Assembly (NCBI RefSeq): GCF_004365655.1
Contig: NZ_SOEO01000003.1
Location: 1 to 64,000, forward strand
Length of the DNA stretch: 64,000 bases
Direction of reading: 5' to 3'
Source of the DNA: Epilithonimonas xixisoli
Lineage (GTDB): Bacteria; Bacteroidota; Bacteroidia; Flavobacteriales; Weeksellaceae
In this document: piece after piece, positions 1 through 64,000 of the stretch
Numbering within the stretch: the stretch's first letter is position 1
Layout of the letters: each line of letters begins with the position of its first letter
Made by a program: the position numbers and the translations under genes
Notes under the pieces: model-generated
Told to the model about the DNA's origin: nothing
What the model saw: the letters and a program-made list of their open reading frames with translations, nothing else
Database searches by the model: none

Positions 1-54
1 AAGCCCTCTAGCGCCGATGGTACTGCGAAAGCGGGAGAGTAGGTCGCCGCCAGT
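1..54 (+). rRNA. rrf: 5S rRNA, 3' end (partial)
   Basis: The window opens inside the 3' arm of a bacterial 5S rRNA: GATGGTACTGCG followed by GGGAGAGTAGGTCGCCGCC is the usual 3' part that pairs with the 5' end. The 5' portion lies outside the window, so a complete rRNA operon probably precedes it on the same strand. A strong terminator follows directly. Confidence 0.9.
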
Positions 55-57
55 TTT

Positions 58-97
58 TTTAAACGCTCATCATTCACTTGATGAGCGTTTTTTTTTT
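58..97 (+). terminator. rRNA operon terminator
   Basis: A perfect 12-bp stem (61-72 with 79-90, AAACGCTCATCA), a 6-base loop and an uninterrupted T run form a strong intrinsic terminator right after the 5S rRNA. Confidence 0.92.
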
Positions 98-236
98 GGT
101 ATATACTCTCAACAAGGAAAGTCCTAGAAATAGCTAAAATTATCTTTGTTTTTTATTGGTATAAATTAAAATATTTTGAAGTTGAAATGGTTAAAATTGA
201 GAATGTTTATGTAATTTAGTTTAAAATCACAATTCA

Positions 237-1730
237 ATGAAAATCAACCTTCTTCTGATATTCATATTCATTTTATGTAGCAATATTTGCTGTTCACAAA
301 ATACAGCTAAACAACAAAAAACTATTGATAGCTTATGGACCGTGGCAACTGATAAGAATGCTTATTTATCCAAAGGATCAAAAGAAATGCTTCGTTTGTG
401 TACTGAAGTGTATTATCAGTCTAAAAGTATAAATTATGAAAAGGGTGAATTGAGAGCGCTTGTAAAAATGGCTGAAATATATACAAATGAGCAAAATTAT
501 GAAGAAGGACTGAGCAAAATATCAGAAGGTCTAATTCTGGCTGAAAAAAGTAGTAATTACATAACTTGGTCGGATTTGCTGAGATTACAATGTGCGAACT
601 ATTTGGAATTGGGGTATTATGAGATGGCGAACCAAAGTATCCGTAAAGCGTTGGTCATTGCTGATAACATTGTAGAAAAGGATAGAAAACATTTTGCAAA
701 GTCCACAGCTTTTAAAAAGATCGGTGATATTATTAAGATAGAGAATATTTCGAAAAATAAGTATGACTCTATTCAATTTTATTATTACAAAGCCTATGTT
801 GAGTCTAAAAACATTAGTGCCAGTTTTCCGAGAAAAAATATGCATATTGCTAAGAATGCTAAAGCTCTGGCATCTGTACTTTTTAATCAAAATAAAATTC
901 CTGAAGCTGAACAATACATCGCTTGGTATGAAGAGTTAACAAAAGATGTAGCAAAGAATCCAGACTATATTGCGCTTTATATTCTGAAAGGTAAAATAGA
1001 AAATAAAAAAGAGAATTACACTAAAGCAATAGAATATTTTAATAAATCTTTATTGCTAGGAAATGAGTATAAAATCCTACCTTCCGAACTTACGGAAAGT
1101 TATTCGGGGATTGCAGAATCTTATAAGGCTCTTAAGGATTATAAAAATCAGGCAATTCATCTCGATAAGGCTGAGAAAATAGAAGATAGCCTATCTATAA
1201 TAGAAAAAAGGAGTATAGAAAACGTTATCAAACCAGCGAAAACGGAAATCAACGATAAAGAAAATTCAAATCTATTCATTATAATCCTTAGTCTGGCATT
1301 TCTGGCAATAGTAGCCATTTTCTTTTTCATCCAAAGAAAAAAAATAGTTGTTCCAGTTGAAGAAAGTATTCCGCAAATTTCTGAGGATATAGATGACAGG
1401 CTTGACCTACCAGAAAAACAACAAGAAAGCACCAATCCACAAGAATTAAGTCATATTATAGAACTTGCCCGAAATAATGACCCTTCTTTCAATCTGAAAT
1501 TTTCTGAACTATTTCCTTCATTTAATCAAAACCTTTTGAAAATCTCTCCTCAACTGACACTTTCAGATTTGGAATATTGCGCTTTAATGAAACTCAATTT
1601 TGATACAAAGCAGATCGCAACTTTCAAAAAAACGTCCATAACCTCTGTGGAAAGTAGAAAATATAGAATAAGAAAGAAACTTAGTATTGGTAATTCTGAG
1701 AATATCTATACTTGGTTGATGAAAATTTAG
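237..1730 (+). CDS. Membrane TPR protein with C-terminal HTH domain
   Basis: This 497-residue protein has an N-terminal signal peptide (hydrophobic core at residues 4-19), a helical region with TPR-like repeats at about 55-310, one transmembrane segment near 344-365 followed by RKK, and a cytoplasmic C-terminal domain (about 430-497) with a helix-turn-helix resembling LuxR-type ends. The layout is typical of Bacteroidetes TPR-TM-HTH regulators, which are thought to sense through the periplasmic TPR part and bind DNA inside the cell. The ligand and targets cannot be read from sequence. It stands alone between the rRNA terminator and a decayed exported-protein gene; control of the downstream surface genes is possible but only inferred. 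Confidence 0.8.
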   Translation: MKINLLLIFIFILCSNICCSQNTAKQQKTIDSLWTVATDKNAYLSKGSKEMLRLCTEVYYQSKSINYEKGELRALVKMAEIYTNEQNYEEGLSKISEGLILAEKSSNYITWSDLLRLQCANYLELGYYEMANQSIRKALVIADNIVEKDRKHFAKSTAFKKIGDIIKIENISKNKYDSIQFYYYKAYVESKNISASFPRKNMHIAKNAKALASVLFNQNKIPEAEQYIAWYEELTKDVAKNPDYIALYILKGKIENKKENYTKAIEYFNKSLLLGNEYKILPSELTESYSGIAESYKALKDYKNQAIHLDKAEKIEDSLSIIEKRSIENVIKPAKTEINDKENSNLFIIILSLAFLAIVAIFFFIQRKKIVVPVEESIPQISEDIDDRLDLPEKQQESTNPQELSHIIELARNNDPSFNLKFSELFPSFNQNLLKISPQLTLSDLEYCALMKLNFDTKQIATFKKTSITSVESRKYRIRKKLSIGNSENIYTWLMKI

Positions 1731-1763
1731 AAATTTAAAACGCTTATAATCAAAGTAATAGTG

Positions 1764-1790
1764 AAGCCTGTCAGATTCTGACAGGTTTTG
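1764..1790 (+). terminator. Terminator after TPR-HTH gene
   Basis: A near-perfect inverted repeat CCTGTCAGA / TCTGACAGG (1767-1775 with 1777-1785) is followed by TTTTG. It sits 35 bases after the stop codon of the TPR-HTH gene. The short T run makes it a moderate terminator. Confidence 0.7.
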
Positions 1791-1867
1791 TCATAAATTG
1801 CCAGTTCATATATTCCATACTTTGTAGTAGGGTACAATAGTTTTGCCTCCATAAACAGAAATGAATT

Positions 1868-2273
1868 ATGGAAAAAAACTGCTGCTCTATATTCTTTGTA
1901 GGTTGCAACATTTTAATTTTCTCGCAGGTTGGGATTAACACAATAATTCCTATCGCAACCCTAGATATTATAAGTGGAGAAAAAACAAATTCTACATTTA
2001 TTGATGTTATAAATACAGATGCTTGTATTTCTAATTCCTCCTAGTCAACTACTTTCCATAGTTCCTTTATGTTTCGAAGACCTTTCTCTTACAAATGTTA
2101 AGATAACAGATATTGCAAGTCCGATTCTTTCAACATCTATGCAGACAATTACTGAGATGATATTTCTAGGTAATTCTTCTTATCAATTGAACCCAGCATA
2201 TCCTCACTTATGCTTAAGCAATTCCCTTGAAATGAAAAATAATAATCTAATCACTAAAATAAATTTAATATGA
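1868..2273 (+). pseudogene. Frameshifted remnant of exported protein
   Basis: An ORF starting at 1868 encodes a hydrophobic leader, then a segment reading SQVGINTIIPIATLDI. That matches the mature N-terminus motif common in Bacteroidetes exported proteins (QVGIGTxxPxATLDV). The frame closes at a stop at 2042-2044 after only 58 codons. The next frame stays open from before 2019 to 2273 and continues with plausible beta-strand-like sequence. A single frameshift near 2010-2040 would join the two into one protein of about 135 residues, still short for the family, so a 3' truncation is also likely. The remnant end overlaps the start of the next gene by 4 bases. The decay is an inference from two adjoining frames. 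Confidence 0.45.
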
Positions 2274-4093
2274 AGAATCATTATCCTTTCTTAAAATCGA
2301 CATTTTTATGCATTGGCATTTCATTATCTTCGACTATGGTCGCGCAAATGCAGTTCAGGCTATTCACAGATTTTGCAACTAATCTCACAGATGTGAACGA
2401 TTCTGGAACAGCAATCACCTCTAGTAAATATTACAATTTACCCACTAATTCCTGGACTCCTATAGAGCAGGAAGCAATACAGATGGCATCCATAACCAAT
2501 GATGGCAATGTGGCAGGAGCTATGTTTTATGACGAAGAAAATTACATTTTTCAGCCTGCATACAAAAAAGATGGCGTATGGAATCCTGTGGGCTGGTTGC
2601 CGGATTCAAATCCTTCTGATTCTTCATTTACCACTTATAAAATGTCAAACAACGGAAAATATGTAGTGGGTCAAATGTCAAAAGGCTGCTGTACATTCGG
2701 GAGTTTTTATTACGATACAGTAACACACGAGATGAAGGAAATATTTGATGATGCTTATGTAGCAATCACTGCGTATTCTGTAAATAATGAGGGTATTATT
2801 GCGGGGTGGGCGGATGATCAAAAGTTTGGAAGTACAAGAAGAATTCCTGTATATATTACGCCAGACAAGCAGATTCATTTCATTATTAATCCAAATGATG
2901 TTGGAACAATTTCAGCAGCGTCAGGTGCTCACGACATAAGCGATTCTGGAATTATTGTAGGTAATTACCAGCTTAACGCTTTTGTTTATAATATGAGTAC
3001 TGGAACATACAAGGAATTAGAGCCACTTCCCGGATATAAGAATGCAGATTTAGTAAGTGTTTCAGAAAATGGACTAGCGGTAGGATATGTGCAGTATTTA
3101 GACGATTGGGGAAGTCCAGTACGTGATGCAGTGGTTTATCATCCATCATTGGGAGACAAACTAATTTTGGTAAAGGATATATTGGCAGAAAAAGAAATTA
3201 ACATAGATACTGCTGATGGGCTGCTGGGAACAGCATATGCGGTTTCACCAAACGGAAAATACTTGGGAGGCTGGGTTGGTTCTCCAATATTCGGAAACGG
3301 ATGGATGGCTTACTTGGATGATTATATTAAAACCGAAACCAGCTGCTCACAAGGAGATGCAAGCATCGTATTAGAAGATGGAAATGACATTACAGGTACG
3401 CTCCAAGTTGCTGATGATTTTGTAGTAGCAGCGGGTAAAAAAATGACTATTAACCAAGTGAAAATCAAAACGGTCCACCTTGGTGGTAACCTAAATACGA
3501 TAGCATTCAATTTTTATAAAGATAATGCCGGACTTCCCGGAGCAGTTGAAAGCACGGTAAGTGCAATGACTCCTACATCAATGACACAAGTCGAAACTTA
3601 TTATGGATATCCTGTGTATGAAGTGGTAGCAAATCTACCATCTCCTGTTGTTTTAACCGAAGGAACTTATTGGTTACAGCCAGTTGGCACAGGTTCCAAA
3701 GTATATTTTGGAACAGTTTCTACCAATACAGGTGGTTCCAAAACTGCCCTCAAGAATGGTTCAAGTGCTTGGAATTATAGTTCTTTACCTGCTGCGTATT
3801 CTCTGTTTGAGGTTTCAGGAACTTGTGAAGATGCCCCGACGATGGGTATTACAGACATTAAATCTTCCAATTTTTCATACTATCCTAATCCGATAAATGA
3901 TGTATTGAATATTACTTCTGACAAAAAAGTCAAAAATGTATCTGTTTACAACACTTCGGGACAATTAGTTTTAGTAACAGATAAAATAACAAACGGGCAG
4001 ATGAGTGTGTCTTCATTGGTTTCAGGAGTGTACATCTTCTCTGCCACTTTGGAAGACGGGCAGATTGAGACATTCCGAATCATCAAAAAATAA
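2270..4093 (+). CDS. T9SS-exported HAF-repeat-like protein
   Basis: The product has 607 residues. A signal peptide (about 1-25, ending near VAQ) is followed by repeats of the form 'NDGNVAGA', 'NNGKYVVGQ', 'NNEGIIAGW', 'ENGLAVGY' and 'PNGKYLGGW' at about 70-340. These resemble extracellular HAF-type beta-propeller repeats. A second domain spans about 355-510, and the C-terminus (about 530-607) is a T9SS type A sorting domain with YPNPINDVLNI and a terminal IIKK. It is predicted to be carried across the outer membrane by T9SS and then released or anchored. Substrate and partner are unknown. It is followed by another T9SS cargo gene on the same strand after 113 bases. Confidence 0.85.
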   Translation: MKNHYPFLKSTFLCIGISLSSTMVAQMQFRLFTDFATNLTDVNDSGTAITSSKYYNLPTNSWTPIEQEAIQMASITNDGNVAGAMFYDEENYIFQPAYKKDGVWNPVGWLPDSNPSDSSFTTYKMSNNGKYVVGQMSKGCCTFGSFYYDTVTHEMKEIFDDAYVAITAYSVNNEGIIAGWADDQKFGSTRRIPVYITPDKQIHFIINPNDVGTISAASGAHDISDSGIIVGNYQLNAFVYNMSTGTYKELEPLPGYKNADLVSVSENGLAVGYVQYLDDWGSPVRDAVVYHPSLGDKLILVKDILAEKEINIDTADGLLGTAYAVSPNGKYLGGWVGSPIFGNGWMAYLDDYIKTETSCSQGDASIVLEDGNDITGTLQVADDFVVAAGKKMTINQVKIKTVHLGGNLNTIAFNFYKDNAGLPGAVESTVSAMTPTSMTQVETYYGYPVYEVVANLPSPVVLTEGTYWLQPVGTGSKVYFGTVSTNTGGSKTALKNGSSAWNYSSLPAAYSLFEVSGTCEDAPTMGITDIKSSNFSYYPNPINDVLNITSDKKVKNVSVYNTSGQLVLVTDKITNGQMSVSSLVSGVYIFSATLEDGQIETFRIIKK

Positions 4094-4206
4094 AAACCTT
4101 GAATATTTCAAATCCTTTCTTCAATATTTCAACTAAGAAAGGCTTTGAAGATTCAATTTACTTTATCAATAGAATATGACTTTTCAGCAGTCTAAAATTA
4201 TTAATT

Positions 4207-5754
4207 ATGATAAAAAAAATATTAGTTCTTTCTGGTTTTGTGTTAGCTATTAACAGCTATCAAGCCCAAACTGCACCAGTTATCGAATGGCAAAAGTCTT
4301 TTGGCGGCAGTAAGGAAGATTTTGCCTACGACATAAAACAGACTGCAGACGGAGGTTACATTGTTGCAGGAGATACTAACTCAACAAATGGGGATGTAGT
4401 TGGCAACCACGGCTCCAATGATGGCTGGGTTGTAAAATTAAATACATCAGGAATTGTGGAATGGCAAAAAACTCTAGGAGGAAGTAGCTATGATACTATC
4501 AGTTCTATTTTGCAAGATACAGATGGAAATTATGTTGCGAGTGGTTATTCATATTCTCCAGCTGGTGGTAGAGATTATTGGGTTGTAAAATTAAACCAAT
4601 CTGGGAATATCATTTGGGAAAAGCTTTTTGGAGGGAGTAGTGTAGATACCGCAAATTCAATTTGTCAATCCACAGATGGAGGTTACATCATTGGAGGATA
4701 TACCAATTCTAACGATGGGTTTGTGGCAGGTAATCACGGAGGTACGGATTTCTGGATTGTAAAATTAGATACCTCAGGTAATCTTGTTTGGCAAAAGACC
4801 TTAGGTGGTAGTGATACTGATGTTGCTTTTTCCATCAGCGCAACTACGGATGGCGGTTGCGTCGCAGCAGGACGTTCTATGTCAAATGATGGTGATGTAA
4901 CTGGTAACCACGGCTCTTATCAAGGCGGTGATCGCAGTGATTACTGGGTTGTAAAGCTAGATCCCTTGGGCAATCTCCAATGGCAAAAATCACTAGGCGG
5001 TACAGGTCAGGATATAGCGACTTCTGTTAAACAAATTGCTGAAGGTGGATACATTGTTGTTGGGTACACTTGGTCTGGTAATGATGGAGATGTAACTCAG
5101 AATAAAGGTAATACAGATTATTGGGTGGTAAAACTAAACCCAAGTGGTAATATCGAATGGCAAAAATCATTGGGAGGAACCCTGGAAGACCACGCCTATT
5201 CTGTTTGGCAAACTACAGATGGTGGTTATGTTGTAGCTGGAGAAACATACTCTCCCAATACAGGCGATGTAACTGATAATCATGGCAGTTTTGATGCGTG
5301 GCTTGTAAAACTTAATCCAACAGGAAATATTCTTTGGAAAAAATCTTATGGTGGGATAGATGCCGATATGCCAAACGCTGTTCAACAAACTGCAGACGGA
5401 GGTTTCGTTTTTGCGGCTATTAGTGATTCCAAAGATGGAGATGCTACAGGCTCGGGTAATCACGGGAGCTATGACTATTGGGTAGTAAAGTTGGCTCCAG
5501 AGGAAGTATTGGCAGTAGAGGATACAGACAGTAGAAATATTAGTTTCTATCCAAATCCTGTTATCAATACACTGAATTTACAAAGCAAAGAAAAGATACA
5601 GGATGTAACCATATATAATATAGATGGGAAACTTCTTAATTCTGTAAACATAAACTCCACCAATGCAAAAATAGATATGTCTGCCTACACACCAGGTACT
5701 TACATCATCCAGACCAATGGAGGCAAAAGGCAGACTAAAATTATAAAGAAATAG
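4207..5754 (+). CDS. T9SS-exported protein with DGGYIVAG repeats
   Basis: The product has 515 residues, with a signal peptide of about 20 residues (ending YQAQ). Seven or more tandem repeats of about 50-65 residues follow, each containing W-QKSLGG, a TDGGY(I/V)VAG turn, a NHG motif and WVVKL. Regular repeats of this kind suggest a beta-propeller surface protein. The last 75 residues form a T9SS type A sorting domain (FYPNPVINTLNL ... IIKK). Neighbouring cargo genes and the sorting domain suggest a cell-surface or secreted role; the binding partner is unknown. The DNA repeats are well diverged, so recent expansion is not evident. Confidence 0.85.
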   Translation: MIKKILVLSGFVLAINSYQAQTAPVIEWQKSFGGSKEDFAYDIKQTADGGYIVAGDTNSTNGDVVGNHGSNDGWVVKLNTSGIVEWQKTLGGSSYDTISSILQDTDGNYVASGYSYSPAGGRDYWVVKLNQSGNIIWEKLFGGSSVDTANSICQSTDGGYIIGGYTNSNDGFVAGNHGGTDFWIVKLDTSGNLVWQKTLGGSDTDVAFSISATTDGGCVAAGRSMSNDGDVTGNHGSYQGGDRSDYWVVKLDPLGNLQWQKSLGGTGQDIATSVKQIAEGGYIVVGYTWSGNDGDVTQNKGNTDYWVVKLNPSGNIEWQKSLGGTLEDHAYSVWQTTDGGYVVAGETYSPNTGDVTDNHGSFDAWLVKLNPTGNILWKKSYGGIDADMPNAVQQTADGGFVFAAISDSKDGDATGSGNHGSYDYWVVKLAPEEVLAVEDTDSRNISFYPNPVINTLNLQSKEKIQDVTIYNIDGKLLNSVNINSTNAKIDMSAYTPGTYIIQTNGGKRQTKIIKK

Positions 5755-5803
5755 TAATAGGCAGAAACATAAATGATAAAAAACACTTATGAATTTTAAC
5801 AAT

Positions 5804-5919
5804 TTTTAATATTCCTAGTATTTTTTTTATTCTCAGATAAATTATCTTTTTAATTTATCTGTGCTCCAGTAGCATATTTTTTCAATAAGTGTTTTTGTTA
5901 CATCTACTGGAGCCTTTCT
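5804..5919 (+). ncRNA. Two-hairpin element, copy F (isolated)
   Basis: A leader reading TTAATATTCCTAGTA is followed by a perfect 11-bp hairpin (5834-5844 with 5851-5861, loop TCTTTT). A second hairpin has a perfect 10-bp outer stem (GCTCCAGTAG 5863-5872 with 5904-5913) enclosing about 31 bases, then CTTTCTT. The order (AT-rich leader, first hairpin, CTCC...GGAG hairpin, T-rich tail) matches the five units at 13249-13850. It may simply terminate the upstream T9SS gene, or it may be a structured RNA or the 5' leader of the DNA-binding protein gene starting 30 bases later. Confidence refers to the structure, not a function. Confidence 0.5.
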
Positions 5920-5949
5920 TAATTAATAATGTACTAAACATATACACAA

Positions 5950-6687
5950 ATGGCAAACATCCTACACAAAATCAAAGCTTATCTTTATGAGAATCTTTTA
6001 ACAAAAGATAATCCTAATGATTACATAGCACGCACCGTAAGTGAACGTTCCTTATCAGTAAAACAAATCTGTGAAGCAGCGGTAAACCGTGGCGGTGCAG
6101 ATGTATCATCTGCTGCTATGGAGCACGCTACGGAGCTATTTCTGAAAGAGATGGCATACCAGCTCTGTGACGGTTATTCTATCAATACGGGATATTTTAC
6201 CGCATCTACCCAAATACGTGGCGTGTTTGACAGTCCTACGGAAACCTTCAGTTCCAATAAGCACAATATCCTTTTTCAATTTAATCAAGGAGAAAAGCTT
6301 AGGTCCGAGATTCCTAACATAGAGATTAGTATTCTGGGAGTAGCAGATGCTTCAGCTGTGATTTTGCAAGTAAAAGATGTGAAAAGCGGAACCATCAATG
6401 ACGTGCTGACACCTAAGCGCAATCTGAGAATCTCCGGAAACAAGATAAAAATTGCAGGAGATAATCCTGCTAATGGTATTTTCTTTATTGATACCACTAC
6501 ACAAACGCGAAGACAGGTAGAAGCTAGCGATGTTGTTATCAATAATCCATCGGAACTCATCGTTATCATTCCTCAACTCTCTCCATCTACATACACATTG
6601 GAAGTAGTAACACAATACTCTGGTGGAACCACTACACTAAAAGAACCAAGAACTGCAGTGTTTGATAAACCATTGACGGTTATTTGA
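5950..6687 (+). CDS. IHF/HU-like DNA-binding protein with Ig-like domain
   Basis: The product has 245 residues and no signal peptide. The first 120 or so residues (start MANILHKIKAYLYEN, with VSERSLSVKQICEAAVNRGG) look like the HU/IHF-related DNA-binding domain seen in large Bacteroidetes families. The C-terminal half (about 125-240) has the beta-rich pattern of the Ig-like domain usually paired with it (DUF4469/Bvu_2165 type), including GDNPANGIFF and LIVIIP. The family's function is poorly known. It lies immediately downstream of a two-hairpin element and upstream of the large surface-protein gene. A structural role in local chromatin or regulation is inferred only. Confidence 0.75.
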   Translation: MANILHKIKAYLYENLLTKDNPNDYIARTVSERSLSVKQICEAAVNRGGADVSSAAMEHATELFLKEMAYQLCDGYSINTGYFTASTQIRGVFDSPTETFSSNKHNILFQFNQGEKLRSEIPNIEISILGVADASAVILQVKDVKSGTINDVLTPKRNLRISGNKIKIAGDNPANGIFFIDTTTQTRRQVEASDVVINNPSELIVIIPQLSPSTYTLEVVTQYSGGTTTLKEPRTAVFDKPLTVI

Positions 6688-6710
6688 TAGCATAGAATAA
6701 TGGAGCATAT

Positions 6711-6772
6711 ACACTCGTCCCAATGATAGTATCAAGCTCGCTCGAGTGATGGGCACACATCCGCACGAGTGT
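6711..6772 (+). promoter_or_regulatory. Alternative-pairing hairpin region
   Basis: CACTCG at 6712-6717 can pair with either of two downstream CGAGTG copies (6743-6748 or 6766-6771); the longer pairing is ACACTCGT with ACGAGTGT at 6765-6772. The two folds exclude each other. It sits 24 bases after the DNA-binding protein stop and has no T run. It could be a 3' structure of that mRNA, a processing site or a switch-like leader; nothing in sequence decides between these. Confidence 0.35.
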
Positions 6773-6829
6773 AATGCCACCACGTTAAAATAAAACACAC
6801 AAAACAATAATAAAAACAAACAAATTGCA

Positions 6830-6958
6830 GTGTCAGCAGAAGATAAGATGCATCAAGAAAAGTACGAATTGGGATCAAAAGCGGACTTCTGCATATTGGC
6901 CATACAAACTTTCTTGATTGTAGTCAATGTTTTCCAGTTTTTGGCTTTACAGCAATAG
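6830..6958 (+). CDS. Possible 36-42 residue membrane peptide
   Basis: In the 374-base gap before the large surface-protein gene there is a small ORF. It starts at GTG 6830 (42 residues) or ATG 6848 (36 residues). It has a charged N-terminus (EDKMHQEKYELG) followed by one hydrophobic helix (residues about 20-37) and ends LALQQ. No known family is recognised. The rest of the gap holds the hairpin region at 6711-6772 and AT-rich sequence with no other clear feature. Confidence 0.25.
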   Translation: MSAEDKMHQEKYELGSKADFCILAIQTFLIVVNVFQFLALQQ

Positions 6959-7061
6959 AATAAGATATGTTTACTCTAAGTCTTTTTAATTTCCATCATA
7001 GGTAGTTTCTGTCTTTTTTTATTGATTGAATCTATTGTAAAAACTTAAAAACACAAAAAAA

Positions 7062-10000
7062 ATGATTATGATGAAAAAAAAATCACTCTTTATAGCTTTA
7101 TTGCTAACAATATTTAGTATATATATTCATGCACAATGTACGAATACAGGTGTTCGCCCGGGTGATTCTTATACAGCTGTCGGTTGGAAACCTGTCTGTA
7201 ATGGAGGGACAGACGGTTTTATTAGAATTGGCGCGATAACCAGTAATGCAGGTAATAATGTAAATAGATATTATTCTGCCAGGATATTAACAGCAATTGG
7301 AGGAACGATGGTTTCCACACACCCGATACCGGGCAATGCCACATCCTTTGACATAACTGGACTTCCGGCAGGAAATTATGTTGTCGATATAATTGACCAG
7401 TGTGGGAATACAAGTGCCGACAAAGCTGTTACTATACCTGTTACTCCAGTTAAAACCATTAATTGGACGGGTAGCTATTTATTAGTTGATAAAAAAACAG
7501 TAACAACTTGTGGAGATACTTATACCTACAGATTTTCTTATGATGATTTAATTGGTAACGGTGAAACTTTTACATTTACTATTACTAACAATTTGGGAGC
7601 TACAATATTATTACCAATAAATTCCACAAGAATTCCAGGAATTGGATATGGTACTAATTGGGCGAGTGTAGATATTCCACATTCCTTTTTTAATGGTGCT
7701 GATATTACCGTAAGTTTATCTGGTAATCTATGTTCAACACCAGTCGTAAATAAAATAATTTCTCCACCAACAGGTCCATTTAAAATGAAACCTGGTGGCG
7801 GTGGAGTCGGGATCCAGAATGTGAATTCGGCAACAAACCAGTGTGTTTATGGGTATAATCTTTTTAGAAAAAGACAATTAGGAACTAATCTTATAACAGC
7901 AACAATTGTAGAAACGGTAGGTGGTTTGCCAGCCTACAATATTGAAGGAAACCTTATTCCTACTTTTAACGGCAATGTAACTTATGAGAATATAGGAAGT
8001 ACAGAAACTTTAATTTTTAGTAAATTAAAATATAATACTTCTTATACTATAACCTATACCGATGCTTGTGGTTTAGTAGATACAGAAGTTATAAATTATG
8101 CTCAGCCGCCATTTGCTACTGTGCAACCAGCTTCTTGTTTAAAGTTTGGAAGTGGCGGAAATCTAAGTACTTTTTTAGATAATGCAGGTACTTTAAGAGT
8201 GAATGTTTCCGATGCAGATATATTGGTTCCACCGCTTACCTTTACTATAAACAGCGGTCCAGCTACTTGGACAAGTGCCTTAGGACTTAATCCGGTTACT
8301 ACAAATATTGTTTATCCTATAACAGCAGTTACAAATACAGTTAATACATTCGATACATATCAATTGCCAGCATTTAATGACCCTTTTAAACAAGGATTGT
8401 TGCCTCCTGGAACTTATAATGTTACCTATACCGACGCTTGCGGACATACCAGTACTACAAATGCAACAATTACTGCAGCATGCTCGCCGCAAATGAGTAT
8501 GATAAAGACTTTAGATTATTGCTCTCAAAATAATGGTACTGTTAATTTAAATTATTATATATCACCTTTAGGTGCTTATGATGATGTTAGGATAGTTTTG
8601 TTTAATTCTTCAAACGCAATTATTGCATCGGATTTACAAATCAATTCAAGTGGTGTTAATTTTAATGGTTTAGCGCCTGGCACTTACAAAGTACGTTTTG
8701 GTGGAGTTAAATATGATAACCATAATGAAATCGTTGATTATATTGGGATGCCAAATATGCCTCGTTTGCCTGGTGGTTTTATTTATGAAGAAACCATAGT
8801 TATTTCTCCATTAGCACCTTTAAGTTTTTCTTCTATTGCAACCTGTAATGGAACAACCACTGGTGTTGCTATTGGAGGAACAGCCCCATATACTTATACC
8901 TTGTATGATGCATCTGGTACTACAGTTGTACAACCAACACAGCCAACAGGCTCATTCAGTGGATTAACAGTTGGAGCGACATACCAAATGCGAGCAACAG
9001 ATACTTGTGGTCGCACTTTTAATCAATCATTTGTTGTAGCAGCTAGTGTATTGGCTCCAACTATAGGAATTGTGGTGCAACAATCATGTACTGCTCCAGT
9101 GAGTAGTGTACAATTATCTGACCTGCCAGATGGTGACTGGATTATCACAGACAGCCTTGGTGGAGTGACTTTTAACGGCACAGGCTCAACTACTACATTG
9201 AACAATTTGCCAGCCGGAGTACATACTTTTACAGTCACTTCGGGAACTTGTACATCAAGTGCATCAGCTTCAGTTACTATGTCTCCAGCTACAATATCGG
9301 GTATGGACTCTGATAATGATGGAGTGGATAATGCTTGTGACTTAGATGATGACAATGATGGGATTTTGGACATCGATGAGCAAACGTGTTTATCTTCTAT
9401 TTCTATAGGAGTGAACCCCAATCCAGTTGCCAGTGAATCTTATGGTGAAACTATAGCCACTTATACAGAAGTATCAGGATCTGTTAGGCCGATTACTTTT
9501 GGAGGCTACAACGGATTTGAACCCTCTTATCCTTCAAAAGTGCGAATCGATTACTCAAAAAACTTCATAAATTATGCTTTTAGAGTAGCCGATATGGATA
9601 ATCTGGAAAAAGTGAGACTGTATGTGTATGACAAAACGGGAGCTTTGATAACCAACCTATTACCTTATGTAACTTATAAAGGTTCAGGTATAAATGCCAC
9701 CACTGGTACAGGATACAGCTTAACTATTGAAGCTACAAGTGATGCGGGTGGTGTAAGTAATTCATTTGATCCTGCGAATTACATTGATTTCAAGATACCA
9801 ATTGAAATCTCCAGAATAGATTTTGAATATTTTGATAGGTCTGCAGTTAGTGGTGCAAGTATGACACCAGAATATTATTTCTTAAGCGGATGTGTTGCTA
9901 AAGATACAGATGGAGACGGTATCCCGGATTATCTCGATTTGGATTCTGACAACGATGGTTGTTTAGACGCTATCGAAGGCGGTGCAAATATCACTGCTTC

Positions 10001-12560
10001 TCAACTTACCACTGCTACAGGAACCGTAATTGTAGGTACTGGCTCTACAGCATCCAACCAAAACCTTGGCAATACTGTAGGCAATACAGCTACAACGATG
10101 GGAGTCCCAACAATTGTAGGTACAGGACAAAGCGTAGGACAATCTCAGTCTTTTGCTAAAAATGATTGTTTGGATAGTGATGGCGATGGCATCCCGGACT
10201 GGGATGATGTGGATGATGATAATGATGGTATTTTGGATACGGCAGAATGTAGCAATACAATTACCGATTTGGCAAATGCCTACTCAGGAGGCGCATTGAA
10301 AAATATTGCACCTTCAGATTTTGGCTTAGCTTTAAATGTAAAACATCAGAACGTCACCAAAGATTTAAGTTCAAAATTTGGATATCCAGCCAATTCGGGT
10401 GCCGTAATCATTTCAATCAAAAACGCTTCTGTACATCCAACAGCAGATGCCTGGTGGACAAAGAATGGCGAGCAACCTTCTGTTTGGAATGTTACGGGGA
10501 CTATGAGTGCATTTGTTCTGATGGCCCAAAATACAGAGTATTATGGTAATGACAGCAAGACAATCCATATTTATGACAGCACACCGGTAATCCCTATCAC
10601 ATTACCTGGATTGGAAAACCAAACACCTGTTGCAGGTCAATGGAGCATTGTGGATACACCAACACAAAAAACACTGAATGACCTTAATACCGATACCTCT
10701 TACCAAGAGTATGGAAACTGGAGATATGCCAATATGAATTTTGGAGCTAAATCTTTTGGATTCTCTACCACTACAGCATTTGCTGAACCTACCTATGCCG
10801 TAATGATGTATTTGGAGTGTGATGCGGATATGGATGGCGTACCAAATCGTTTAGACTTAGATTCCGACGCAGACGGCTGTTCCGATGCTATGGAAGGTGG
10901 TGCAAGTATTACAGAATCTCAACTGGTAACAGCTGGCGGAACTGTAAATGGAGGAAGTACAGCTGTAAATCAGAACTTGTGTGCAAGCTCAACCTGTGTA
11001 AGTACCAGCGGAAGCAACATAGGTTTGCCACAGCTCTCTCCATTATCTTCAGGATATAGTAACAATACAGGGCAAACTGTTGGCGATTCTCAAAATGCAT
11101 TGGTAAATAGTTGTCCAAGCCCTTGTGCGATTACAGCAACCAATCCAGATTCAGATGGAGATGGTATTAGTGATGCTTGCGACCTGGATAGTGACAATGA
11201 TGGAATTCTGGATACCAACGAAGGGCGATGCTCCATTCCTACAAAAACCACAACTTGGACTACATCAGCCGGTGGTTCTGCATCTGTCACAGTAACCTCT
11301 ACGGCTACTGTACCAGGTATTAAGTTTACTTCTGCTCCGCAAGTATTAGGAGCAGCAAATAATACAAGTGCCATAAGTTTTGCAAATCATACGTTTAACC
11401 CTACTAACTTTTGGTACACTCCGGGGATCGCTGGTAGTCCATCCTTACAGTTTGACCAGTTTTGGGATATTAACCAAGAAGATGCTGACACTGCTGCTAG
11501 TTATGATGCAGGAAAAAGAACAATTACCATCGTTTTTCCATCACCTATTAACAAGTTATTGTTTAATATAGACCGCCTAGGAGGAAATGGTACCATAAAT
11601 CCAGGTGTTAGTACACGCTACACTAACTCAACAGAGTTTACTATGATATCACTGAATTTTATGATGACAAAGTTGGCTGGTAATCCGCAATTTATTGTTA
11701 CAGCAGATAAATTCTACAGAGAACCTTATGTAGATATAGGAATTGTAAGCCCGGGTGGTGAAGCAACTCCAGCATCAGGATTGCCAGCAAGTTATGGTAC
11801 TGCCGCGGGAACAGTAGAAATCAAAAAAACAGATGGCTCCTCTTTTACAACTGTAGTTTTCTCTACAACGGGTATTGGTGCAGAAGGATTAGGAGATGAT
11901 GCGATGGAAGTTATATTAGAAGGCTGTACAGACAGAGATACGGATTTGGACGGCACCCCAGATTACCTAGACTTAGATTCTGATAATGACGGCTGCTCAG
12001 ATGCCTTAGAAGGAGGTGCAAGCATAACGGAATATCAGCTTGTAACCGCTGGCGGAACTGTAACCGGAGGAACCAGCACAGTAAACCAAAACTTATGCGC
12101 AAGCTCAGCTTGTGTTAGTGCAAGCGGAAGCAACATAGGATTGCCACAAATTTTACCATTGCCTACAGGCTACAGCAACACCACAGGACAAACAGTTGGT
12201 AATTCTATAAATGCGTTAGTGAATGATTGTCTTTGTTATGAATCTCCCGAAGATGTGAGTGCAATAGTTCCAGTAAATCACGGCATCTCTGCACTAGGAA
12301 GAGCGGGCGCAGAAAATGGTAACTGGCCAATGCTTAGAAATTCTGCATACACAGCACTAGAGGCTAAGACCAAAGGTTTTGTGGTAACCAGAACTACCAG
12401 CCCGGAAACTACAATTGCAATTCCTGTAGTCGGGATGATGGTTTTTGATACAGATGAAGACGCTGGCAAAGGTTGTTTGAAAATCTACACCGGTTCTGGC
12501 GTGGGAGAAGGATGGAAATGTTTCACAACACAAGGCTGTCCGCCACCTCCAGGTAAGTAG
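7062..12560 (+). CDS. Giant secreted protein with thrombospondin type 3 repeats
   Basis: The product has 1832 residues and a signal peptide ending near HAQC (residue about 25). Residues 25-740 are Thr/Asn-rich beta-sandwich-like modules with repeated 'YTDACG' and 'DTCG' motifs. The region from about 745 on contains Ca-binding thrombospondin type 3-like clusters (DSDNDGVDNACDLDDDNDGI and relatives near 748, 948, 1038, 1255, 1365 and 1625). Three long repeats of about 90-100 residues each begin with D-DGIPDYLDLDSDNDGC or a variant. The end lacks a T9SS type A domain. Instead it carries a conserved-looking tail (ISALGRAGAENGNWPM ... AKTKGFVVTR ... GMMVFDT ... CLKIYTG ... W-CF) and stops at PPPGK. 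It is probably an adhesin-like surface or matrix protein; the export route beyond the inner membrane is unclear. The next gene follows after 43 bases and is probably co-transcribed. An alternative start is Met4. Confidence 0.8.
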   Translation: MIMMKKKSLFIALLLTIFSIYIHAQCTNTGVRPGDSYTAVGWKPVCNGGTDGFIRIGAITSNAGNNVNRYYSARILTAIGGTMVSTHPIPGNATSFDITGLPAGNYVVDIIDQCGNTSADKAVTIPVTPVKTINWTGSYLLVDKKTVTTCGDTYTYRFSYDDLIGNGETFTFTITNNLGATILLPINSTRIPGIGYGTNWASVDIPHSFFNGADITVSLSGNLCSTPVVNKIISPPTGPFKMKPGGGGVGIQNVNSATNQCVYGYNLFRKRQLGTNLITATIVETVGGLPAYNIEGNLIPTFNGNVTYENIGSTETLIFSKLKYNTSYTITYTDACGLVDTEVINYAQPPFATVQPASCLKFGSGGNLSTFLDNAGTLRVNVSDADILVPPLTFTINSGPATWTSALGLNPVTTNIVYPITAVTNTVNTFDTYQLPAFNDPFKQGLLPPGTYNVTYTDACGHTSTTNATITAACSPQMSMIKTLDYCSQNNGTVNLNYYISPLGAYDDVRIVLFNSSNAIIASDLQINSSGVNFNGLAPGTYKVRFGGVKYDNHNEIVDYIGMPNMPRLPGGFIYEETIVISPLAPLSFSSIATCNGTTTGVAIGGTAPYTYTLYDASGTTVVQPTQPTGSFSGLTVGATYQMRATDTCGRTFNQSFVVAASVLAPTIGIVVQQSCTAPVSSVQLSDLPDGDWIITDSLGGVTFNGTGSTTTLNNLPAGVHTFTVTSGTCTSSASASVTMSPATISGMDSDNDGVDNACDLDDDNDGILDIDEQTCLSSISIGVNPNPVASESYGETIATYTEVSGSVRPITFGGYNGFEPSYPSKVRIDYSKNFINYAFRVADMDNLEKVRLYVYDKTGALITNLLPYVTYKGSGINATTGTGYSLTIEATSDAGGVSNSFDPANYIDFKIPIEISRIDFEYFDRSAVSGASMTPEYYFLSGCVAKDTDGDGIPDYLDLDSDNDGCLDAIEGGANITASQLTTATGTVIVGTGSTASNQNLGNTVGNTATTMGVPTIVGTGQSVGQSQSFAKNDCLDSDGDGIPDWDDVDDDNDGILDTAECSNTITDLANAYSGGALKNIAPSDFGLALNVKHQNVTKDLSSKFGYPANSGAVIISIKNASVHPTADAWWTKNGEQPSVWNVTGTMSAFVLMAQNTEYYGNDSKTIHIYDSTPVIPITLPGLENQTPVAGQWSIVDTPTQKTLNDLNTDTSYQEYGNWRYANMNFGAKSFGFSTTTAFAEPTYAVMMYLECDADMDGVPNRLDLDSDADGCSDAMEGGASITESQLVTAGGTVNGGSTAVNQNLCASSTCVSTSGSNIGLPQLSPLSSGYSNNTGQTVGDSQNALVNSCPSPCAITATNPDSDGDGISDACDLDSDNDGILDTNEGRCSIPTKTTTWTTSAGGSASVTVTSTATVPGIKFTSAPQVLGAANNTSAISFANHTFNPTNFWYTPGIAGSPSLQFDQFWDINQEDADTAASYDAGKRTITIVFPSPINKLLFNIDRLGGNGTINPGVSTRYTNSTEFTMISLNFMMTKLAGNPQFIVTADKFYREPYVDIGIVSPGGEATPASGLPASYGTAAGTVEIKKTDGSSFTTVVFSTTGIGAEGLGDDAMEVILEGCTDRDTDLDGTPDYLDLDSDNDGCSDALEGGASITEYQLVTAGGTVTGGTSTVNQNLCASSACVSASGSNIGLPQILPLPTGYSNTTGQTVGNSINALVNDCLCYESPEDVSAIVPVNHGISALGRAGAENGNWPMLRNSAYTALEAKTKGFVVTRTTSPETTIAIPVVGMMVFDTDEDAGKGCLKIYTGSGVGEGWKCFTTQGCPPPPGK
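9904..10170 (+). repeat. Internal repeat copy 1 of giant surface gene
   Basis: It encodes a module starting with an Asp-rich calcium-binding motif (DGDGIPDYLDLDSDNDGC), then AIEGGANITASQL, a Gly/Thr-rich stretch and NQNLGN ... GQSVGQSQ ... NDC. The module recurs twice more in the same gene. This copy is the most diverged of the three. Confidence 0.7.
10819..11115 (+). repeat. Internal repeat copy 2 of giant surface gene
   Basis: This is the same module as copies 1 and 3. It encodes DSDADGCSDAMEGGASI, ESQLVTAGGTV, NQNLCASS and SGSNIGLPQLSPL. It is closely similar to copy 3 in both protein and DNA, which suggests a more recent duplication or gene conversion between the two. Confidence 0.75.
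11932..12230 (+). repeat. Internal repeat copy 3 of giant surface gene
   Basis: It encodes DSDNDGCSDALEGGASI, EYQLVTAGGTV, NQNLCASSACV, SGSNIGLPQILPL and ends NALVNDC. It is the nearest relative of copy 2. It directly precedes the conserved C-terminal tail of the protein. Confidence 0.75.
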
Positions 12561-12603
12561 ATTTCCAGATAGACCAATCATTAATTTAAAATTTATAAAA
12601 AAG

Positions 12604-13179
12604 ATGAACAAGATATTTTCAATGGTACTAATAAGTGTCTCCATCACAACCTTTTCTCAGGTAAGAATAGGAAAGTCAGATGCAACTTCTCTTAGCAGTA
12701 CTTCTGTTTTGGTGGAGTTTGGAGATACAAAAGATAAAGGAATTGTATTGCCCTATATAGAAACCTTACCTGCCGAAGGTACTGCAACAGCCACAGGTGG
12801 TGCTATCATTTTTGATGTTTCTGCTAACGCCGAATATAAGATAAAAGTCAAAAACCAAAATGTTGGCTGGCGAGACCTCAGCATTCAATCCGGGTTTTCC
12901 TCCGCTGTAGAAAGCGTGGTAAAACCAGCACAGACAGCGCCATTGGCGGATAACACCAATGCAAAAGCAATCATAGGAGCAGCGACTTCTACTGCAGATG
13001 GTATCTTGGTCTTGGAGTCTGCAGACAAAGCAATGGTTCTCCCCATTGTAGATGATTATAAAGCAATTAAAAATCCTTCTCCTGGTATGCTGGCATTCTT
13101 GAGAGGACTTACAGCGGATGAGCATCGCTTGATAGTTTTCAACGGACAGAAATGGACATTTTGGAGACCAAAGAAATAA
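12604..13179 (+). CDS. Exported partner of giant surface protein
   Basis: The product has 191 residues with a signal peptide of about 19 residues (ending TTFS) and a mature start QVRIGKSDATSL. It is a beta-rich domain with GIVLPYIETLP, AIIFDVSANAEYKIKVKNQNVGW, a linker, and GILVLESADKAMVLPIV. The C-terminal part (GMLAFLRG ... LIVFNGQKWTFWRP) resembles the tail of the preceding 1832-residue protein (GMMVFDT ... CLKIYTG ... W-CF). The 43-base spacing suggests co-transcription. It may be an interacting surface subunit; that is inferred from similarity and context. It has no T9SS type A domain. Stem-loop unit A starts 70 bases downstream. Confidence 0.7.
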   Translation: MNKIFSMVLISVSITTFSQVRIGKSDATSLSSTSVLVEFGDTKDKGIVLPYIETLPAEGTATATGGAIIFDVSANAEYKIKVKNQNVGWRDLSIQSGFSSAVESVVKPAQTAPLADNTNAKAIIGAATSTADGILVLESADKAMVLPIVDDYKAIKNPSPGMLAFLRGLTADEHRLIVFNGQKWTFWRPKK

Positions 13180-13248
13180 TGCTGAAAAAGTCAATCCGTA
13201 ACAACGCCAGAAAATTAAAATCTGATAAACTTCAATCATTTAAAAAAA

Positions 13249-13366
13249 ACTAATAACCTCAATATTACTTACAATTAAAGTTTTTTCTTTAGTTAAAAGT
13301 TGTTTTTTACTCCGGGAGTTCTTTTTTCTCCCAAGTTATCTGTAATGTTCTTCCGGAGTTTTTTTG
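13249..13366 (+). ncRNA. Two-hairpin unit A
   Basis: The leader is ACTAATAACCTCAA. A weak A/T hairpin follows (13271-13303), then ACTCCGG (13309-13315) pairs with CCGGAGT (13353-13359) ahead of a run of seven T. It is the first of five tandem units. By position it could be the terminator of the 191-residue protein gene, but it shares its architecture with units that have no gene upstream. Confidence 0.5.
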
Positions 13367-13373
13367 AAATAAA

Positions 13374-13482
13374 ACTAATATCCTAAAAATAGTTAGTCTT
13401 TAGATATTCCCATATGTTCTGACTATTTTATCTTCGGTTGGGATGTTTTTTTTGGAGATTAAACCATCCTGCCGGAGTTTTT
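13374..13482 (+). ncRNA. Two-hairpin unit B
   Basis: The leader is ACTAATATCCTAAAAATAG. The first hairpin is AAAATAG (13386-13392) with CTATTTT (13423-13429). The second hairpin pairs TTCGG-T-TGGGATG (13433-13445) with CATCCTGCCGG (13465-13475) through a bulged T, followed by AGTTTTT. The bulged T lies at the same place as in unit C. Confidence 0.5.
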
Positions 13483-13497
13483 AAAATAAACAATAGT

Positions 13498-13627
13498 AAA
13501 ATTACTAATCTAAAAAAATAACCACTCATAAATAGTTTGAAGGCTAGATTTTAAAAAGGTCACAAAACTATTTTGCTCCGATTGGGATGCTTAGTTTCAT
13601 TTGTGTAATCCCATCGGAGATTTTTTA
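13498..13627 (+). ncRNA. Two-hairpin unit C (best preserved)
   Basis: The leader is TTACTAATCTAAAAAAATA. The first hairpin is AAATAGTTT (13530-13538) with AAACTATTT (13565-13573), perfect over 9 bp. The second is CTCCGAT-t-GGGAT (13576-13588) with ATCCCATCGGAG (13608-13619), perfect over 12 bp apart from one bulged T, followed by ATTTTTT. This is the clearest copy of the family. Confidence 0.55.
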
Positions 13628-13630
13628 ATA

Positions 13631-13745
13631 ATATACTAACCTAACAATAGCCGTTTTTCATTTTATGAAATTGTTAATACTTAAAATCTTCAGCTATCTT
13701 ACTCCAGATAGGAAGTTTTGCGAGTACTATCATCCTGCTATAGAT
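13631..13745 (+). ncRNA. Two-hairpin unit D (degenerate)
   Basis: The leader is ATACTAACCTAACAATAG. The first hairpin is ATAGC (13647-13651) with GCTAT (13693-13697). The second has a left arm CTCCAGATAGGA and a right arm CATCCTGCTATAG that pair imperfectly. There is no T run, so this copy should not terminate transcription. This argues against all units being simple terminators. Confidence 0.4.
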
Positions 13746-13749
13746 TGAA

Positions 13750-13850
13750 CAAAAAACACATATATAAAAGACTTAGATGTAGAGTTTCTAAGTTTTCTCT
13801 CTCTGCATGGGGTGCTGTTTTTCGTGTCAGCCTCTCACCGGAGATTTTAG
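13750..13850 (+). ncRNA. Two-hairpin unit E
   Basis: The first hairpin is ACTTAGA (13771-13777) with TCTAAGT (13787-13793), perfect over 7 bp. The second has a left arm CTCTGCATGGGGTGCTG and a right arm CAGCCTCTCACCGGAG, then ATTTTAG. It ends about 50 bases before the first HTH gene, so it may form part of that gene's leader. Confidence 0.4.
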
Positions 13851-13901
13851 TTCAAAAATGTTAAGATTGAGCCTTGATATTCATAGATAATATATACAAA
13901 G

Positions 13902-14324
13902 ATGAGTTTTAAAAACATCCATATTGGTAAACTACTGGAGAAGAGGGTTGAAGAATGCGATATAGAAATCGACAGAATTTGTAACTTTTTGAATTGCTCC
14001 GAAGAAGAGGTTCAAAAGATGTATGAATGCAAAAGCCTTGACACAGAGCTACTCCTAAGATGGAGCAAACTTCTTGAGTATGACTTTTTCAGACTCTATA
14101 CACAACATTTGATTTTGTTCGCACCACAATCTGCTTCTCAAAAGATAAAAAACCTTGAAAAGTCTCCACTACCCCAATTTAGAAAAAACATCTACACGAA
14201 GGAAGTTATAGATTTTATTCTGGAAGAGATCACGACAGGGAACAAAACAAAATTACAGATTGTAGAAGAATATAAAATTCCAAAAACCACCCTCTATAAA
14301 TGGATAAGCAAATACAAAAATTAG
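13902..14324 (+). CDS. Two-HTH protein, transposase-OrfA-like C-terminus
   Basis: The product has 140 residues. The N-terminal part (about 8-70, HIGKLLEKRVEECDIEID ... LLLRWSKLLEYDFFRLY) looks like an XRE-type helix-turn-helix. The C-terminal part (about 93-138, YTKEVIDFILEEI ... EEYKIPKTTLYKWISKY) resembles the HTH of IS3-family OrfA proteins. I recall similar proteins recurring in Chryseobacterium genomes near surface-protein genes, without a known function. No catalytic transposase (DDE) gene is nearby, so this is not a working insertion sequence. It begins a run of three tightly packed ORFs and follows the stem-loop array directly. Confidence 0.65.
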   Translation: MSFKNIHIGKLLEKRVEECDIEIDRICNFLNCSEEEVQKMYECKSLDTELLLRWSKLLEYDFFRLYTQHLILFAPQSASQKIKNLEKSPLPQFRKNIYTKEVIDFILEEITTGNKTKLQIVEEYKIPKTTLYKWISKYKN

Positions 14325-14653
14325 CATTGCTGGTAAAAATGTATCTCAATGAGTCTAAAGAGCAATTGCTTGAAGATTTAGGCTCACCCAACAAGTATTC
14401 TAACAAACATATATGGTTTTACACCAATTATAGATTTTTGATATTTCAAGATGAAATTGCATTTATTTTTGAGAGAGATAGGGTTGTAGATATTGTTATA
14501 ACAGAGTATGTTCTTTGGAGGAAAGTGAGTAATATATTTTTCTACGAAGGGCAAATTCCGGAGTATAAAGTGAACCGATTATCCAAAAAAATTAGAAAAT
14601 ATGGGAACTCTACAACCAGATTACAAACGAATCTATACAGATATTCTGAATAA
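14300..14653 (+). CDS. Hypothetical protein between HTH genes
   Basis: The product has 117 residues from the ATG at 14300, which overlaps the previous gene by 25 bases. Met14 (14339) would start just after that gene's stop and may be the real start. The protein is rich in aromatic and basic residues (NKHIWFYTNYRFLIFQDEIAFIFERDRVVDIVITEYVLW) and has no recognised domain. Its 3' end overlaps the next ORF by 53 bases, and its last 15 residues look like an out-of-frame reading of that gene. This hints at a lost original stop codon. Confidence 0.5.
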   Translation: MDKQIQKLALLVKMYLNESKEQLLEDLGSPNKYSNKHIWFYTNYRFLIFQDEIAFIFERDRVVDIVITEYVLWRKVSNIFFYEGQIPEYKVNRLSKKIRKYGNSTTRLQTNLYRYSE

Positions 14654-14963
14654 AAAATATCCTGAAAAGAAAATGAGATGCGAGTCTATATTAATGAAAG
14701 AGAAAATCTCAGTCTTGGACGTTATACAATTGAATAAAGAAATATTTGGAGTACCCGATGCGGAAACAGCACGTTTCAACCAGAAACACCGCTCTTACAA
14801 TCCGTCTGATATCATTGAAATTCTAGAGTATCAGAAGAAAAACAAATTGAATAATATACAGCTGGCATTGCGTTTTAAACTAAGCAGAAATACTGTAGCA
14901 AAATGGAAGAAAATGAACATTGTTAAGTCCGGTAAAGGAGAATGTACAGAAAAGAAACATTAG
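14601..14963 (+). CDS. HTH protein, second of cassette
   Basis: The product has 120 residues. The N-terminus (LQPDYKRIYTDILNKKYPEKK) and the middle (SVLDVIQLNKEIFG ... FNQKHRSYNPSDIIEIL) look like a conserved Flavobacteriia family. The C-terminus (residues about 84-108, NNIQLALRFKLSRNTVAKWKKM) is a transposase-type HTH, analogous to the C-terminus of the first gene in the cassette. The start at 14601 is kept because the conserved part begins immediately after it, although it overlaps the upstream ORF. Function is unknown; DNA binding is inferred from the HTH. Confidence 0.6.
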   Translation: MGTLQPDYKRIYTDILNKKYPEKKMRCESILMKEKISVLDVIQLNKEIFGVPDAETARFNQKHRSYNPSDIIEILEYQKKNKLNNIQLALRFKLSRNTVAKWKKMNIVKSGKGECTEKKH

Positions 14964-14982
14964 CATTGTAATCTTGAGAAAA

Positions 14983-15273
14983 AGAGAAGCGCTGTAAGCC
15001 GGATTCTGTCGAGACTTGTTATTTATCTGCGTTTTACATTGCTGCAAAACTTTTGCTGCTTACCCCTCATCAATGCCCGAGCCGAACTTAACTGATGATA
15101 TACTTAGCATTGCACCGCATAGAGTTTACCTGGTTTCACTACAGCCGAACTGTACTTGCTTTCTGTTGCACTTGTCCTACTCTCGCAAGTGACGGATGTT
15201 ATCCGCTATGCTGCCCTATGGTGTCCGGACTTTCCTACCCAAAATAATCTGGATCAACAAGTCACGCTTCTCT
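14983..15273 (-). ncRNA. rnpB: RNase P RNA
   Basis: On the minus strand the RNA starts AGAGAAGCGTGAC at 15273. It carries the conserved GGAAAGTCCGGACACC block and the GGGCAGC segment, and ends with GGCTTACAGCGCTTCTCT. The first and last 9 bases (AGAGAAGCG / CGCTTCTCT) form helix P1. The ACAGAATCCGGCTTACAG 3' signature is typical of bacterial type A RNase P RNA, which matures tRNA 5' ends. A T-rich stretch follows the P1 stem and probably ends transcription. Confidence 0.93.
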
Positions 15274-15279
15274 GAGCTG

Positions 15280-15287
15280 CAAAAGTA
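15280..15287 (-). promoter_or_regulatory. -7 element of rnpB
   Basis: On the minus strand the sequence is TACTTTTG, an exact match to the Bacteroidetes -7 consensus TAnnTTTG. It ends 7 bases before the inferred RNA 5' end at 15273. No clear -33 TTG is visible at the expected distance. Confidence 0.6.
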
Positions 15288-15329
15288 CAAATTATTGTTT
15301 GAGTTTCTAATGGAATGCAAATGTTCTTT

Positions 15330-15455
15330 CTTGCGAAGCGCATCCCGGATGGAACGGCATGTTTGAGCTCATCCTGAAAATAGCTTGGAATGAGCGTTTG
15401 GCTTTTCAGGATAGCGAGTAGTGAGAGCCGGATAAGATGCCCAAATAATTGACGA
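15330..15455. repeat. Imperfect palindromic intergenic element
   Basis: The core ATCCTGAAAA / TTTTCAGGAT forms a 10-bp inverted repeat spaced by about 22 bases, inside a larger imperfect palindrome (GCGCATCCCGG ... CCGGATAAGATGC). It looks like a REP-type element rather than a gene and fills most of the gap between rnpB and the sigma factor gene. Confidence 0.5.
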
Positions 15456-15501
15456 GATAATTTTAAATTAATTTCGTAAAATCCTTATCTTCGTTTCCGG
15501 A

Positions 15502-15996
15502 ATGGAGAACAAACAGAAAGCTTTTTCTAAATTAATAAAGGATAACCAAGGACTTATCATCAAAGTCTCACGCCTTTATACCCATTCTTTGGAGGATCAA
15601 GAAGATCTTTTTCAGGAGATTGTGTTACAACTTTGGAAATCTTACGACTCATTCCAAGGTAATTCTAAAATTTCAACGTGGATGTATCGTGTGGCACTTA
15701 ACACAGCAATTACATTATTCCGAAAGAAAACGAGGCAACCACAGACCGACGAACTTCAGGATTTCCACAGCAAAGATTATCTTGAAGATAATGATGAAAA
15801 ACAGCAGCAAATCTCTTTACTTTACAAGGTCATCAAACTTCTACCAGATGTGGAAAGAGCGATCGTAATGATGTATCTGGACGATGAGCCTTATAAAGAA
15901 ATTGCTGAAACGCTGGGTATCACAGAGGTGAATGCCCGTGTGAAAATGAACAGACTAAAGAAAGTATTAAAAGAATTAATGATAAAGCATGCCTAA
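15502..15996 (+). CDS. ECF-type RNA polymerase sigma factor
   Basis: The product has 164 residues. Region 2 (about 10-75) contains the DQEDLFQEIVLQLWKSYDSFQGNSKISTWMYR pattern used for core binding and -10 recognition. Region 4 (about 110-160) has LPDVERAIVMMYLDDEPYKEIAETLGI followed by an HTH (NARVKMNRLKK). It directs RNA polymerase to a specific regulon, not predictable here. The next gene overlaps its end by 8 bases and encodes a membrane protein, the usual arrangement for a sigma factor with its regulator. A TATCTTCG box at 15486-15493 lies just upstream. Confidence 0.9.
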   Translation: MENKQKAFSKLIKDNQGLIIKVSRLYTHSLEDQEDLFQEIVLQLWKSYDSFQGNSKISTWMYRVALNTAITLFRKKTRQPQTDELQDFHSKDYLEDNDEKQQQISLLYKVIKLLPDVERAIVMMYLDDEPYKEIAETLGITEVNARVKMNRLKKVLKELMIKHA

Positions 15997-16687
15997 CTCA
16001 GACGATTTTGATATCGATTCGCTAAAGAAAACGTGGCAGGAGCAAGAGATTGCGGAAGACTACAATCAAAGCGAAATCGAATCTATGCTTAATAGAAAGT
16101 CCAGAAACTATGTGAAATATATTCTGTGGATCAGTGTGGCCGAATTTATCATTTTTGGGCTTGTGAATTTTTTGGCTTTGTTTTCGAAAGATTTCCATAC
16201 AGATTTTACGAGTATTCTGAATAGACTTCAAATCAGGGATCAAAACGAAATCGAGTTTTCGCTGGATCGGATCTACTATTGGATGAAGATTTTAAGTTTG
16301 ATCATAACGGGTATTTTTGTAGTGATTTTCTACAGAAATTATAATAGAATCAAAGTAGAATCTAATCTTAAAAAATTTATACAGCATATTTTTACTTTTA
16401 AGAAAACGGTTAATCTTTTCATTTTCAGCAATATATTTTTGTTGGTTCTTTTCATTGGAAGTTTTATAAGCTTTATTGTCTTTACGGTGAAGAGCCAAAA
16501 TGTCCATATAGATAATCCGACTTTCTGGGGATTGATTACCGGGGTAGTCTTCAGTTTGCTGATTTGCATTCTCCTAATTTTACTTTATTACAAATTGGCT
16601 TATGGGATTTTGCTAAACAGGCTTTCTGTGAATCTGAAACAGCTGGAGAAAATTGATTCCGAAAGAGAAGATTCTGAGCTTTTGTAG
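15989..16687 (+). CDS. Membrane protein paired with ECF sigma factor
   Basis: The product has 232 residues. A soluble acidic N-terminus (DFDIDSLKKTWQEQEIAEDY) precedes about four transmembrane segments near residues 44-66, 98-117, 148-170 and 178-202, and the protein ends in a charged tail. The 8-base overlap with the sigma factor gene implies translational coupling. By position it may be an anti-sigma factor, although it lacks a recognisable zinc-type anti-sigma motif. I do not recognise a named family with certainty. Confidence 0.65.
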   Translation: MPNSDDFDIDSLKKTWQEQEIAEDYNQSEIESMLNRKSRNYVKYILWISVAEFIIFGLVNFLALFSKDFHTDFTSILNRLQIRDQNEIEFSLDRIYYWMKILSLIITGIFVVIFYRNYNRIKVESNLKKFIQHIFTFKKTVNLFIFSNIFLLVLFIGSFISFIVFTVKSQNVHIDNPTFWGLITGVVFSLLICILLILLYYKLAYGILLNRLSVNLKQLEKIDSEREDSELL

Positions 16688-16730
16688 AACATTGTTAATC
16701 AATTAGATTAAGACTTTGCTACATTTTCCC

Positions 16731-16738
16731 TATCTTTG
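16731..16738 (+). promoter_or_regulatory. -7 element upstream of nusB
   Basis: TATCTTTG matches the TAnnTTTG consensus exactly and lies 25 bases before the nusB start codon. No TTG is seen at the ideal upstream spacing. Confidence 0.5.
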
Positions 16739-16762
16739 CACCCATAAAAAAAGTTCTTTGAA

Positions 16763-17668
16763 ATGCTGGGAAGACGACAAATCCGTGAAAAAGTTGTAGA
16801 ATCGCTCTATTCTTATTATCAAAACCCAATCAGGTTTGAAATGGTTGAGAAAAATTTGTTTTCTCAAATCAACAAAATTTATAATCTGTACATCTACACT
16901 ATCAACTTTATGGTTGGTCTCAAATCTCTGACGGAAGATCAAATCGAAATTGGTAAAAATAAGTACATCAAAACGGATGAAAACGAAAATCCAAATCAAA
17001 AATTCGTAAGAAATCAAATTCTGATTCAGTTAGAAAACAACGAAGAAAGAAGAAGTTTCACAGACAAGAATAAATATCTGCTTTGGGATCGTAATGATGA
17101 GATTTTGGTAAAAACCTTTCAACGCATCAAAGCCGGAAAGCGCTATCAGGATTATATGCAGGATGAGGAAATCTCTTTTGTAGACGATCAGAAATTCATC
17201 GGAAAACTATTCCTAAGATATGTGGCAGAAAACACAGATTTGCACGATAGATTCGAGGAGAAAGAAATGTCTTGGGCAGATGATTTTCACATTGCCAATT
17301 CGATGATTCAGAAAACGATTGGTTTTATGAAGGAGGATGAAGCTTCTCACACTCTTATCAAAATGCTGAAGGATGACGAAGACGAGGATTTTGCAAGAAA
17401 ACTTTTGAGATCTGCTCTTAATAATTGGGAACAATCTGAGAAAAAATTGCAGGAACGTCTTGTAAACTGGGAGCTAGACAGAATTTCTCTTATCGACAGA
17501 ATAGTTCTGATTGCTGCCATCACAGAATTGGATAACTTCCCGCTGACAGCTTCCCGAATTATCATTAACGAATATATCGACATTTCAAAAGTGTATGGAA
17601 CCGAGAAATCTCATATCTTCATCAATGGCGTTTTGGACAAATATACCAAAGATACGAACCGAGTATAA
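16763..17668 (+). CDS. nusB: Transcription antitermination factor NusB
   Basis: The product has 301 residues. It starts MLGRRQIREKVVESLYSYYQNP, the first NusB helix. The typical C-terminal NusB signature lies near 230-290 (NWELDRISLIDRIVLIAAITELDNFP ... RIIINEYIDISKVYGTEKS). Bacteroidetes NusB proteins carry extra sequence in the middle, which explains the length compared with about 140 residues in Escherichia coli. NusB binds boxA RNA with S10 to keep rRNA transcription from terminating. The DUF1573 lipoprotein gene and yajC follow closely on the same strand. Confidence 0.92.
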   Translation: MLGRRQIREKVVESLYSYYQNPIRFEMVEKNLFSQINKIYNLYIYTINFMVGLKSLTEDQIEIGKNKYIKTDENENPNQKFVRNQILIQLENNEERRSFTDKNKYLLWDRNDEILVKTFQRIKAGKRYQDYMQDEEISFVDDQKFIGKLFLRYVAENTDLHDRFEEKEMSWADDFHIANSMIQKTIGFMKEDEASHTLIKMLKDDEDEDFARKLLRSALNNWEQSEKKLQERLVNWELDRISLIDRIVLIAAITELDNFPLTASRIIINEYIDISKVYGTEKSHIFINGVLDKYTKDTNRV

Positions 17669-17689
17669 TTTCAAATAAAATATATAAAA

Positions 17690-18199
17690 ATGAAATCAAT
17701 CAAAATATTAGCAGTTGCTGCACTTTGCACGCTTGCTTTTTCTTGTAACAAAAAAGAAGAGAACAAAGTTGACCAAACTCAAGGCTTAGATTATGCTCAA
17801 GCGAGTGCAATTTCAGATTCTCTTGCTACTCAGGAAGCCGTAAATCCGGACGATGCCGCTTTGGTAAAAGAAGCGCAAAGCAAACCTTTGACGACAATCG
17901 CTTTTAGCGAGACAGATCATTCTTTTGGAGACATCAAAAAAGGTGAAAAAGTTGAGCATATCTACGAAGTAACAAACACAGGAACCAATCCTTTGATTAT
18001 TTCCAATGTAAAACCAGGTTGTGGATGTACAGTTCCAGATTACACAAAAGAGCCTATCTTGCCGGGAAAAAAAGGGAAAATCACTTTGCATTTCGATTCT
18101 ACCAACTTTGACGGAACCGTGCACAAAGCGGCAGACGTTTTCGTAAACGTAGAAAAAGCACCAGTTAAATTGACTTTCTCAGCAAACGTACTTCCTTAA
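17690..18199 (+). CDS. DUF1573 domain lipoprotein
   Basis: The product has 169 residues with a lipoprotein signal (CTLAFSC, lipid-attached Cys19) and an acidic linker. A DUF1573 domain spans about 75-169 (FSETDHSFGDIKKGEKVEHIYEVTNTG ... VKPGCGC). The fold is a beta-sandwich related to ASPM/SPD-2/Hydin-type domains. It is probably anchored in a membrane facing the periplasm; a molecular role is not established. It is 21 bases after nusB and 10 bases before yajC, so one operon is likely. Confidence 0.85.
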   Translation: MKSIKILAVAALCTLAFSCNKKEENKVDQTQGLDYAQASAISDSLATQEAVNPDDAALVKEAQSKPLTTIAFSETDHSFGDIKKGEKVEHIYEVTNTGTNPLIISNVKPGCGCTVPDYTKEPILPGKKGKITLHFDSTNFDGTVHKAADVFVNVEKAPVKLTFSANVLP

Positions 18200-18209
18200 A
18201 ACAAAATCT

Positions 18210-18542
18210 ATGTTAACAATATTTTTACAAGCCGCTGCGCCACAACAATCGATGACTCCTACTTTGGTAATGATTGGATTGATGGTTGTTGGATTTTATT
18301 TTCTAATGATCCGTCCGCAGATGAAAAAACAAAAGCAGGAAAAGAACTTCCAAGAAGCTTTGAAACCAGGTGCAAAAGTGGTAACAACTTCTGGAATGCA
18401 CGGGACTATATTTTCTATTACAGAAGATGGCGTAATCCTAGAAACACTTAGCGGAAAATTGAAATTCGAAAAAGCAGCAATTTCAAAAGACTTTACAGCA
18501 GCAAGATTCCCCGAAACTTTCGGAGAGGTTAAAAAGAAATAA
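18210..18542 (+). CDS. yajC: Preprotein translocase subunit YajC
   Basis: The product has 110 residues, with one transmembrane segment at about 17-35 followed by FLMIRPQMKKQKQEKNFQ. A small cytoplasmic domain with VVTTSGMHGTI and the DGVILET strand is characteristic of YajC. It associates with SecDF and the Sec translocon in the inner membrane. It is the last gene of the nusB-DUF1573-yajC run and is followed by a strong terminator. Confidence 0.93.
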   Translation: MLTIFLQAAAPQQSMTPTLVMIGLMVVGFYFLMIRPQMKKQKQEKNFQEALKPGAKVVTTSGMHGTIFSITEDGVILETLSGKLKFEKAAISKDFTAARFPETFGEVKKK

Positions 18543-18560
18543 TTAAGTTTATCAAATAAA

Positions 18561-18599
18561 AAAAAGGCTCGAAATTATTGAATTCCGAGCCTTTTTTTT
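18561..18599. terminator. Bidirectional terminator, yajC / TlpA-like
   Basis: AAGGCTCGAAATT pairs with AATTCCGAGCCTT and is flanked by A and T runs. It serves the end of yajC on the plus strand and the TlpA-like gene on the minus strand. Confidence 0.85.
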
Positions 18600-18615
18600 A
18601 TTTATACTTTCAGAG

Positions 18616-18645
18616 CAAAAAGCCAATAGCCAATAGCCAATCGCC
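18616..18645. repeat. Short tandem repeat GCCAATA
   Basis: Three near-identical copies of GCCAATA/GCCAATC lie in tandem in the short gap after the shared terminator. No function is apparent. Confidence 0.5.
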
Positions 18646-18650
18646 ACCTG

Positions 18651-19208
18651 CTACTTCGTTACATTATCAATAAACTCCAAAATCGAATCCTTGCTCCAAT
18701 CCATCGAGCTATCTTCTTTTTTCAGGATTCTCCCATCTTTCCCAATCAAATAAGTTGTAGGAAATGCCGAAGGCAAAATCTTCGGATCCAAAGGACTTTC
18801 CGCAATATAAACCGGAACCGTGTAATTGTTTTCTTTCAAGAATTTTTTCACATCTTCCTCCTTGTCCTGCATCGCAATCAGCGCAAATTCCACCTTGCCT
18901 TTTTTTAAATCGTAAAGCTTCTGGATTGTCGGCCACTCCGTTCTGCAAGGCGGACACCAAGTTCCCCAGAAATTGAGCAACAACACTTTCCCGCGCAGGT
19001 TTTTCAGATTCGTACTCGTCGTATTTATGCCTTTCAAATCGATGTTCAAAACATCGTCAGAAAGCATCGTTTCATTGTTGATTTTCTCCACAGTCGGGCT
19101 CATTGCCATCTGTTCCGAGACAAAATCCCGAAGCGGTTTTATCATAGCAAATGCGGATAAAACCACAATTAACACAACATATATCCAATTCTTTTTCAAA
19201 AATTCCAT
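18651..19208 (-). CDS. TlpA/ResA-like thiol-disulfide oxidoreductase
   Basis: The product has 185 residues from the ATG at 19208, with an N-terminal membrane anchor (about 8-24) and a periplasmic thioredoxin fold. The active site WCPPC has its cysteines at 85 and 88 (LLLNFWGTWCPPCRTEW). A cis-proline region near 150 (LPSAFPTTYLIG) is also present. It probably reduces disulfides in exported proteins or cytochrome maturation. The frame stays open upstream to 19304, but that extension encodes the dispersed repeat at 19209-19345 (MPGKEKIVVDSPTRAMA), so the start was placed at MEFLKKNW. Confidence 0.88.
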   Translation of the reverse strand: MEFLKKNWIYVVLIVVLSAFAMIKPLRDFVSEQMAMSPTVEKINNETMLSDDVLNIDLKGINTTSTNLKNLRGKVLLLNFWGTWCPPCRTEWPTIQKLYDLKKGKVEFALIAMQDKEEDVKKFLKENNYTVPVYIAESPLDPKILPSAFPTTYLIGKDGRILKKEDSSMDWSKDSILEFIDNVTK

Positions 19209-19345
19209 AACTAAATACTTTAAAAATTTGGGCGTATCCCTCGCCAATACCAAGGCCATCGCTCGGGTCGGGCTATCCACTACTATCTTCTCCTTGCCTG
19301 GCAAGGCAAGCAGAAGGATATCCGTTTCTATCCCTTACGCAGGAT
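19209..19345. repeat. Dispersed intergenic repeat, copy R1
   Basis: It contains AATTTGGGCGTATCCCTCGC, CGCTCGGGTCGGGCTATCC, ACTACTATCTTCTCC, AAGGATATCC and CTATCCCTTACGC. The same blocks appear in the same order on the opposite strand at 31080-31215. It lies between two minus-strand genes and extends the open frame of the TlpA-like gene without being part of it. Confidence 0.8.
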
Positions 19346-19363
19346 TATCCTTCAATAGAAGAT

Positions 19364-19930
19364 TTACAACAAGTTTAGAAGTTCCTCTATGGTATCGAAA
19401 CCTCTATTTTTAGCATAATAAGTCTGCAATTCAACATAAAATTGATCTTTCGTGAATTCCTCTGGATTTGCTTTATGCTTTTCCAAAAGTTCAGTTCCGT
19501 GTTGTGGTCTCGGTCCCCAATGCGCAATCTCGTTGAAGTTTTCATCAAGGAAAATTACAATCGGAATCGATTTTCCACCATTCACCAAATAACCATCAAT
19601 CAAACTTGGTTCCTGATCACGATAAGAAATTCTGATTTCAAATTGTTCAAAAAACTTCACAACAACCGGAATCACTTGACTTGCATCACCACACCAAGAT
19701 TCAGAAATAATCAATATTTTCCCATTGAAATTCTTATTAGCCAAAGTCGCCACCTGCTCAGAGTTTGGAAGATATTTTTCCGACATTCTGTTCATTCTTT
19801 GGATTCCTAATCGGTAATATTCAGCGTATTCTGCTTCTTGCGTGTCTTTTGGATTTCCTAATCTTTCTCCAGCATCACGGAGATATTCGGTGTAAGAAAC
19901 AGCGTTGTCCCAAAATGATTTGATGTTCAT
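19364..19930 (-). CDS. Thioredoxin-family protein with WCGDA motif
   Basis: The product has 188 residues, cytoplasmic by lack of a signal. It has a thioredoxin-like fold at about 60-170 with ILIISESWCGDASQVIP and the cis-proline segment GGKSIPIVIFL. The active site has only Cys80; the second cysteine position is Ala83. That suggests a monothiol role or no dithiol oxidoreductase activity. The start codon overlaps the stop of aroC by one base, so the two are translationally coupled, with aroC first. Confidence 0.8.
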   Translation of the reverse strand: MNIKSFWDNAVSYTEYLRDAGERLGNPKDTQEAEYAEYYRLGIQRMNRMSEKYLPNSEQVATLANKNFNGKILIISESWCGDASQVIPVVVKFFEQFEIRISYRDQEPSLIDGYLVNGGKSIPIVIFLDENFNEIAHWGPRPQHGTELLEKHKANPEEFTKDQFYVELQTYYAKNRGFDTIEELLNLL

Positions 19931-20991
19931 TATAGTTTTCTGGTTTTATTAATTAAATACATATCTGCCAAAACAAACGAGGCAAGACTTTCCACAATCG
20001 GAACAGCTCTTGGAACCACACAAGGATCGTGTCTTCCTTTGCCTTCCACAGTCACAGATTCGCCATCTTTGTTGATGCTTTCCTGCGGACGAAGAATCGT
20101 AGCAACTGGTTTGAAAGCCGCACGGAAATAAATATCCATTCCATTCGAAATTCCACCTTGGATTCCGCCAGAAAGATTACTTTTTGTTGTTCCATCTTGA
20201 TTGAATAGGTCGTTGTGTTCGCTTCCCGTCATTTTTGCACCACAAAATCCGCTTCCATATTCAAAACCTTTGCAGGCATTGATGTTTAGCATTGCTTTTC
20301 CCAATTCGGCGTGAAGTTTATTGAAAATCGGTTCGCCCAATCCAACCGGAACATTTTTGATGACACAAGTCACAGTTCCGCCAATCGTGTTGCCTTCTTT
20401 CTTGATTTCTTTGATTCTTTCAATCATTTTATCGGCAGTTTCTTCATCTGGACAACGAACGATATTGCTTTCAGTTTTAGAAAAATCCAAAGCTTGATAA
20501 GGTTTCTCACAGAATATTTCGCCAACCGAAGAAACGTAAGCATTGATTTCAATCTCGGGAAGAAGTTGTTTTGCTAATGCGCCAGCAACAACCCAATTCA
20601 AAGTTTCACGCGCAGAAGATTTTCCGCCACCACGATAATCTCGGATGCCGTATTTTTGGTCATAAGTATAATCGGCGTGACTTGGACGATAAGCCTGAGC
20701 GATGTGGTCGTAATCTTTGGAACGTTGGTTTTCATTTTCAACAATAAATCCGATGGGCGTTCCGGTAGATTTTCCATCAAAAATACCTGATAAAAATCGA
20801 ACTTTGTCACCTTCTTTTCTTTGTGTGACAATAGCGGATTGTCCGGGCTTTCTACGCTCAAGTTCCAATTGAACTTTCTCAATATCGATTTCCAGACCGG
20901 CGGGAAAATTGGTGATAATTCCGCCGTATGCTTCCCCGTGACTTTCTCCGAACGAAGAAAGCGTTAAAAAGTTTCCTAAAACATTAAACAT
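19930..20991 (-). CDS. aroC: Chorismate synthase
   Basis: The product has 353 residues, the normal length. It begins [24 protein letters not shown], the first chorismate synthase signature. Others are [13 protein letters not shown] near 118-130 and [13 protein letters not shown] ... [13 protein letters not shown] in the C-terminal third. It makes chorismate from 5-enolpyruvylshikimate 3-phosphate using reduced FMN, the last shared step of aromatic amino acid synthesis. It shares one base with the downstream thioredoxin-like gene; other shikimate genes are not in the window. Confidence 0.97.
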
Positions 20992-21139
20992 AAATAGAAG
21001 TTAGATGTGAGAAATTAGAGGTTAGATTTTAGACCAACTATATTTTCTAATTTCTCTGTTTTCTTTAATAACAACAAATTTACGGATTTTAAAATGTACT
21101 GATATGTAAAATCTGACTTCTAATCTCTATTTTTACCAT

Positions 21140-21868
21140 ATGAATTCCAATAAAACTGTTCTGATTCTTGGTGCCAATTCCGATGTGGCAAAACAATGTA
21201 TTTTGCAATATTTAGCGAAAGGATTTTCCATCATCGCATCTTCAAGAAATCTTACTTCTTTGGAGAATTTCATTAATGAAAATCAATTAAATCAATCAAA
21301 AATTGAAATCAAATATTTTGATGCGACAGATTTTAATTCTCATCAAAAGTTTTATGATGAATTATCCATCAAACCAAATATTGTTGTTTATTCAGCCGGA
21401 TTTTTAGTAGAAAATCAAGAGGCTTTAAAAAATTTCGAAGGCACTTTTGAAATGATAAAGACGAATTATGTTGGTGCAGTTTCTATTTTAAATATTATTG
21501 CAACTGATATTAGTAATAAAAATCTTGAAAGAATCATCGGGCTTTCTTCACTTTCCGGCGTTCGTGGTCGGAAAAGTAATTTCGTTTATGGAAGTACAAA
21601 ATCTGCGTTTACTCAATATTTAGCGGGTCTTCGACAAGAACTTAATTCAAGGAAAATTACGGTTAATGTTTTGGTTAGCGGTTACATTAATACTAAAATC
21701 AATGCAGGTCTGGATTTAAACAAATCATTATTAATGGAACCTGATTATGTGGCAAAATATATTGTAAATGCGGGAAATTCTTTCACCATCGTTCCAAATT
21801 GGAAATGGAAAATCATCTATTGGATTTTGAAATTGTCACCAGAATTTCTTGTTGCGAAATTGCCATAA
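21140..21868 (+). CDS. SDR-family oxidoreductase
   Basis: The product has 242 residues with a Rossmann start VLILGANSDVAKQCI (about 7-21). The NAG-like motif is replaced by YSAG at 84-87. The catalytic triad region is Ser137 (IIGLSSLSG), Tyr150 and Lys154 (VYGSTK). It resembles the branch of short-chain dehydrogenases that includes decaprenylphosphoryl-ribose epimerase subunits. The substrate cannot be assigned from this sequence. It is a single gene between aroC and a T9SS gene that face it from either side. Confidence 0.8.
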   Translation: MNSNKTVLILGANSDVAKQCILQYLAKGFSIIASSRNLTSLENFINENQLNQSKIEIKYFDATDFNSHQKFYDELSIKPNIVVYSAGFLVENQEALKNFEGTFEMIKTNYVGAVSILNIIATDISNKNLERIIGLSSLSGVRGRKSNFVYGSTKSAFTQYLAGLRQELNSRKITVNVLVSGYINTKINAGLDLNKSLLMEPDYVAKYIVNAGNSFTIVPNWKWKIIYWILKLSPEFLVAKLP

Positions 21869-21870
21869 AA

Positions 21871-21900
21871 AAAAACGCCAGAAAATTCTGACGTTTTTTA
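21871..21900. terminator. Bidirectional terminator, SDR / T9SS gene
   Basis: AAACGCCAGAA pairs with TTCTGACGTTT, with A and T runs on either side. It ends the SDR gene (plus) and the T9SS protein gene (minus). Confidence 0.82.
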
Positions 21901-21918
21901 TTTTTATTGATGTGAAGT

Positions 21919-23229
21919 TTATTTCTTAATCAATTTCACAGTTTGTTTGTTTCCGTTTGCAGATTCGATAATGCCGATGTAGCTTCCAGAAGAAATCCCC
22001 GAAAGATTGATTGTCGTTTCTTTGCTGTTGACTTTTTTGTCGCGGATCAATTTTCCGTCTAAACTATAAACAGAAATTTTTGAAATTTCAGAATCATTCT
22101 TCAAGTTCAAAACATCTTTCACAGGATTTGGATAGATGCTAAGGTTTTCTTTTTTAGTTTGATTTACAGCTAACATTGCTTCGTCAACTCTAACATTATC
22201 AATGAAAACATACATCTGATTCGCATCAGAATAGGCATTAAAACCTAAATAATGAACGCCATCTTCTGTTGGTGTAAACTCGATGATTCCAGTTTCCCAA
22301 GCTGTATTCGTGATGTTGGATTGTCCATTATTATCCCAAATGATATTGGTAAGATTCGCCGCATTTTTATTTTTTCCGATCGCTACTTTCAGTTTTTCGA
22401 TGCCATTGAAACCTCCAGTTCTATAATCAAATTTGATAGTTATTGGTAAATCTTTCGTCAACAGGATTCCTCTGGAAACATACCACGAATTTGCAGCATT
22501 GCTTGAGCTAAATCTGTAACGGGCATTTTTTGTGCCTTCAGAAGCGGCGTAAAAAGAATTAGTTTCTTCAACAGTCCATGTATTTCCGCTACCCAGATTT
22601 TCTGTTTTCCAGCCATCTTCCGCTTCAAAGCCGTATTGATAAGGCAAAGTGGCCGCAGGAGTTTCCGATGATTGTCCAGATAATTTTACATCATCCACAA
22701 ACCAAGAATTCCCATTGTCATTGGTCATTACAAAAGCGATATAAACTTTTTGTCCTGCAAACGCGCTTAAGTCCACAATCTTTTTTTCATAGACATTGTA
22801 AACTGCTGTCAATTGTTCCTCTGTCCAAACTTGAGCGTCGGTAAAAGTGCTACGATCGGTTTGTGAAGTTGTAGAAACTTTGATGTAATATGTACTTTTA
22901 TTCGAAGTTTGATTAGCATTTAATTTTCTGGTAAAAAATGAAAGTTCCGCCTGAGAAGCAGTTGCCAAATCGATTTGCGAAGTCACCATCCAGTCTTCTG
23001 CGAGACCGCCGGTTACATTTTGATATTGAACATAAGCCGCTTTTGTCCCGGAGTTTACGAATTGGGTTTCTAGTTTCCAGTTCTGGGAAGTGCCTAAACC
23101 ATTTGTTCCGATAAAAGTTGTCCAGCCAGTTGGCGGAAAAGTTGCGCCTTCAAAGCCTTCTTCAAGTAGAGTTTGTGCATTGGATTGAGATAAAATTAAT
23201 CCAAATGCAAGTAGTAAAATTTTCTTCAT
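21919..23229 (-). CDS. T9SS cargo with choice-of-anchor J-like domains
   Basis: The product has 436 residues with a signal peptide of about 18 residues (SQSNAQ). Two beta-sandwich domains follow (about 20-185 and 195-345). Each starts with a GFE segment and has a WFVDDVKL or YVFIDNVRV strand, as in cleaved adhesin or choice-of-anchor J domains. A T9SS type A sorting domain (about 358-436, IYPNPVKDVLNL ... LIKK) ends the protein. It is predicted to be exported to the cell surface, possibly binding glycans or other surface material. No peptidase motif is visible. Confidence 0.85.
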   Translation of the reverse strand: MKKILLLAFGLILSQSNAQTLLEEGFEGATFPPTGWTTFIGTNGLGTSQNWKLETQFVNSGTKAAYVQYQNVTGGLAEDWMVTSQIDLATASQAELSFFTRKLNANQTSNKSTYYIKVSTTSQTDRSTFTDAQVWTEEQLTAVYNVYEKKIVDLSAFAGQKVYIAFVMTNDNGNSWFVDDVKLSGQSSETPAATLPYQYGFEAEDGWKTENLGSGNTWTVEETNSFYAASEGTKNARYRFSSSNAANSWYVSRGILLTKDLPITIKFDYRTGGFNGIEKLKVAIGKNKNAANLTNIIWDNNGQSNITNTAWETGIIEFTPTEDGVHYLGFNAYSDANQMYVFIDNVRVDEAMLAVNQTKKENLSIYPNPVKDVLNLKNDSEISKISVYSLDGKLIRDKKVNSKETTINLSGISSGSYIGIIESANGNKQTVKLIKK

Positions 23230-23390
23230 TATAATTTAAAATTGAGGACGCTAATTTACTTTTTTCTTTAATCTTAAAAATAAACGAATGTTAATTTTAA
23301 GAATCAAAAAAAGCGAAGAAAAATTTCCGTGCTTTTGATTTTTTTGAATTCCTTAAAACCTCTTTTCTCATTGTGAATTTTTAAAGATTT

Positions 23391-25565
23391 TTACTGTTGA
23401 GATTTATGATAAGCAATCGCAATATGAATTTCAAAATAAGAAAAACCGTCTCCTAATTCATCTTTTATAGCTTTTAAAGATGGGATTTTTTGAGCTTCTG
23501 CAATTTCAATAATTGGTTCTATTTTGCTCATATCCATTAATTCGCTGGCTTCAATTTTTCCAGTTGCAACAAAATTTGCTAAATGATTTTGAATCGTATT
23601 AACCGACAAACTTCTCATTTTTGCAATTTCTTCCACGCTAAAATTCTGTTTGTACATTTCAAAAGTGGTTGCAAAAGTTCCCGATGTAGTCTTCGTTGCT
23701 TTCTTTGGTTCTCGTTGTTTTTTCGGTTTTTTCTCTGAAATTTTACTTCTCAAATTATGATTTTTACAAAATTCAATAATTGCAGGAAGAAATATTTCCC
23801 CATATTTTTCGATTTTAAAAGCTCCGAAACCGCTTATTTCATTCAGTTCTTCTTTTGAATTTGGGAGATAAGCTGATAACTCCATCAAAGTTGCATCAGA
23901 AAAAATGACATAAGGCGGAACATTTTCGCGTTCGGCAATTTCCCGTCTTAAAGTTCTGAGTTCGGCAAATAATTCTTCGTTTCCTTCAATAATTGGAGCG
24001 GAATAATGGGTTTCAATTTCAGCGACAGTCACGGCTTTGGCTTGTTCTTTTACTTTTCGCAGACTTACTTTTTTGCCTTTAAATAAAACCTGATTGCTTT
24101 CTTCATTTAATTTTAAAACAGAAAATTCGCTATCAGATTCACTCAAAAAACCATTGATGATTAATTGTCTCAGAAGATTTTGCCAATAATTTTTATCTTG
24201 ATTATTTCCAACGCCGTAAGTCGGCAAACTGCGCATTGAATCTGAGATTTTTACACTTTTTGAACCTCTTAGAAAATCGATAATTAAATTTTTTCCGTAA
24301 CGTTCTTTCAATCTGTAAACTGCGCTCAATAATTTTTGGGCATCCACGGTTGCATCAAAAGTTTCGAAATCGCTGAGACAAAAATCGCAGGAATTGCAAT
24401 TGCCATCGTGCTTTTGGCCGAAATATTCCATTAAATATTGTCTTCGGCATTTTTGCATTTCGGCAAAGTCAGACATTTGTTTCAGCTTTTGCAACATCAA
24501 GTCAGATTGCTCTTCATTGCCTTCTATCATTGCAAATCTCCTTAGTTTTATAACATCAGCAAATGAATAAAACAAAATCGCTTCACTCGGCAAACCATCT
24601 CTCCCAGCTCTTCCGGTTTCTTGGTAGTAACTTTCGATGTTCTTGGGCAAATCTGCGTGCATCACAAAACGGACATTACTCTTGTCGATTCCCATTCCAA
24701 AAGCAATCGTAGCAACCATTACGCGGGTTTTGTCCTTCAAAAAATCTTCCTGAACTTTCGCTCTTTCCATTGAAGAAAGTCCGGCGTGATAAAAAGCTGA
24801 GTTGATGCCATTTTCTCTCAGATTATTAGACATTTCTTCCGTTCCTTTCCTTGATAAACAGTAGATAATTCCCGAATCATTTGGATGTTCATTGAGATAT
24901 TGAATGATGTTTTGAAGCACGGATTGTTTTGGCTGAACGAAATATTTGATATTGGCTCTGTCAAACGAAGAAATCAAAACCAAAGGCTCTTGGAGATTCA
25001 ATTGTTTGATGATGTCTTTCCGCGTAATTTCGTCTGCACTCGCTGTCAAAGCGATAATTGGTGTTTTTGGAAACTGTCTTTTCAAACCATTTAAAAACAA
25101 ATAATCCGGACGGAAATCGTGACCCCAATGTGAAACACAATGCGCTTCATCTACCGCAAACAGGGAAATATTGACGTCATTCAGCAACTTTAAAAATGCA
25201 CCATTATCTGCACTCAATTTTTCGGGCGCAACATATAAAAGTTTAAGCTGACCATTTTTTAATTGTTTTAAAGTCTCATTTTGCTCAAAAGAAGACATCG
25301 AAGAATTGATGTACGAAGCGGAAATTCCGTTGACACGCAAAGCATCAACTTGGTCTTTCATCAAAGCAATCAACGGAGAAATGACGATGGCTGTTCCTTC
25401 CAAGACCAACGCCGGAACTTGATAACAAAGAGATTTTCCACCACCAGTGGGCATCAAAACAAACGTGTCTTTTTTCGAAATTACATTTTCAACAGCGTTC
25501 GCTTGTTCAAGGCGGAAATTGTCGTAACCGAAATATTGTTGGAGTATTTCTAATGGAGATTTCAT
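23391..25565 (-). CDS. recQ: ATP-dependent DNA helicase RecQ
   Basis: The product has 724 residues. Helicase motifs include the Walker A PTGGGKS (residues 39-45), DEAH box (139-142), SAD motif and QETGRAGRDG. A zinc-binding segment with four cysteines follows (CRRQYLMEYFG ... CNSCDFC, about 383-405), then a winged-helix RQC domain and an HRDC domain (about 530-610). A C-terminal helix-turn-helix extension (about 645-720, SVEEIAKMRSLSVNTIQNHL) is common in Bacteroidetes RecQ. It unwinds DNA 3' to 5' in recombination and fork repair. It appears to be transcribed alone. Confidence 0.95.
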   Translation of the reverse strand: MKSPLEILQQYFGYDNFRLEQANAVENVISKKDTFVLMPTGGGKSLCYQVPALVLEGTAIVISPLIALMKDQVDALRVNGISASYINSSMSSFEQNETLKQLKNGQLKLLYVAPEKLSADNGAFLKLLNDVNISLFAVDEAHCVSHWGHDFRPDYLFLNGLKRQFPKTPIIALTASADEITRKDIIKQLNLQEPLVLISSFDRANIKYFVQPKQSVLQNIIQYLNEHPNDSGIIYCLSRKGTEEMSNNLRENGINSAFYHAGLSSMERAKVQEDFLKDKTRVMVATIAFGMGIDKSNVRFVMHADLPKNIESYYQETGRAGRDGLPSEAILFYSFADVIKLRRFAMIEGNEEQSDLMLQKLKQMSDFAEMQKCRRQYLMEYFGQKHDGNCNSCDFCLSDFETFDATVDAQKLLSAVYRLKERYGKNLIIDFLRGSKSVKISDSMRSLPTYGVGNNQDKNYWQNLLRQLIINGFLSESDSEFSVLKLNEESNQVLFKGKKVSLRKVKEQAKAVTVAEIETHYSAPIIEGNEELFAELRTLRREIAERENVPPYVIFSDATLMELSAYLPNSKEELNEISGFGAFKIEKYGEIFLPAIIEFCKNHNLRSKISEKKPKKQREPKKATKTTSGTFATTFEMYKQNFSVEEIAKMRSLSVNTIQNHLANFVATGKIEASELMDMSKIEPIIEIAEAQKIPSLKAIKDELGDGFSYFEIHIAIAYHKSQQ

Positions 25566-25628
25566 AGAATTTGTGTTTTAGTAAAAATAATAAATTCTAA
25601 TTATTTTAAGTTTGATTTTTAAAGAAAG

Positions 25629-25662
25629 AAAAACCCCATAATTTGTGAAACTATGAGGTTTA
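25629..25662 (-). terminator. Terminator after the ParDE-type pair
   Basis: On the minus strand AAACCTCATA pairs with TATGGGGTTT, followed by T residues. It lies 83 bases beyond the toxin stop and before the recQ promoter region. Confidence 0.65.
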
Positions 25663-25744
25663 TTATAAATTATTTGAACTATTTTTTTTCATTTAATGTA
25701 AATACAGCTCTATTATTTACATCCAAAATTATGGTTAAATATCA

Positions 25745-26038
25745 TTAAAGATGCGAATCAATATCCATTTGTTGATGAAGAATTCTGATAATTTCTATTT
25801 TTTCTTCCTTTAAATTGATTCTGTAAAAAATAAAATGAGATTTAATTCTAGAGCGAAAATATCCTTTTCTCGCGCTGTTGTAATCTTTTCCAGATTTGGG
25901 ATTTTCAGAAATATATTCAATTTCGTCCATCAATAAATCAAAATAATAATCGGCTTGTTCCAGCGACCATTCTTCAAAAGTATAGAGCCAAATGTTTTCT
26001 AAATCAATTTCAGCTTGTTTACTGATTTTGTAATTCAT
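25745..26038 (-). CDS. RelE/ParE-type toxin
   Basis: The product has 97 residues with the family's fold markers: MNYKISKQAEIDLENIWLYTFEEWSLEQADYYF at the start, then ISENPKSGKDY, GYFRSRIKSHFIFYRI and EIIRILHQQMD at the end. ParE-type toxins attack gyrase and RelE-type cleave mRNA; the terminal RILHQ.MD pattern fits the ParE side. Its start codon shares one base with the antitoxin stop, so the pair is coupled. The pair is probably a stable accessory module. Confidence 0.88.
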   Translation of the reverse strand: MNYKISKQAEIDLENIWLYTFEEWSLEQADYYFDLLMDEIEYISENPKSGKDYNSARKGYFRSRIKSHFIFYRINLKEEKIEIIRILHQQMDIDSHL

Positions 26039-26286
26039 TATTCGGCAGAATATTTTTGATGCAGATTTTTTTTGAAATCTTCACGATTAAAATCTAATGA
26101 AAATCCTGATTTTTCTCCTTTTTCAAGTTCTTTAATTAATTCAGATTTCTTAATTTCTTCGTATTCAAACGTTCGTAAAGCAGCTCTCACAACTTCACTT
26201 GCAGAGGAATATTTCCCTGTTTTTATTTGTGAATTGATAAAATTGTCGAAATAATCGCCCAATAAAATCGAAGTATTTTTAGCCAT
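26038..26286 (-). CDS. ParD-type antitoxin
   Basis: The product has 82 residues. It starts with a ribbon-helix-helix (SILLGDYFDNFINSQIKTGKYSSASEVVRAALRTFEYEE), typical of ParD, which binds the operator as a dimer. The C-terminal half is charged and probably wraps the toxin. It precedes the toxin gene with a one-base overlap. Autoregulation is expected from family knowledge; no operator was identified with confidence. Confidence 0.88.
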   Translation of the reverse strand: MAKNTSILLGDYFDNFINSQIKTGKYSSASEVVRAALRTFEYEEIKKSELIKELEKGEKSGFSLDFNREDFKKNLHQKYSAE

Positions 26287-26456
26287 AATTTTACAGTTTA
26301 ATTTCTAAAATCAAATATACCAAGTTTTGGTATTTTATACAAATTTGTTTTTACTGTTCATCTTTTCAACATCTTCGTCGGCAAAAAGAGTGTTTCTATC
26401 GGTAAAGTTTTCAAAGCGTAGCAACGTACGATAATTTTGACAAAAAATTAAAATAT

Positions 26457-27189
26457 ATGTCACTATTTACACCACTTATTTGGATTCTCATTGTCGTTCC
26501 ATTCATTGTTTTAGCCGTTTTCAGGTCAGAAAAGGTCAATCTAAAATATTTAGGATTGTTCGTTCTCTATTTTCTAACAGATTCTTACATCCAGCATTTG
26601 TCGAAACTTTATTTTGATTTGGAGTGGATTGAAATTCGCTTGGATTGGTAAAATTTTGAGTTTATGTTTTGCTTTGATTGTTATTTTTTCTGTTTCAAAA
26701 AAAGATAGGGAAGAAATTGGCTTTACAACAAAAACAAATTCAAAAAGTCAGTTAAAATCTGGAATTTTAATTTTTCTGGGGTTTTTGACTTTCGATTTTA
26801 TCTTCAAACTAATTTTGTTTCCGAAAGGCGGTGACTTCGATTTAGAAACTTTTGCTTTTCAAATGACAATGCCTGGTTTGACGGAAGAATTGGTTTTCAG
26901 AGGGATTTTATTTTGGCTCTTGGACAAGGCTTTCGCACCGAAATGGAATTTTAAAGGCATCAAATTCGGTTGGGGATTTGTCATTATCACGATACTTTTT
27001 GCGGAAGCTCACGGCGTGATGCTTACGGAAAATTATGAATTCAAGTTTGACATCATCACCATTCTTTATTTAACAATCATTTCTTCCCTCAGTGTCGGGA
27101 TTTTGCGTAAACTTTCAGGGAATCTTATTTTTCCAATTCTCGGACATAATATGATTAATACGATAAACGCCATCATAAGAATTTTGTAG
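26457..27189 (+). pseudogene. CPBP-family protease gene with frameshift
   Basis: Two overlapping frames together encode one CPBP intramembrane metalloprotease. The first (26457-26651) gives the N-terminal membrane segments and ends WIEIRLDW at a stop. The second (open across 26614-27189) continues WIGKILSLCFALIVIF and carries the family motifs EELVFRGILFW and the later HGVM and GHNMIN segments. The joined protein would be about 240 residues. The change of frame falls near 26640-26650 in GATTGGTAAAATTT. It may be a true inactivating mutation, a sequencing error, or less likely a recoding site. A terminator follows. Confidence 0.72.
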
Positions 27190-27201
27190 AAACCACCAAT
27201 C

Positions 27202-27237
27202 AAACAGCTTCAAAAAACTATCTTTGGAGCTGTTTTT
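27202..27237 (+). terminator. Terminator after CPBP gene
   Basis: AACAGCTTC pairs with GGAGCTGTT around a loop that contains TATCTTTG, followed by TTT. The loop sequence matches the -7 promoter consensus (27219-27226), so this spot may also hold the promoter of the two-component genes starting at 27250. Confidence 0.65.
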
Positions 27238-27249
27238 CAATTAAAAATT

Positions 27250-28413
27250 ATGCAAAAAATATCGTCAAATTATTTTACCCAACGCATTGGTGAATTTGAT
27301 TTTGAAAAATTTTACACCCAACAAAAAAGAGTGATGTTCCATTCTTTAATGTGGCTGAGTTTTGCTTTTTTATTATTTTTAAGTTACAGATTAGCGTATC
27401 AACTCACGTATTTCAATAGTTTCATCCTGACACTGCGGATGTGCGTTGTCAATATGATTGTTTTCTATATTTTCTTCTATCTGCTTCTGCCAAAAGTTTT
27501 AAAATTATCATTCGGATTAGCAATATTTTATTTAATAATTAGTTTGCCTGTTCTTATAATTTTTTGGTTGCTATCAACTTATTTCTTTTCTATTACTTAT
27601 CACTATTTAGGATTTGAAATTTTAGAAGGAGAATTGAAAGGTGCGATTACGGCAAGTGCAAACCAAACTTTTTGGGAAGCAATTTCTTTCAGTAGAATAA
27701 TTTCTCAAGCGATTATCTTCATTTCGCTTTTATCACCGTTCTTTTTTGTTAAAATTTTGTTTGAAATTTCTAAACTTTACAGCCGAACCATTAAGATTCA
27801 AAATCAAAAAAATCTGCTCGAAATCCAAAACATCAATATTGAAAAAGATTTTTTGAAATCCCAGCTTAATCCTCATTTTCTATTTAATACTTTGAATAAT
27901 TTATACAGTTTAAGCCTTAAAAAAGACAACACGGTTCCCGAAGTGATTCTCAATCTTTCCGACACGATGAGTTATACTTTGTACGAATCGAACAGCGAAA
28001 AACTAGAATTATGGAAAGAAATAGCATTTGTCAAAAACTATTTCGAGCTCGAAAAAATGCGTTATTCTGTAGATAAAAAAATTCATTGTGAATTTCCTGC
28101 TGAAACAGATTGTAAAGGTTTAAAAATTGCGCCACTATTGACCTTCACGTTCATAGAAAATGCTTTTAAGTATGGTTTAAAATCAAAAGAGTCAGCTTTT
28201 TTGAATCTTAAAATAAAAATTGAAAGCGGGAATTTTATTTTTTTAATAGAGAATGATTTTGAAGCAATTAAAAACGAAAATAGTCACGGTGGAATCGGAA
28301 TTGAAAATGTGAAAAAACGACTCCAGCTCATCTATCCGAACAATTTTGATTTAGAAATTCTTAGCTCGCAGAATATTTTTAAAGTGAAGTTAACCATCAA
28401 TTTAATCAAATAA
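27250..28413 (+). CDS. LytS-type sensor histidine kinase
   Basis: The product has 387 residues with four transmembrane segments in the first 170 residues, a short coiled coil, then a His_kinase domain with LNPHFLFNTLNNLYSL. The phospho-accepting histidine is His209. The ATPase part has LLTFTFIENAFKYG (N box) and GGIGIENVKKRL (G box). It passes phosphate to the LytTR response regulator encoded next, with a one-base overlap of stop and start. The stimulus is unknown. Confidence 0.92.
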   Translation: MQKISSNYFTQRIGEFDFEKFYTQQKRVMFHSLMWLSFAFLLFLSYRLAYQLTYFNSFILTLRMCVVNMIVFYIFFYLLLPKVLKLSFGLAIFYLIISLPVLIIFWLLSTYFFSITYHYLGFEILEGELKGAITASANQTFWEAISFSRIISQAIIFISLLSPFFFVKILFEISKLYSRTIKIQNQKNLLEIQNINIEKDFLKSQLNPHFLFNTLNNLYSLSLKKDNTVPEVILNLSDTMSYTLYESNSEKLELWKEIAFVKNYFELEKMRYSVDKKIHCEFPAETDCKGLKIAPLLTFTFIENAFKYGLKSKESAFLNLKIKIESGNFIFLIENDFEAIKNENSHGGIGIENVKKRLQLIYPNNFDLEILSSQNIFKVKLTINLIK

Positions 28414-29117
28414 TGGAAAAAATAAATTGCATCATTATCGATGACGAACCACTTGGAAGAGACCTCGTAGAATCTTTTGCCAAAGAAGTTTCTTATCTCA
28501 ACATTCTCAGCATTTTTGAAAACCCTGTGACAGCTTTATCTTTTCTGGAAGAAAATCCGGTAGACCTTGTTTTCAGCGATATTGAAATGCCAAAAATTAA
28601 TGGTTTGGATTTCTTGCGGACATTAGATAATCCGCCAGTTTTTATTTTTATTACAGCTTATCGGGAGTTCGCTTTAGATGGTTTTGATACAGGCGCAACT
28701 GATTATTTGGTAAAACCGGTTCGTTTTGATAGGTTTCTAAAAGCGGTGCAAAAAGCTAAAAATCATATCGATTTAAAGAGAAATTCTACTAACTCACAAA
28801 ATGAAAATGACAAAATTTTTATAAAATCTGAAGGGAAAATTATCAAAATCTTGTTGTCAGAGATTTTATACATCGAAGCTCAAGGCGATTATTTGAATGT
28901 GATGACGACATCGGAAATCTATTCGACTCAAATGACACTCACTTCGATGGAAGAGAGTTTGCTAAACAAAAAATTCTTTAGAGTTCAGCGTTCTTTTATC
29001 TTGAATCTCGACTTTGTGAGAAGTATCCACGGCAATATGGTGGAATTGCTGAACGGAAAATCTATTTCTGTTTCTGTGAATAAAAAAGAAGAACTTTACA
29101 GATTGTTGGGAATGTGA
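28413..29117 (+). CDS. LytTR-family response regulator
   Basis: The product has 234 residues. The receiver domain (1-115) has the phosphorylated Asp56 in LVFSDIEMP and Lys101 in YLVKP. The LytTR DNA-binding domain (about 135-232) includes EILYIEAQGDYLNVMT, FFRVQRSFILNLDFV and SVSVNKKEELYRLL. It forms a pair with the upstream kinase. Target genes are unknown; the family often controls cell-surface or envelope functions. Confidence 0.94.
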   Translation: MEKINCIIIDDEPLGRDLVESFAKEVSYLNILSIFENPVTALSFLEENPVDLVFSDIEMPKINGLDFLRTLDNPPVFIFITAYREFALDGFDTGATDYLVKPVRFDRFLKAVQKAKNHIDLKRNSTNSQNENDKIFIKSEGKIIKILLSEILYIEAQGDYLNVMTTSEIYSTQMTLTSMEESLLNKKFFRVQRSFILNLDFVRSIHGNMVELLNGKSISVSVNKKEELYRLLGM

Positions 29118-29130
29118 TTTCTTAAAATAA

Positions 29131-29158
29131 AAAAAGCGAGAAATAATTCTCGCTTCTA
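29131..29158. terminator. Bidirectional terminator, LytTR / aspS
   Basis: AAGCGAGAA pairs with TTCTCGCTT around ATAA, with A run upstream and T-rich sequence downstream. It serves the response regulator gene (plus) and aspS (minus). Confidence 0.8.
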
Positions 29159-29160
29159 AT

Positions 29161-30915
29161 TTATGATTTTAAATCCAATTTAAGTTCCAGTTCATTGAGC
29201 TGTTCATCAGCAATCGAAGCCGGCGCATCAATCATCACATCTCGCCCAGAATTGTTTTTCGGGAAGGCGATGTAATCTCTGATTACTTCGTTTCCATCCA
29301 AAATGGCAACCAATCTGTCAAATCCGAAAGCCAAACCTCCGTGAGGCGGAGCGCCATATTTGAAGGCGTTCATTAAGAATCCGAACTGTGCTTCTGCTTC
29401 TTCTTTCGAGAATCCTAAAAGGTCAAACATTCTTGACTGCAAATCTTTATCAAAAATTCTGATAGAACCGCCACCAATTTCGTTTCCGTTCAAAACCAAA
29501 TCGTAAGCGTTGGCTCTTGCTTTACCAGGGTCAGTTTCCAAAAGGTGGAAATCTTCGGTCTTCGGAGACGTGAAAGGGTGGTGCATTGCGTGGTAACGTC
29601 CGCTTTCTTCGTCAAATTCCAGCAACGGGAAATCTACCACCCAAAGCGGTGCGAATTCGTTTCCTTTTCTCAAGCCAAGACGGTTTCCGAGTTCCATTCT
29701 CAAAGCGGAAAGTTGCGTTCTCACTTTGTCTGCATTTCCGGACATTACGAAAATCAAGTCACCAGCTTTTGCGCCGAATTCTTCAGTGATTTTCTTTAAG
29801 TCTTCTTCAGAATAGAATTTATTGACAGACGAAGTTATAACGCCATCATTCTGGAATTTAATCCAAACCAAGCCTGTTGCGCCGATTTGAGGGCGTTTTA
29901 CCCAATCTACCAATTCGTCGATTTGTTTTCTGGTGTAATCTGCAATGCCTTCAACATTAATTCCGACAACCAATTCTGCATCATCGAATATTTTAAAATC
30001 TTTTCCTTTTGTTAAGTCATTCAGTTCGTGAAATTCCATTCCGAAACGAATGTCCGGTTTGTCGTTTCCGTATTTTTGCATCGCATCGGCGAAGGTCATT
30101 CTTGGGAAATCTCCGAATTCATTTCCTGTGATGTCTTTCAAAAGAACTTTTGTCATTCCTTCGAAAACATTCATAATGTCTTCTTGTTCTACAAACGCCA
30201 TTTCGCAATCGATTTGCGTAAATTCCGGCTGTCTGTCGGCTCTCAAATCCTCATCACGGAAACATTTAACGATTTGGAAATATCTGTCCATTCCACCCAC
30301 CATCAACAATTGTTTGAAAGTTTGAGGCGATTGTGGCAAAGCATAAAACTGTCCTGGATTCATTCTGCTCGGAACCACGAAATCTCTCGCACCTTCCGGA
30401 GTTGATTTGATTAAAACAGGCGTTTCAACCTCGATGAAACCTTCTTCGGAAAGATAATTTCTGACTTTCTGCGCCATTTTGTGACGGAAAATCAATTTGT
30501 CTTTCACAGGATTTCTTCTGATGTCCAAATATCTGTATTTCATTCTCAATTCCTCGCCGCCGTCGGTTTCGTCTTCGATAGTGAATGGTGGAAGTTGAGA
30601 TTCATTTAGGATGATTAGGTTTTCAATTAAGATTTCTACGTCGCCTGTTGCAATCTTTGGGTTTTTGGAAGTTCTTTCGATAACAGTTCCTTCAACTTTG
30701 ATGACAAACTCACGGCCTAATTTCTTAGCGCTTTCCAAAATTTCTTTGGAAGTTCTGTCCTCGTCCAAAACCAATTGTGTGATGCCGTAACGGTCTCGCA
30801 AATCGATCCAAATCATAAAACCTTTGTCGCGGATGGTTTGCACCCAGCCGGAAAGTGTTACTTTTTCATTCAGATTTTTCAGCGTCAGTTCGCCGTTTGT
30901 GTGTGTACGGAACAT
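29161..30915 (-). CDS. aspS: Aspartyl-tRNA synthetase
   Basis: The product has 584 residues, the usual bacterial length. An N-terminal OB-fold anticodon-binding domain (about 1-105, starting [32 protein letters not shown]) precedes the class II catalytic core. Motif 2 is [20 protein letters not shown], and motif 3 is [17 protein letters not shown] insertion domain lies near 280-410. It charges tRNA-Asp. An exact -7 element lies about 93 bases upstream on the minus strand. Confidence 0.97.
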
Positions 30916-30940
30916 AAAAATTTAGTTTAAAGTTTAGAGA

Positions 30941-30997
30941 TTCAAGGTTTAAGGTTCAACGATATCAACTTTGAATTGTTGAACTTAGAACTTTGAA
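30941..30997. repeat. Inverted repeat upstream of aspS
   Basis: TTCAAGGTTTAAGGTTCAAC (30941-30960) and GTTGAACTTAGAACTTTGAA (30978-30997) are inverted with four mismatches. It would form a stem in the aspS leader RNA, 26 bases before the start codon. It may be a dispersed AT-rich repeat rather than a regulatory structure. Confidence 0.55.
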
Positions 30998-31007
30998 TTT
31001 TCGAGTG

Positions 31008-31015
31008 CAAAGATA
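31008..31015 (-). promoter_or_regulatory. -7 element upstream of aspS
   Basis: TATCTTTG on the minus strand fits TAnnTTTG exactly and would place transcription start near 31000, giving an 85-base leader containing the inverted repeat. No -33 TTG is seen. Confidence 0.5.
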
Positions 31016-31079
31016 ATGTTTTGATGGGAATTAATTTGATTGATATGGAAAGCTTTTTTTGATTGAGAAATCTTCAATC

Positions 31080-31215
31080 CTGGCGAAGCGCGTGAGGGAT
31101 AGTAGTGGATATCCTTTTTTGGCGGATGGAATTAGCGGATGGAAAAAAGATAGTAACGGATAGCCCGGCCCGAGCGGTGGGAAAAGCTTTGGCAAGGGAC
31201 ACGCCCAAATTGTTG
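31080..31215. repeat. Dispersed intergenic repeat, copy R2 (inverted)
   Basis: Read on the minus strand it holds AATTTGGGCGTGTCCCTTGC, CCGCTCGGGCCGGGCTATCC, TACTATCTTTTTTCC, AAGGATATCC and CTATCCCTCACGCG. This is the same order as copy R1 at 19209-19345, in opposite orientation. Small insertions differ between the copies. Confidence 0.8.
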
Positions 31216-31266
31216 GTAGTTTCGGAAAGTTTTTGTAATTTAGTGGAAATCAAATACTTATTTATT

Positions 31267-31452
31267 ATGGGAAAAGGTGATAAAAAATCTACCAGAGGAA
31301 AAAGAATTAGTGGTAGCTACGGCAAGACAAGACCCAGAAAAGCTTCGAAATCTGTGACCGTTACAGAAAAAATTGAAAAACCTAAAGCGGAAGCAAAGCC
31401 AAAAGTCGCAAAACCGAAGGCTGAAAAGGTGAAAAAATCTGTAGAGGAATAA
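31267..31452 (+). CDS. 30S ribosomal protein THX
   Basis: The product has 61 residues from ATG 31267: MGKGDKKSTRGKRISGSYGKTRP, the Thx signature, then a Lys/Ala/Pro-rich tail. Thx is a small basic peptide in the 30S head. The frame is open upstream to 31105, but that part is translated repeat R2 (DSPARAVGKALARDTPK, which mirrors the artefactual extension before the TlpA-like gene), so it was excluded. A strong terminator follows. Confidence 0.9.
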   Translation: MGKGDKKSTRGKRISGSYGKTRPRKASKSVTVTEKIEKPKAEAKPKVAKPKAEKVKKSVEE

Positions 31453-31454
31453 AA

Positions 31455-31487
31455 AAAAGCCGGCTCAAATATTGAGTCGGCTTTCGT
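31455..31487. terminator. Bidirectional terminator, THX / DUF937
   Basis: AAAGCCGGCTCAA pairs with TTGAGTCGGCTTT, with A run before and T-rich sequence after. It ends the THX gene and, in reverse, the DUF937 gene. Confidence 0.85.
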
Positions 31488-31502
31488 ATTTTTAAATGGA
31501 AA

Positions 31503-32156
31503 TTATTTTCCGAAAATGCTTCCTAATAATCCACCAAGACCGCCTTGCTGAGATTGTTGCTGTTGGTTTCCACCGCCAAGAACGCTTCCTAGAATGTCGC
31601 CCAATCCACCTCCAGAAGATTGCGTTGCGCTACCAAGTACGCTTCCTAAGATGTTGCTCAAAGGATCGTTAGAAGCTTGCGCTTGTTGAGAAGAACTTCC
31701 CAAAATTCCGCCAAGTAAATCTCCTAATCCACCGCCAGAAGTGACGTTGCTGGCTTGTTTTTGTTGACCGATGTAACCCATAATTACTGGGGCAAGCATT
31801 GCCAAAACTGGTCCGATTTTGTCCATAGAAATTCCTGTGTTTTGAGACAATTGATTTTCTACGTTTGCTTTGTTTCCTCCGAAAATATGGTCGAGAATAG
31901 AGTTTCCTTCTGATTCTCTTTCAAGTGCTTGAGCTGGATTGTTTAGAATGCTTCCGTCGTGGTGTTTGTCTAGAGTTGCATTCAGTTTTTCTGCTTCGTC
32001 AGCGTTTTCTGATTTCTTTTTCAAATAACTGATTACCAATGGCGCTGCTACAACTAGCAATGCAATGATTTGATTTTTGCTGATTCCGAATTTGTTTTCG
32101 GCTTGTGTTGCAACTTGGTTGCCTGTGCTACCTGTGATTAGGTCTAATAGACTCAT
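31503..32156 (-). CDS. DUF937 domain protein
   Basis: The product has 217 residues. A helical N-terminal half (about 1-130) fits DUF937 (NQIIALLVVAAPLVISYLKKK, MDKIGPVLAMLAPVIMGYIG). A low-complexity C-terminus has repeated GGLGDLLGGILGS, GGGLGDILGSVLGGG and GGLGGLLGSIFGK blocks rich in Gly, Ser and Gln. Function is unknown. No signal peptide is seen. It stands alone and faces a membrane glycosyltransferase-like gene in the same direction. Confidence 0.85.
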   Translation of the reverse strand: MSLLDLITGSTGNQVATQAENKFGISKNQIIALLVVAAPLVISYLKKKSENADEAEKLNATLDKHHDGSILNNPAQALERESEGNSILDHIFGGNKANVENQLSQNTGISMDKIGPVLAMLAPVIMGYIGQQKQASNVTSGGGLGDLLGGILGSSSQQAQASNDPLSNILGSVLGSATQSSGGGLGDILGSVLGGGNQQQQSQQGGLGGLLGSIFGK

Positions 32157-32232
32157 AATTTATTTATGTTTTTAGTTGAAAGTCAAAGATAAAAATTATT
32201 ACAGATATTTTTCATGAATAAAATTTATTTTT

Positions 32233-33492
32233 TTAAAGTTCTCGGATTTCTTCAAGAGACTGATATCTTTTTCTCAATTTTATAAATTCCTGAGATGTTT
32301 CTTTCAGAGCTTCTACATTATCTTCTGTTTTTCCATCGTTCAATGTAAATTCTAAACAGCCAATATTATCCGTAAGCCAAGGCAACATATAATAATTCAG
32401 TCCTCCTTTATATAATTTTTTCGTGTGAAACTCTTTTCCTTGAGGAATTATTAAGGCGATATAAAAACTAAAAACATAAAATAGAGGTATCATTATGGGT
32501 AACAACTGGAATTTTTTCAGAGCCAATTTTTCACTTAATTTTTTGATTCCAGACGCTATAAAAATTGTGAAAATCAGATAGAATGGAATGAAGTAAACAT
32601 AATTGTCAGAAACCGCATAGATTGTTGCAAAACCCAATGTAAACAATGCAGCAACAAATAGGAAAAGAAACTCCTTTTTGAAATTTTTATATAAATAAAA
32701 AATGCCACTGAAACAGAATACAATAAAGATATTGAAATTGTAAATCAAAAAGGCTATTGCTTTTACCACATTCTTTACAAGGTCAAGAAAAGTTTGGTCA
32801 AAAGTGTTTTGAACCCACGGTCCTTTTTTGGAAGTAAAGACGTATTTAAATTCGATACCATTAAGCTGATTTACAACGAACATCACACCGAAAATTGAAA
32901 TAAAGAAAATGAATGAAGTTAAAACTTTTTGTCTTTCAGATTTTGAATAATAAAGCAGTAGAAAGTAAGCTGGAATGAGCATAATATTCTGAATGTGAAC
33001 CCACAAACTTAATCCCAGAACAATGCCAGCGGTCACAATGTATTTTTTTGACTGATGCTTCAATGCTTTGACAGCAAAGAGTAAAAAAAGAACAACCCAA
33101 AAAGCATTTAATGTATAAACTTCTACAGTCTCGGCACTTCGCCAAAAAGAAAAACTAAAACCAAAGACAATCGTAGAGGCAATTGCAATCCAATTTTCTT
33201 CCAAAAACTCTTTGATTAAAACATAGACCAATCCAACCGTAAGAGCAGCTGGGACAATAGAAAGCATTCGCATTACAAAAATGCTGTCCATGTTTAGAAC
33301 AGAGGTAAAAAATATACCTGTATTGATGTAAAGAAAATGGACAAGCGGTGTAAAATTCGTAATAAACTCACGTTTTTCAGCATCTACCACAAAACCAATA
33401 CAGTCACCAAAGGATATTTTGGAAAAACTTCCAGCGTAATAAATCAGAAAAAAAACTGCAGAAATTAAAAAAGTTATAGTTTTTTTGGACAT
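32233..33492 (-). CDS. DUF2723-like multispanning membrane protein
   Basis: The product has 419 residues from the ATG at 33492, with about 10 hydrophobic segments. The first loop (SFGDCIGFVVDAEKREFITNFTPLVHFLYI) has the layout of DUF2723 / protein O-mannosyltransferase relatives, which use lipid-linked sugars at the periplasmic face. A soluble C-terminus of about 60 residues follows. Substrate is unknown. The frame extends 16 codons upstream into the DUF2480 gene; the chosen start lies 7 bases after that gene's stop, which fits a two-gene operon. Confidence 0.72.
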   Translation of the reverse strand: MSKKTITFLISAVFFLIYYAGSFSKISFGDCIGFVVDAEKREFITNFTPLVHFLYINTGIFFTSVLNMDSIFVMRMLSIVPAALTVGLVYVLIKEFLEENWIAIASTIVFGFSFSFWRSAETVEVYTLNAFWVVLFLLFAVKALKHQSKKYIVTAGIVLGLSLWVHIQNIMLIPAYFLLLYYSKSERQKVLTSFIFFISIFGVMFVVNQLNGIEFKYVFTSKKGPWVQNTFDQTFLDLVKNVVKAIAFLIYNFNIFIVFCFSGIFYLYKNFKKEFLFLFVAALFTLGFATIYAVSDNYVYFIPFYLIFTIFIASGIKKLSEKLALKKFQLLPIMIPLFYVFSFYIALIIPQGKEFHTKKLYKGGLNYYMLPWLTDNIGCLEFTLNDGKTEDNVEALKETSQEFIKLRKRYQSLEEIREL

Positions 33493-33499
33493 ATATTTT

Positions 33500-34009
33500 C
33501 TAATTTTTGAAAATCGGAACATTGCTGCATGCTTCCCCAAACATCAAGGATTTTACCAGCGGTTTCAGTTGTTCCACCAATTCCACGTAAGCATTGTTCG
33601 GAATCGATTCGTCGCTACAACCCTTTACCAGAACACGTTTGTCTCTTAGTTCCGAGAAATCATAAGTTTGAATCGCGTTGTGCATCAGCAAAACTTCCAA
33701 ATCCTCACGGTTTCCAAAAATCACTTTTTTCGCAGCATCCGTAATTTTGGAAGTGATCAGGAAATAGGCCCAAAGCGGAATGATCACATCTTCCGAACAG
33801 TAGATGTAAACATAAGCGTCATTGTAAAGTTCAGCATCAATATTGGCAATCTTTTCACGGAAGTCTTTCTCTTTCAAAATCATTCCTTCCCAGAGAAAAT
33901 CCTTAATGTCAATCCCCATTCTTTTGCCTTTTGGATACAAGTCGGTAATATCAAAATTTACCAATCCGCTATTTGCAACCTTATTTTTAATTTCAAATTC
34001 TTCTGACAT
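33500..34009 (-). CDS. DUF2480 family protein
   Basis: The product has 169 residues from the ATG at 34009 (MSEEFEIKNKVANSGLVNFDITDLYPKG), matching the start of this Bacteroidetes family. It includes KDFLWEGMILKEKDFRE, DVIIPLWAYFLI and a C-terminal VKGCSDESIPNNAYVELVEQLKP segment. Function is not known; it is probably cytoplasmic. The frame is open upstream to 34072 but the extension lies in repeat-like sequence. The membrane-protein gene follows after 7 bases. Confidence 0.85.
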   Translation of the reverse strand: MSEEFEIKNKVANSGLVNFDITDLYPKGKRMGIDIKDFLWEGMILKEKDFREKIANIDAELYNDAYVYIYCSEDVIIPLWAYFLITSKITDAAKKVIFGNREDLEVLLMHNAIQTYDFSELRDKRVLVKGCSDESIPNNAYVELVEQLKPLVKSLMFGEACSNVPIFKN

Positions 34010-34035
34010 TTTTTTAAATTTAATAATTTTTAGGA

Positions 34036-34135
34036 GCTGTTTCCCGCTATCCGCTATATCTTTTTTTGCCAAAGCTTTTCCCGAAGCAAAAAAAGGATGT
34101 CGCTACTATCGGGGCTATGGGTTTTGTCATCCAAT
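34036..34135. repeat. REP-like element, variant R3
   Basis: Elements CCGCTATCCGCTATATCTTTTTTTGCC and GCAAAAAAAGGATGTCGCTACTATCGGGG form an imperfect palindrome. They share blocks (GCTATCCG, CTACTATC, AAAAAGGAT) with R1 and R2. It lies between the divergent DUF2480 and lpxB genes. Confidence 0.55.
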
Positions 34136-34273
34136 CAAATTTTGTCAACAATTCCACTTTCCTAATCCTAATAAACCAAAATGATTTATTTTTGTTCAAA
34201 GTTAAGAATTTCACAGAAAAAACTTAATTTTAAAAATCTATCATCCAATCTCTATTAATCTAAAATCTAACCC

Positions 34274-35380
34274 TTGAAATATTACATTATTGCAGGCGAA
34301 GCTTCCGGCGATTTGCACGCTTCCAACCTAATGAAGTCCATCAAACTAAAAGACCCAAATGCAGACTTCCGTTTTTGGGGTGGCGATTTGATGCAAAAGC
34401 AAGGTGGAACTATGGTCAAACATTACCGAGACCTTGCGTTTATGGGTTTTCTGGAAGTGGTTCAAAATCTGGGGACTATTCTTAACAATATCAAAATTTG
34501 CAAAAAAGACATCAAGGAATATCAACCCGATATGTTGATTTTGGTAGATTATCCGGGATTCAATTTGCGGATTGCGAAGTTTGCTAAAGAATTGGGAATC
34601 AAAGTGGTTTATTATATTTCTCCACAACTTTGGGCTTGGAAAGAAGGACGTGTAGAAACCATCAAGAAATACGTGGACGAAATGCTTGTCATTCTCCCAT
34701 TCGAGAAAGATTTTTACAAGAAACACGACATCGATGCACACTTCGTTGGTCATCCTTTGCTTGATGCAATAGAAGGTTTGCAACCGGTTGATATTCAAAA
34801 ATTTAAGTCAGGTAATAATCTGAATGAAAAGGAAATTATCGCCCTTTTGCCAGGTTCACGAAAACAAGAAGTCACAAAAATGCTGGAATTGATGTTGTCT
34901 GTAAGAAGTCATTTCACTGATTATCAATTCGTAATAGCTGGCGCGCCAAGCTTGGAGAAGGATTTTTACGAGCAGTTTGTAGATGATGATGTTCATTTCG
35001 TTTCCAACAAAACTTACGATTTGTTGAGATGTTCCAAAGGTGCTTTGGTAACCTCTGGAACTGCCACTTTGGAAACCGCCTTGCTCAATATTCCGGAAGT
35101 CGTTTGCTACCGAGGAAGCAGAATTTCCTACGAAATTGGAAAACGATTGATTAAAAATATCAAATATATTTCGCTCGTCAACTTAATTATGGACAAAGAA
35201 GTCGTAACAGAATTGATTCAAAATGAGTTGAATACTAAAAATCTAGTTGAAGAACTTAATAAAATTCTCAACACAGAAAAACGTGAACAAGTTCTCAATG
35301 ATTACGAAATTCTACGCTCAAAATTGGGAGGAAGTGGCGCGAGCAATAACGCTTCCGAAATCATTGTAAACCTTAAATAA
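34274..35380 (+). CDS. lpxB: Lipid-A-disaccharide synthase
   Basis: The product has 368 residues, normal for LpxB. It starts KYYIIAGEASGDLHASNLMKSIK. Other family segments are FRFWGGDLMQKQGG, VDYPGFNLRIAKF, YYISPQLWAWKEGRV, GHPLLDAI, LLPGSRKQEV and VTSGTATLETALL. It joins UDP-diacylglucosamine and lipid X to form the lipid A disaccharide at the inner face of the membrane. The start codon is TTG at 34274; no ATG lies in frame before the conserved start. Its stop overlaps the next start by one base. Confidence 0.96.
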   Translation: MKYYIIAGEASGDLHASNLMKSIKLKDPNADFRFWGGDLMQKQGGTMVKHYRDLAFMGFLEVVQNLGTILNNIKICKKDIKEYQPDMLILVDYPGFNLRIAKFAKELGIKVVYYISPQLWAWKEGRVETIKKYVDEMLVILPFEKDFYKKHDIDAHFVGHPLLDAIEGLQPVDIQKFKSGNNLNEKEIIALLPGSRKQEVTKMLELMLSVRSHFTDYQFVIAGAPSLEKDFYEQFVDDDVHFVSNKTYDLLRCSKGALVTSGTATLETALLNIPEVVCYRGSRISYEIGKRLIKNIKYISLVNLIMDKEVVTELIQNELNTKNLVEELNKILNTEKREQVLNDYEILRSKLGGSGASNNASEIIVNLK

Positions 35381-35835
35381 TGGATAAAATCGAAATACAA
35401 CTTCAAAATATAGAATCACTTTTATCCAAAATTGATGTGACAAATGAGAAGGTTTCCAAAGCTTCTATTGGTTGGCATTTGGAACATTCTTTACTTATTT
35501 TAAATAGCAGTTTGAAAGGTTTGACAATGACAAATCCGAAAGATTACAATCCAAAATTTAGTCTTAAAAAATTTATTTTCCTGAATTTTGGAATGATTCC
35601 GAGAGGGAAAATACGAGCGCCAAAACAATTCATTCCATTAGAAGTTCCAACTCAGGAAAGTATTTTGAAACTGATTAATCTGGCAAAGGAAAGATTGAAA
35701 GCTGTGGAAGATCTTCCGGAAAAATCTTTTATCATACATCCATTTTTAGGTGATTTTGATAAGAAAACGACGCTTAGATTTTTGTGGCTTCACAGCAATC
35801 ATCATTTGAAAATTGTGGATGATATTTTGAAATAA
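35380..35835 (+). CDS. DUF1569 / DinB-like protein
   Basis: The product has 151 residues, with a four-helix pattern and the histidines expected for DinB-like metal sites (GWHLEHSLLIL near 32-42 and WLHSNHHLKIVDDIL at the end). It most resembles DUF1569. Substrate is unknown; related proteins include thiol-dependent transferases. It is coupled to lpxB by a one-base overlap, although no lipid A role is implied by its fold. Confidence 0.78.
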   Translation: MDKIEIQLQNIESLLSKIDVTNEKVSKASIGWHLEHSLLILNSSLKGLTMTNPKDYNPKFSLKKFIFLNFGMIPRGKIRAPKQFIPLEVPTQESILKLINLAKERLKAVEDLPEKSFIIHPFLGDFDKKTTLRFLWLHSNHHLKIVDDILK

Positions 35836-35928
35836 ATTTTATTTCGCTGTTAGGTTTGTGTGAAATTTCACAGAAATTAAACTTTTTTATAAATTTAATT
35901 TGTAGATTTATAAAAACACAAATCACAG

Positions 35929-37722
35929 ATGAACAAACAACCTTTGCTCATTTTAGTAATCTGTCTCATACTTGGGATACTGTTTCAAGAGTATTTGATT
36001 TTGAGCGAATTAACTATTTTTTATTTATTGGTTTTTTCGGGAATTTCTTTAATTTCAATCCTCATCAAATCTCCATTTTTCCAGAAGGCAAAATATTATT
36101 TTTTAGGTTTTTTCTTTTTCTCAATTGGAATTTTTCTACATTCTCAAAATTCTGATAAACCAGAAATTCCAACTTTAAAAGAGAAAGAAAACATCGTTTT
36201 TCAGCTCAGCAAAAAACTGAATTCAAATGAGAAAAACAGAAGATATTTTGTTGAAATCTTAGCAATTCCTTCAAACGACATAAAAGATTTCTCGCCAATC
36301 AAAACGGTTCTCAGCATTCCAAAACATCAAGAACCATTAGACTTCAATCATTTTTATAATGCAGAAGTTTATATTCATCAGCCAGAAAAAATTAATAATG
36401 ATTTTCAGTTTGATTATGAAAAATATCTGGCAAGACAAGACGTTTTTCTGCAAGCTTATTTACCAAATGACATTCTGAAAACTGAAAAAACTGAAGTTTC
36501 ATTTTACGACCAGATTAGACAAAAACGTCTTCAGATTCTCAACAAAATCAATCAAACACCACTTTCTCCCAAGATTCAGGAGTTTTTGAAGGGCATTATT
36601 TTGTCGGACAGAACCGAAATGGATTCCGAAACCGTCCAAGATTTCAATCAAACTGGACTGACGCATCTTTTGGCAATTTCCGGTTCGCATATGGTGATTA
36701 TTTTCTGGATGACTTTGTTTGTTTTTAATCAAATTATCCCGATCAAATTTCGAAAACTTTCTATCATTTTGAGTTTGGTTTTGATTTGGATTTTTGCCGT
36801 TTTTATAGATTATGGAAGCTCTGTGATGCGGAGTTGTTTGATGATTACGTGTTATTACGTGATGGTTTTGTTGCAACGGAAATCAGATTTGTTGCATTCT
36901 TTGGCATTGTCCGCTTTCATGCTTTTGATTTTCGATTCCAAACAGTTTTTCGATGTCGGATTTCAATTGAGCTATGTGGCGGTTGTAGGAATTTGGTGGT
37001 TGTCTGGGCCAATTAAAAAACTATTTCGAAAACCCAAATATTGGTTGGAAGATTTTGTTTATAGCATCACGGCGATGACTTTTTCTGCACAGATTGCAAC
37101 TTTGCCATTGGCGATTTATTATTTCCATCAATTTTCATTTGTCTCCATTTTTGCCAACTTGCTCATCATTCCGCTTTCGGAAATCATTATTATTTCATCT
37201 TTATTAATGGTAATTGCAATAGCTTTTGGAATGAAATATCTCTTAGTTTTCCAAATTTTCGATGTGTTTATTCTTTATGTTTTGAAAGTCATTCATTGGC
37301 TTTCCAGCTTCGATACGTTGATGAATAAGAATCTTTCTTTAGGTTTATTAGAATTAAGTGCTTTGTTTTTGATGATTTATTTTCTGAAATTCATTATCAA
37401 AGATATTTTCAATCTCAAATATTTGTTGCGTTTTAGTTTTTGTCTTCTGTTATTTTTCGGATTGAGAATCGGTTTTAATTATTATAATTTTGAGAAAGAA
37501 GAAGTTCTTGTGCATCATTTTTATAAAGACAAAATCATCTGCGTCAAAAAGAAAAATCAGCTTGTTTTTTGGCTTAAGGAAAATAAGAATGAAGAGAAAA
37601 TTATAGATTTTGTTATCAATCCTTATTTGGTTTCACGACGACTTTCTGATTTCGAAATCAATTACTATCCAGAAGATTCTGAATCATTTGTGTACGGAGG
37701 AAAACAATATAAATTGAAATAA
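35929..37722 (+). CDS. ComEC/Rec2-family membrane protein
   Basis: The product has 597 residues. An N-terminal membrane hairpin and a soluble DUF4131-type domain (about 25-210) precede a competence domain with about 8-9 transmembrane segments (about 230-500). Its hallmark is GLTHLLAISGSHMVIIF followed by YGSSVMRSCLMI. ComEC forms the inner-membrane channel for single-stranded DNA in natural transformation. The C-terminal metallo-beta-lactamase nuclease domain found in many ComEC proteins is missing; after the last helices only about 70 residues follow. A role in DNA uptake is likely by family but not proven. Confidence 0.85.
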   Translation: MNKQPLLILVICLILGILFQEYLILSELTIFYLLVFSGISLISILIKSPFFQKAKYYFLGFFFFSIGIFLHSQNSDKPEIPTLKEKENIVFQLSKKLNSNEKNRRYFVEILAIPSNDIKDFSPIKTVLSIPKHQEPLDFNHFYNAEVYIHQPEKINNDFQFDYEKYLARQDVFLQAYLPNDILKTEKTEVSFYDQIRQKRLQILNKINQTPLSPKIQEFLKGIILSDRTEMDSETVQDFNQTGLTHLLAISGSHMVIIFWMTLFVFNQIIPIKFRKLSIILSLVLIWIFAVFIDYGSSVMRSCLMITCYYVMVLLQRKSDLLHSLALSAFMLLIFDSKQFFDVGFQLSYVAVVGIWWLSGPIKKLFRKPKYWLEDFVYSITAMTFSAQIATLPLAIYYFHQFSFVSIFANLLIIPLSEIIIISSLLMVIAIAFGMKYLLVFQIFDVFILYVLKVIHWLSSFDTLMNKNLSLGLLELSALFLMIYFLKFIIKDIFNLKYLLRFSFCLLLFFGLRIGFNYYNFEKEEVLVHHFYKDKIICVKKKNQLVFWLKENKNEEKIIDFVINPYLVSRRLSDFEINYYPEDSESFVYGGKQYKLK

Positions 37723-37792
37723 TTATAGTTTTTATAAATAAAGTTTTGTGTTTTTAATAAGAATTATGTATTTTTAAGCAAAACAAAAAACT

Positions 37793-38359
37793 ATGATGGA
37801 TTTCTTCGTTGGGATGAGCACTTTGCAGCAATCCTTCTGGTGGGTGGCAATCATCGCCAGTTTTATTTTTCTGATTCAACTTATTTTTACCATTATTGGA
37901 ACAGACTTGTCCGATGGTCTGGGGGCGGATTTCGATGGTGATTTGGATGCTGTTCACGGCCCTTTCCAATTGTTTTCTTTTCGGAATTTGATTAATTTTT
38001 TAATGGGATTTGGCTGGACAGGTGTGGCGTTTTATCACAGTTTTCAAAACCAAATGTTCCTGGTGATTTTGGCGGCAATAGTTGGAAGTCTTTTCGTCGT
38101 CGTCTTCTTTCTTGTCATCAAGCAAATCATGAAATTGACGGAAGACAACACTTTCAATATCGATAAATTGGTTGGGAAAACCGCCGAAGTCTATCTCAGA
38201 ATTCCCGAAGCAAAATCGGGGAAAGGTAAAATACAGGTTTCGCTAAATGGCACAAACCACGAATTATTGGCTGTAACAGAAGCCCAAGAAATTCCATCTG
38301 GAACTATGGTGAAAATTATTCGTGTGGAAGAAAAAATACTTATTGTTGAAAAAATTTAA
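37793..38359 (+). CDS. NfeD-like membrane protein, flotillin partner
   Basis: The product has 188 residues, with three transmembrane segments (about 15-40, 68-85, 90-112) and a C-terminal OB-like beta domain (about 125-188, NIDKLVGKTAEVYLRIPEAKSGKGKIQVSLNG). This is the YuaF/NfeD layout. YuaF-like proteins sit next to flotillins and help organise membrane microdomains. The flotillin gene begins 9 bases downstream, supporting an operon. Confidence 0.85.
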   Translation: MMDFFVGMSTLQQSFWWVAIIASFIFLIQLIFTIIGTDLSDGLGADFDGDLDAVHGPFQLFSFRNLINFLMGFGWTGVAFYHSFQNQMFLVILAAIVGSLFVVVFFLVIKQIMKLTEDNTFNIDKLVGKTAEVYLRIPEAKSGKGKIQVSLNGTNHELLAVTEAQEIPSGTMVKIIRVEEKILIVEKI

Positions 38360-38368
38360 TAACACTAT

Positions 38369-39925
38369 ATGGAAATGATTAACGGAAGTTTTATTCTGAT
38401 TCTAGTCGGAGTATTCGTATTATTTGTAACATTCTTGGCGCTGATCTCGCGCTACAAACGTTGTCCGTCCGACAAGATTTTGGTAATCTATGGGAAAACC
38501 GGAGGCAGTTCTGCCAAATGTATTCACGGTGGTGGAGCCTTTGTTTGGCCGGTGATTCAGGATTTCGCTTACTTGGATTTGAAACCAATTTCGATCGAAG
38601 CCAATTTGACCAACGCACTTTCCCGTCAAAACATTCGTGTGGATGTGCCTTGTAGATTTACCATTGCGATTTCTACAGAGCCAGACACGATGGGAAATGC
38701 AGCAGAACGTCTTTTGGGTCTTTCGCAAGAGCAGATTCAGGAACTTTCTAAGGATATTTTGTTTGGTCAGCTTCGTTTGGTAATCGCAACGATGACGATT
38801 GAAGAAATCAACACAGACAGAGATAAGTTCTTGGACAATATTTCCAAAAATGTTGATACAGAATTGAAGAAAATTGGTCTGAAATTAATCAACGTCAACG
38901 TAACCGATATTCGCGATGAGTCTGGTTATATCGAAGCTTTGGGTAAAGAAGCTGCGGCAAAAGCGATTAACGAAGCCATCATTTCTGTGGCAGAGCAAAC
39001 CAAAATCGGGGAAACAGGAAAAGCTGTTGCAGACAGAGAAAAAGACACACAGATTGCAGAAACACAAAGAGATCGCGATGTGAAAATTGCGATTACCAAT
39101 AAGGATCGTGAGGTTAGCATTGCATCCGCAGGAAAAGATGAAGCAATTGGAAAAGCAGAAGCTGAAAAAGAATCCAGAATTGCAACGTCCGAAGCCAATT
39201 CACTAGCTGTAAAAGGTGAGAATGAGGCCAAAATTACCATCGCTAATTCCGATGCAGAAAGAAGAGAGAAAGAAGCAGAAGCTTTGAGAATTGCAACTGC
39301 AGCTGAGAAAGTTCAGGCGGCTAAAGCTTTGGAAGAGTCTTACCTTGCCGAGCAAAAAGCGGAAACTGCCAGAGCAGAAAGAGAACGTTCCACGCAACAG
39401 GCAAACATCGTAGTTCCGGCAGAAATTGCTAAGCAAAAAGCCATCATAGATGCTCAAGCAGAAGCGGAAAAAATCAGATTGCAAGCAAAAGGAGAAGCCG
39501 ACGCCATCTTTGCCAAAATGGAAGCCGAAGCAAAAGGTCTTTATGAAATCCTGACCAAACAAGCGGAAGGTTATGACCAAATTGTGAAAGCGGCAGGTGG
39601 CGATACCAACAGCGCCTTCCAATTATTATTAATAGAAAAACTTCCAGAATTGGTGAAAACTCAAGTGGAGGCGGTGAAGAATATTAAGATTGATAAAGTA
39701 ACCGTCTGGGACAGCGGAAACAATCAGGACGGCAATACCTCAACGGCTAATTTCGTTTCCGGAATGATGAAAACCGTTCCACCTCTCAATGATTTGTTCA
39801 ATATGGCTGGACTTGATTTACCTTCTTATCTGAAAGGTAAAGATGAAAAGCAAATTGTGGAAGTAAAAGAAGTTAAAAAAACCGAAACGCCACCGAAAAC
39901 GGATGATGGCGCGGGGCATTCCTAA
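38369..39925 (+). CDS. Flotillin family protein
   Basis: The product has 518 residues. An N-terminal membrane segment (about 6-28) leads to an SPFH/band 7 domain (about 30-215, including VPCRFTIAISTEPDTMGNAAERLLGLS). A long Ala/Glu-rich coiled coil (about 215-400) with repeated AEKE and AEAEKIRLQ segments follows, then a C-terminal tail with VKTQVEAVKNIKIDKVTVWD. Flotillins oligomerise in membrane microdomains and affect fluidity and protein partitioning. It is co-transcribed with the NfeD-like gene and followed by a strong terminator. Confidence 0.93.
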   Translation: MEMINGSFILILVGVFVLFVTFLALISRYKRCPSDKILVIYGKTGGSSAKCIHGGGAFVWPVIQDFAYLDLKPISIEANLTNALSRQNIRVDVPCRFTIAISTEPDTMGNAAERLLGLSQEQIQELSKDILFGQLRLVIATMTIEEINTDRDKFLDNISKNVDTELKKIGLKLINVNVTDIRDESGYIEALGKEAAAKAINEAIISVAEQTKIGETGKAVADREKDTQIAETQRDRDVKIAITNKDREVSIASAGKDEAIGKAEAEKESRIATSEANSLAVKGENEAKITIANSDAERREKEAEALRIATAAEKVQAAKALEESYLAEQKAETARAERERSTQQANIVVPAEIAKQKAIIDAQAEAEKIRLQAKGEADAIFAKMEAEAKGLYEILTKQAEGYDQIVKAAGGDTNSAFQLLLIEKLPELVKTQVEAVKNIKIDKVTVWDSGNNQDGNTSTANFVSGMMKTVPPLNDLFNMAGLDLPSYLKGKDEKQIVEVKEVKKTETPPKTDDGAGHS

Positions 39926-39960
39926 GCAGAAACTTTAAAGAATAATTTAATATTATTTAT

Positions 39961-39998
39961 AAACGTCCGTATCTTTCTTTGAAAAGATGCGGACGTTT
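39961..39998 (+). terminator. Terminator after flotillin gene
   Basis: AAACGTCCGTATCTTT pairs with AAAGATGCGGACGTTT around a short loop, followed by TTGTTT. It is strong and close to the flotillin stop. Confidence 0.88.
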
Positions 39999-40110
39999 TG
40001 TTTAAAACATCGAGACCTTTTTACGAAACATCAGGACTTTTTTTCATGATCTCAGCAAACGCTCTATCAATCGGATTTACCAAAGGTCAAAAATTTCATT
40101 TAAAAACAAT

Positions 40111-40142
40111 AAAAAAACCCCTTCAGAGTTTCAAACTCTGTA
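40111..40142 (-). terminator. Probable terminator of LLM gene
   Basis: On the minus strand CAGAGTTTGAAACTCTG is a perfect palindrome followed by AAGGGG and seven T. The stem and the T run are separated by six bases, which weakens the call. It is 16 bases after the stop codon of the luciferase-like gene. Confidence 0.55.
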
Positions 40143-40157
40143 AAATATTGATTGTTC

Positions 40158-41177
40158 TTATCTTACTTCTGGAGCCACTTTCTCCCCGAACAATTCGATA
40201 GATTTCATCATCACATCGTGTGCAGGATCGCCCACATCCATATGTCCGATGAATCTTGTTAAACCAAACAATTCCTTCATTTCAGCTATTTTATCAGAAA
40301 CCTGATTGGCACTTCCGATGAAAAGTGCGCCATCTTCGCTTCTTCCGCCTTCATACTGCTCTTTGGTGTATGGTGCCCAGCCACGGCTTTTCCCGATTCT
40401 GTCCATCTGAGATTTGTAGTTGAAGAAATATTGGTCAATATCTTTTTGATCATCACTTACAAAGGTGTGAGAATGGATGGCAATCTGCATCTTGCTTTCA
40501 TCGTGTCCGGCTCTCAGATATTCTTGTTTGTAAAAATCGATGAGGTTTTTGAACTGTCTCGGCATTCCTCCAATGATAGCGACAATCAATGGTAATCCCA
40601 ATTTTGCTGCTCTCAAAACAGATTCCGGAGTTCCGCCCACTGCAATCCAGATGGGCAATTTACCTTCGTTGTAAGCTCTTGGATAGACGGTTTGGTTTTC
40701 CATTGGCCTTCTTAAGATTCCGCTCCAGCTTACATTTTCTTCGTTGTTGATTTTCAATAATAAATCCAGTTTCTCTTCGAAAAGCTGGTTGTAATCTGAC
40801 AAATCATAACCAAACAACGGGAAAGACTCGATGAAGCTTCCTCTTCCCACGAAGATTTCTGCTCTGCCTTTCGAAATCAAATCGATGGTAGAAAAGTTTT
40901 GATACACTTTCACAGGTTCGGATGAACTTAGAACAGTGACGCCACTTGCCAATTTGATGTTTTTTGTAATGCTTGCGGCGGAAGCCAACAAGATTTCGGG
41001 TGAAGATACAGCATAATCTTCTCTATGGTGCTCACCCATTGCGAAAACGTCCAAACCAACTTCATCCATCAGTTTTACCTGATCCAGAATTTCGTTTAGT
41101 TTTACGCTTGCGTCTCTATATTTTCCGGTTTTGGTGTCGAAAGAAACATCTCCGAACATCCCGATTCCTAATTCCAT
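40158..41177 (-). CDS. LLM-class flavin-dependent oxidoreductase
   Basis: The product has 339 residues with a TIM-barrel luciferase-like pattern: ELGIGMFGD at the start, EVGLDVFAMGEHHREDYAVSSPEILLA, LASGVTVLSSSEPVKVYQNFSTIDLISKGRAEIFVGRGSF and LPIWIAVGGTPESVLRAAKLG. It probably uses FMN, F420 being unlikely in this group. The substrate is unknown. It stands alone. Confidence 0.88.
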   Translation of the reverse strand: MELGIGMFGDVSFDTKTGKYRDASVKLNEILDQVKLMDEVGLDVFAMGEHHREDYAVSSPEILLASAASITKNIKLASGVTVLSSSEPVKVYQNFSTIDLISKGRAEIFVGRGSFIESFPLFGYDLSDYNQLFEEKLDLLLKINNEENVSWSGILRRPMENQTVYPRAYNEGKLPIWIAVGGTPESVLRAAKLGLPLIVAIIGGMPRQFKNLIDFYKQEYLRAGHDESKMQIAIHSHTFVSDDQKDIDQYFFNYKSQMDRIGKSRGWAPYTKEQYEGGRSEDGALFIGSANQVSDKIAEMKELFGLTRFIGHMDVGDPAHDVMMKSIELFGEKVAPEVR

Positions 41178-41275
41178 AATAGTCTCATTTTTATAGAAAC
41201 AAAATTAAGACTTACGAATTTGTCTGACGTTGATGTAGGATAATTATGAAAGTTGAATTGTTTAAGCTATCATCT

Positions 41276-42154
41276 TTACTTCTTCAAATTGTAATAAATG
41301 CTTTTCACCAATCCATCTGCCACAGAAATTTTCGGCACATAGATCTGTTTGATTTCCGCCCAGGTCATCACGTTGTTATAGATTTGTAAAGCCGGAACAA
41401 TGACATCAGCACGATCTTCGCGGAACTGGTAAAGTTGCATTCTCTCTTCTACAGAAAGTTTTTCCATCTCTTTCAGGTATTTTTTGATGATAGAAACAGA
41501 CATTGGTTTGCCGTCTTTGGTTTTGCTGAGAGAGAATATTTTATTAATGTTCCCTCCAGAACCGATTGCAACCACAGGTTTTTTGCTCTTGATTTTATCT
41601 TTGATTTCGTCCTTCATCTCGTCCCAAATATTCGGCGTTACCAAACCGTTGAGTAGTCTGATGGTTCCAATATTGAAGGAATGCTCGTATTTCATCTTGT
41701 TGTTTTCGTAGAATGTGAGCTCTGTGGAACCGCCTCCAACATCTACGTACAGATAGGCGAACTCTTTGTCAAGTCCTTCTGCGACGTGGTTTTCATAGAT
41801 TAAGGTGGCTTCCTCGTCGCCAGTGATGATTTCGATATTAATGTCCGCTTGCTCTTTTACGATATCGATGATTTCCTGTCCGTTTTTTGCATCACGCATC
41901 GCGCTGGTGGCGCAAGCACGGTAATGTTCCACTTTGTAGATCTCCATCATCTCGCGGAAAATAATCATTGTTTTGATGACCATTTGTTTCCTGTCTTCTC
42001 CTATTTCGCCATTGCTGAAGACGTCAAAACCCAGTCTCAAAGGGATTCTCAGGAGATTCAGTTTGGTGAATTCTGGTTTGCCCTTGGTTTCTTTTACTTC
42101 ATTGATGAGGAGTCTTGCGGCATTGCTTCCGATGTCTATAGCAGCGATTATCAT
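41276..42154 (-). CDS. ppx: Ppx/GppA-type phosphatase
   Basis: The product has 292 residues of the actin-like ASKHA fold. The phosphate 1 motif is IAAIDIGSNAARLLI (residues 3-17), then YRACATSAMRDAKNG, DEEATLIYENH and the phosphate 2 motif YVDVGGGSTELTFY. It lacks the C-terminal HD-like domain found in longer Ppx proteins. It may degrade polyphosphate or act on pppGpp. It lies 40 bases downstream of ppk1 on the same strand, which favours polyphosphate turnover. Confidence 0.88.
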   Translation of the reverse strand: MIIAAIDIGSNAARLLINEVKETKGKPEFTKLNLLRIPLRLGFDVFSNGEIGEDRKQMVIKTMIIFREMMEIYKVEHYRACATSAMRDAKNGQEIIDIVKEQADINIEIITGDEEATLIYENHVAEGLDKEFAYLYVDVGGGSTELTFYENNKMKYEHSFNIGTIRLLNGLVTPNIWDEMKDEIKDKIKSKKPVVAIGSGGNINKIFSLSKTKDGKPMSVSIIKKYLKEMEKLSVEERMQLYQFREDRADVIVPALQIYNNVMTWAEIKQIYVPKISVADGLVKSIYYNLKK

Positions 42155-42194
42155 GGATTGGACGGATTAAAAAAATAAATATAGAATATTTTTT

Positions 42195-44264
42195 TTAGTA
42201 TTTCTGATTTTTCAAATAATTGTAAGTCTCGATTTGTGATCTTTTTTGCAATTGTTTGCCGTCTTCCACATATTCGTTTCTCATATTCTTGTCCAGTATT
42301 CTGGATTTCACATTGTCTTCCAATTGAATATCTAGGAGTGTTTTCAATTCTTTTTTTAGATTTTTTTGTAGGATTGGCGTCGCGGCTTCTATCCTGTAAT
42401 CCAAATTTCTCGTCATCCAATCGGCAGAAGAGATGTACATATTTTCTGCACCTTTGTTGTAGAAATACATCACTCTGGCGTGTTCCAAATATTCATCCAC
42501 GATGCTTATTCCGTAGATTTTTTTCTTGAATTCTTTCTGATTCACAGCACAATAGATGCCGCGAACAATCATTTTCACCGTCACGCCAGCGTTTGCAGCT
42601 TCGTAAAGTTTTAAGATTAAGGTTTTATCACTCAGAGAATTAACTTTGATAATCATTTCTGCTCTGCGCCCCGATTTGGCTTCTTCTATTTCTTTGTCGA
42701 TATGAGCGATGATTTTTTCTCGCATAAAAATTGGACAAACCATCAGCGTTTTACAACTTTTCAGTGTGACAGAAGGATCAACTCTTGGTTTGCTGAGTGC
42801 TAAAAATATTTTATTAATATCTGCCATCACAGCTCTGTTGGAAGTCATTACAAGATGATCGCCATAGATTTTTGCGGTCTTTTCGTTAAAGTTTCCTGTG
42901 CTGACAAATCCGTATTGAATAGTTCTGTTGTTCACTCTTTTTTTGATGACGCACAACTTGGCGTGTACTTTTCTATTGGGAATGCCCAGAAGAACTTTTA
43001 CGCCTTCCAGTTCAAACTTGTCTTTCCACCAAAGATTGGATTCTTCATCGAATCTTGCACGCAGCTCCAGCATTACTGTCACATCTTTTCCATTTCGGAC
43101 GGCATTAATCAAAGCATTCGCAATCTTAGAGCTCGATGCCAATCTGTACGCTGTGATTTGGATCGATTTTACATCAGGATCCATCGCCGCTTCTCTCAAA
43201 AGGTCAATAACAGAATCGTAAGAATGATAAGGAAATGTCAGCAGAACATCTTTTTTGATAATGACATCCGTCACTCTTTGTTTATTAGCAAATTCCGGAT
43301 GGATAAAAGTGGTTCTTTCGACAGGCTTTTGATACGCTTTGAACACATCAGGAAAATCCATAAAATGTCTGAAATTATGAATCTTCTGTCCCGGAATGAT
43401 GCTGTCTTTTTTTGTTAAATTTAATTTTTTGATGAGGAATTCCAACAAGGCTTTGTCCATCTCTTTATCAAAAACAAAACGGGTTGGTTTCCCTTTTCGT
43501 CGGCTTTTGACACCTTTCTCGATTTTGTCTGCCAAGGTTGTTTTGATGTCATTATCAAGATCAAATTCTGCATCTTTTGTCACTTTGAAACAATGTGCTG
43601 TGAAATCGTCATATCCAAAATAAGAAAAAATATGTGGAAGATTGTAAATGATAACATCTTCCAAAAGCATCACGTCCTTTTGCGTAGGATCTTCTGTTGG
43701 CAACAAAACAAAACGTCCGTTGGCGGTTACAGGAAGCTCTATGATGGCGTATTGACTTTCGTACTGCCATTCTTTTCTGCGCATCGCAATGCCAATGAAA
43801 AGACTTTTCTCACGCAAATATGGCATCGGTTTGTTGTCGTGCAGAAGGATCGGAATCACATTGCTTTCCACTTCTTCATCAAAATATTTGACAACAAATT
43901 CTTTTTGAGCTTCAGTAAGATGTTTATGATCTTTAATGAAAACATTTTCCTTCGCCATTTCACGCTGAACATCCTTCCAGGTTTTGTCAAAATCTTCTTG
44001 TTGATGGATGACCAGCTTATTTATTTTTTGTAAAATTTTGGAAGGCGCATCATAGAAAGATTCGGCAAGAACCTTTTGTTTGAAATCCATGGCACGTTTC
44101 AATCCGGCAACTCTTACCCGGAAAAACTCATCCAGATTATTAGAGAAAATTCCAAGAAAACGAATTCTGAGATGGATGGGAACACTCTTGTCCATCGCTT
44201 CCTGCAGCACTCTGGCGTTGAAGCCGAGCCAGGTGATATCGCGTGGATTAAATTCTTGTGGCAT
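42195..44264 (-). CDS. ppk1: Polyphosphate kinase 1
   Basis: The product has 689 residues from the ATG at 44264 (MPQEFNPRDITWLGFNARVLQEAMD). The frame is open to an upstream ATG at 44324, which would add 20 less-conserved residues; the shorter form fits the family. An N-terminal helical domain (FRVRVAGLKRAMD) precedes two phospholipase D-like catalytic domains. These include NRKVHAKLCVIKKR with the His that is phosphorylated, YGFVSTGNFNEKTAKIYGD and MYISSADWMTRNLDYRIEAATPI. It makes polyphosphate from ATP reversibly. Co-transcription with the ppx gene is likely. Confidence 0.93.
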   Translation of the reverse strand: MPQEFNPRDITWLGFNARVLQEAMDKSVPIHLRIRFLGIFSNNLDEFFRVRVAGLKRAMDFKQKVLAESFYDAPSKILQKINKLVIHQQEDFDKTWKDVQREMAKENVFIKDHKHLTEAQKEFVVKYFDEEVESNVIPILLHDNKPMPYLREKSLFIGIAMRRKEWQYESQYAIIELPVTANGRFVLLPTEDPTQKDVMLLEDVIIYNLPHIFSYFGYDDFTAHCFKVTKDAEFDLDNDIKTTLADKIEKGVKSRRKGKPTRFVFDKEMDKALLEFLIKKLNLTKKDSIIPGQKIHNFRHFMDFPDVFKAYQKPVERTTFIHPEFANKQRVTDVIIKKDVLLTFPYHSYDSVIDLLREAAMDPDVKSIQITAYRLASSSKIANALINAVRNGKDVTVMLELRARFDEESNLWWKDKFELEGVKVLLGIPNRKVHAKLCVIKKRVNNRTIQYGFVSTGNFNEKTAKIYGDHLVMTSNRAVMADINKIFLALSKPRVDPSVTLKSCKTLMVCPIFMREKIIAHIDKEIEEAKSGRRAEMIIKVNSLSDKTLILKLYEAANAGVTVKMIVRGIYCAVNQKEFKKKIYGISIVDEYLEHARVMYFYNKGAENMYISSADWMTRNLDYRIEAATPILQKNLKKELKTLLDIQLEDNVKSRILDKNMRNEYVEDGKQLQKRSQIETYNYLKNQKY

Positions 44265-44342
44265 TAGTGTAGTTTTGTTTATCTCAAAAGTAGTAAAATT
44301 CATTGTATTATTTTGGCTTCGCAAACTACAATCTTCTTTGGC

Positions 44343-44350
44343 AAAGCTAT
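44343..44350 (-). promoter_or_regulatory. -7 element upstream of ppk1
   Basis: TAGCTTTG on the minus strand matches TAnnTTTG about 20 bases before the upstream ATG and 80 bases before the preferred one. Transcription would start before both possible start codons, so it does not decide between them. Confidence 0.45.
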
Positions 44351-44464
44351 GTTTCGGTACTGTAAACTAATTTTTAAATAAATAAGGAATGTGGTTTCGT
44401 TGAGGATTTTATAGTTGATGTTAAAATATTTAATAAAATTTATAAAATATATCTAAAAATAATA

Positions 44465-44472
44465 TAGATTTG
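44465..44472 (+). promoter_or_regulatory. -7 element of M43 protease gene
   Basis: TAGATTTG fits TAnnTTTG and lies 27 bases before the chosen ATG at 44500. No TTG at -33. Confidence 0.5.
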
Positions 44473-44499
44473 CAACCCTTTTAATTGATTATAAAAAAA

Positions 44500-45762
44500 A
44501 TGAAGAAATTTTTACTATTAGTGTCAAGTGCGTTTTTTTTGAGCGCTTATGGACAAAAAACTTGCGGGACGGATAAGAAGATGGCGGAGTTTTTCGCTAG
44601 CAATCCTGAAGCAAAAGCAAACAAGCAAGCGCTAAGAGACTTTCTTGTAAACAATAATTACACTGCGAATAAAGGAACAAAGGCTGTTGTCACAATTCCA
44701 GTAGTTGTACATGTTTTGTATAAAAACGGAGCACAAAATGTTTCTGATGCACAGATTGCATCTCAACTCAAAGTTTTGAATGATGATTTTAGAAAACTAA
44801 ATGCTGATTTTAATACCGTTGTTCCAGCTGCTTTCAAGCCTGTTGGAGCGGATCTTGAGCTGGCATTTTGTCTTGCAACCAAAAAACCAGATGGTTCTGC
44901 AACATCAGGGATAGAAAGAAAAGCAGTTTCCAATTCCTTTGTTTTTGGAAATAGTTACTATAAATCCAGCGGTCTACCTGCTTGGAATCCAACAAAATAT
45001 CTTAATATTTGGGTAGGGAAATTTGACGGTTTTGATGAGTTTGGTGAACCTTGGGAAGGGACATTGGGTTTTGCTTATCTTCCTGATGCTGCAGGACTTT
45101 CTTATGATGGACTTTGTATTGGTTATGATGTTTTTGGAACGACTGGAACAGCAGAAGCTCCATTTAATAAGGGTAGAACAGGAACTCATGAGATTGGACA
45201 TTACTTTGGTCTAAATCACATTTGGGGAGACGAAGAAGATTCTTGTGGAACTTCTGCAGGGAGCGATGGCTGTGCAGATACGCCAGCGACTAAGCAGCCA
45301 TATTATGGAGAAGATAATCCAGTCTTCCCAGACAATCAATTTACTTGTTCCAGCAGTACAAATGGCGCAATGTTTATGAATTATATGGATTATGTTTATG
45401 ATGCACAAATGGCCATGTTTACAAACAACCAAAAAACGATTACTCAGAATACAATGGCGGGACCAAGAGCTAGTTTGCTAAACTCTAACGCTTGCTCACT
45501 TCTAGCTGTTGATGATGTAGAAAAATCAAACTCTATCAATGTTTTCCCGAATCCTGCTGTTAACTATATTTCTATCGCTTCACCCTTGGTTAAAATCAAT
45601 GAAGTTGAAATTTTTGCAAGTGATGGGAAATTGGTCAAAAAAGCGAATGTGCAAAATGAAACTGACAAAATTGATGTTAAAAATCTTCCAAGTGGAACTT
45701 ATTATGTGAGAACCTACAACGGAAGTGGTTTTGTGAAATCATTGAAGTTTATTAAGAACTAA
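44500..45762 (+). CDS. T9SS-exported M43-family zinc metalloprotease
   Basis: The product has 420 residues. The signal peptide is about 18 residues (SAYGQ). The catalytic domain has the HExxHxxGxxH zinc site HEIGHYFGLNH (His230, Glu231, His234, His240). The pappalysin-type Met-turn is provided by MNYMDYVYDAQMAMFT. A T9SS type A sorting domain (about 345-420, VFPNPAVNYISI ... FIKN) ends it. It is a secreted gelatinase/collagenase-like peptidase by family; the substrate is not known. An in-frame TTG at 44485 is a less likely start. Confidence 0.92.
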   Translation: MKKFLLLVSSAFFLSAYGQKTCGTDKKMAEFFASNPEAKANKQALRDFLVNNNYTANKGTKAVVTIPVVVHVLYKNGAQNVSDAQIASQLKVLNDDFRKLNADFNTVVPAAFKPVGADLELAFCLATKKPDGSATSGIERKAVSNSFVFGNSYYKSSGLPAWNPTKYLNIWVGKFDGFDEFGEPWEGTLGFAYLPDAAGLSYDGLCIGYDVFGTTGTAEAPFNKGRTGTHEIGHYFGLNHIWGDEEDSCGTSAGSDGCADTPATKQPYYGEDNPVFPDNQFTCSSSTNGAMFMNYMDYVYDAQMAMFTNNQKTITQNTMAGPRASLLNSNACSLLAVDDVEKSNSINVFPNPAVNYISIASPLVKINEVEIFASDGKLVKKANVQNETDKIDVKNLPSGTYYVRTYNGSGFVKSLKFIKN

Positions 45763-45781
45763 ATTATTCTAACTACAACTA

Positions 45782-45818
45782 ACTCCACGAACTCTGCTGA
45801 AAGGCGGAGTTTTTTTTT
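45782..45818 (+). terminator. Terminator after M43 protease gene
   Basis: ACTCC (45782-45786) and GGAGT (45806-45810) plus inner pairs form a hairpin, followed by nine T. It ends the protease transcript just before the dnaK regulatory region. Confidence 0.75.
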
Positions 45819-45822
45819 ATTA

Positions 45823-45847
45823 ATGACAATTTGTCATAATTTATGAC
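45823..45847. promoter_or_regulatory. Overlapping palindromes upstream of dnaK
   Basis: Two perfect 15-base palindromes overlap by five bases: ATGACAA-T-TTGTCAT (45823-45837) and GTCATAA-T-TTATGAC (45833-45847). They lie 65-90 bases before the dnaK start. The pattern is what an operator for a dimeric regulator would look like. It is not a CIRCE element (no TTAGCACTC). The protein that reads it is unknown. Confidence 0.55.
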
Positions 45848-45912
45848 GTGGTACAAATATTGAGAATTGCAGATTGTAATAATTTATATAACAAAAAATA
45901 ACATATAAAAAA

Positions 45913-47802
45913 ATGAGTAAAATAATCGGAATTGACTTAGGTACAACCAACTCTTGCGTTGCAGTAATGGAGGGTAAAGATGCTGTAGTTATCCCTAATG
46001 CAGAAGGAAAAAGAACGACGCCTTCTATCGTAGCGTTTACAGAAGACGGAGAAAGAAAAGTAGGAGATCCTGCAAAAAGACAAGCGGTGACAAACCCTAC
46101 AAAAACTGTTTATTCTATCAAGAGATTCATCGGAACACATTTCAAAGATGATTCTGCTGAGATCTCTAGAGTACCATACAAAGTGGTAAGCGGACCAAAC
46201 GATACTGTAAAAGTAAAAATCGACGACAGAGAATATACACCACAGGAGATTTCTGCAATGACGCTTCAGAAAATGAAGAAGACTGCTGAAGATTATCTTG
46301 GACAAGAAGTAACAAGAGCGGTAATCACTGTTCCGGCTTACTTCAACGATGCGCAAAGACAAGCTACTAAAGAAGCAGGAGAAATCGCAGGTCTTAAAGT
46401 AGAAAGAATTATCAACGAGCCTACGGCAGCAGCTTTGGCTTATGGAATGGACAAGTCTCACAAAGACCAAAAAATCGCAGTTTACGATTTAGGTGGTGGT
46501 ACTTTTGACGTTTCTATTCTTGATTTAGGAGACGGCGTTTTCGAAGTATTGTCTACAAACGGAGACACGCACTTAGGTGGTGACGATTTTGATGATGTGA
46601 TCATCAACTGGATGGCAGACGAATTCAAAGCTGAAGAAGGTGTAGATCTTAAAGGTGATGCAATCGCTTTACAAAGATTGAAAGAAGCCGCTGAAAAAGC
46701 AAAAATCGAATTGTCTTCTTCTCCTCAGACTGAAATCAACCTTCCTTATATCACAGCTACAGCTACAGGTCCTAAACACTTGGTTAAGACTTTGACTAAA
46801 GCTAAATTCGAGCAATTATCTGCTGACTTGGTAAGACGTTCTATGGAGCCTTGTAAAAAAGCGCTTTCTGATGCTGGTCTTTCTATCAGCGATATCGACG
46901 AAGTGATCTTGGTAGGTGGTTCTACAAGAATCCCAATTATCCAAGAGGAAGTTGAGAAATTCTTCGGTAAAAAACCTTCAAAAGGAGTTAATCCAGATGA
47001 GGTTGTTGCAATCGGTGCTGCAATCCAAGGTGGAGTTTTAACCGGAGATGTGACAGACGTACTTTTGCTAGATGTTACGCCACTTTCTTTAGGAATCGAA
47101 ACTATGGGTTCTGTTTTCACTAAATTAATTGAAGCGAACACTACAATTCCAACTAAAAAATCTGAAGTATTCTCTACAGCGTCTGACAATCAGCCTGCAG
47201 TAAGCATCAGAGTAGGACAAGGTGAAAGACCAATGTTCAACGATAACAAAGAGATTGGTAGATTTGATTTGACAGATATTCCACCAGCACAAAGAGGTGT
47301 TCCTCAGATTGAGGTTACTTTCGATATTGATGCAAACGGAATCTTGAGTGTTTCTGCTAAAGATAAAGGAACTGGAAAAGAGCAGTCTATTAAAATTCAG
47401 GCATCTTCTGGTCTTTCTGACGAGGAAATCGAAAGAATGAAAAAAGAAGCTCAGGAAAACTCTGCAGCGGATGCGAAGAGAAAAGAAGAGGTTGAAGTTT
47501 TCAACAAAGCTGACGGATTGATCTTCCAAACTGAAAAGCAATTGAAAGAATTTGGTGATAAATTGTCTGCGGACAAAAAAGCAGCCATCGAAACTGCTCA
47601 CGCAGAATTGAAAACCGCTTTCGAAGCTAAAAACGGTGACGATGTAAAAGCTAAAACCGAAGCTCTAGATGCAGCTTGGATGGCGGCTTCAGAAGAAATG
47701 TATGCTCAAGGTCAGGGAGCTGATGCAGGAGCTCAACAATCTCAAGGTCAGGCAAACGGAGCAGAAGATGTTCAGGATGCAGACTTCGAAGAAGTGAAAT
47801 AA
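45913..47802 (+). CDS. dnaK: Chaperone DnaK (Hsp70)
   Basis: The product has 629 residues. The ATPase domain (1-380) has [35 protein letters not shown] and [14 protein letters not shown]. The substrate-binding domain (about 390-500) has [20 protein letters not shown]. The helical lid ends in a Gln/Gly/Ala-rich tail and EEVK. It binds unfolded protein segments in an ATP-driven cycle with DnaJ and GrpE, which are not in this window. The upstream palindromes may set heat-shock control. Confidence 0.98.
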
Positions 47803-47825
47803 GACTTTAAAGTCAATCAATATTA

Positions 47826-47862
47826 TAAAATCTCCGAGCGAAAGCTTGGGGATTTTTTTTTT
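47826..47862 (+). terminator. GAAA-loop terminator, copy 1 (after dnaK)
   Basis: ATCTCCGAGC-GAAA-GCTTGGGGAT is followed by T9. The same hairpin, differing at one base, follows two other genes at 49885 and 51072. It lies 24 bases after the dnaK stop. The rest of the gap to 48311 holds only a small ORF at 48102 and AT-rich sequence. Confidence 0.9.
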
Positions 47863-48101
47863 GTGAATTAGATAAAATCTTCATGTTTGAAACCAGAGAT
47901 TTTAATCAAAGTGATGATGTTTGGAATTGAATAAAATTAAAGAATATATCATTATTTATGCGTTTGAGATATTTCGTTTCTTGAACAACCACGACTTTTT
48001 TGAAATATATTTTTCTAGAATATTACTCTTTTGGTTTTTCCTTTATTTACGGGAGTTAATTTAGCACTTTATTGAAAATTAAATTTAAAAACTATAAATT
48101 A

Positions 48102-48251
48102 ATGTACTTCGAGCTAAGTTTTTGCGGCATTGTAATGATTGTTTTTTATTTCTATTTTTCTTACGAATTAATTATCTGTATATGTTTGTTTATCATAGGT
48201 ATATGGGGGTTTTTAGCAACGAATGATTTCCGAATTCATTCAACAAATTAA
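48102..48251 (+). CDS. Possible 49-residue membrane peptide
   Basis: The ORF MYFELSFCGIVMIVFYFYFS ... is almost entirely hydrophobic for 40 residues and ends with a polar tail (ATNDFRIHSTN). It would be a single or double transmembrane peptide. It lies in the 509-base gap between dnaK and the RCC1-repeat gene. No family was recognised and no ribosome site is apparent, as is usual in this phylum. Confidence 0.3.
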   Translation: MYFELSFCGIVMIVFYFYFSYELIICICLFIIGIWGFLATNDFRIHSTN

Positions 48252-48311
48252 TTGTCCATAGCATAGTTAGTATTGTAATATTGTATCGTTAATCAATAAA
48301 AATAAAAGATT

Positions 48312-49736
48312 ATGTTACAAATTTTATCAATTCTAAAAAGCCAGAAAAAAGCTGCTATTAGCTCGCTTGCTATTTTGGCTAGTTTGAGTATGAATGCTCA
48401 ATGTTCTTTAACAGGATACAAAAATCTTTCTCAAGGAGAGAGTTTTACTGTGGCTCTTAAGGATGATGGCTCATTGTGGCTGTGGGGTTATAACAATTTC
48501 GGTCTTTCTGGAAACGGCACAGGTCAGTATACACAAATACAACACCCTTGGGAAATGTCTGAAGTAGGTGGCGGATGGACAGAGGTGCAGGCAGGTGAGA
48601 ACTATATTGTAGCGCTTAAGGCTAATGGTGACTTATATGGCTGGGGAGGTAATAATTACGGTCAGTTGGGGTTAGGAAATAACACCAATCAAGTTTCTCC
48701 GAAGCTTATTATGCAAAATGTTAAAACATATTCTGTAGGTCTTCTTCATACTGTGGTTATTAAGAATGATGGAACTATGTGGGGCACAGGTTACAATGAC
48801 TGGGGCGGTCTAGGTATAGGTACATCCGTTGGCTATGTGAATGTGTGGACGCAGGAATCTACCAATTCCACTAACTGGAAGTCGTTAGGAACAGGCCTTT
48901 ATAACACATACGGTGTAAAAACAGATGGAACTTTATGGGCAACAGGCGCCAATCTCTATGGACAAACCGGCTTGCCGCAAGCATCAGGAAATGAAGTAGA
49001 TGATTTCACGAAAATCGGTACAGATACCAACTGGTCTGTGGTATATGGTGGGGAATTCCACGCTATTGGACTTAAAACAAACGGCGAATTATATGCATGG
49101 GGAGGAAACCCATACGGGCAAGTCGGTTTGGGTACTACAGGAACCACTTATTACACTCCTCAAAAGATGAGTGGCTCCAACTGGTCAGCCATATCAGCAG
49201 GAAAGCTTTCATCATTTGCTACAAGAACCGATGGAACACTTTGGGGCTGGGGAGACAACAACAATGGTAAAATAGGAGCTGGATCAACAGATGCTAGGAT
49301 TAACACCCCTACTCAGGTGGGTACTGCAACATGGAAAACTATCCCATACAGAGCAGGATATTATTCCAGTGCTGCAATTGATAATGTAGGGAGCATTTAC
49401 ACTTGGGGATGGGATGCATACTGGCAGCTGGGGAATGATGACGGAACACAAACCAATAGCAATGTTCCTACTAAAGTAACTTGTTCAGATTTGGGTGTTA
49501 ATGATATTGCTTCTCAAAACAAAGTTGCTTTATATCCTAACCCAGCTAAAGATATTGTAGTATTACAGTCTTCAAAAGCTATTTCAGAGGTCAAAATCTA
49601 CAACGTTGCAGGATCATTAGTAAAATCTATTTCCAAAGTATCTGATAACAAAATCAATGTTGCGGATCTACCAGCTGGTGTATATGTTGTTAAAATCAAC
49701 GATGCGGCAGAAGGTGTGAAATTGATCAAAAAATAA
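48312..49736 (+). CDS. T9SS-exported RCC1-repeat protein
   Basis: The product has 474 residues with a signal peptide of about 29 residues (SMNAQ). About seven RCC1-type propeller repeats follow, with WGWGDNNNGKIGAGS, YGWGGNNYGQLGLGNNT, YAWGGNPYGQVGLG and YTWGWDAYWQLGND. A T9SS type A sorting domain (about 400-474, LYPNPAKDIVVL ... LIKK) ends it. It is a likely secreted or surface beta-propeller; binding partner unknown. Confidence 0.87.
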   Translation: MLQILSILKSQKKAAISSLAILASLSMNAQCSLTGYKNLSQGESFTVALKDDGSLWLWGYNNFGLSGNGTGQYTQIQHPWEMSEVGGGWTEVQAGENYIVALKANGDLYGWGGNNYGQLGLGNNTNQVSPKLIMQNVKTYSVGLLHTVVIKNDGTMWGTGYNDWGGLGIGTSVGYVNVWTQESTNSTNWKSLGTGLYNTYGVKTDGTLWATGANLYGQTGLPQASGNEVDDFTKIGTDTNWSVVYGGEFHAIGLKTNGELYAWGGNPYGQVGLGTTGTTYYTPQKMSGSNWSAISAGKLSSFATRTDGTLWGWGDNNNGKIGAGSTDARINTPTQVGTATWKTIPYRAGYYSSAAIDNVGSIYTWGWDAYWQLGNDDGTQTNSNVPTKVTCSDLGVNDIASQNKVALYPNPAKDIVVLQSSKAISEVKIYNVAGSLVKSISKVSDNKINVADLPAGVYVVKINDAAEGVKLIKK

Positions 49737-49884
49737 TTACTTAACTAATTAGAAAAAAACAAAAAAAGGTTCAATCTGTTTTTTGTTTTTTTTAATTGAG
49801 ATAATATTATAAAAATTTAGTTAGTTGTCTAAATTTTTAATTCGGTATCAATGATTGTGATTCTGAATTTTAAATTAAGAAGTG

Positions 49885-49915
49885 AAATCCCCGAGCGAAA
49901 GCTTGGGGATTTTTG
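49885..49915 (+). terminator. GAAA-loop terminator, copy 2
   Basis: ATCCCCGAGC-GAAA-GCTTGGGGAT (49887-49910) is followed by TTTTG. It lies 150 bases after the RCC1-repeat gene and 60 bases before the SnoaL-like gene. The hairpin is identical to copy 3. Confidence 0.85.
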
Positions 49916-49975
49916 TTTAATAACTTCGTAATAATTTGATTAGCTTTGATTTATCAAACATAAAATCTAATTAAA

Positions 49976-50479
49976 ATGAAAAATCTTAAAATTGTTTTCA
50001 GTTTTTTATTATTAATGACAAGCGTTGTTTGTTTTTCTCAAACCGATGAAAAAGCAATTCAAGCGCAGGTTACCCAAATGGTTTCCGACTGGAACACCCA
50101 CGAGTTCAAAAATATGGATTCCTATATGACAGAAGATGTGGAATGGGTGAACATCGTAGGAATGTGGTGGAAAGGAAGAGCAGAAGTGAAGGCTGCGCAT
50201 CAAGGTAACTTCGGAGCGTTCTTCAAAGGTGTTCCTTTCAAGCAGAAAAGTTTGAAAACCAGATTTCTGACAAAAGATGTAGCTGTTGCAACTTTAATTT
50301 CCAGTGTAGGTGAGTTCTTCCCACCAGACGGCATCGACCACGGAAACAACAAGATGCCTGCGAGCGACGATATTTTAACTTTGGTTTTTGTAAAACAGAA
50401 CGAGAAGTGGCTAATTGCTTCCGGACAAAACACAGTGGTTGATGCAAGAGCAGCGAATAATAATCCTTCTAAAAAATAA
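49976..50479 (+). CDS. Exported SnoaL-like protein
   Basis: The product has 167 residues with a signal peptide of about 20 residues (CFSQ). A SnoaL/DUF4440-type cone fold follows (about 25-160) with QVTQMVSDWNTHEFKNMDSYMTEDVEWVNIVGMWWKG, then the typical VATLISSVGEF and TLVFVKQNEKWLIASGQNT strands. These proteins bind small molecules and include isomerases; the substrate is unknown. It may be periplasmic. It is followed by its own terminator and a cupin lipoprotein gene. Confidence 0.85.
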   Translation: MKNLKIVFSFLLLMTSVVCFSQTDEKAIQAQVTQMVSDWNTHEFKNMDSYMTEDVEWVNIVGMWWKGRAEVKAAHQGNFGAFFKGVPFKQKSLKTRFLTKDVAVATLISSVGEFFPPDGIDHGNNKMPASDDILTLVFVKQNEKWLIASGQNTVVDARAANNNPSKK

Positions 50480-50483
50480 AAGT

Positions 50484-50513
50484 ATTCCCGAACTTAGGTT
50501 TGGGATTTTTTCT
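50484..50513 (+). terminator. Terminator after SnoaL-like gene
   Basis: TTCCCGAAC pairs with GTTTGGGA around TTAG, followed by TTTTTT. It separates the SnoaL-like and cupin genes. Confidence 0.82.
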
Positions 50514-50584
50514 GTCTAAGTTTTTAAAATCAAAATCCATAAATTGCAGTTGCACCAATTCAAATATTCAAAATAAAGTTAAAA

Positions 50585-51064
50585 ATGAAGAAAGCAAACG
50601 CAGTAATTTTAGGATTAATAGGAATTTTAATATGTTCTTGTCAGGAAAGCAAAGTCGAAAGTTCTGAGATTGCAAGTTCTGAAAAATCAGAAATGTTATT
50701 CGAAAAAGGGCACAAAGTTCCGAATGACAAATTTGTAGGCAATGTTTACCAAGCCATTTTAAGTGATGAGGGAACTCGAGTAAGCAACGTCACTTTCGAG
50801 CCGAACGGTCGTACGAATTGGCACAATCATCCCGGCGGACAAACGCTTTTGGTGACCGATGGCGTTGGCTATCATCAGGAAGAAGGAAAACCTGTCCAAA
50901 TCATCAAAAAAGGCGATGTCATCAAAATTGGAAAGAACGTAAAACACTGGCACGGCGGAACAGCAGACCAAGCGATGACGCACATTGCAGTAAGCATCGA
51001 CCACGAGAAAAATCCGTCGCAATGGTTTGAACCTGTTAGTGAGGAAGAATATAAAGTTAAGTAA
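50585..51064 (+). CDS. Cupin-domain lipoprotein
   Basis: The product has 159 residues with a lipoprotein signal ICSCQ (lipid Cys19) and a short linker. A single cupin domain (about 55-155) has metal-binding positions in WHNHPGGQTLLVTDGVGYHQEEGKP and KHWHGGT. The two motifs suggest a bound metal ion coordinated by histidines. The reaction is unknown; small-molecule oxidoreductase-type cupins look similar. It is followed by terminator copy 3. Confidence 0.87.
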   Translation: MKKANAVILGLIGILICSCQESKVESSEIASSEKSEMLFEKGHKVPNDKFVGNVYQAILSDEGTRVSNVTFEPNGRTNWHNHPGGQTLLVTDGVGYHQEEGKPVQIIKKGDVIKIGKNVKHWHGGTADQAMTHIAVSIDHEKNPSQWFEPVSEEEYKVK

Positions 51065-51071
51065 TTATGAA

Positions 51072-51103
51072 AAATCCCCGAGCGAAAGCTTGGGGATTTT
51101 TTT
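51072..51103 (+). terminator. GAAA-loop terminator, copy 3
   Basis: ATCCCCGAGC-GAAA-GCTTGGGGAT (51074-51097) is followed by T8. The hairpin is identical to copy 2 and one base different from copy 1. It serves the cupin gene and, in reverse, could help end the minus-strand T9SS gene. Confidence 0.9.
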
Positions 51104-51130
51104 GTAGTGAGTTTTCGGTGGATTTTAAAA

Positions 51131-52432
51131 TTATTTTTTAATGATTTTCTGGCTAAATTTTTCTCCTGATTTTGCTTTGCCAGAAACTGTATAATTTCCA
51201 ATCGGTAGTTTGGATATATCTATTTTTTCAGTCGCATGATCCACGGACTTTACAATTCTCCCATTAATATCAAAGATTTTAAAGGAATTGATTTCCTCAG
51301 AAAAATGAATAACATCAGAACTCGGATTTGGGTAGATTTTCATTGTCTGTTTTTCCGTTTCTTCTGTTCCAAGTGTGGTGGTGACAAACGTAATGTTTCT
51401 CCAGGATGCCGTATTGCAACTTGCTTTCACAAAGACTTTATAATTCGTATTTGCCAGTAAAGTGCTAAGATTATGACTGGTTCCGGAAATATTATTGATT
51501 CTTGTTCCGTTGCCAACTGTAAAATTCCCAACGCCATACTCCAAATCATACAAATCGGCATCGCCCGTCCACGCAATTTGGGCACTCGTAAGGGTTGGGG
51601 TTGCGGTCATATTATCAACTGTATTTAGGAAATCTAGTTTTACCCATTCTCCCGGGGTTCCATTGTTGGACCTTATATATGCTGTGTATTGACAGTAGTT
51701 TTCGGGTATTGTAAAACTTGTGCCAGGGAGTCCTGTTACCAACGTTCCGCCGGCTCTTCCTGTAGTGGTTCCCAGTGGGCCGTAGTAAATATCATAAGTT
51801 CCAGTAAATCCGCTCACGGGATACCATTGGATTAGATTTTTATCAAGATCGCTGAAGGATGTAATGGGTTGTCCTGAGATGTTTGCTCTGATCAATGCTG
51901 CAAAAGAAGTCTTGGTTTCGGTTTTTGTTGCATTGCTGGTGTAACGGATTGCGATTTTCACATTGGGTTTTCCCGCTCCGCAATAAGGTGTTAGATTGAT
52001 GCTCCACATTCTGTCATACAGAAAATCCCCATCAAATTCTTCAGTGTTTAGGTTTTGAGAATTCCACATTTCAAACCAATTGGCCCCATCTGTAGAGATG
52101 TAAACCATTGCTTTACAAGATTTGTTTACAGCAAAGCTTTTCTTGTTGTACATCCAAAGCGAAAAATTAAAAAACATAGTAGAATAGCTTTGTAGATTCT
52201 GCTCTGGAAGATAGAGCCATTCCTCTTGTGGCGTGGTAGAACTTTCATAAACCTCAACATCATCATAAAGATCATAAAAAGTCCATTGCTCGTCGGGATT
52301 TGTTGCTGTAGAACTTATGCTCCAGCCTGTAGGTAGGCTTGTGCCAGTAAAAGTTTCGTCCATCAAAGTTTGAGATTTTGTAGTGCAAATGGTCAGCATC
52401 AAAATCATCGAAAAGATAATTTTTGTTTTCAT
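51131..52432 (-). CDS. T9SS cargo, anchor and fibronectin-like
   Basis: The product has 433 residues, with a signal peptide of about 20 residues. An N-terminal beta-sandwich (about 22-190, with LMDETFTGTSLPTGWSI) resembles choice-of-anchor domains. Two fibronectin type III-like modules (about 195-360, with LIQWYPVSGFTGTYDIYYG and AQIAWTGDADLYDLEYGVG) follow, then a T9SS type A sorting domain (IYPNPSSDVIHF ... IIKK). It is predicted to be an adhesive surface or secreted protein; no enzyme motif was found. Confidence 0.85.
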   Translation of the reverse strand: MKTKIIFSMILMLTICTTKSQTLMDETFTGTSLPTGWSISSTATNPDEQWTFYDLYDDVEVYESSTTPQEEWLYLPEQNLQSYSTMFFNFSLWMYNKKSFAVNKSCKAMVYISTDGANWFEMWNSQNLNTEEFDGDFLYDRMWSINLTPYCGAGKPNVKIAIRYTSNATKTETKTSFAALIRANISGQPITSFSDLDKNLIQWYPVSGFTGTYDIYYGPLGTTTGRAGGTLVTGLPGTSFTIPENYCQYTAYIRSNNGTPGEWVKLDFLNTVDNMTATPTLTSAQIAWTGDADLYDLEYGVGNFTVGNGTRINNISGTSHNLSTLLANTNYKVFVKASCNTASWRNITFVTTTLGTEETEKQTMKIYPNPSSDVIHFSEEINSFKIFDINGRIVKSVDHATEKIDISKLPIGNYTVSGKAKSGEKFSQKIIKK

Positions 52433-52573
52433 ATTCTTTGTTTTTTCAATTGATTAGTTATTGGAATCGAAGTTAGAGTGATATATCTTAATAGACAATA
52501 CCACTTTTGGGGTATTTTTTTATTAAAATTAAAATAGAATGATTAATTTAATGGCTGAAACTCAATACAACCA

Positions 52574-53242
52574 ATGAACAATCAACATCTCAAATTCGCA
52601 GAGCTTGTCCAAACAATTGATGCCGTTTTTAATCAAATCGAAATGAACAATTTCTTGGAAGTCGATAATGTCATTAATCCAGATTTCACCAATTTCTTCA
52701 ATGCTTTTGATTCGTACATCACGCTACACGATTTGCAAAAACTGAAACCGATTTTCATTAATGATAAAATGAAAAACTATTATGGTTTTGAGAAAAATAC
52801 GTTTCAGGACATTGATTATTTTTACTATTTCACTACCATCCATCCTTCTTCTTATCACACGCTTTTGGATTCTGTGGTTCATTTCAAAAAAGGCGGAGAA
52901 GGCTATCTGAAACTGGAGTACAAACTGAAAAACAATGCTGGAAAATTTGAACAGTTTCTGGGCGTTACCAAAAGTATTTTTATTAATGAAAAACCCGTTT
53001 TCGCACTGTCATTACTCCAGAAAAAAGAAGATTCTAGCAGAGAAAATAATCAAAACGACCTTACAAAAAGAGAACTGGAAATTATTCTGTTGATCTGCAA
53101 AGGCAAAAAACAAAACGAGATTTCCGACCGATTGTCGATTTCTGTAGAAACCACCAAAGTTCATATCAGAAACATTTACCGGAAATTGGAAATCAACAGC
53201 AGTCAGGAATTAATGATCTTGTACAAAGATTATTTGGAATAA
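52574..53242 (+). CDS. LuxR-type regulator with PAS-like domain
   Basis: The product has 222 residues. A PAS-like N-terminal domain (about 50-145) precedes a LuxR-type helix-turn-helix (about 158-218, LTKRELEIILLICKGKKQNEISDRLSISVETTKVHIRNIYRKLEI). It is probably a transcription regulator that senses an intracellular signal. The T9SS cargo gene on the other strand starts only 141 bases away and may be a target, by position only. Confidence 0.87.
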   Translation: MNNQHLKFAELVQTIDAVFNQIEMNNFLEVDNVINPDFTNFFNAFDSYITLHDLQKLKPIFINDKMKNYYGFEKNTFQDIDYFYYFTTIHPSSYHTLLDSVVHFKKGGEGYLKLEYKLKNNAGKFEQFLGVTKSIFINEKPVFALSLLQKKEDSSRENNQNDLTKRELEIILLICKGKKQNEISDRLSISVETTKVHIRNIYRKLEINSSQELMILYKDYLE

Positions 53243-53296
53243 AATAGAGTCCATAATTAATACAATGAATATCTTTGCAAACTCAAAAGATAAAAA

Positions 53297-54325
53297 ATGT
53301 TTTCAAAAATCACAGTTCACAGAGTCGGGAATAAAATCAATGGAGAATCTTTAACGCTTTCTCAGCAGGAGCTTCAGCTGGATGAGGATATGACAGAATT
53401 GCTGGGGAATTACTTCATCAATGCCTTCAAATCTGAGGAGCAGTTTCAGTTTTATAGCGATTCTTATTTGGTCAATAATCCCGTTTACAGTTCTGTTTCC
53501 GAGATTTTTGAGGACAAAGCAAAGTTTCAGTGGGAATCTGAAAACATCGCCAAACATCTTTACGAAGCAGCAGAAAATCCGAGAGTTCAAGCGGGCGAGT
53601 TGTTTGTGGTTTATTTTGAAGGCGAAGTTTTTGAATCCGCAGATGGCAAAAGTGAGAAGACAGATTCTATCGGAATTTTCAAAACCGAAAAAAGAGAAGG
53701 TTTCCTGAAAATAAATCCTCAAGACGAATCTTTTGAAATCGAAAGAGACTTCGGAATCAGCTTGTCGAAAATTGATAAAGCGGCTTTGATCTACAACAGC
53801 GAGAAAGAAAGTGGCTACGTTTTATCTGTTATAGATAACAACAAAAACGGCGACATCTATTATTGGTTCGAAGATTTCTTGAAAGTGAAACAACGCGACA
53901 ACGAGTACTTCCACACGCAGGAAACTTTGTCCGTTTACAAAGATTTTATCACGCAAAAGTTGCCAGAAGAATTTGAAGTTTCAAAAGCAGACCAAGCGGA
54001 TTTTTTGAATAAGTCTATCAATTTTTTCAAAGAAAAAGAAGAGTTCAAATATGATGATTTTGTGAAAGAAGTTTTGGTTGATGATAGTGTCATAGAAAGT
54101 TTTTCGAACTTTAAATCTGATTATGAGAACGATATGCAAGTTTCCATCTCAGAAGATTTTCCAATTAACAATCAAGCGGTTAAGAAGCAACAAAGACATT
54201 TCAAATCGATCATTAAGCTCGATAAAAATTTCCACATCTACATCCACGGCGACCGAGACAAACTGGAAACCGGACAAGACGACAAAGGGAAATATTACAG
54301 ATTGTATTTCGAAGAAGAAAAATAA
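53297..54325 (+). CDS. Nucleoid-associated protein, NdpA/YejK family
   Basis: The product has 342 residues in the 37-kDa nucleoid-associated protein family. It starts FSKITVHRVGNKINGESLTLS and has LFVVYFEGEVFE, SIGIFKTEKREGFLKI and the C-terminal KSIIKLDKNFHIYIHGDRDKLETGQDDKGKYYRLYFEEE. In Escherichia coli YejK is nucleoid-bound with a poorly known role. It begins 54 bases after the LuxR-type regulator. Confidence 0.87.
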   Translation: MFSKITVHRVGNKINGESLTLSQQELQLDEDMTELLGNYFINAFKSEEQFQFYSDSYLVNNPVYSSVSEIFEDKAKFQWESENIAKHLYEAAENPRVQAGELFVVYFEGEVFESADGKSEKTDSIGIFKTEKREGFLKINPQDESFEIERDFGISLSKIDKAALIYNSEKESGYVLSVIDNNKNGDIYYWFEDFLKVKQRDNEYFHTQETLSVYKDFITQKLPEEFEVSKADQADFLNKSINFFKEKEEFKYDDFVKEVLVDDSVIESFSNFKSDYENDMQVSISEDFPINNQAVKKQQRHFKSIIKLDKNFHIYIHGDRDKLETGQDDKGKYYRLYFEEEK

Positions 54326-54363
54326 TTTTGATTTAACATAATAATTAAAATACGAAAAAGTTC

Positions 54364-54371
54364 TACCTTTG
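54364..54371 (+). promoter_or_regulatory. -7 element of the metal-uptake genes
   Basis: TACCTTTG fits TAnnTTTG. It ends 5 bases before the ATG at 54377, so transcription would start at or next to the start codon. Either the message is leaderless or the true start is Met20 of the exported protein. An imperfect palindrome ATTTTGATT / AATTAAAAT lies just upstream (54325-54350) and could bind a metal regulator; that is a weak call. Confidence 0.5.
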
Positions 54372-54376
54372 TAGCT

Positions 54377-54736
54377 ATGTTGAACAGGAGAAATAAAACT
54401 TTCAATAATTTCATTTCGGTATTTTTTGCCGGGATGTATCTTTTTGTGGCATTATTTTCCTCCCAATTGCATAGCCACGAAGGCGAATCGTTCTTCAGAG
54501 ATTCTAGTTTCAAAAAGACGGAGAAAACCTTTTCATCCGACATTTCTAAAGGTCAAACTGGCGATTGTTTGGCTTGTCATTTCTTGGTAACGGGCAATTC
54601 TTTGGTTCCGGAGCAGTTTTCTTTCCATTTTGAAAACCACACACACGACACACAACAAACTTTTTCTTTACAGGAAAAAATATGGTCAGCAACCAAATTC
54701 ACCTTCCAACTCCGCGGTCCACCCGCACTTTCCTAA
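54377..54736 (+). CDS. Small exported His/Cys protein, metal locus
   Basis: The product has 119 residues, with a hydrophobic segment at about 12-32 that would be a signal or anchor. The exported part carries several histidines (QLHSHEGES, HFENHTHDTQQ) and a single CLACH motif. The CxxCH motif is the heme c signature, but the surrounding fold looks more like DUF2946-type metal proteins. The TonB-dependent receptor gene downstream suggests a metal role. Function is inferred from context. The start may be at Met20 (see the -7 element). Confidence 0.6.
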   Translation: MLNRRNKTFNNFISVFFAGMYLFVALFSSQLHSHEGESFFRDSSFKKTEKTFSSDISKGQTGDCLACHFLVTGNSLVPEQFSFHFENHTHDTQQTFSLQEKIWSATKFTFQLRGPPALS

Positions 54737-54801
54737 ATTTTATTTTTCTCAATCATCCATTGAGAATCTTCTTTGAATTAATTTATCAAACCATTTTTGG
54801 C

Positions 54802-54882
54802 AAGAGACGAAGTCTCGGAATATCGGTAGCATAAATATCAACCATTTTAAAAAGAGACGAAGTCTCGACATATTGGTAGATA
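54802..54882. repeat. Paired GAGACGAAGTCTC repeats
   Basis: Two direct copies of about 31 bases, 50 bases apart (54802-54833 and 54852-54882), each contain the palindrome GAGACGAAGTCTC followed by ATAT(C/T)GGTAG. The pattern looks like a dispersed intergenic repeat. The gap from 54737 to 55079 otherwise holds only the REP-like element that follows. Confidence 0.65.
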
Positions 54883-54892
54883 TGAACCGAGA

Positions 54893-54995
54893 ATTATTTG
54901 GGCAGCTTATCCGCGCTCCGTTCCCGCTATTTTTTGCCAAGGCTAAGTCCACCGCAAAAAATGAGCTCCACTCAGCTCGGGCTGCAGATTGCCAA
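54893..54995. repeat. REP-like element, variant R4
   Basis: Imperfect palindrome with GCAGCTTATCCGCGCTCCG, the inner pair CGCTATTTTTTGCC / GCAAAAAATGAG, and CTCAGCTCGGGCTGC. It belongs to the same style as R3 and lies upstream of the TonB receptor gene. Confidence 0.5.
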
Positions 54996-55079
54996 TTCTC
55001 AAGATGGTTTCCAATTTAATTTCAAAGATTTCCATCCTACTTTTTACATTGTACAAAGTACATTATACCATTTAAAAAA

Positions 55080-57461
55080 ATGAAAAACATTATAAATCTG
55101 ATGTTGGTCTTTTTCGGGCTTGCATTGGTGTCTGCGCAGAAGCATTCCGTAGAAGGAACGGTTCAGGATTTTCACGATAAGACAATGCTGGAAAACGCCG
55201 TTGTCAAAATCGGAGAATTCACGGCGAAAACAGATAAAAAAGGGAAATTTTCTTTCCGAGACATTCCTGCAGGTTCATACCAACTCGTTGCAAAGCATCC
55301 TCTCTGCGATGATTATACTGAAAATGTAAAAGTTGACAGAGATGTGCATTTGGCAATCACGCTGGAACATCATACTAATGAAATTCAAAATGTTACAATC
55401 CACGGAAGTCACAAGACAAAGGGTTCTGTGATTATGAGAACGCTGGACAAAACAGAACTCGAGAGAAATTCCACAGAAAATCTTGGAAATCTTCTTTCTC
55501 GAATTGCTGGCGTTACAGCTTTGAAAACAGGTAACAATATTTCAAAACCTGTCATCCGTGGTTTGTACGGAAGCCGAATTTCCATCTTAAACAACGGCGT
55601 GAAAATGGCAGAGCAAGAATGGGGCGTAGAACACGCACCCAATGTGGATGTCAACGATTTCGAACACATCGATGTTGTGAAAGGCGCTTCCGCTTTGAAG
55701 TACGGGAATGAGGGCGTTGGTGGCGTTGTAGTTTTGGAACCTGCCATTTTGCCAAAGAAAGATACGATAATGGGAAGTGTGAAACTTTCCGGAATTTCCA
55801 ATGGTATAGGAGGCGAGCTTGGTGCAAACGTAGCAAAAGTTTGGGAAAACCAATGGTTTGTAAAAGCCGGCGGAAGTTACAAGAAAACCGGTGACCAGTA
55901 CATTCCGCATCACACGTTGCAAAACACGGGAATGGAATTCAATTCTTTCAATTTCTCATTTGGGAAACATAGTTTTTTGCAAGGTTTTGATGTGTCTTAT
56001 AGCGGAATCAATCAGGAATTTGGGATTTACAGAGGTGCGCATTTGGCGAGTCCGGAGGATTTTTACAATGCGGTCAACTTTGGACAGCCTTTTTATCTTG
56101 ATAATTTCACTTACAATATTGATAATCCGAAACAGGAAGTAGGTCATCACATTGCAAAACTGTCGGCTTACAGACGTTTTGCTGATTTTGGGAAGCTGAC
56201 TTTTCAATATAGTTTTCAATTAAACCGCAGAAAAGAATACGACATCAGACGAGGCGAATTGAGCAATATTCCATCAATGGATTTGAGATTGATAACACAT
56301 TCGGCGAGTTTGGTTCATTTGATAGAACGTTCCGACTGGAGTTTGGAAAGTGGAATTTCTGGAAGTTTTCAAGACAATTTCCCAAATCCTGCCACCAAAG
56401 CGAGACGTTTGATTCCAGATTATTATCGATATGATGCGGGCGCGTTTTCGGTTTTCAAATATCGATTCAATTCGAAGTTGAATGCAGAAGCGGCGGTGAG
56501 ATATGACTTCAGCAGATATGATGCGTACAAATATTATGATGCTGATAAATGGAATGCCAATTACGCAGACATTTTCCCAGAGTTTTTTGTGAATGAATCT
56601 GGAAGCAGGATTTTGACAAGACCAATTCTGGATTATCATAATTTCTCCGCGAATGTAGGATTGGATTACAAACCAACTCAGAATTTGGAATTCAAACTAA
56701 ATCTTTCCAGAGCAGACAGAACGCCAAATGCTGCAGAACTTTTCTCGGACGGATTGCACCATTCTGCGGCGATAATGGAAGAAGGAAATCTGAACATCAA
56801 AAAAGAAACGGTTTACAACGTGAATCTATCTTTGGCAGCTCATTTCAATGTGATGAAAGGTCTTCATTTCGAGGCAAATCCTTATTTGATGATTTCTGAT
56901 AATTTCGTAAATCAAATTCCGACAAGTGTTCTGAACACGAATCGAGGCGTTTTTCCGGTTTGGACTTATCAGCAGATCAAAGCGAGAATTTATGGTGTGG
57001 ATGCAGATGCGGAACTTTCGATTTTGCATAATTTGAAATGGAAATCGGGTTTCAGTATTTTGAGAGGCGACGATCTTTCGAATAATGAACCTTTGATTTT
57101 GATGATGCCAGCAAAACTTCGAAATTCAATTGAGCTTAATCTTTACAAACCCAAAAATTTCTACATCAGTCTTGAGAACGAAAATACATTCAAACAAAAT
57201 CGTTTTCCAATCAGAAATCTTCCGGTGACTTTTATCAAAAATGGCGTGGAGAGAAGTGAGATTGTGGATTTCAGTTCTACGCCGGCTTCGTTTACCTTAT
57301 TTCACGCTTCTATTGGAGCAGACTTATTCAAAAATCTGAATTTTAATTTCAGAATCAACAACCTATTTAACACAGAGTACAGAGAATATTTGAACAGACT
57401 CAGATATTATATGTTCGAGCCAGGAAGGAATTTCGTGGTGACTCTGAAGTACAATTTTTAA
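55080..57461 (+). CDS. TonB-dependent outer-membrane receptor
   Basis: The product has 793 residues. The signal peptide is about 19 residues (LVSAQ). A carboxypeptidase-regulatory-like domain follows (about 22-100), then a plug (about 110-220, GNLLSRIAGVTALKTGNNISKPVIRGLYGSRISILNNGVKM) and a beta-barrel ending in a conserved C-terminal strand with Phe (FVVTLKYNF). Nearby genes encode a His/Cys-rich exported protein and a His-rich lipoprotein, so zinc or copper uptake is likely; ZnuD-type receptors are similar in outline. The exact metal cannot be read from sequence. Confidence 0.88.
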   Translation: MKNIINLMLVFFGLALVSAQKHSVEGTVQDFHDKTMLENAVVKIGEFTAKTDKKGKFSFRDIPAGSYQLVAKHPLCDDYTENVKVDRDVHLAITLEHHTNEIQNVTIHGSHKTKGSVIMRTLDKTELERNSTENLGNLLSRIAGVTALKTGNNISKPVIRGLYGSRISILNNGVKMAEQEWGVEHAPNVDVNDFEHIDVVKGASALKYGNEGVGGVVVLEPAILPKKDTIMGSVKLSGISNGIGGELGANVAKVWENQWFVKAGGSYKKTGDQYIPHHTLQNTGMEFNSFNFSFGKHSFLQGFDVSYSGINQEFGIYRGAHLASPEDFYNAVNFGQPFYLDNFTYNIDNPKQEVGHHIAKLSAYRRFADFGKLTFQYSFQLNRRKEYDIRRGELSNIPSMDLRLITHSASLVHLIERSDWSLESGISGSFQDNFPNPATKARRLIPDYYRYDAGAFSVFKYRFNSKLNAEAAVRYDFSRYDAYKYYDADKWNANYADIFPEFFVNESGSRILTRPILDYHNFSANVGLDYKPTQNLEFKLNLSRADRTPNAAELFSDGLHHSAAIMEEGNLNIKKETVYNVNLSLAAHFNVMKGLHFEANPYLMISDNFVNQIPTSVLNTNRGVFPVWTYQQIKARIYGVDADAELSILHNLKWKSGFSILRGDDLSNNEPLILMMPAKLRNSIELNLYKPKNFYISLENENTFKQNRFPIRNLPVTFIKNGVERSEIVDFSSTPASFTLFHASIGADLFKNLNFNFRINNLFNTEYREYLNRLRYYMFEPGRNFVVTLKYNF

Positions 57462-57488
57462 TTAATAAAACTTAAAATTTAAATCAAA

Positions 57489-58049
57489 ATGAAAAAATTC
57501 ATCAATATTACATTAGTTCTTTTAGTATCATTTTTCATCTTCTCTTGTAGAAATGATGACGATGCAGTTCCAGAAGATGTTCACGAGCACGACGAAATCG
57601 GGAAAGTTGTTTTGACGCTTACGAATAAAGCAGACGCAACGGATGTTCATACAGTTAGCGTGATTGGTGGAAAAGCGGATAAGCATTTGCATTTGCACGC
57701 TGGTGACACTTACTTGGCAGAACTTGATTTCCAAATTGCACACGACGATCATTATCATTCTTCTGACGAGATCGAGGAAGAGAAAGACCACCATTTCATC
57801 ACTTTCGCTCCAGCAAATGCAGATATTACAGTTCTTAGATCTGCGAACGACATCGTAAGAACAGACGGACAAAAATTGGGATTGAGAACAGAATGGAAAA
57901 TCAATTCTTTGCAATCAACAGGAAAAATGAACATCAAATTGGTTCACGGTCCAGCGACTGTAAATCAAAATTATCCTTCTGCAACTAATCAATTAGGGCA
58001 AACGACAGGTGGAGAAACCGATGTTGATATTACGGTTGATGCTCATTAA
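57489..58049 (+). CDS. His-rich lipoprotein of metal locus
   Basis: The product has 186 residues with a lipoprotein signal FIFSC (lipid Cys20). Three His clusters (EDVHEHDE, KHLHLHAGD, HDDHYHSSDEIEEEKDHHF) resemble metal-binding stretches; the rest looks like a beta domain. It follows the TonB receptor after 27 bases, so it is probably part of the same operon and may capture metal at the outer membrane. No enzyme motif is visible. Confidence 0.78.
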   Translation: MKKFINITLVLLVSFFIFSCRNDDDAVPEDVHEHDEIGKVVLTLTNKADATDVHTVSVIGGKADKHLHLHAGDTYLAELDFQIAHDDHYHSSDEIEEEKDHHFITFAPANADITVLRSANDIVRTDGQKLGLRTEWKINSLQSTGKMNIKLVHGPATVNQNYPSATNQLGQTTGGETDVDITVDAH

Positions 58050-58076
58050 TCTAAATATTCAATCAATATTTTGAAA

Positions 58077-58113
58077 TAAAGATGTCTTTTTGAAAGGCAT
58101 CTTTATTTTTTGT
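58077..58113 (+). terminator. Terminator after metal-uptake operon
   Basis: AAAGATGTCTTT pairs with AAAGGCATCTTT around TTG, followed by ATTTTTTG. It lies close after the lipoprotein gene. Confidence 0.75.
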
Positions 58114-58158
58114 TGAAATTTTATGATTTTTTTATAAATATGAAGTCTGTATTTAATT

Positions 58159-58188
58159 TTGAACTTCCTTATAATTTGCCTACTTTTG
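58159..58188 (+). promoter_or_regulatory. Promoter of tig
   Basis: TTG at 58159-58161 and TACTTTTG at 58181-58188 are separated by 19 bases, a full match to the Bacteroidetes promoter pattern TTG-N17-23-TAnnTTTG. Transcription would start near 58195, 14 bases before the tig start codon. Confidence 0.75.
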
Positions 58189-58208
58189 CAACCTAAAAAT
58201 TTCAATTA

Positions 58209-59543
58209 ATGAACGTTACAGCTACAAACCATGACGATGTAAGTGCATTGCTTACGGTAACATTGGAAAAATCTGATTATAAAGAAAAAGTTGAAAAAAA
58301 ACTGATCAACTATGCAAAAAATGCACAAGTTCCTGGATTCAGAAAAGGAAAAGTGCCATTGAGCATGGTGAGAAAACAATATGAAGCAGGAATTGCATTT
58401 GAAGAAATCAACAAACAAGTTTCTGAAGCGTTGAACGGATATGTTGCGGAGAACAAACTAAGATTAGTTGGTCAGCCAGTTCCTCAGCCAGTAAACGATT
58501 TCAATCACAATGCAGAATCTCTGTCTGTAGCATTTGAAGTTGGATATGAGCCAGAATTCACTGTTGATCTAGCTAAATACGAAGCGCCTCACTACAAAGT
58601 AGAAGCTTCTGAAAAAGAAATCAACACGAGCGTAGAAAATATGCAAAAGCGTTTCGCTGAGAGATTACCAGAAGAAAAAATTGGTAAAGATTCTTACGTT
58701 GCATTGGAAATTGCACAAGTTGTAGAAGCAGATGCAGAAGGTGAGCACAACCACGCTCCAAAAAACGTAACCATTTCTAAAGATCAGAAAGAAGCTTACG
58801 ATTTGGTGAAAAAATTGAAAAAAGACGAGTCTGTAAAAGTTTCTAAAGAAGATCTTGCTTCTAAAGAAGAATTGGCAAAACAATTAGGTTTCTCTAAAGA
58901 AGAAGCAGAACACCTTCACCACAACGAGGTAGAAGTGACTGTGAAAGACATCTACGGATTGAACTTGGCAGAACTTAACCAAGAATTGTTCGACAAAGTT
59001 TACGGTAAAGACGTGATCACGACTGAGGAAGAATTGAAAGCAAGAGTGAAAACTGAATTGGACGAATATTTCCAACAAAATGCTGATGTTCACTTCGTAA
59101 ACAAAGTTCTAGAGCAAGTAAACGAGAAAGAAGAAATCAAATTACCTGAGGCATTCTTGATCAAATGGTTGTTGTTCTCAAACCAAAACATCACTTCTGA
59201 AGAGCAAGCAAAAGAAATCCTTGAAAACGAAAGAAACATTATCAAAGGTCAAATTCTAGAAGGAAAATTGATGAACGATAACGAAATCAATTTGGATTAT
59301 GCTGAGGTTCTTGGACAAGCTGAGCAATTGGTAAGAAACCAATTAGCAATCTACGGAATCCACCACTTGGGTGACGATGAGGTTCAGAAATACGCTGCAG
59401 AAATGTTGAAAGACGAAAACCAAGTAAGACAAATCTCTTCTGAAGTTGCTATGGCAAAATTGAAAGATGTAATCTTGGAGAAATCTAAAAAAGTAGAAAC
59501 TACAATCTCTCACGATGAGTTTCTTGAAGTATTGAAGAAGTAA
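58209..59543 (+). CDS. tig: Trigger factor
   Basis: The product has 444 residues. The ribosome-binding N-terminal domain has AQVPGFRKGKVPLSMVRKQYEAGI (GFRKGK is the signature). The middle domain is diverged from FKBP-type peptidyl-prolyl isomerases and contains a Lys/Glu-rich insertion. A helical C-terminal domain holds nascent chains. It is a cytosolic chaperone at the ribosome exit. It starts from a clear promoter and ends in a strong terminator. Confidence 0.95.
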   Translation: MNVTATNHDDVSALLTVTLEKSDYKEKVEKKLINYAKNAQVPGFRKGKVPLSMVRKQYEAGIAFEEINKQVSEALNGYVAENKLRLVGQPVPQPVNDFNHNAESLSVAFEVGYEPEFTVDLAKYEAPHYKVEASEKEINTSVENMQKRFAERLPEEKIGKDSYVALEIAQVVEADAEGEHNHAPKNVTISKDQKEAYDLVKKLKKDESVKVSKEDLASKEELAKQLGFSKEEAEHLHHNEVEVTVKDIYGLNLAELNQELFDKVYGKDVITTEEELKARVKTELDEYFQQNADVHFVNKVLEQVNEKEEIKLPEAFLIKWLLFSNQNITSEEQAKEILENERNIIKGQILEGKLMNDNEINLDYAEVLGQAEQLVRNQLAIYGIHHLGDDEVQKYAAEMLKDENQVRQISSEVAMAKLKDVILEKSKKVETTISHDEFLEVLKK

Positions 59544-59563
59544 TTTTCCTCAAAATATATTGA

Positions 59564-59594
59564 AAAACGCTCCAGATTTCTGGAGCGTTTTTTT
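59564..59594. terminator. Bidirectional terminator, tig / DUF4269
   Basis: AAACGCTCCAGA pairs with TCTGGAGCGTTT, with T7 following and A run before. It also ends the opposing DUF4269 gene. Confidence 0.88.
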
Positions 59595-59596
59595 GG

Positions 59597-60112
59597 CTAA
59601 TATTTTAAAATTTCAAGGTATGGATCACCACATAATCCTAATAATTGGGCGAAGGCAGGTTCGGTTTTCAAACCAAGTTCTTTGAGTTCAATAATCTTTC
59701 TTCGAAATTCCTCACCTTCTTTTTCCAAAACCTCAAACTCCTTTATCATATGCAGATAAGCGTTTTGACGATGAGTAGGTTTGTTCTGGGCAAATACCTC
59801 AATAGGAAATTCATCTAGTTGAAATTGGCAGATCAGAGATTCTACTTCCTTGATTTGAATTAGATTGAGGCTGAATTGTTTTTGATCCTTAAATTCATTG
59901 ATTAATAATTTTTTCAAAGTTTCAAAATCATCTGTTTCCAAAATAATATCAAGATCACTTCCCTCAGTATTAATTCCAATGGGAAATGTTCCCGCAAGAA
60001 TCGGTTTGTATGCCTTCAGTTTTTGAAAAATTTGATGGTTTTCCAAAACTGTAAAAATTCTCTTCTGGATTTCAGAACCGTTTTTCAAGTAGTCTAAATT
60101 CAGAAAATTCAT
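59597..60112 (-). CDS. DUF4269 nucleotidyltransferase-like protein
   Basis: The product has 171 residues. It has a nucleotidyltransferase-like fold with the GTFPIGINTEGSDLDIILE motif (about 42-60), in which G-x-x-P-I-G and D-x-D would bind nucleotide and metal. This matches DUF4269. Function is unknown. It is transcribed alone. Confidence 0.85.
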   Translation of the reverse strand: MNFLNLDYLKNGSEIQKRIFTVLENHQIFQKLKAYKPILAGTFPIGINTEGSDLDIILETDDFETLKKLLINEFKDQKQFSLNLIQIKEVESLICQFQLDEFPIEVFAQNKPTHRQNAYLHMIKEFEVLEKEGEEFRRKIIELKELGLKTEPAFAQLLGLCGDPYLEILKY

Positions 60113-60131
60113 TGATGCTAATTTTTTATTT

Positions 60132-60198
60132 ATCAGTCTGAGGCTCTCAAAGACTTCCCAAGTTGTCAGTCTAAGGCTCTCGAAGTCATACTAAGTTA
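60132..60198. repeat. Two tandem copies of a 33-base repeat
   Basis: ATCAGTCTGAGGCTCTCAAAG (copy from 60132) and GTCAGTCTAAGGCTCTCGAAG (copy from 60165) each precede AAGTT-type sequence. The second copy runs into the stop codon of the M23 peptidase gene, so the end of that gene was probably altered by the repeat. Confidence 0.6.
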
Positions 60199-61086
60199 AA
60201 AATTTAAAAACAACCTCGGATTGATCGGCTGATTGTTTTTATGAACCTCGTAATGAAGATGAGGTCCCGTAGAACGGCCACTGTTCCCCGATTTTGCGAT
60301 GATTTGATTCACCTTCACTCTGTCATTCGCCTCCACCAGAAGCTCGGAAAGATGCGCGTACAAAGTTACCAGACCATTGCCGTGTTCTATCATCACACAA
60401 TTCCCGTATCCGCCTCTCACGCCAGAGAAAATGACTTTTCCTGCGGCCGCACTTTTCACCGGACTTCCATAAGCTACAGCTACATCCAAGCCTTTGTGGA
60501 ACTGCATTTGATCTTTTTCAGCGGGAGCATTGCTGGATGCATTTTTATCTTCTTTTACGATTGCTTGTCTTTTGATGACATTTCCAAGACTGTCTTTTTC
60601 CTCAGCAATGTGCGATGGATTCTCTATTTTTGAAGGGTCAACTTTCGGTGGAATTGGATTTTTTCTGACACCAAAATTGGAAGAGATGTAACCGTCTGCA
60701 GGAATGCCAAGCGGAACTTGCTGTAATCTCTGTTCTAGGTCAACCAAATATTGGCTGTATCTATTACTCACTTTTGCAAGGTAAACTTCATTTTGGAGAC
60801 TGTCTTTTGCGAGATTTTCAATTCTTAGGTCTGAGACGTTTTTAGATTTTAAAAATCCATCGATGCTTCTGATGCTTTGATCTACGATGGCAAGATCGGT
60901 TTTTAGTTGGAGGTGATCTATGCTGTCTTTCTCATTATTGATTTTCACAATGTTCACTTCATAGACTTTGTCATCTATTCCATTGTACAATTTTGCAATC
61001 ACCAAAGCCTGAATAAAACAAACCGTCAAAAGCAAAATGAGAACTATATTTTTTTTCTTTTTTGATTTTAGAAATTGAACCATCAA
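60196..61086 (-). CDS. M23-family peptidoglycan endopeptidase
   Basis: The product has 296 residues. It has a short cytoplasmic start, a membrane anchor (about 13-31) and a coiled periplasmic linker. A LytM/M23 catalytic domain (about 190-290) has the zinc ligands His197 and Asp201 (FHKGLDVAVAYG) and His278 in GPHLHYEVH, with His245 in LYAHLSEL. It cuts peptidoglycan cross-links, or may activate amidases if inactive, though all ligands are present here. Its stop lies in a dispersed repeat. Confidence 0.9.
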   Translation of the reverse strand: MMVQFLKSKKKKNIVLILLLTVCFIQALVIAKLYNGIDDKVYEVNIVKINNEKDSIDHLQLKTDLAIVDQSIRSIDGFLKSKNVSDLRIENLAKDSLQNEVYLAKVSNRYSQYLVDLEQRLQQVPLGIPADGYISSNFGVRKNPIPPKVDPSKIENPSHIAEEKDSLGNVIKRQAIVKEDKNASSNAPAEKDQMQFHKGLDVAVAYGSPVKSAAAGKVIFSGVRGGYGNCVMIEHGNGLVTLYAHLSELLVEANDRVKVNQIIAKSGNSGRSTGPHLHYEVHKNNQPINPRLFLNF

Positions 61087-61236
61087 TACATTTTTAAAAT
61101 GGATTGCAAAAATAAGGAAATTTTATTTTTATCAGTGTTAATAATATTCTCAAGCATCTTTCTAATTAATAAAAGTTAATTATTCTTAAAATATTGTAAA
61201 AACGAGATTAGATTTAGGTAGATTCATAATTTGCAT

Positions 61237-61244
61237 TAGATTTG
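61237..61244 (+). promoter_or_regulatory. -7 element of gpsA
   Basis: TAGATTTG fits TAnnTTTG and lies 50 bases before the gpsA start codon. Confidence 0.5.
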
Positions 61245-61294
61245 TAATTCCAGAAAAGGGATAGATATTTATTAAATGAAAATGCAGATAAAGT

Positions 61295-62311
61295 ATGAGT
61301 AAGAAATTGACTAAATCATCTAAAAATGTGAATGTCGGCGTTTTAGGAAGTGGAAGTTTTGCCACAGCCATTGTGAAAATGCTTGCAGAAAACTGTAAAA
61401 CAGTACATTGGTGTGTCCGAAATGAATTCGTAAAAGGTGCTATTGAGCAACGTGGGCACAATCCGAGTTATCTTACAACAGTTTCTTTCAACTTAAAAAA
61501 ACTACAAATCACAACAGATATCAACGAGTTGGTTTCCAATTGTGATGTGATAATTCTAGCGGTTCCGTCCATTTATTTGGCAGAATCTATGGAAAAACTG
61601 ACGTGTGATTACCAAAACAAACTATTCTGTTCCGCCATCAAAGGGATTGTTCCTAAACATAATGACATCGTTGCGCATTACTTGAAAGACCAATTCAAAA
61701 TTGGCTTCAAAAATCAGGCGGTGATTGCTGGTCCTTGTCACGCAGAGGAAGTTGCGATGGAACGATTGTCTTATTTGACGGTCGCGGTTGCAGGGCAAGA
61801 GGATGCGGAAGTGTTGCAAAGCATTTTGTCCTCTTATTATATTAAGGTCAATACAAGTTGTGATATTCTCGGAAACGAATATTCAGCAATTTTGAAAAAT
61901 ATCTATGCGATAGGAGCGGGGATTGCAAGTGGTTTGGGTTATGGAGACAACTTCATTGCCGTATATGTTTCCAATGCCATTCGCGAAATGGAAATTTTCT
62001 TGGAAGCGATTTATCCTGAAAAAAGAGATGTGAATGAAAGTGCTTATCTCGGCGATTTGATTGTAACAGCATATTCCTTATTCTCAAGAAACAGAAATCT
62101 TGGAAACTTGATTGGAAAAGGTTACACCGTGAAATCTGCAATCCAATCGATGAGTATGGTGGCAGAAGGTTATTACGCAACGAAAGGAATTTACTCAATC
62201 TGCGAGGAGAAAAAATTGAAATTGCCGATTATCAACGCTGTTTACGACATTCTTTATGAAGGAAAAAATGCGGAGAAACAATTTGCAAAGCTGACCGACA
62301 GATTGACTTAG
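61295..62311 (+). CDS. gpsA: NAD(P)-dependent glycerol-3-phosphate dehydrogenase
   Basis: The product has 338 residues. The Rossmann start NVGVLGSGSFATAIVKML (about 12-29) binds NAD(P). Other features are CDVIILAVPSIYL, the AGPCHAEEV segment, and the catalytic helix region LKNIYAIGAGIASGLGYGDNF with Lys. It makes glycerol 3-phosphate for phospholipids from dihydroxyacetone phosphate. It stands alone before a YkvA gene. Confidence 0.95.
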   Translation: MSKKLTKSSKNVNVGVLGSGSFATAIVKMLAENCKTVHWCVRNEFVKGAIEQRGHNPSYLTTVSFNLKKLQITTDINELVSNCDVIILAVPSIYLAESMEKLTCDYQNKLFCSAIKGIVPKHNDIVAHYLKDQFKIGFKNQAVIAGPCHAEEVAMERLSYLTVAVAGQEDAEVLQSILSSYYIKVNTSCDILGNEYSAILKNIYAIGAGIASGLGYGDNFIAVYVSNAIREMEIFLEAIYPEKRDVNESAYLGDLIVTAYSLFSRNRNLGNLIGKGYTVKSAIQSMSMVAEGYYATKGIYSICEEKKLKLPIINAVYDILYEGKNAEKQFAKLTDRLT

Positions 62312-62405
62312 TAATTAATTAACAAAACATTACGATTTTCTATGATTTGATTGGAATAGAATTTGCGAAATTTGATTCGTTAAAAAAACAAACACAAAAA
62401 CAAAA

Positions 62406-62747
62406 ATGAAATATTCAAAATTAAAACTGGCTCAGGAGGCCATCAAACACAAAGGTTTTCTCCAGAAGATTCCTTCCGTGTACCGAATGTTCAAATTATG
62501 GTACAGAGGCGAATATAAAATGAAATTCACCGATGTCTTGATTCCCGCTTTGGCATTGATCTATGTCATTTCGCCAATCGATATCATTCCGGATTTTGTG
62601 CCTGTTGTAGGCGCTTTGGATGATTTGGCAATCTTAGCTTTGGCCATTCCAATGCTGATGAAAGAAGTGGATAAATTCTTGCTTTGGGAAAGCCAACTAA
62701 GAAAAGGAAATAAAGAAATTCAGGATGCTGAAATAGTAGAAAAATAA
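62406..62747 (+). CDS. YkvA family protein (DUF1232)
   Basis: The product has 113 residues with one hydrophobic region. The DUF1232 signature is LIPALALIYVISPIDIIPDFVPVVGALDDLAIL (about 43-75). It is probably a small membrane protein of unknown function. It lies 94 bases after gpsA. Confidence 0.87.
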   Translation: MKYSKLKLAQEAIKHKGFLQKIPSVYRMFKLWYRGEYKMKFTDVLIPALALIYVISPIDIIPDFVPVVGALDDLAILALAIPMLMKEVDKFLLWESQLRKGNKEIQDAEIVEK

Positions 62748-62782
62748 AAATCCCGATTCAAATTTTGAATCGGGATTTTTAT
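62747..62782. terminator. Bidirectional terminator, ykvA / nifU
   Basis: AAAAATCCCGATTC pairs with GAATCGGGATTTTT around AAATTTT. It serves the YkvA gene (plus) and the NifU-like gene (minus). Confidence 0.9.
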
Positions 62783-62784
62783 TT

Positions 62785-63033
62785 TTAAACGCTGATAACT
62801 TCTTGTATCTCCGGCGCAAATTGCTTGATGGTGTTTTCCACACCCAGTTTCATCGTAGAAGCGCTGATACCACAGCTAGAACAGTTTCCAAGCAGTTTTA
62901 CAAAAACTTTGTCATCCTGCACATCTACTAGCTCAATATCGCCACCATCTTTTTGCAAAAACGGACGAATGCTGTCCAAAGCGTCCATCACTTTGGTTAC
63001 CAGTTCTTCTTGAATTTGATTAATATTATTCAT
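62785..63033 (-). CDS. NifU-like iron-sulfur protein
   Basis: The product has 82 residues, only the C-terminal NifU domain. It has the CxxC pair in LLGNCSSCGISASTMKLGVENTIKQ that holds a transient Fe-S cluster. It carries clusters to target proteins. Its start lies 4 bases after the Mrp-family gene stop, so the two are one operon. Confidence 0.92.
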   Translation of the reverse strand: MNNINQIQEELVTKVMDALDSIRPFLQKDGGDIELVDVQDDKVFVKLLGNCSSCGISASTMKLGVENTIKQFAPEIQEVISV

Positions 63034-63037
63034 TTTA

Positions 63038-64000
63038 TTATTTTTTCTTAGGCGAGCAACCTGCCATAGTTGTGATTTTCACAGCCTCGGTCGGTGGCAA
63101 ATTTGTGTTTCTTTCTACAAGGCTTTCCACCATATTCTGAGCAGTCTTGATGTAGATTTCAGATATTTTAGAATCCTTTTGTAGCGCCGCTGGTCTTCCA
63201 ACGTCACCCGCTTCTCTAATGCTTTGAATCAATGGAATCTCTCCCAAAACTGGAATTCCCAAATCCTCTGCCATAAACTGAGCACCTTGTTTTCCAAAGA
63301 TATAATATTTATTGTCTGGTAGCTCTTCTGGCGTGAAATAAGCCATATTTTCTATCAATCCCAAAACCGGAATGTTGATACTTTCCATATTGAACATTGC
63401 GATTCCCTTTCTCACATCTGCCAAAGCAACGTGTTGAGGTGTACTCACAATCACGGCGCCAGTAACAGGAACTTCCTGAATGATAGACAAATGAATATCA
63501 CCAGTTCCCGGAGGAAGGTCAACCAAAAGGAAATCCAATTCGCCCCAATCAGCATCACGAATCATTTGATTCAATGCTTTGGAAGCCATTGGCCCTCTCC
63601 AGACAACCGCTTGATTTGCTCCTGAAAAATATCCGATTGACAGCATTTTCACACCATAATTTTCGATTGGCTTCATCAGGTTTCTGCCGTTCACTTCTAC
63701 AGAGATTGGCTTGTGTCCTTCCGTGTCAAGCATTGTTGGTACAGACGGTCCGTAGATATCAGCATCCAGCAATCCAACTTTGAATCCCATTTTTGCCAAT
63801 GTCACCGCAAGATTTGCCGCAACAGTAGATTTCCCAACGCCACCTTTTCCGGAAGCAATTGCGATGATATTTTGAATTCCAGCAATTTGCTTTCCTTTGA
63901 TTTCGTTTGTCACAGGAGTGGCAGGCAATTCAGGGGAAGTTATTTTCAATTTCAAGTTGATGTGTTCGCCAAATTCCGAAGCAAAAGCTTGTTTCATAGC
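63038..64000 (-). CDS. Mrp/NBP35-type Fe-S carrier ATPase (partial)
   Basis: The visible part (at least 320 residues) contains the deviant Walker A motif IIAIASGKGGVGKSTVAANLAVTLAKMG, then LLDADIYGPSVPTML, VDLPPGTGDIHLSI and VSTPQHVALADVRKG. These place it in the Mrp/NBP35 ATP-binding group that loads Fe-S clusters. The frame runs off the window's end; the Met at 63997 is internal to a longer family N-terminus (a DUF59-like domain is expected beyond), so the true start is outside. It is upstream of the NifU-like gene in the same operon. Confidence 0.93.
   Translation of the reverse strand, partial: AMKQAFASEFGEHINLKLKITSPELPATPVTNEIKGKQIAGIQNIIAIASGKGGVGKSTVAANLAVTLAKMGFKVGLLDADIYGPSVPTMLDTEGHKPISVEVNGRNLMKPIENYGVKMLSIGYFSGANQAVVWRGPMASKALNQMIRDADWGELDFLLVDLPPGTGDIHLSIIQEVPVTGAVIVSTPQHVALADVRKGIAMFNMESINIPVLGLIENMAYFTPEELPDNKYYIFGKQGAQFMAEDLGIPVLGEIPLIQSIREAGDVGRPAALQKDSKISEIYIKTAQNMVESLVERNTNLPPTEAVKITTMAGCSPKKK

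Follow-up and report, generated by a model that had tools for sequence, protein, structure and literature searches.

Tandem sibling small RNAs, such as LhrC of Listeria, consist of units of approximately 110–120 nt with two hairpins and a T tail. To our knowledge, transcription termination and small RNAs have been little studied in the phylum of the present host. Tandem intrinsic terminators, such as the two of Escherichia coli rrnB, end a transcription unit with consecutive T-tailed hairpins on its 3′ side, and a small RNA between the dual terminators of E. coli rrn operons is described in the available part of one report (PMC8144298). In the present study, we analyzed an array of five units (A–E, 13249–13852, + strand) in a stretch of 64,000 nucleotides (the window) from Epilithonimonas xixisoli. 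The array resembles the rrnB terminators in its serial T-tailed hairpins. However, it has five units rather than two, the loops of units A–C are 19–31 nt long, and the units carry an additional A/T-rich hairpin. The tandem arrangement of units of approximately 110–120 nt with two hairpins and a T tail is also shared with LhrC and, according to a partial account, with the Neisseria siblings. In contrast to the sibling small RNAs, the array has no exact −7 boxes, no homologues were found outside the genome, and one unit is decayed. Flavo-1 RNA (RF01705) is likewise a repeated structured RNA of the host genome, but the array has no Flavo-1 match.

The array is located between a gene of 191 aa (12604–13179), which we call the partner gene, and the HTH1 gene (13902–14324), all on the + strand. 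Upstream of the partner gene, a 5.5-kb gene (7062–12560, +) encodes a giant surface-type protein of 1832 aa with weak matches to a T9SS sorting domain and to TSP3. The partner protein has no Pfam family. Its gene is multi-copy, with 10 matches in the own genome (a 3.39-Mb assembly, the sole genome of the species examined) and matches in 23/23 genus genomes; relatives at 16 loci of Chryseobacterium, Epilithonimonas, and Cloacibacterium showed 57–65% identity over the best segments. The gene at 5950–6687 (+) encodes an HU-like DNA-binding protein with a DUF4469 domain (PF14848, E 2e-39; PF14734, E 2.6e-30), with matches, some of them fragments, in 11 of the 23 genus genomes, the own genome included. 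HTH1, the first gene 3′ of the array, is present in six copies in the own genome, and its protein has weak HTH matches under the Pfam cut-offs (best E 0.0095). An HTH2-like gene (14601–14963, +) shows a weak HTH_23 match (E 0.061). HU-like and partner genes lie a few kb apart at several genus loci, some of which also have HTH1 (window 5950–14963; G007:C27, G007:C32, G034:C1, G010:C5, and G016:C2). These gene contents suggest that the HU-like/partner neighborhood, with or without HTH1, is a recurring multi-copy locus type.

Several RNA genes were noted in the same window. The RNase P RNA gene (14979–15273, −) is directly behind the HTH2-like gene on the opposite strand. Positions 1–55 (+) gave a truncated, sub-threshold 5S rRNA match (27.4 bits, cut-off 38, E 0.18), and, therefore, the contig may break in an rRNA operon. 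Three Flavo-1 RNAs are present at 19262–19349 (−), 31073–31174 (+), and 34036–34120 (−). The Flavo-1 covariance model, which found nothing in the array, gave 110 matches at E≤0.001 in the own genome, of which 64 exceeded the cut-off; 150 candidates out of 968 were scored. This copy number is high for an RNA filed as a small RNA.

The initial annotation described five consecutive units of approximately 100–130 nt that share one order, a bulged T in two of them, and one unit without a T run; we confirmed each of these features. Every unit proceeds from a leader through an A/T-rich hairpin to a second hairpin with the feet CTCC and GGAG, or remnants of these. The long-loop second hairpins are at 13309–13359 in unit A (13249–13372; tail TTTTTTG), 13432–13477 in unit B (13373–13492; tail TTTTTAAA), and 13576–13619 in unit C (13503–13631; tail ATTTTTTA), and units B and C contain the bulged T. 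Unit E (13753–13852) has its A/T-rich hairpin and a second hairpin at approximately 13800–13844, with the tail ATTTTAG. Unit D (13632–13752) has lost its foot pairs as well as its T run and is a decayed member of the array. No ORF within the array exceeds 48 aa.

The second hairpins of units A, B, C, and E were equaled by 2, 15, 1, and 38 of 1000 shuffles, respectively. The first hairpins were weaker in this test (36, 3, 50, and 17 of 1000 in the same order). Both hairpins of unit D folded no better than chance (374/1000 for the first and 371/1000 for the second). Units A, B, and C form three strict long-loop T-tailed hairpins within the 641 bases from 13240 to 13880, a number that 0/300 dinucleotide shuffles reached (mean 0.02, maximum 1). 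Across the whole 64-kb window, the same scan of both strands found 25 hairpins, of which seven were outside the listed ORFs: A, B, C, the upstream element S discussed below, one inside the RNase P RNA gene, and a place at approximately 51071–51126, entered on both strands, which contains a short-loop hairpin. The stems of units A–C comprise 10–13 pairs, with 6–7 G-C pairs, and are followed by T tails. Thus, these three units have the G+C-containing stem and T run of an intrinsic terminator on the transcribed strand; unit E ends in ATTTTAG, a short T run, and unit D lacks the arrangement. Since the loops are long and a terminator scan for loops of 3–8 nt found no site in the array, we call the units terminator-like and not terminators.

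The five units are related, mainly through their second hairpins. Similarity was matched by no more than 2 of 200 shuffles in 8/10 pairs of whole units, 5/10 pairs of second hairpins, and 1/10 pairs of leaders with first hairpins. With leave-one-out profiles of the arms, B, C, and E ranked first among approximately 128,000 positions, while D ranked 10th and A 19th. Tandem Repeats Finder did not report the array because the units are too diverged. Concerning structure, 83.3% of the 60 cells in the A–E alignment pair, and 4/12 pairs are changed on both sides; these values were reached by 36/500 and 19/500 shuffles, respectively. The cells changed on both sides were equaled in 15/500 shuffles, the further pair types in 153/500, and the covariation score in 22/500. 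Shifting the partner by 1–3 columns lowered pairing to 35–53%. The addition of S and the hairpin of relative G010 to the alignment raises the covariation numbers, both having been picked for their shape. The statement that the arms differ and nevertheless remain paired was borne out; the selection on structure deduced from it is plausible and, with 4/12 pairs changed on both sides, moderately supported.

Covariance models, for which the E-values are rough, were used in searches for further copies, with part of the first-look candidates scored in each search. R2, built from A–E only, recovered all five units, with E-values between 2.5e-8 and 1.2e-4; in the 23 genus genomes (150 candidates scored in each), no other sequence scored better than E 0.2. 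In the own genome, R1, for which S and the G010 hairpin also served as input, recovered none but its training units at E≤4e-4, the next candidate being at E 1.56 (150 of 2959 candidates scored). In 296 family genomes, R1 returned only its own sequences, a similar copy in G016, and a single borderline match in G183 (E 0.047). R2 did not recognize the hairpins of G010 and G016 (17 bits, E 1.2). The initial annotation had called for such a search and had counted a lack of covarying hits elsewhere against its proposal; the array-only model gave none. A covarying hairpin family of different sequence occurs at the genomic position of the array in relatives, as described below, and an array of like sequence was found in no relative searched. 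In blastn searches of 320 family genomes, 134 (the own genome included) matched the array at E≤0.01; among the matches listed, those other than the array itself were AT-rich pieces of 20–73 nt with E 7e-5 or worse.

These searches also bear on other origins. A phage or plasmid origin of the array was rejected because no blastn match was obtained. REP or other dispersed palindromic repeats were rejected because R1 and R2 (150 candidates scored per model) found only the array locus in the own genome, R1 also finding S. An integron attC array was rejected because no gene cassettes (no ORF >48 aa) separate the sites. Decay from partner or HTH gene copies was also rejected, since 123, 13, 38, and 191 of 200 shuffles equaled the similarity of the array to their DNA; the two tblastn matches between the array and the neighboring genes spanned 19 residues (E 0.52) and 13 residues (E 0.021). 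A known RNA family was rejected as well. The view that the units belong to no described family is upheld by Rfam 15, in which nothing matched the array at gathering scores and, with a permissive threshold, no match was better than E 1.1. Nothing on the array was found among the titles and abstract openings listed in literature searches.

A sixth unit had been proposed at 5804–5919, upstream of the HU-like gene. The corresponding element S (5796–5921, +), behind the gene at 4207–5754, has the two-hairpin architecture and folds very well (hairpin 1, 0/1000 shuffles as good, z −8.5; hairpin 2, 1/1000, z −4.1). Kinship by sequence is favored by the comparisons of B with S as whole units (2/200 shuffles as similar) and of C with S in the second hairpin (1/200). 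The other units were equaled in similarity to S by 9, 19, 29, and 11 of 200 shuffles as whole units and by 5, 6, 76, and 23 of 200 in the second hairpin. R2 scored S at noise (15.7 bits, E 2.3 in 236 kb), and S ranked 18th of approximately 128,000 positions in the arm-profile test, which is unremarkable for an element picked by eye from 64 kb. The two-hairpin architecture of the sixth unit stands, but on these grounds we do not count S as an established copy. The idea that S is conserved with HU-like genes was also rejected because, within 250 nt upstream, 0/13 loci of relatives had a T-tailed hairpin like that of S; one of these 13 matches begins inside the gene, such that its stretch is not truly upstream.

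The initial annotation offered three roles for the units, namely, small RNAs, structured targets of the adjacent HTH proteins, and transcription-control elements. The last fits best because a lone T-tailed long-loop hairpin occupies this position in the relatives G017, G010, and G016. In G017, which has the closest orthologue of the partner protein (84% identity) and lacks the array, 33 nt separate this hairpin from the end of the partner-protein match. Next come a gene of no more than 164 aa and HTH1 (L045 from approximately 2684), which is only a partial match and is interrupted by a stop. G010 and G016 each have one such hairpin ahead of HTH genes. Thus, the 3′ position of the partner gene is occupied by one long-loop hairpin in some relatives and by five related units here.

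We consider it an even chance that the array is a lineage-specific multiplication of the terminator hairpin at the 3′ end of the surface-protein operon, which gives stepwise termination. The T-tailed hairpins are on the + strand and are flanked by + strand genes. On the coding strand, units A, B, C, and E each end in a T-tailed hairpin that resembles an intrinsic terminator with an unusually long loop; unit D is dead. The HU-like, giant protein, and partner genes would form one operon, and RNA polymerase leaving them would meet successive imperfect terminators. Transcripts would then end stepwise, and the HTH genes would be shielded, with little transcription reaching them. 3′ RNAs whose ends are structured would arise as by-products, and read-through at one terminator followed by a stop at the next would yield RNAs of approximately 120 nt. 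The available part of a transcriptomic study on Flavobacterium psychrophilum reports 67 3′ regions from partial termination (PMC9723704). The single hairpins behind partner genes of relatives, among them a covarying family (see below), and the lack of an exact −7 box in the array also favor this reading. Several observations speak against stepwise termination: the loops of 19–31 nt (A–C) exceed the usual length in intrinsic terminators, the scan for loops of 3–8 nt found no site in the array, the T run is missing from unit D and short in unit E, long-loop hairpins are not in significant excess behind partner genes (see below), and the A/T-rich first hairpin has no role in the explanation. The array would descend from a single hairpin behind the partner gene; against this descent, R2 and R3, a model of the hairpins in relatives (see below), each miss the hairpins of the other.

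Alternatively, the array may be a neutral relic, in which an AT-rich intergenic hairpin was duplicated in tandem and is now decaying, one terminator still being sufficient. We regard this as rather unlikely, and it is the strongest of the alternatives. It would readily account for the loss of the fold and T run in unit D, the modest covariation within A–E, and the lack of an array of like sequence in the relatives searched. However, four of the five second hairpins still fold despite sharing little sequence, and 4/12 pairs are changed on both sides.

The reading as sibling small RNAs ranks next and is also unlikely. Each unit of approximately 110–120 nt would be one RNA, ended by the second hairpin as its terminator and either started from its own promoter or processed from read-through RNA. 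The unit size, the layout of two hairpins and a T tail, and tandem copies of differing sequence all suit this reading. In contrast, unit D is decayed, no homologues were found in relatives, and neither the array nor S contains an exact TAnnTTTG, the −7 box described for F. psychrophilum in the available part of PMC9723704. One box with a single mismatch and an upstream TTG was found in the array and S, inside a loop. Other promoter types are possible; based on the lack of an exact −7 box, five separately started small RNAs are unlikely, and the proposal of separate small RNAs was not supported in this form. Moreover, the units show no special pairing with the start regions of neighboring genes: the giant gene ranked 31st–44th of 46 for units A–E, and the best rank of a neighbor was 6th, for the HU-like gene with unit C. 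Antisense action on the neighboring genes was rejected by these ranks. RNAs may perhaps be released between the terminators of the array, by analogy with the rrn operons.

The hairpins behind partner genes in relatives were examined as a group. A long-loop T-tailed hairpin follows the partner gene in 17/98 regions and a short-loop hairpin in 45/98; the 98 regions comprise 95 distinct ones, including that of the window and L062, which is misplaced at a contig end. Among 43 control genes of the window, a long-loop hairpin followed four (S included) and a short-loop hairpin 19. Thus, long-loop hairpins are not in significant excess behind partner genes (17/95 distinct regions versus 4/43, Fisher p 0.31). 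Seven of the 17, from seven species, form a group that we call the L-family (L145:54–123, L146:46–122, L149:47–122, L151:69–136, L069:2106–2176, L071:2102–2172, and L072:2107–2175). All 71 counted cells of its stem are paired, a result that 0/500 shuffles reached and that is partly due to selection because the seven members were picked as hairpin-forming. Five of the 12 pairs are changed on both sides (17/500 shuffles); for the cells changed on both sides, the further pair types, and the covariation score, the values were reached by 0/500, 388/500, and 0/500 shuffles, respectively. The loop contains the invariant U-rich sequence AATTTGTG(T)TTTTTT, and no Rfam family matches the group. This loop appears complementary to A-rich ACACAAA leaders, for example, that before the giant gene at 7062. 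At L078, a spacer of 386 nt between a partner gene (5486–6007) and a 599-aa gene (3300–5099) holds a further long-loop hairpin with a T tail (TAGCCCCCT...AGGGGGCTA), the sequence of which is unlike the others.

As an independent test, R3, the model of the seven L-family members, was run on the genus. Apart from the members of the model, 12 matches reached E≤0.5, including five at E≤0.051. In all, three matches, each among the best five, are 21–67 nt behind the ends of partner-protein matches; one of the three, that of G017, was known beforehand and was deliberately kept out of the model. The remaining genus matches have no partner gene within 1.5 kb. In the 316 family genomes, one further match (E 1.8e-4) was obtained, from another genus and with no partner gene within 1.5 kb. 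In the own genome, where 150 of 3716 candidates were scored, no R3 match reached E≤0.5, and in 229 kb the model did not recognize unit B (14.9 bits, E 3.4) or S (16.3 bits, E 1.7), which ranked fifth and fourth, respectively, without significance. The L-family is a candidate RNA family behind multi-copy surface partner genes. A bolder reading, to which we give little credence, would make the array at least four small RNAs that represent one branch of an undescribed group of RNAs at the 3′ ends of partner genes in this genus. The RNAs of the array would share terminator feet and have diversified loops, they would be released from one surface-protein operon by stepwise termination and processing, and the stem of the group would covary freely around an invariant U-rich loop.

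Very improbable is the proposal that the adjacent HTH proteins or the HU-like protein recognize the units as structured targets in DNA or RNA, which adjacency alone favors: HTH1 has six copies in the genome with units at one of those loci, R1 found no match at E≤1 on the stretches with the other five (L077–L080), which argues against the units as general HTH targets, and the HU-like loci of relatives lack an S-like hairpin (0/13).

The L-family is a side finding that may matter more than the array itself because it provides a testable candidate RNA family in seven species. If the units of the array terminate transcription stepwise, they would represent a natural terminator that works in several steps, downstream of a 5.5-kb gene for a surface protein. 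Stepwise termination, if true, would also be a possible source of 3′-derived RNAs in this phylum.
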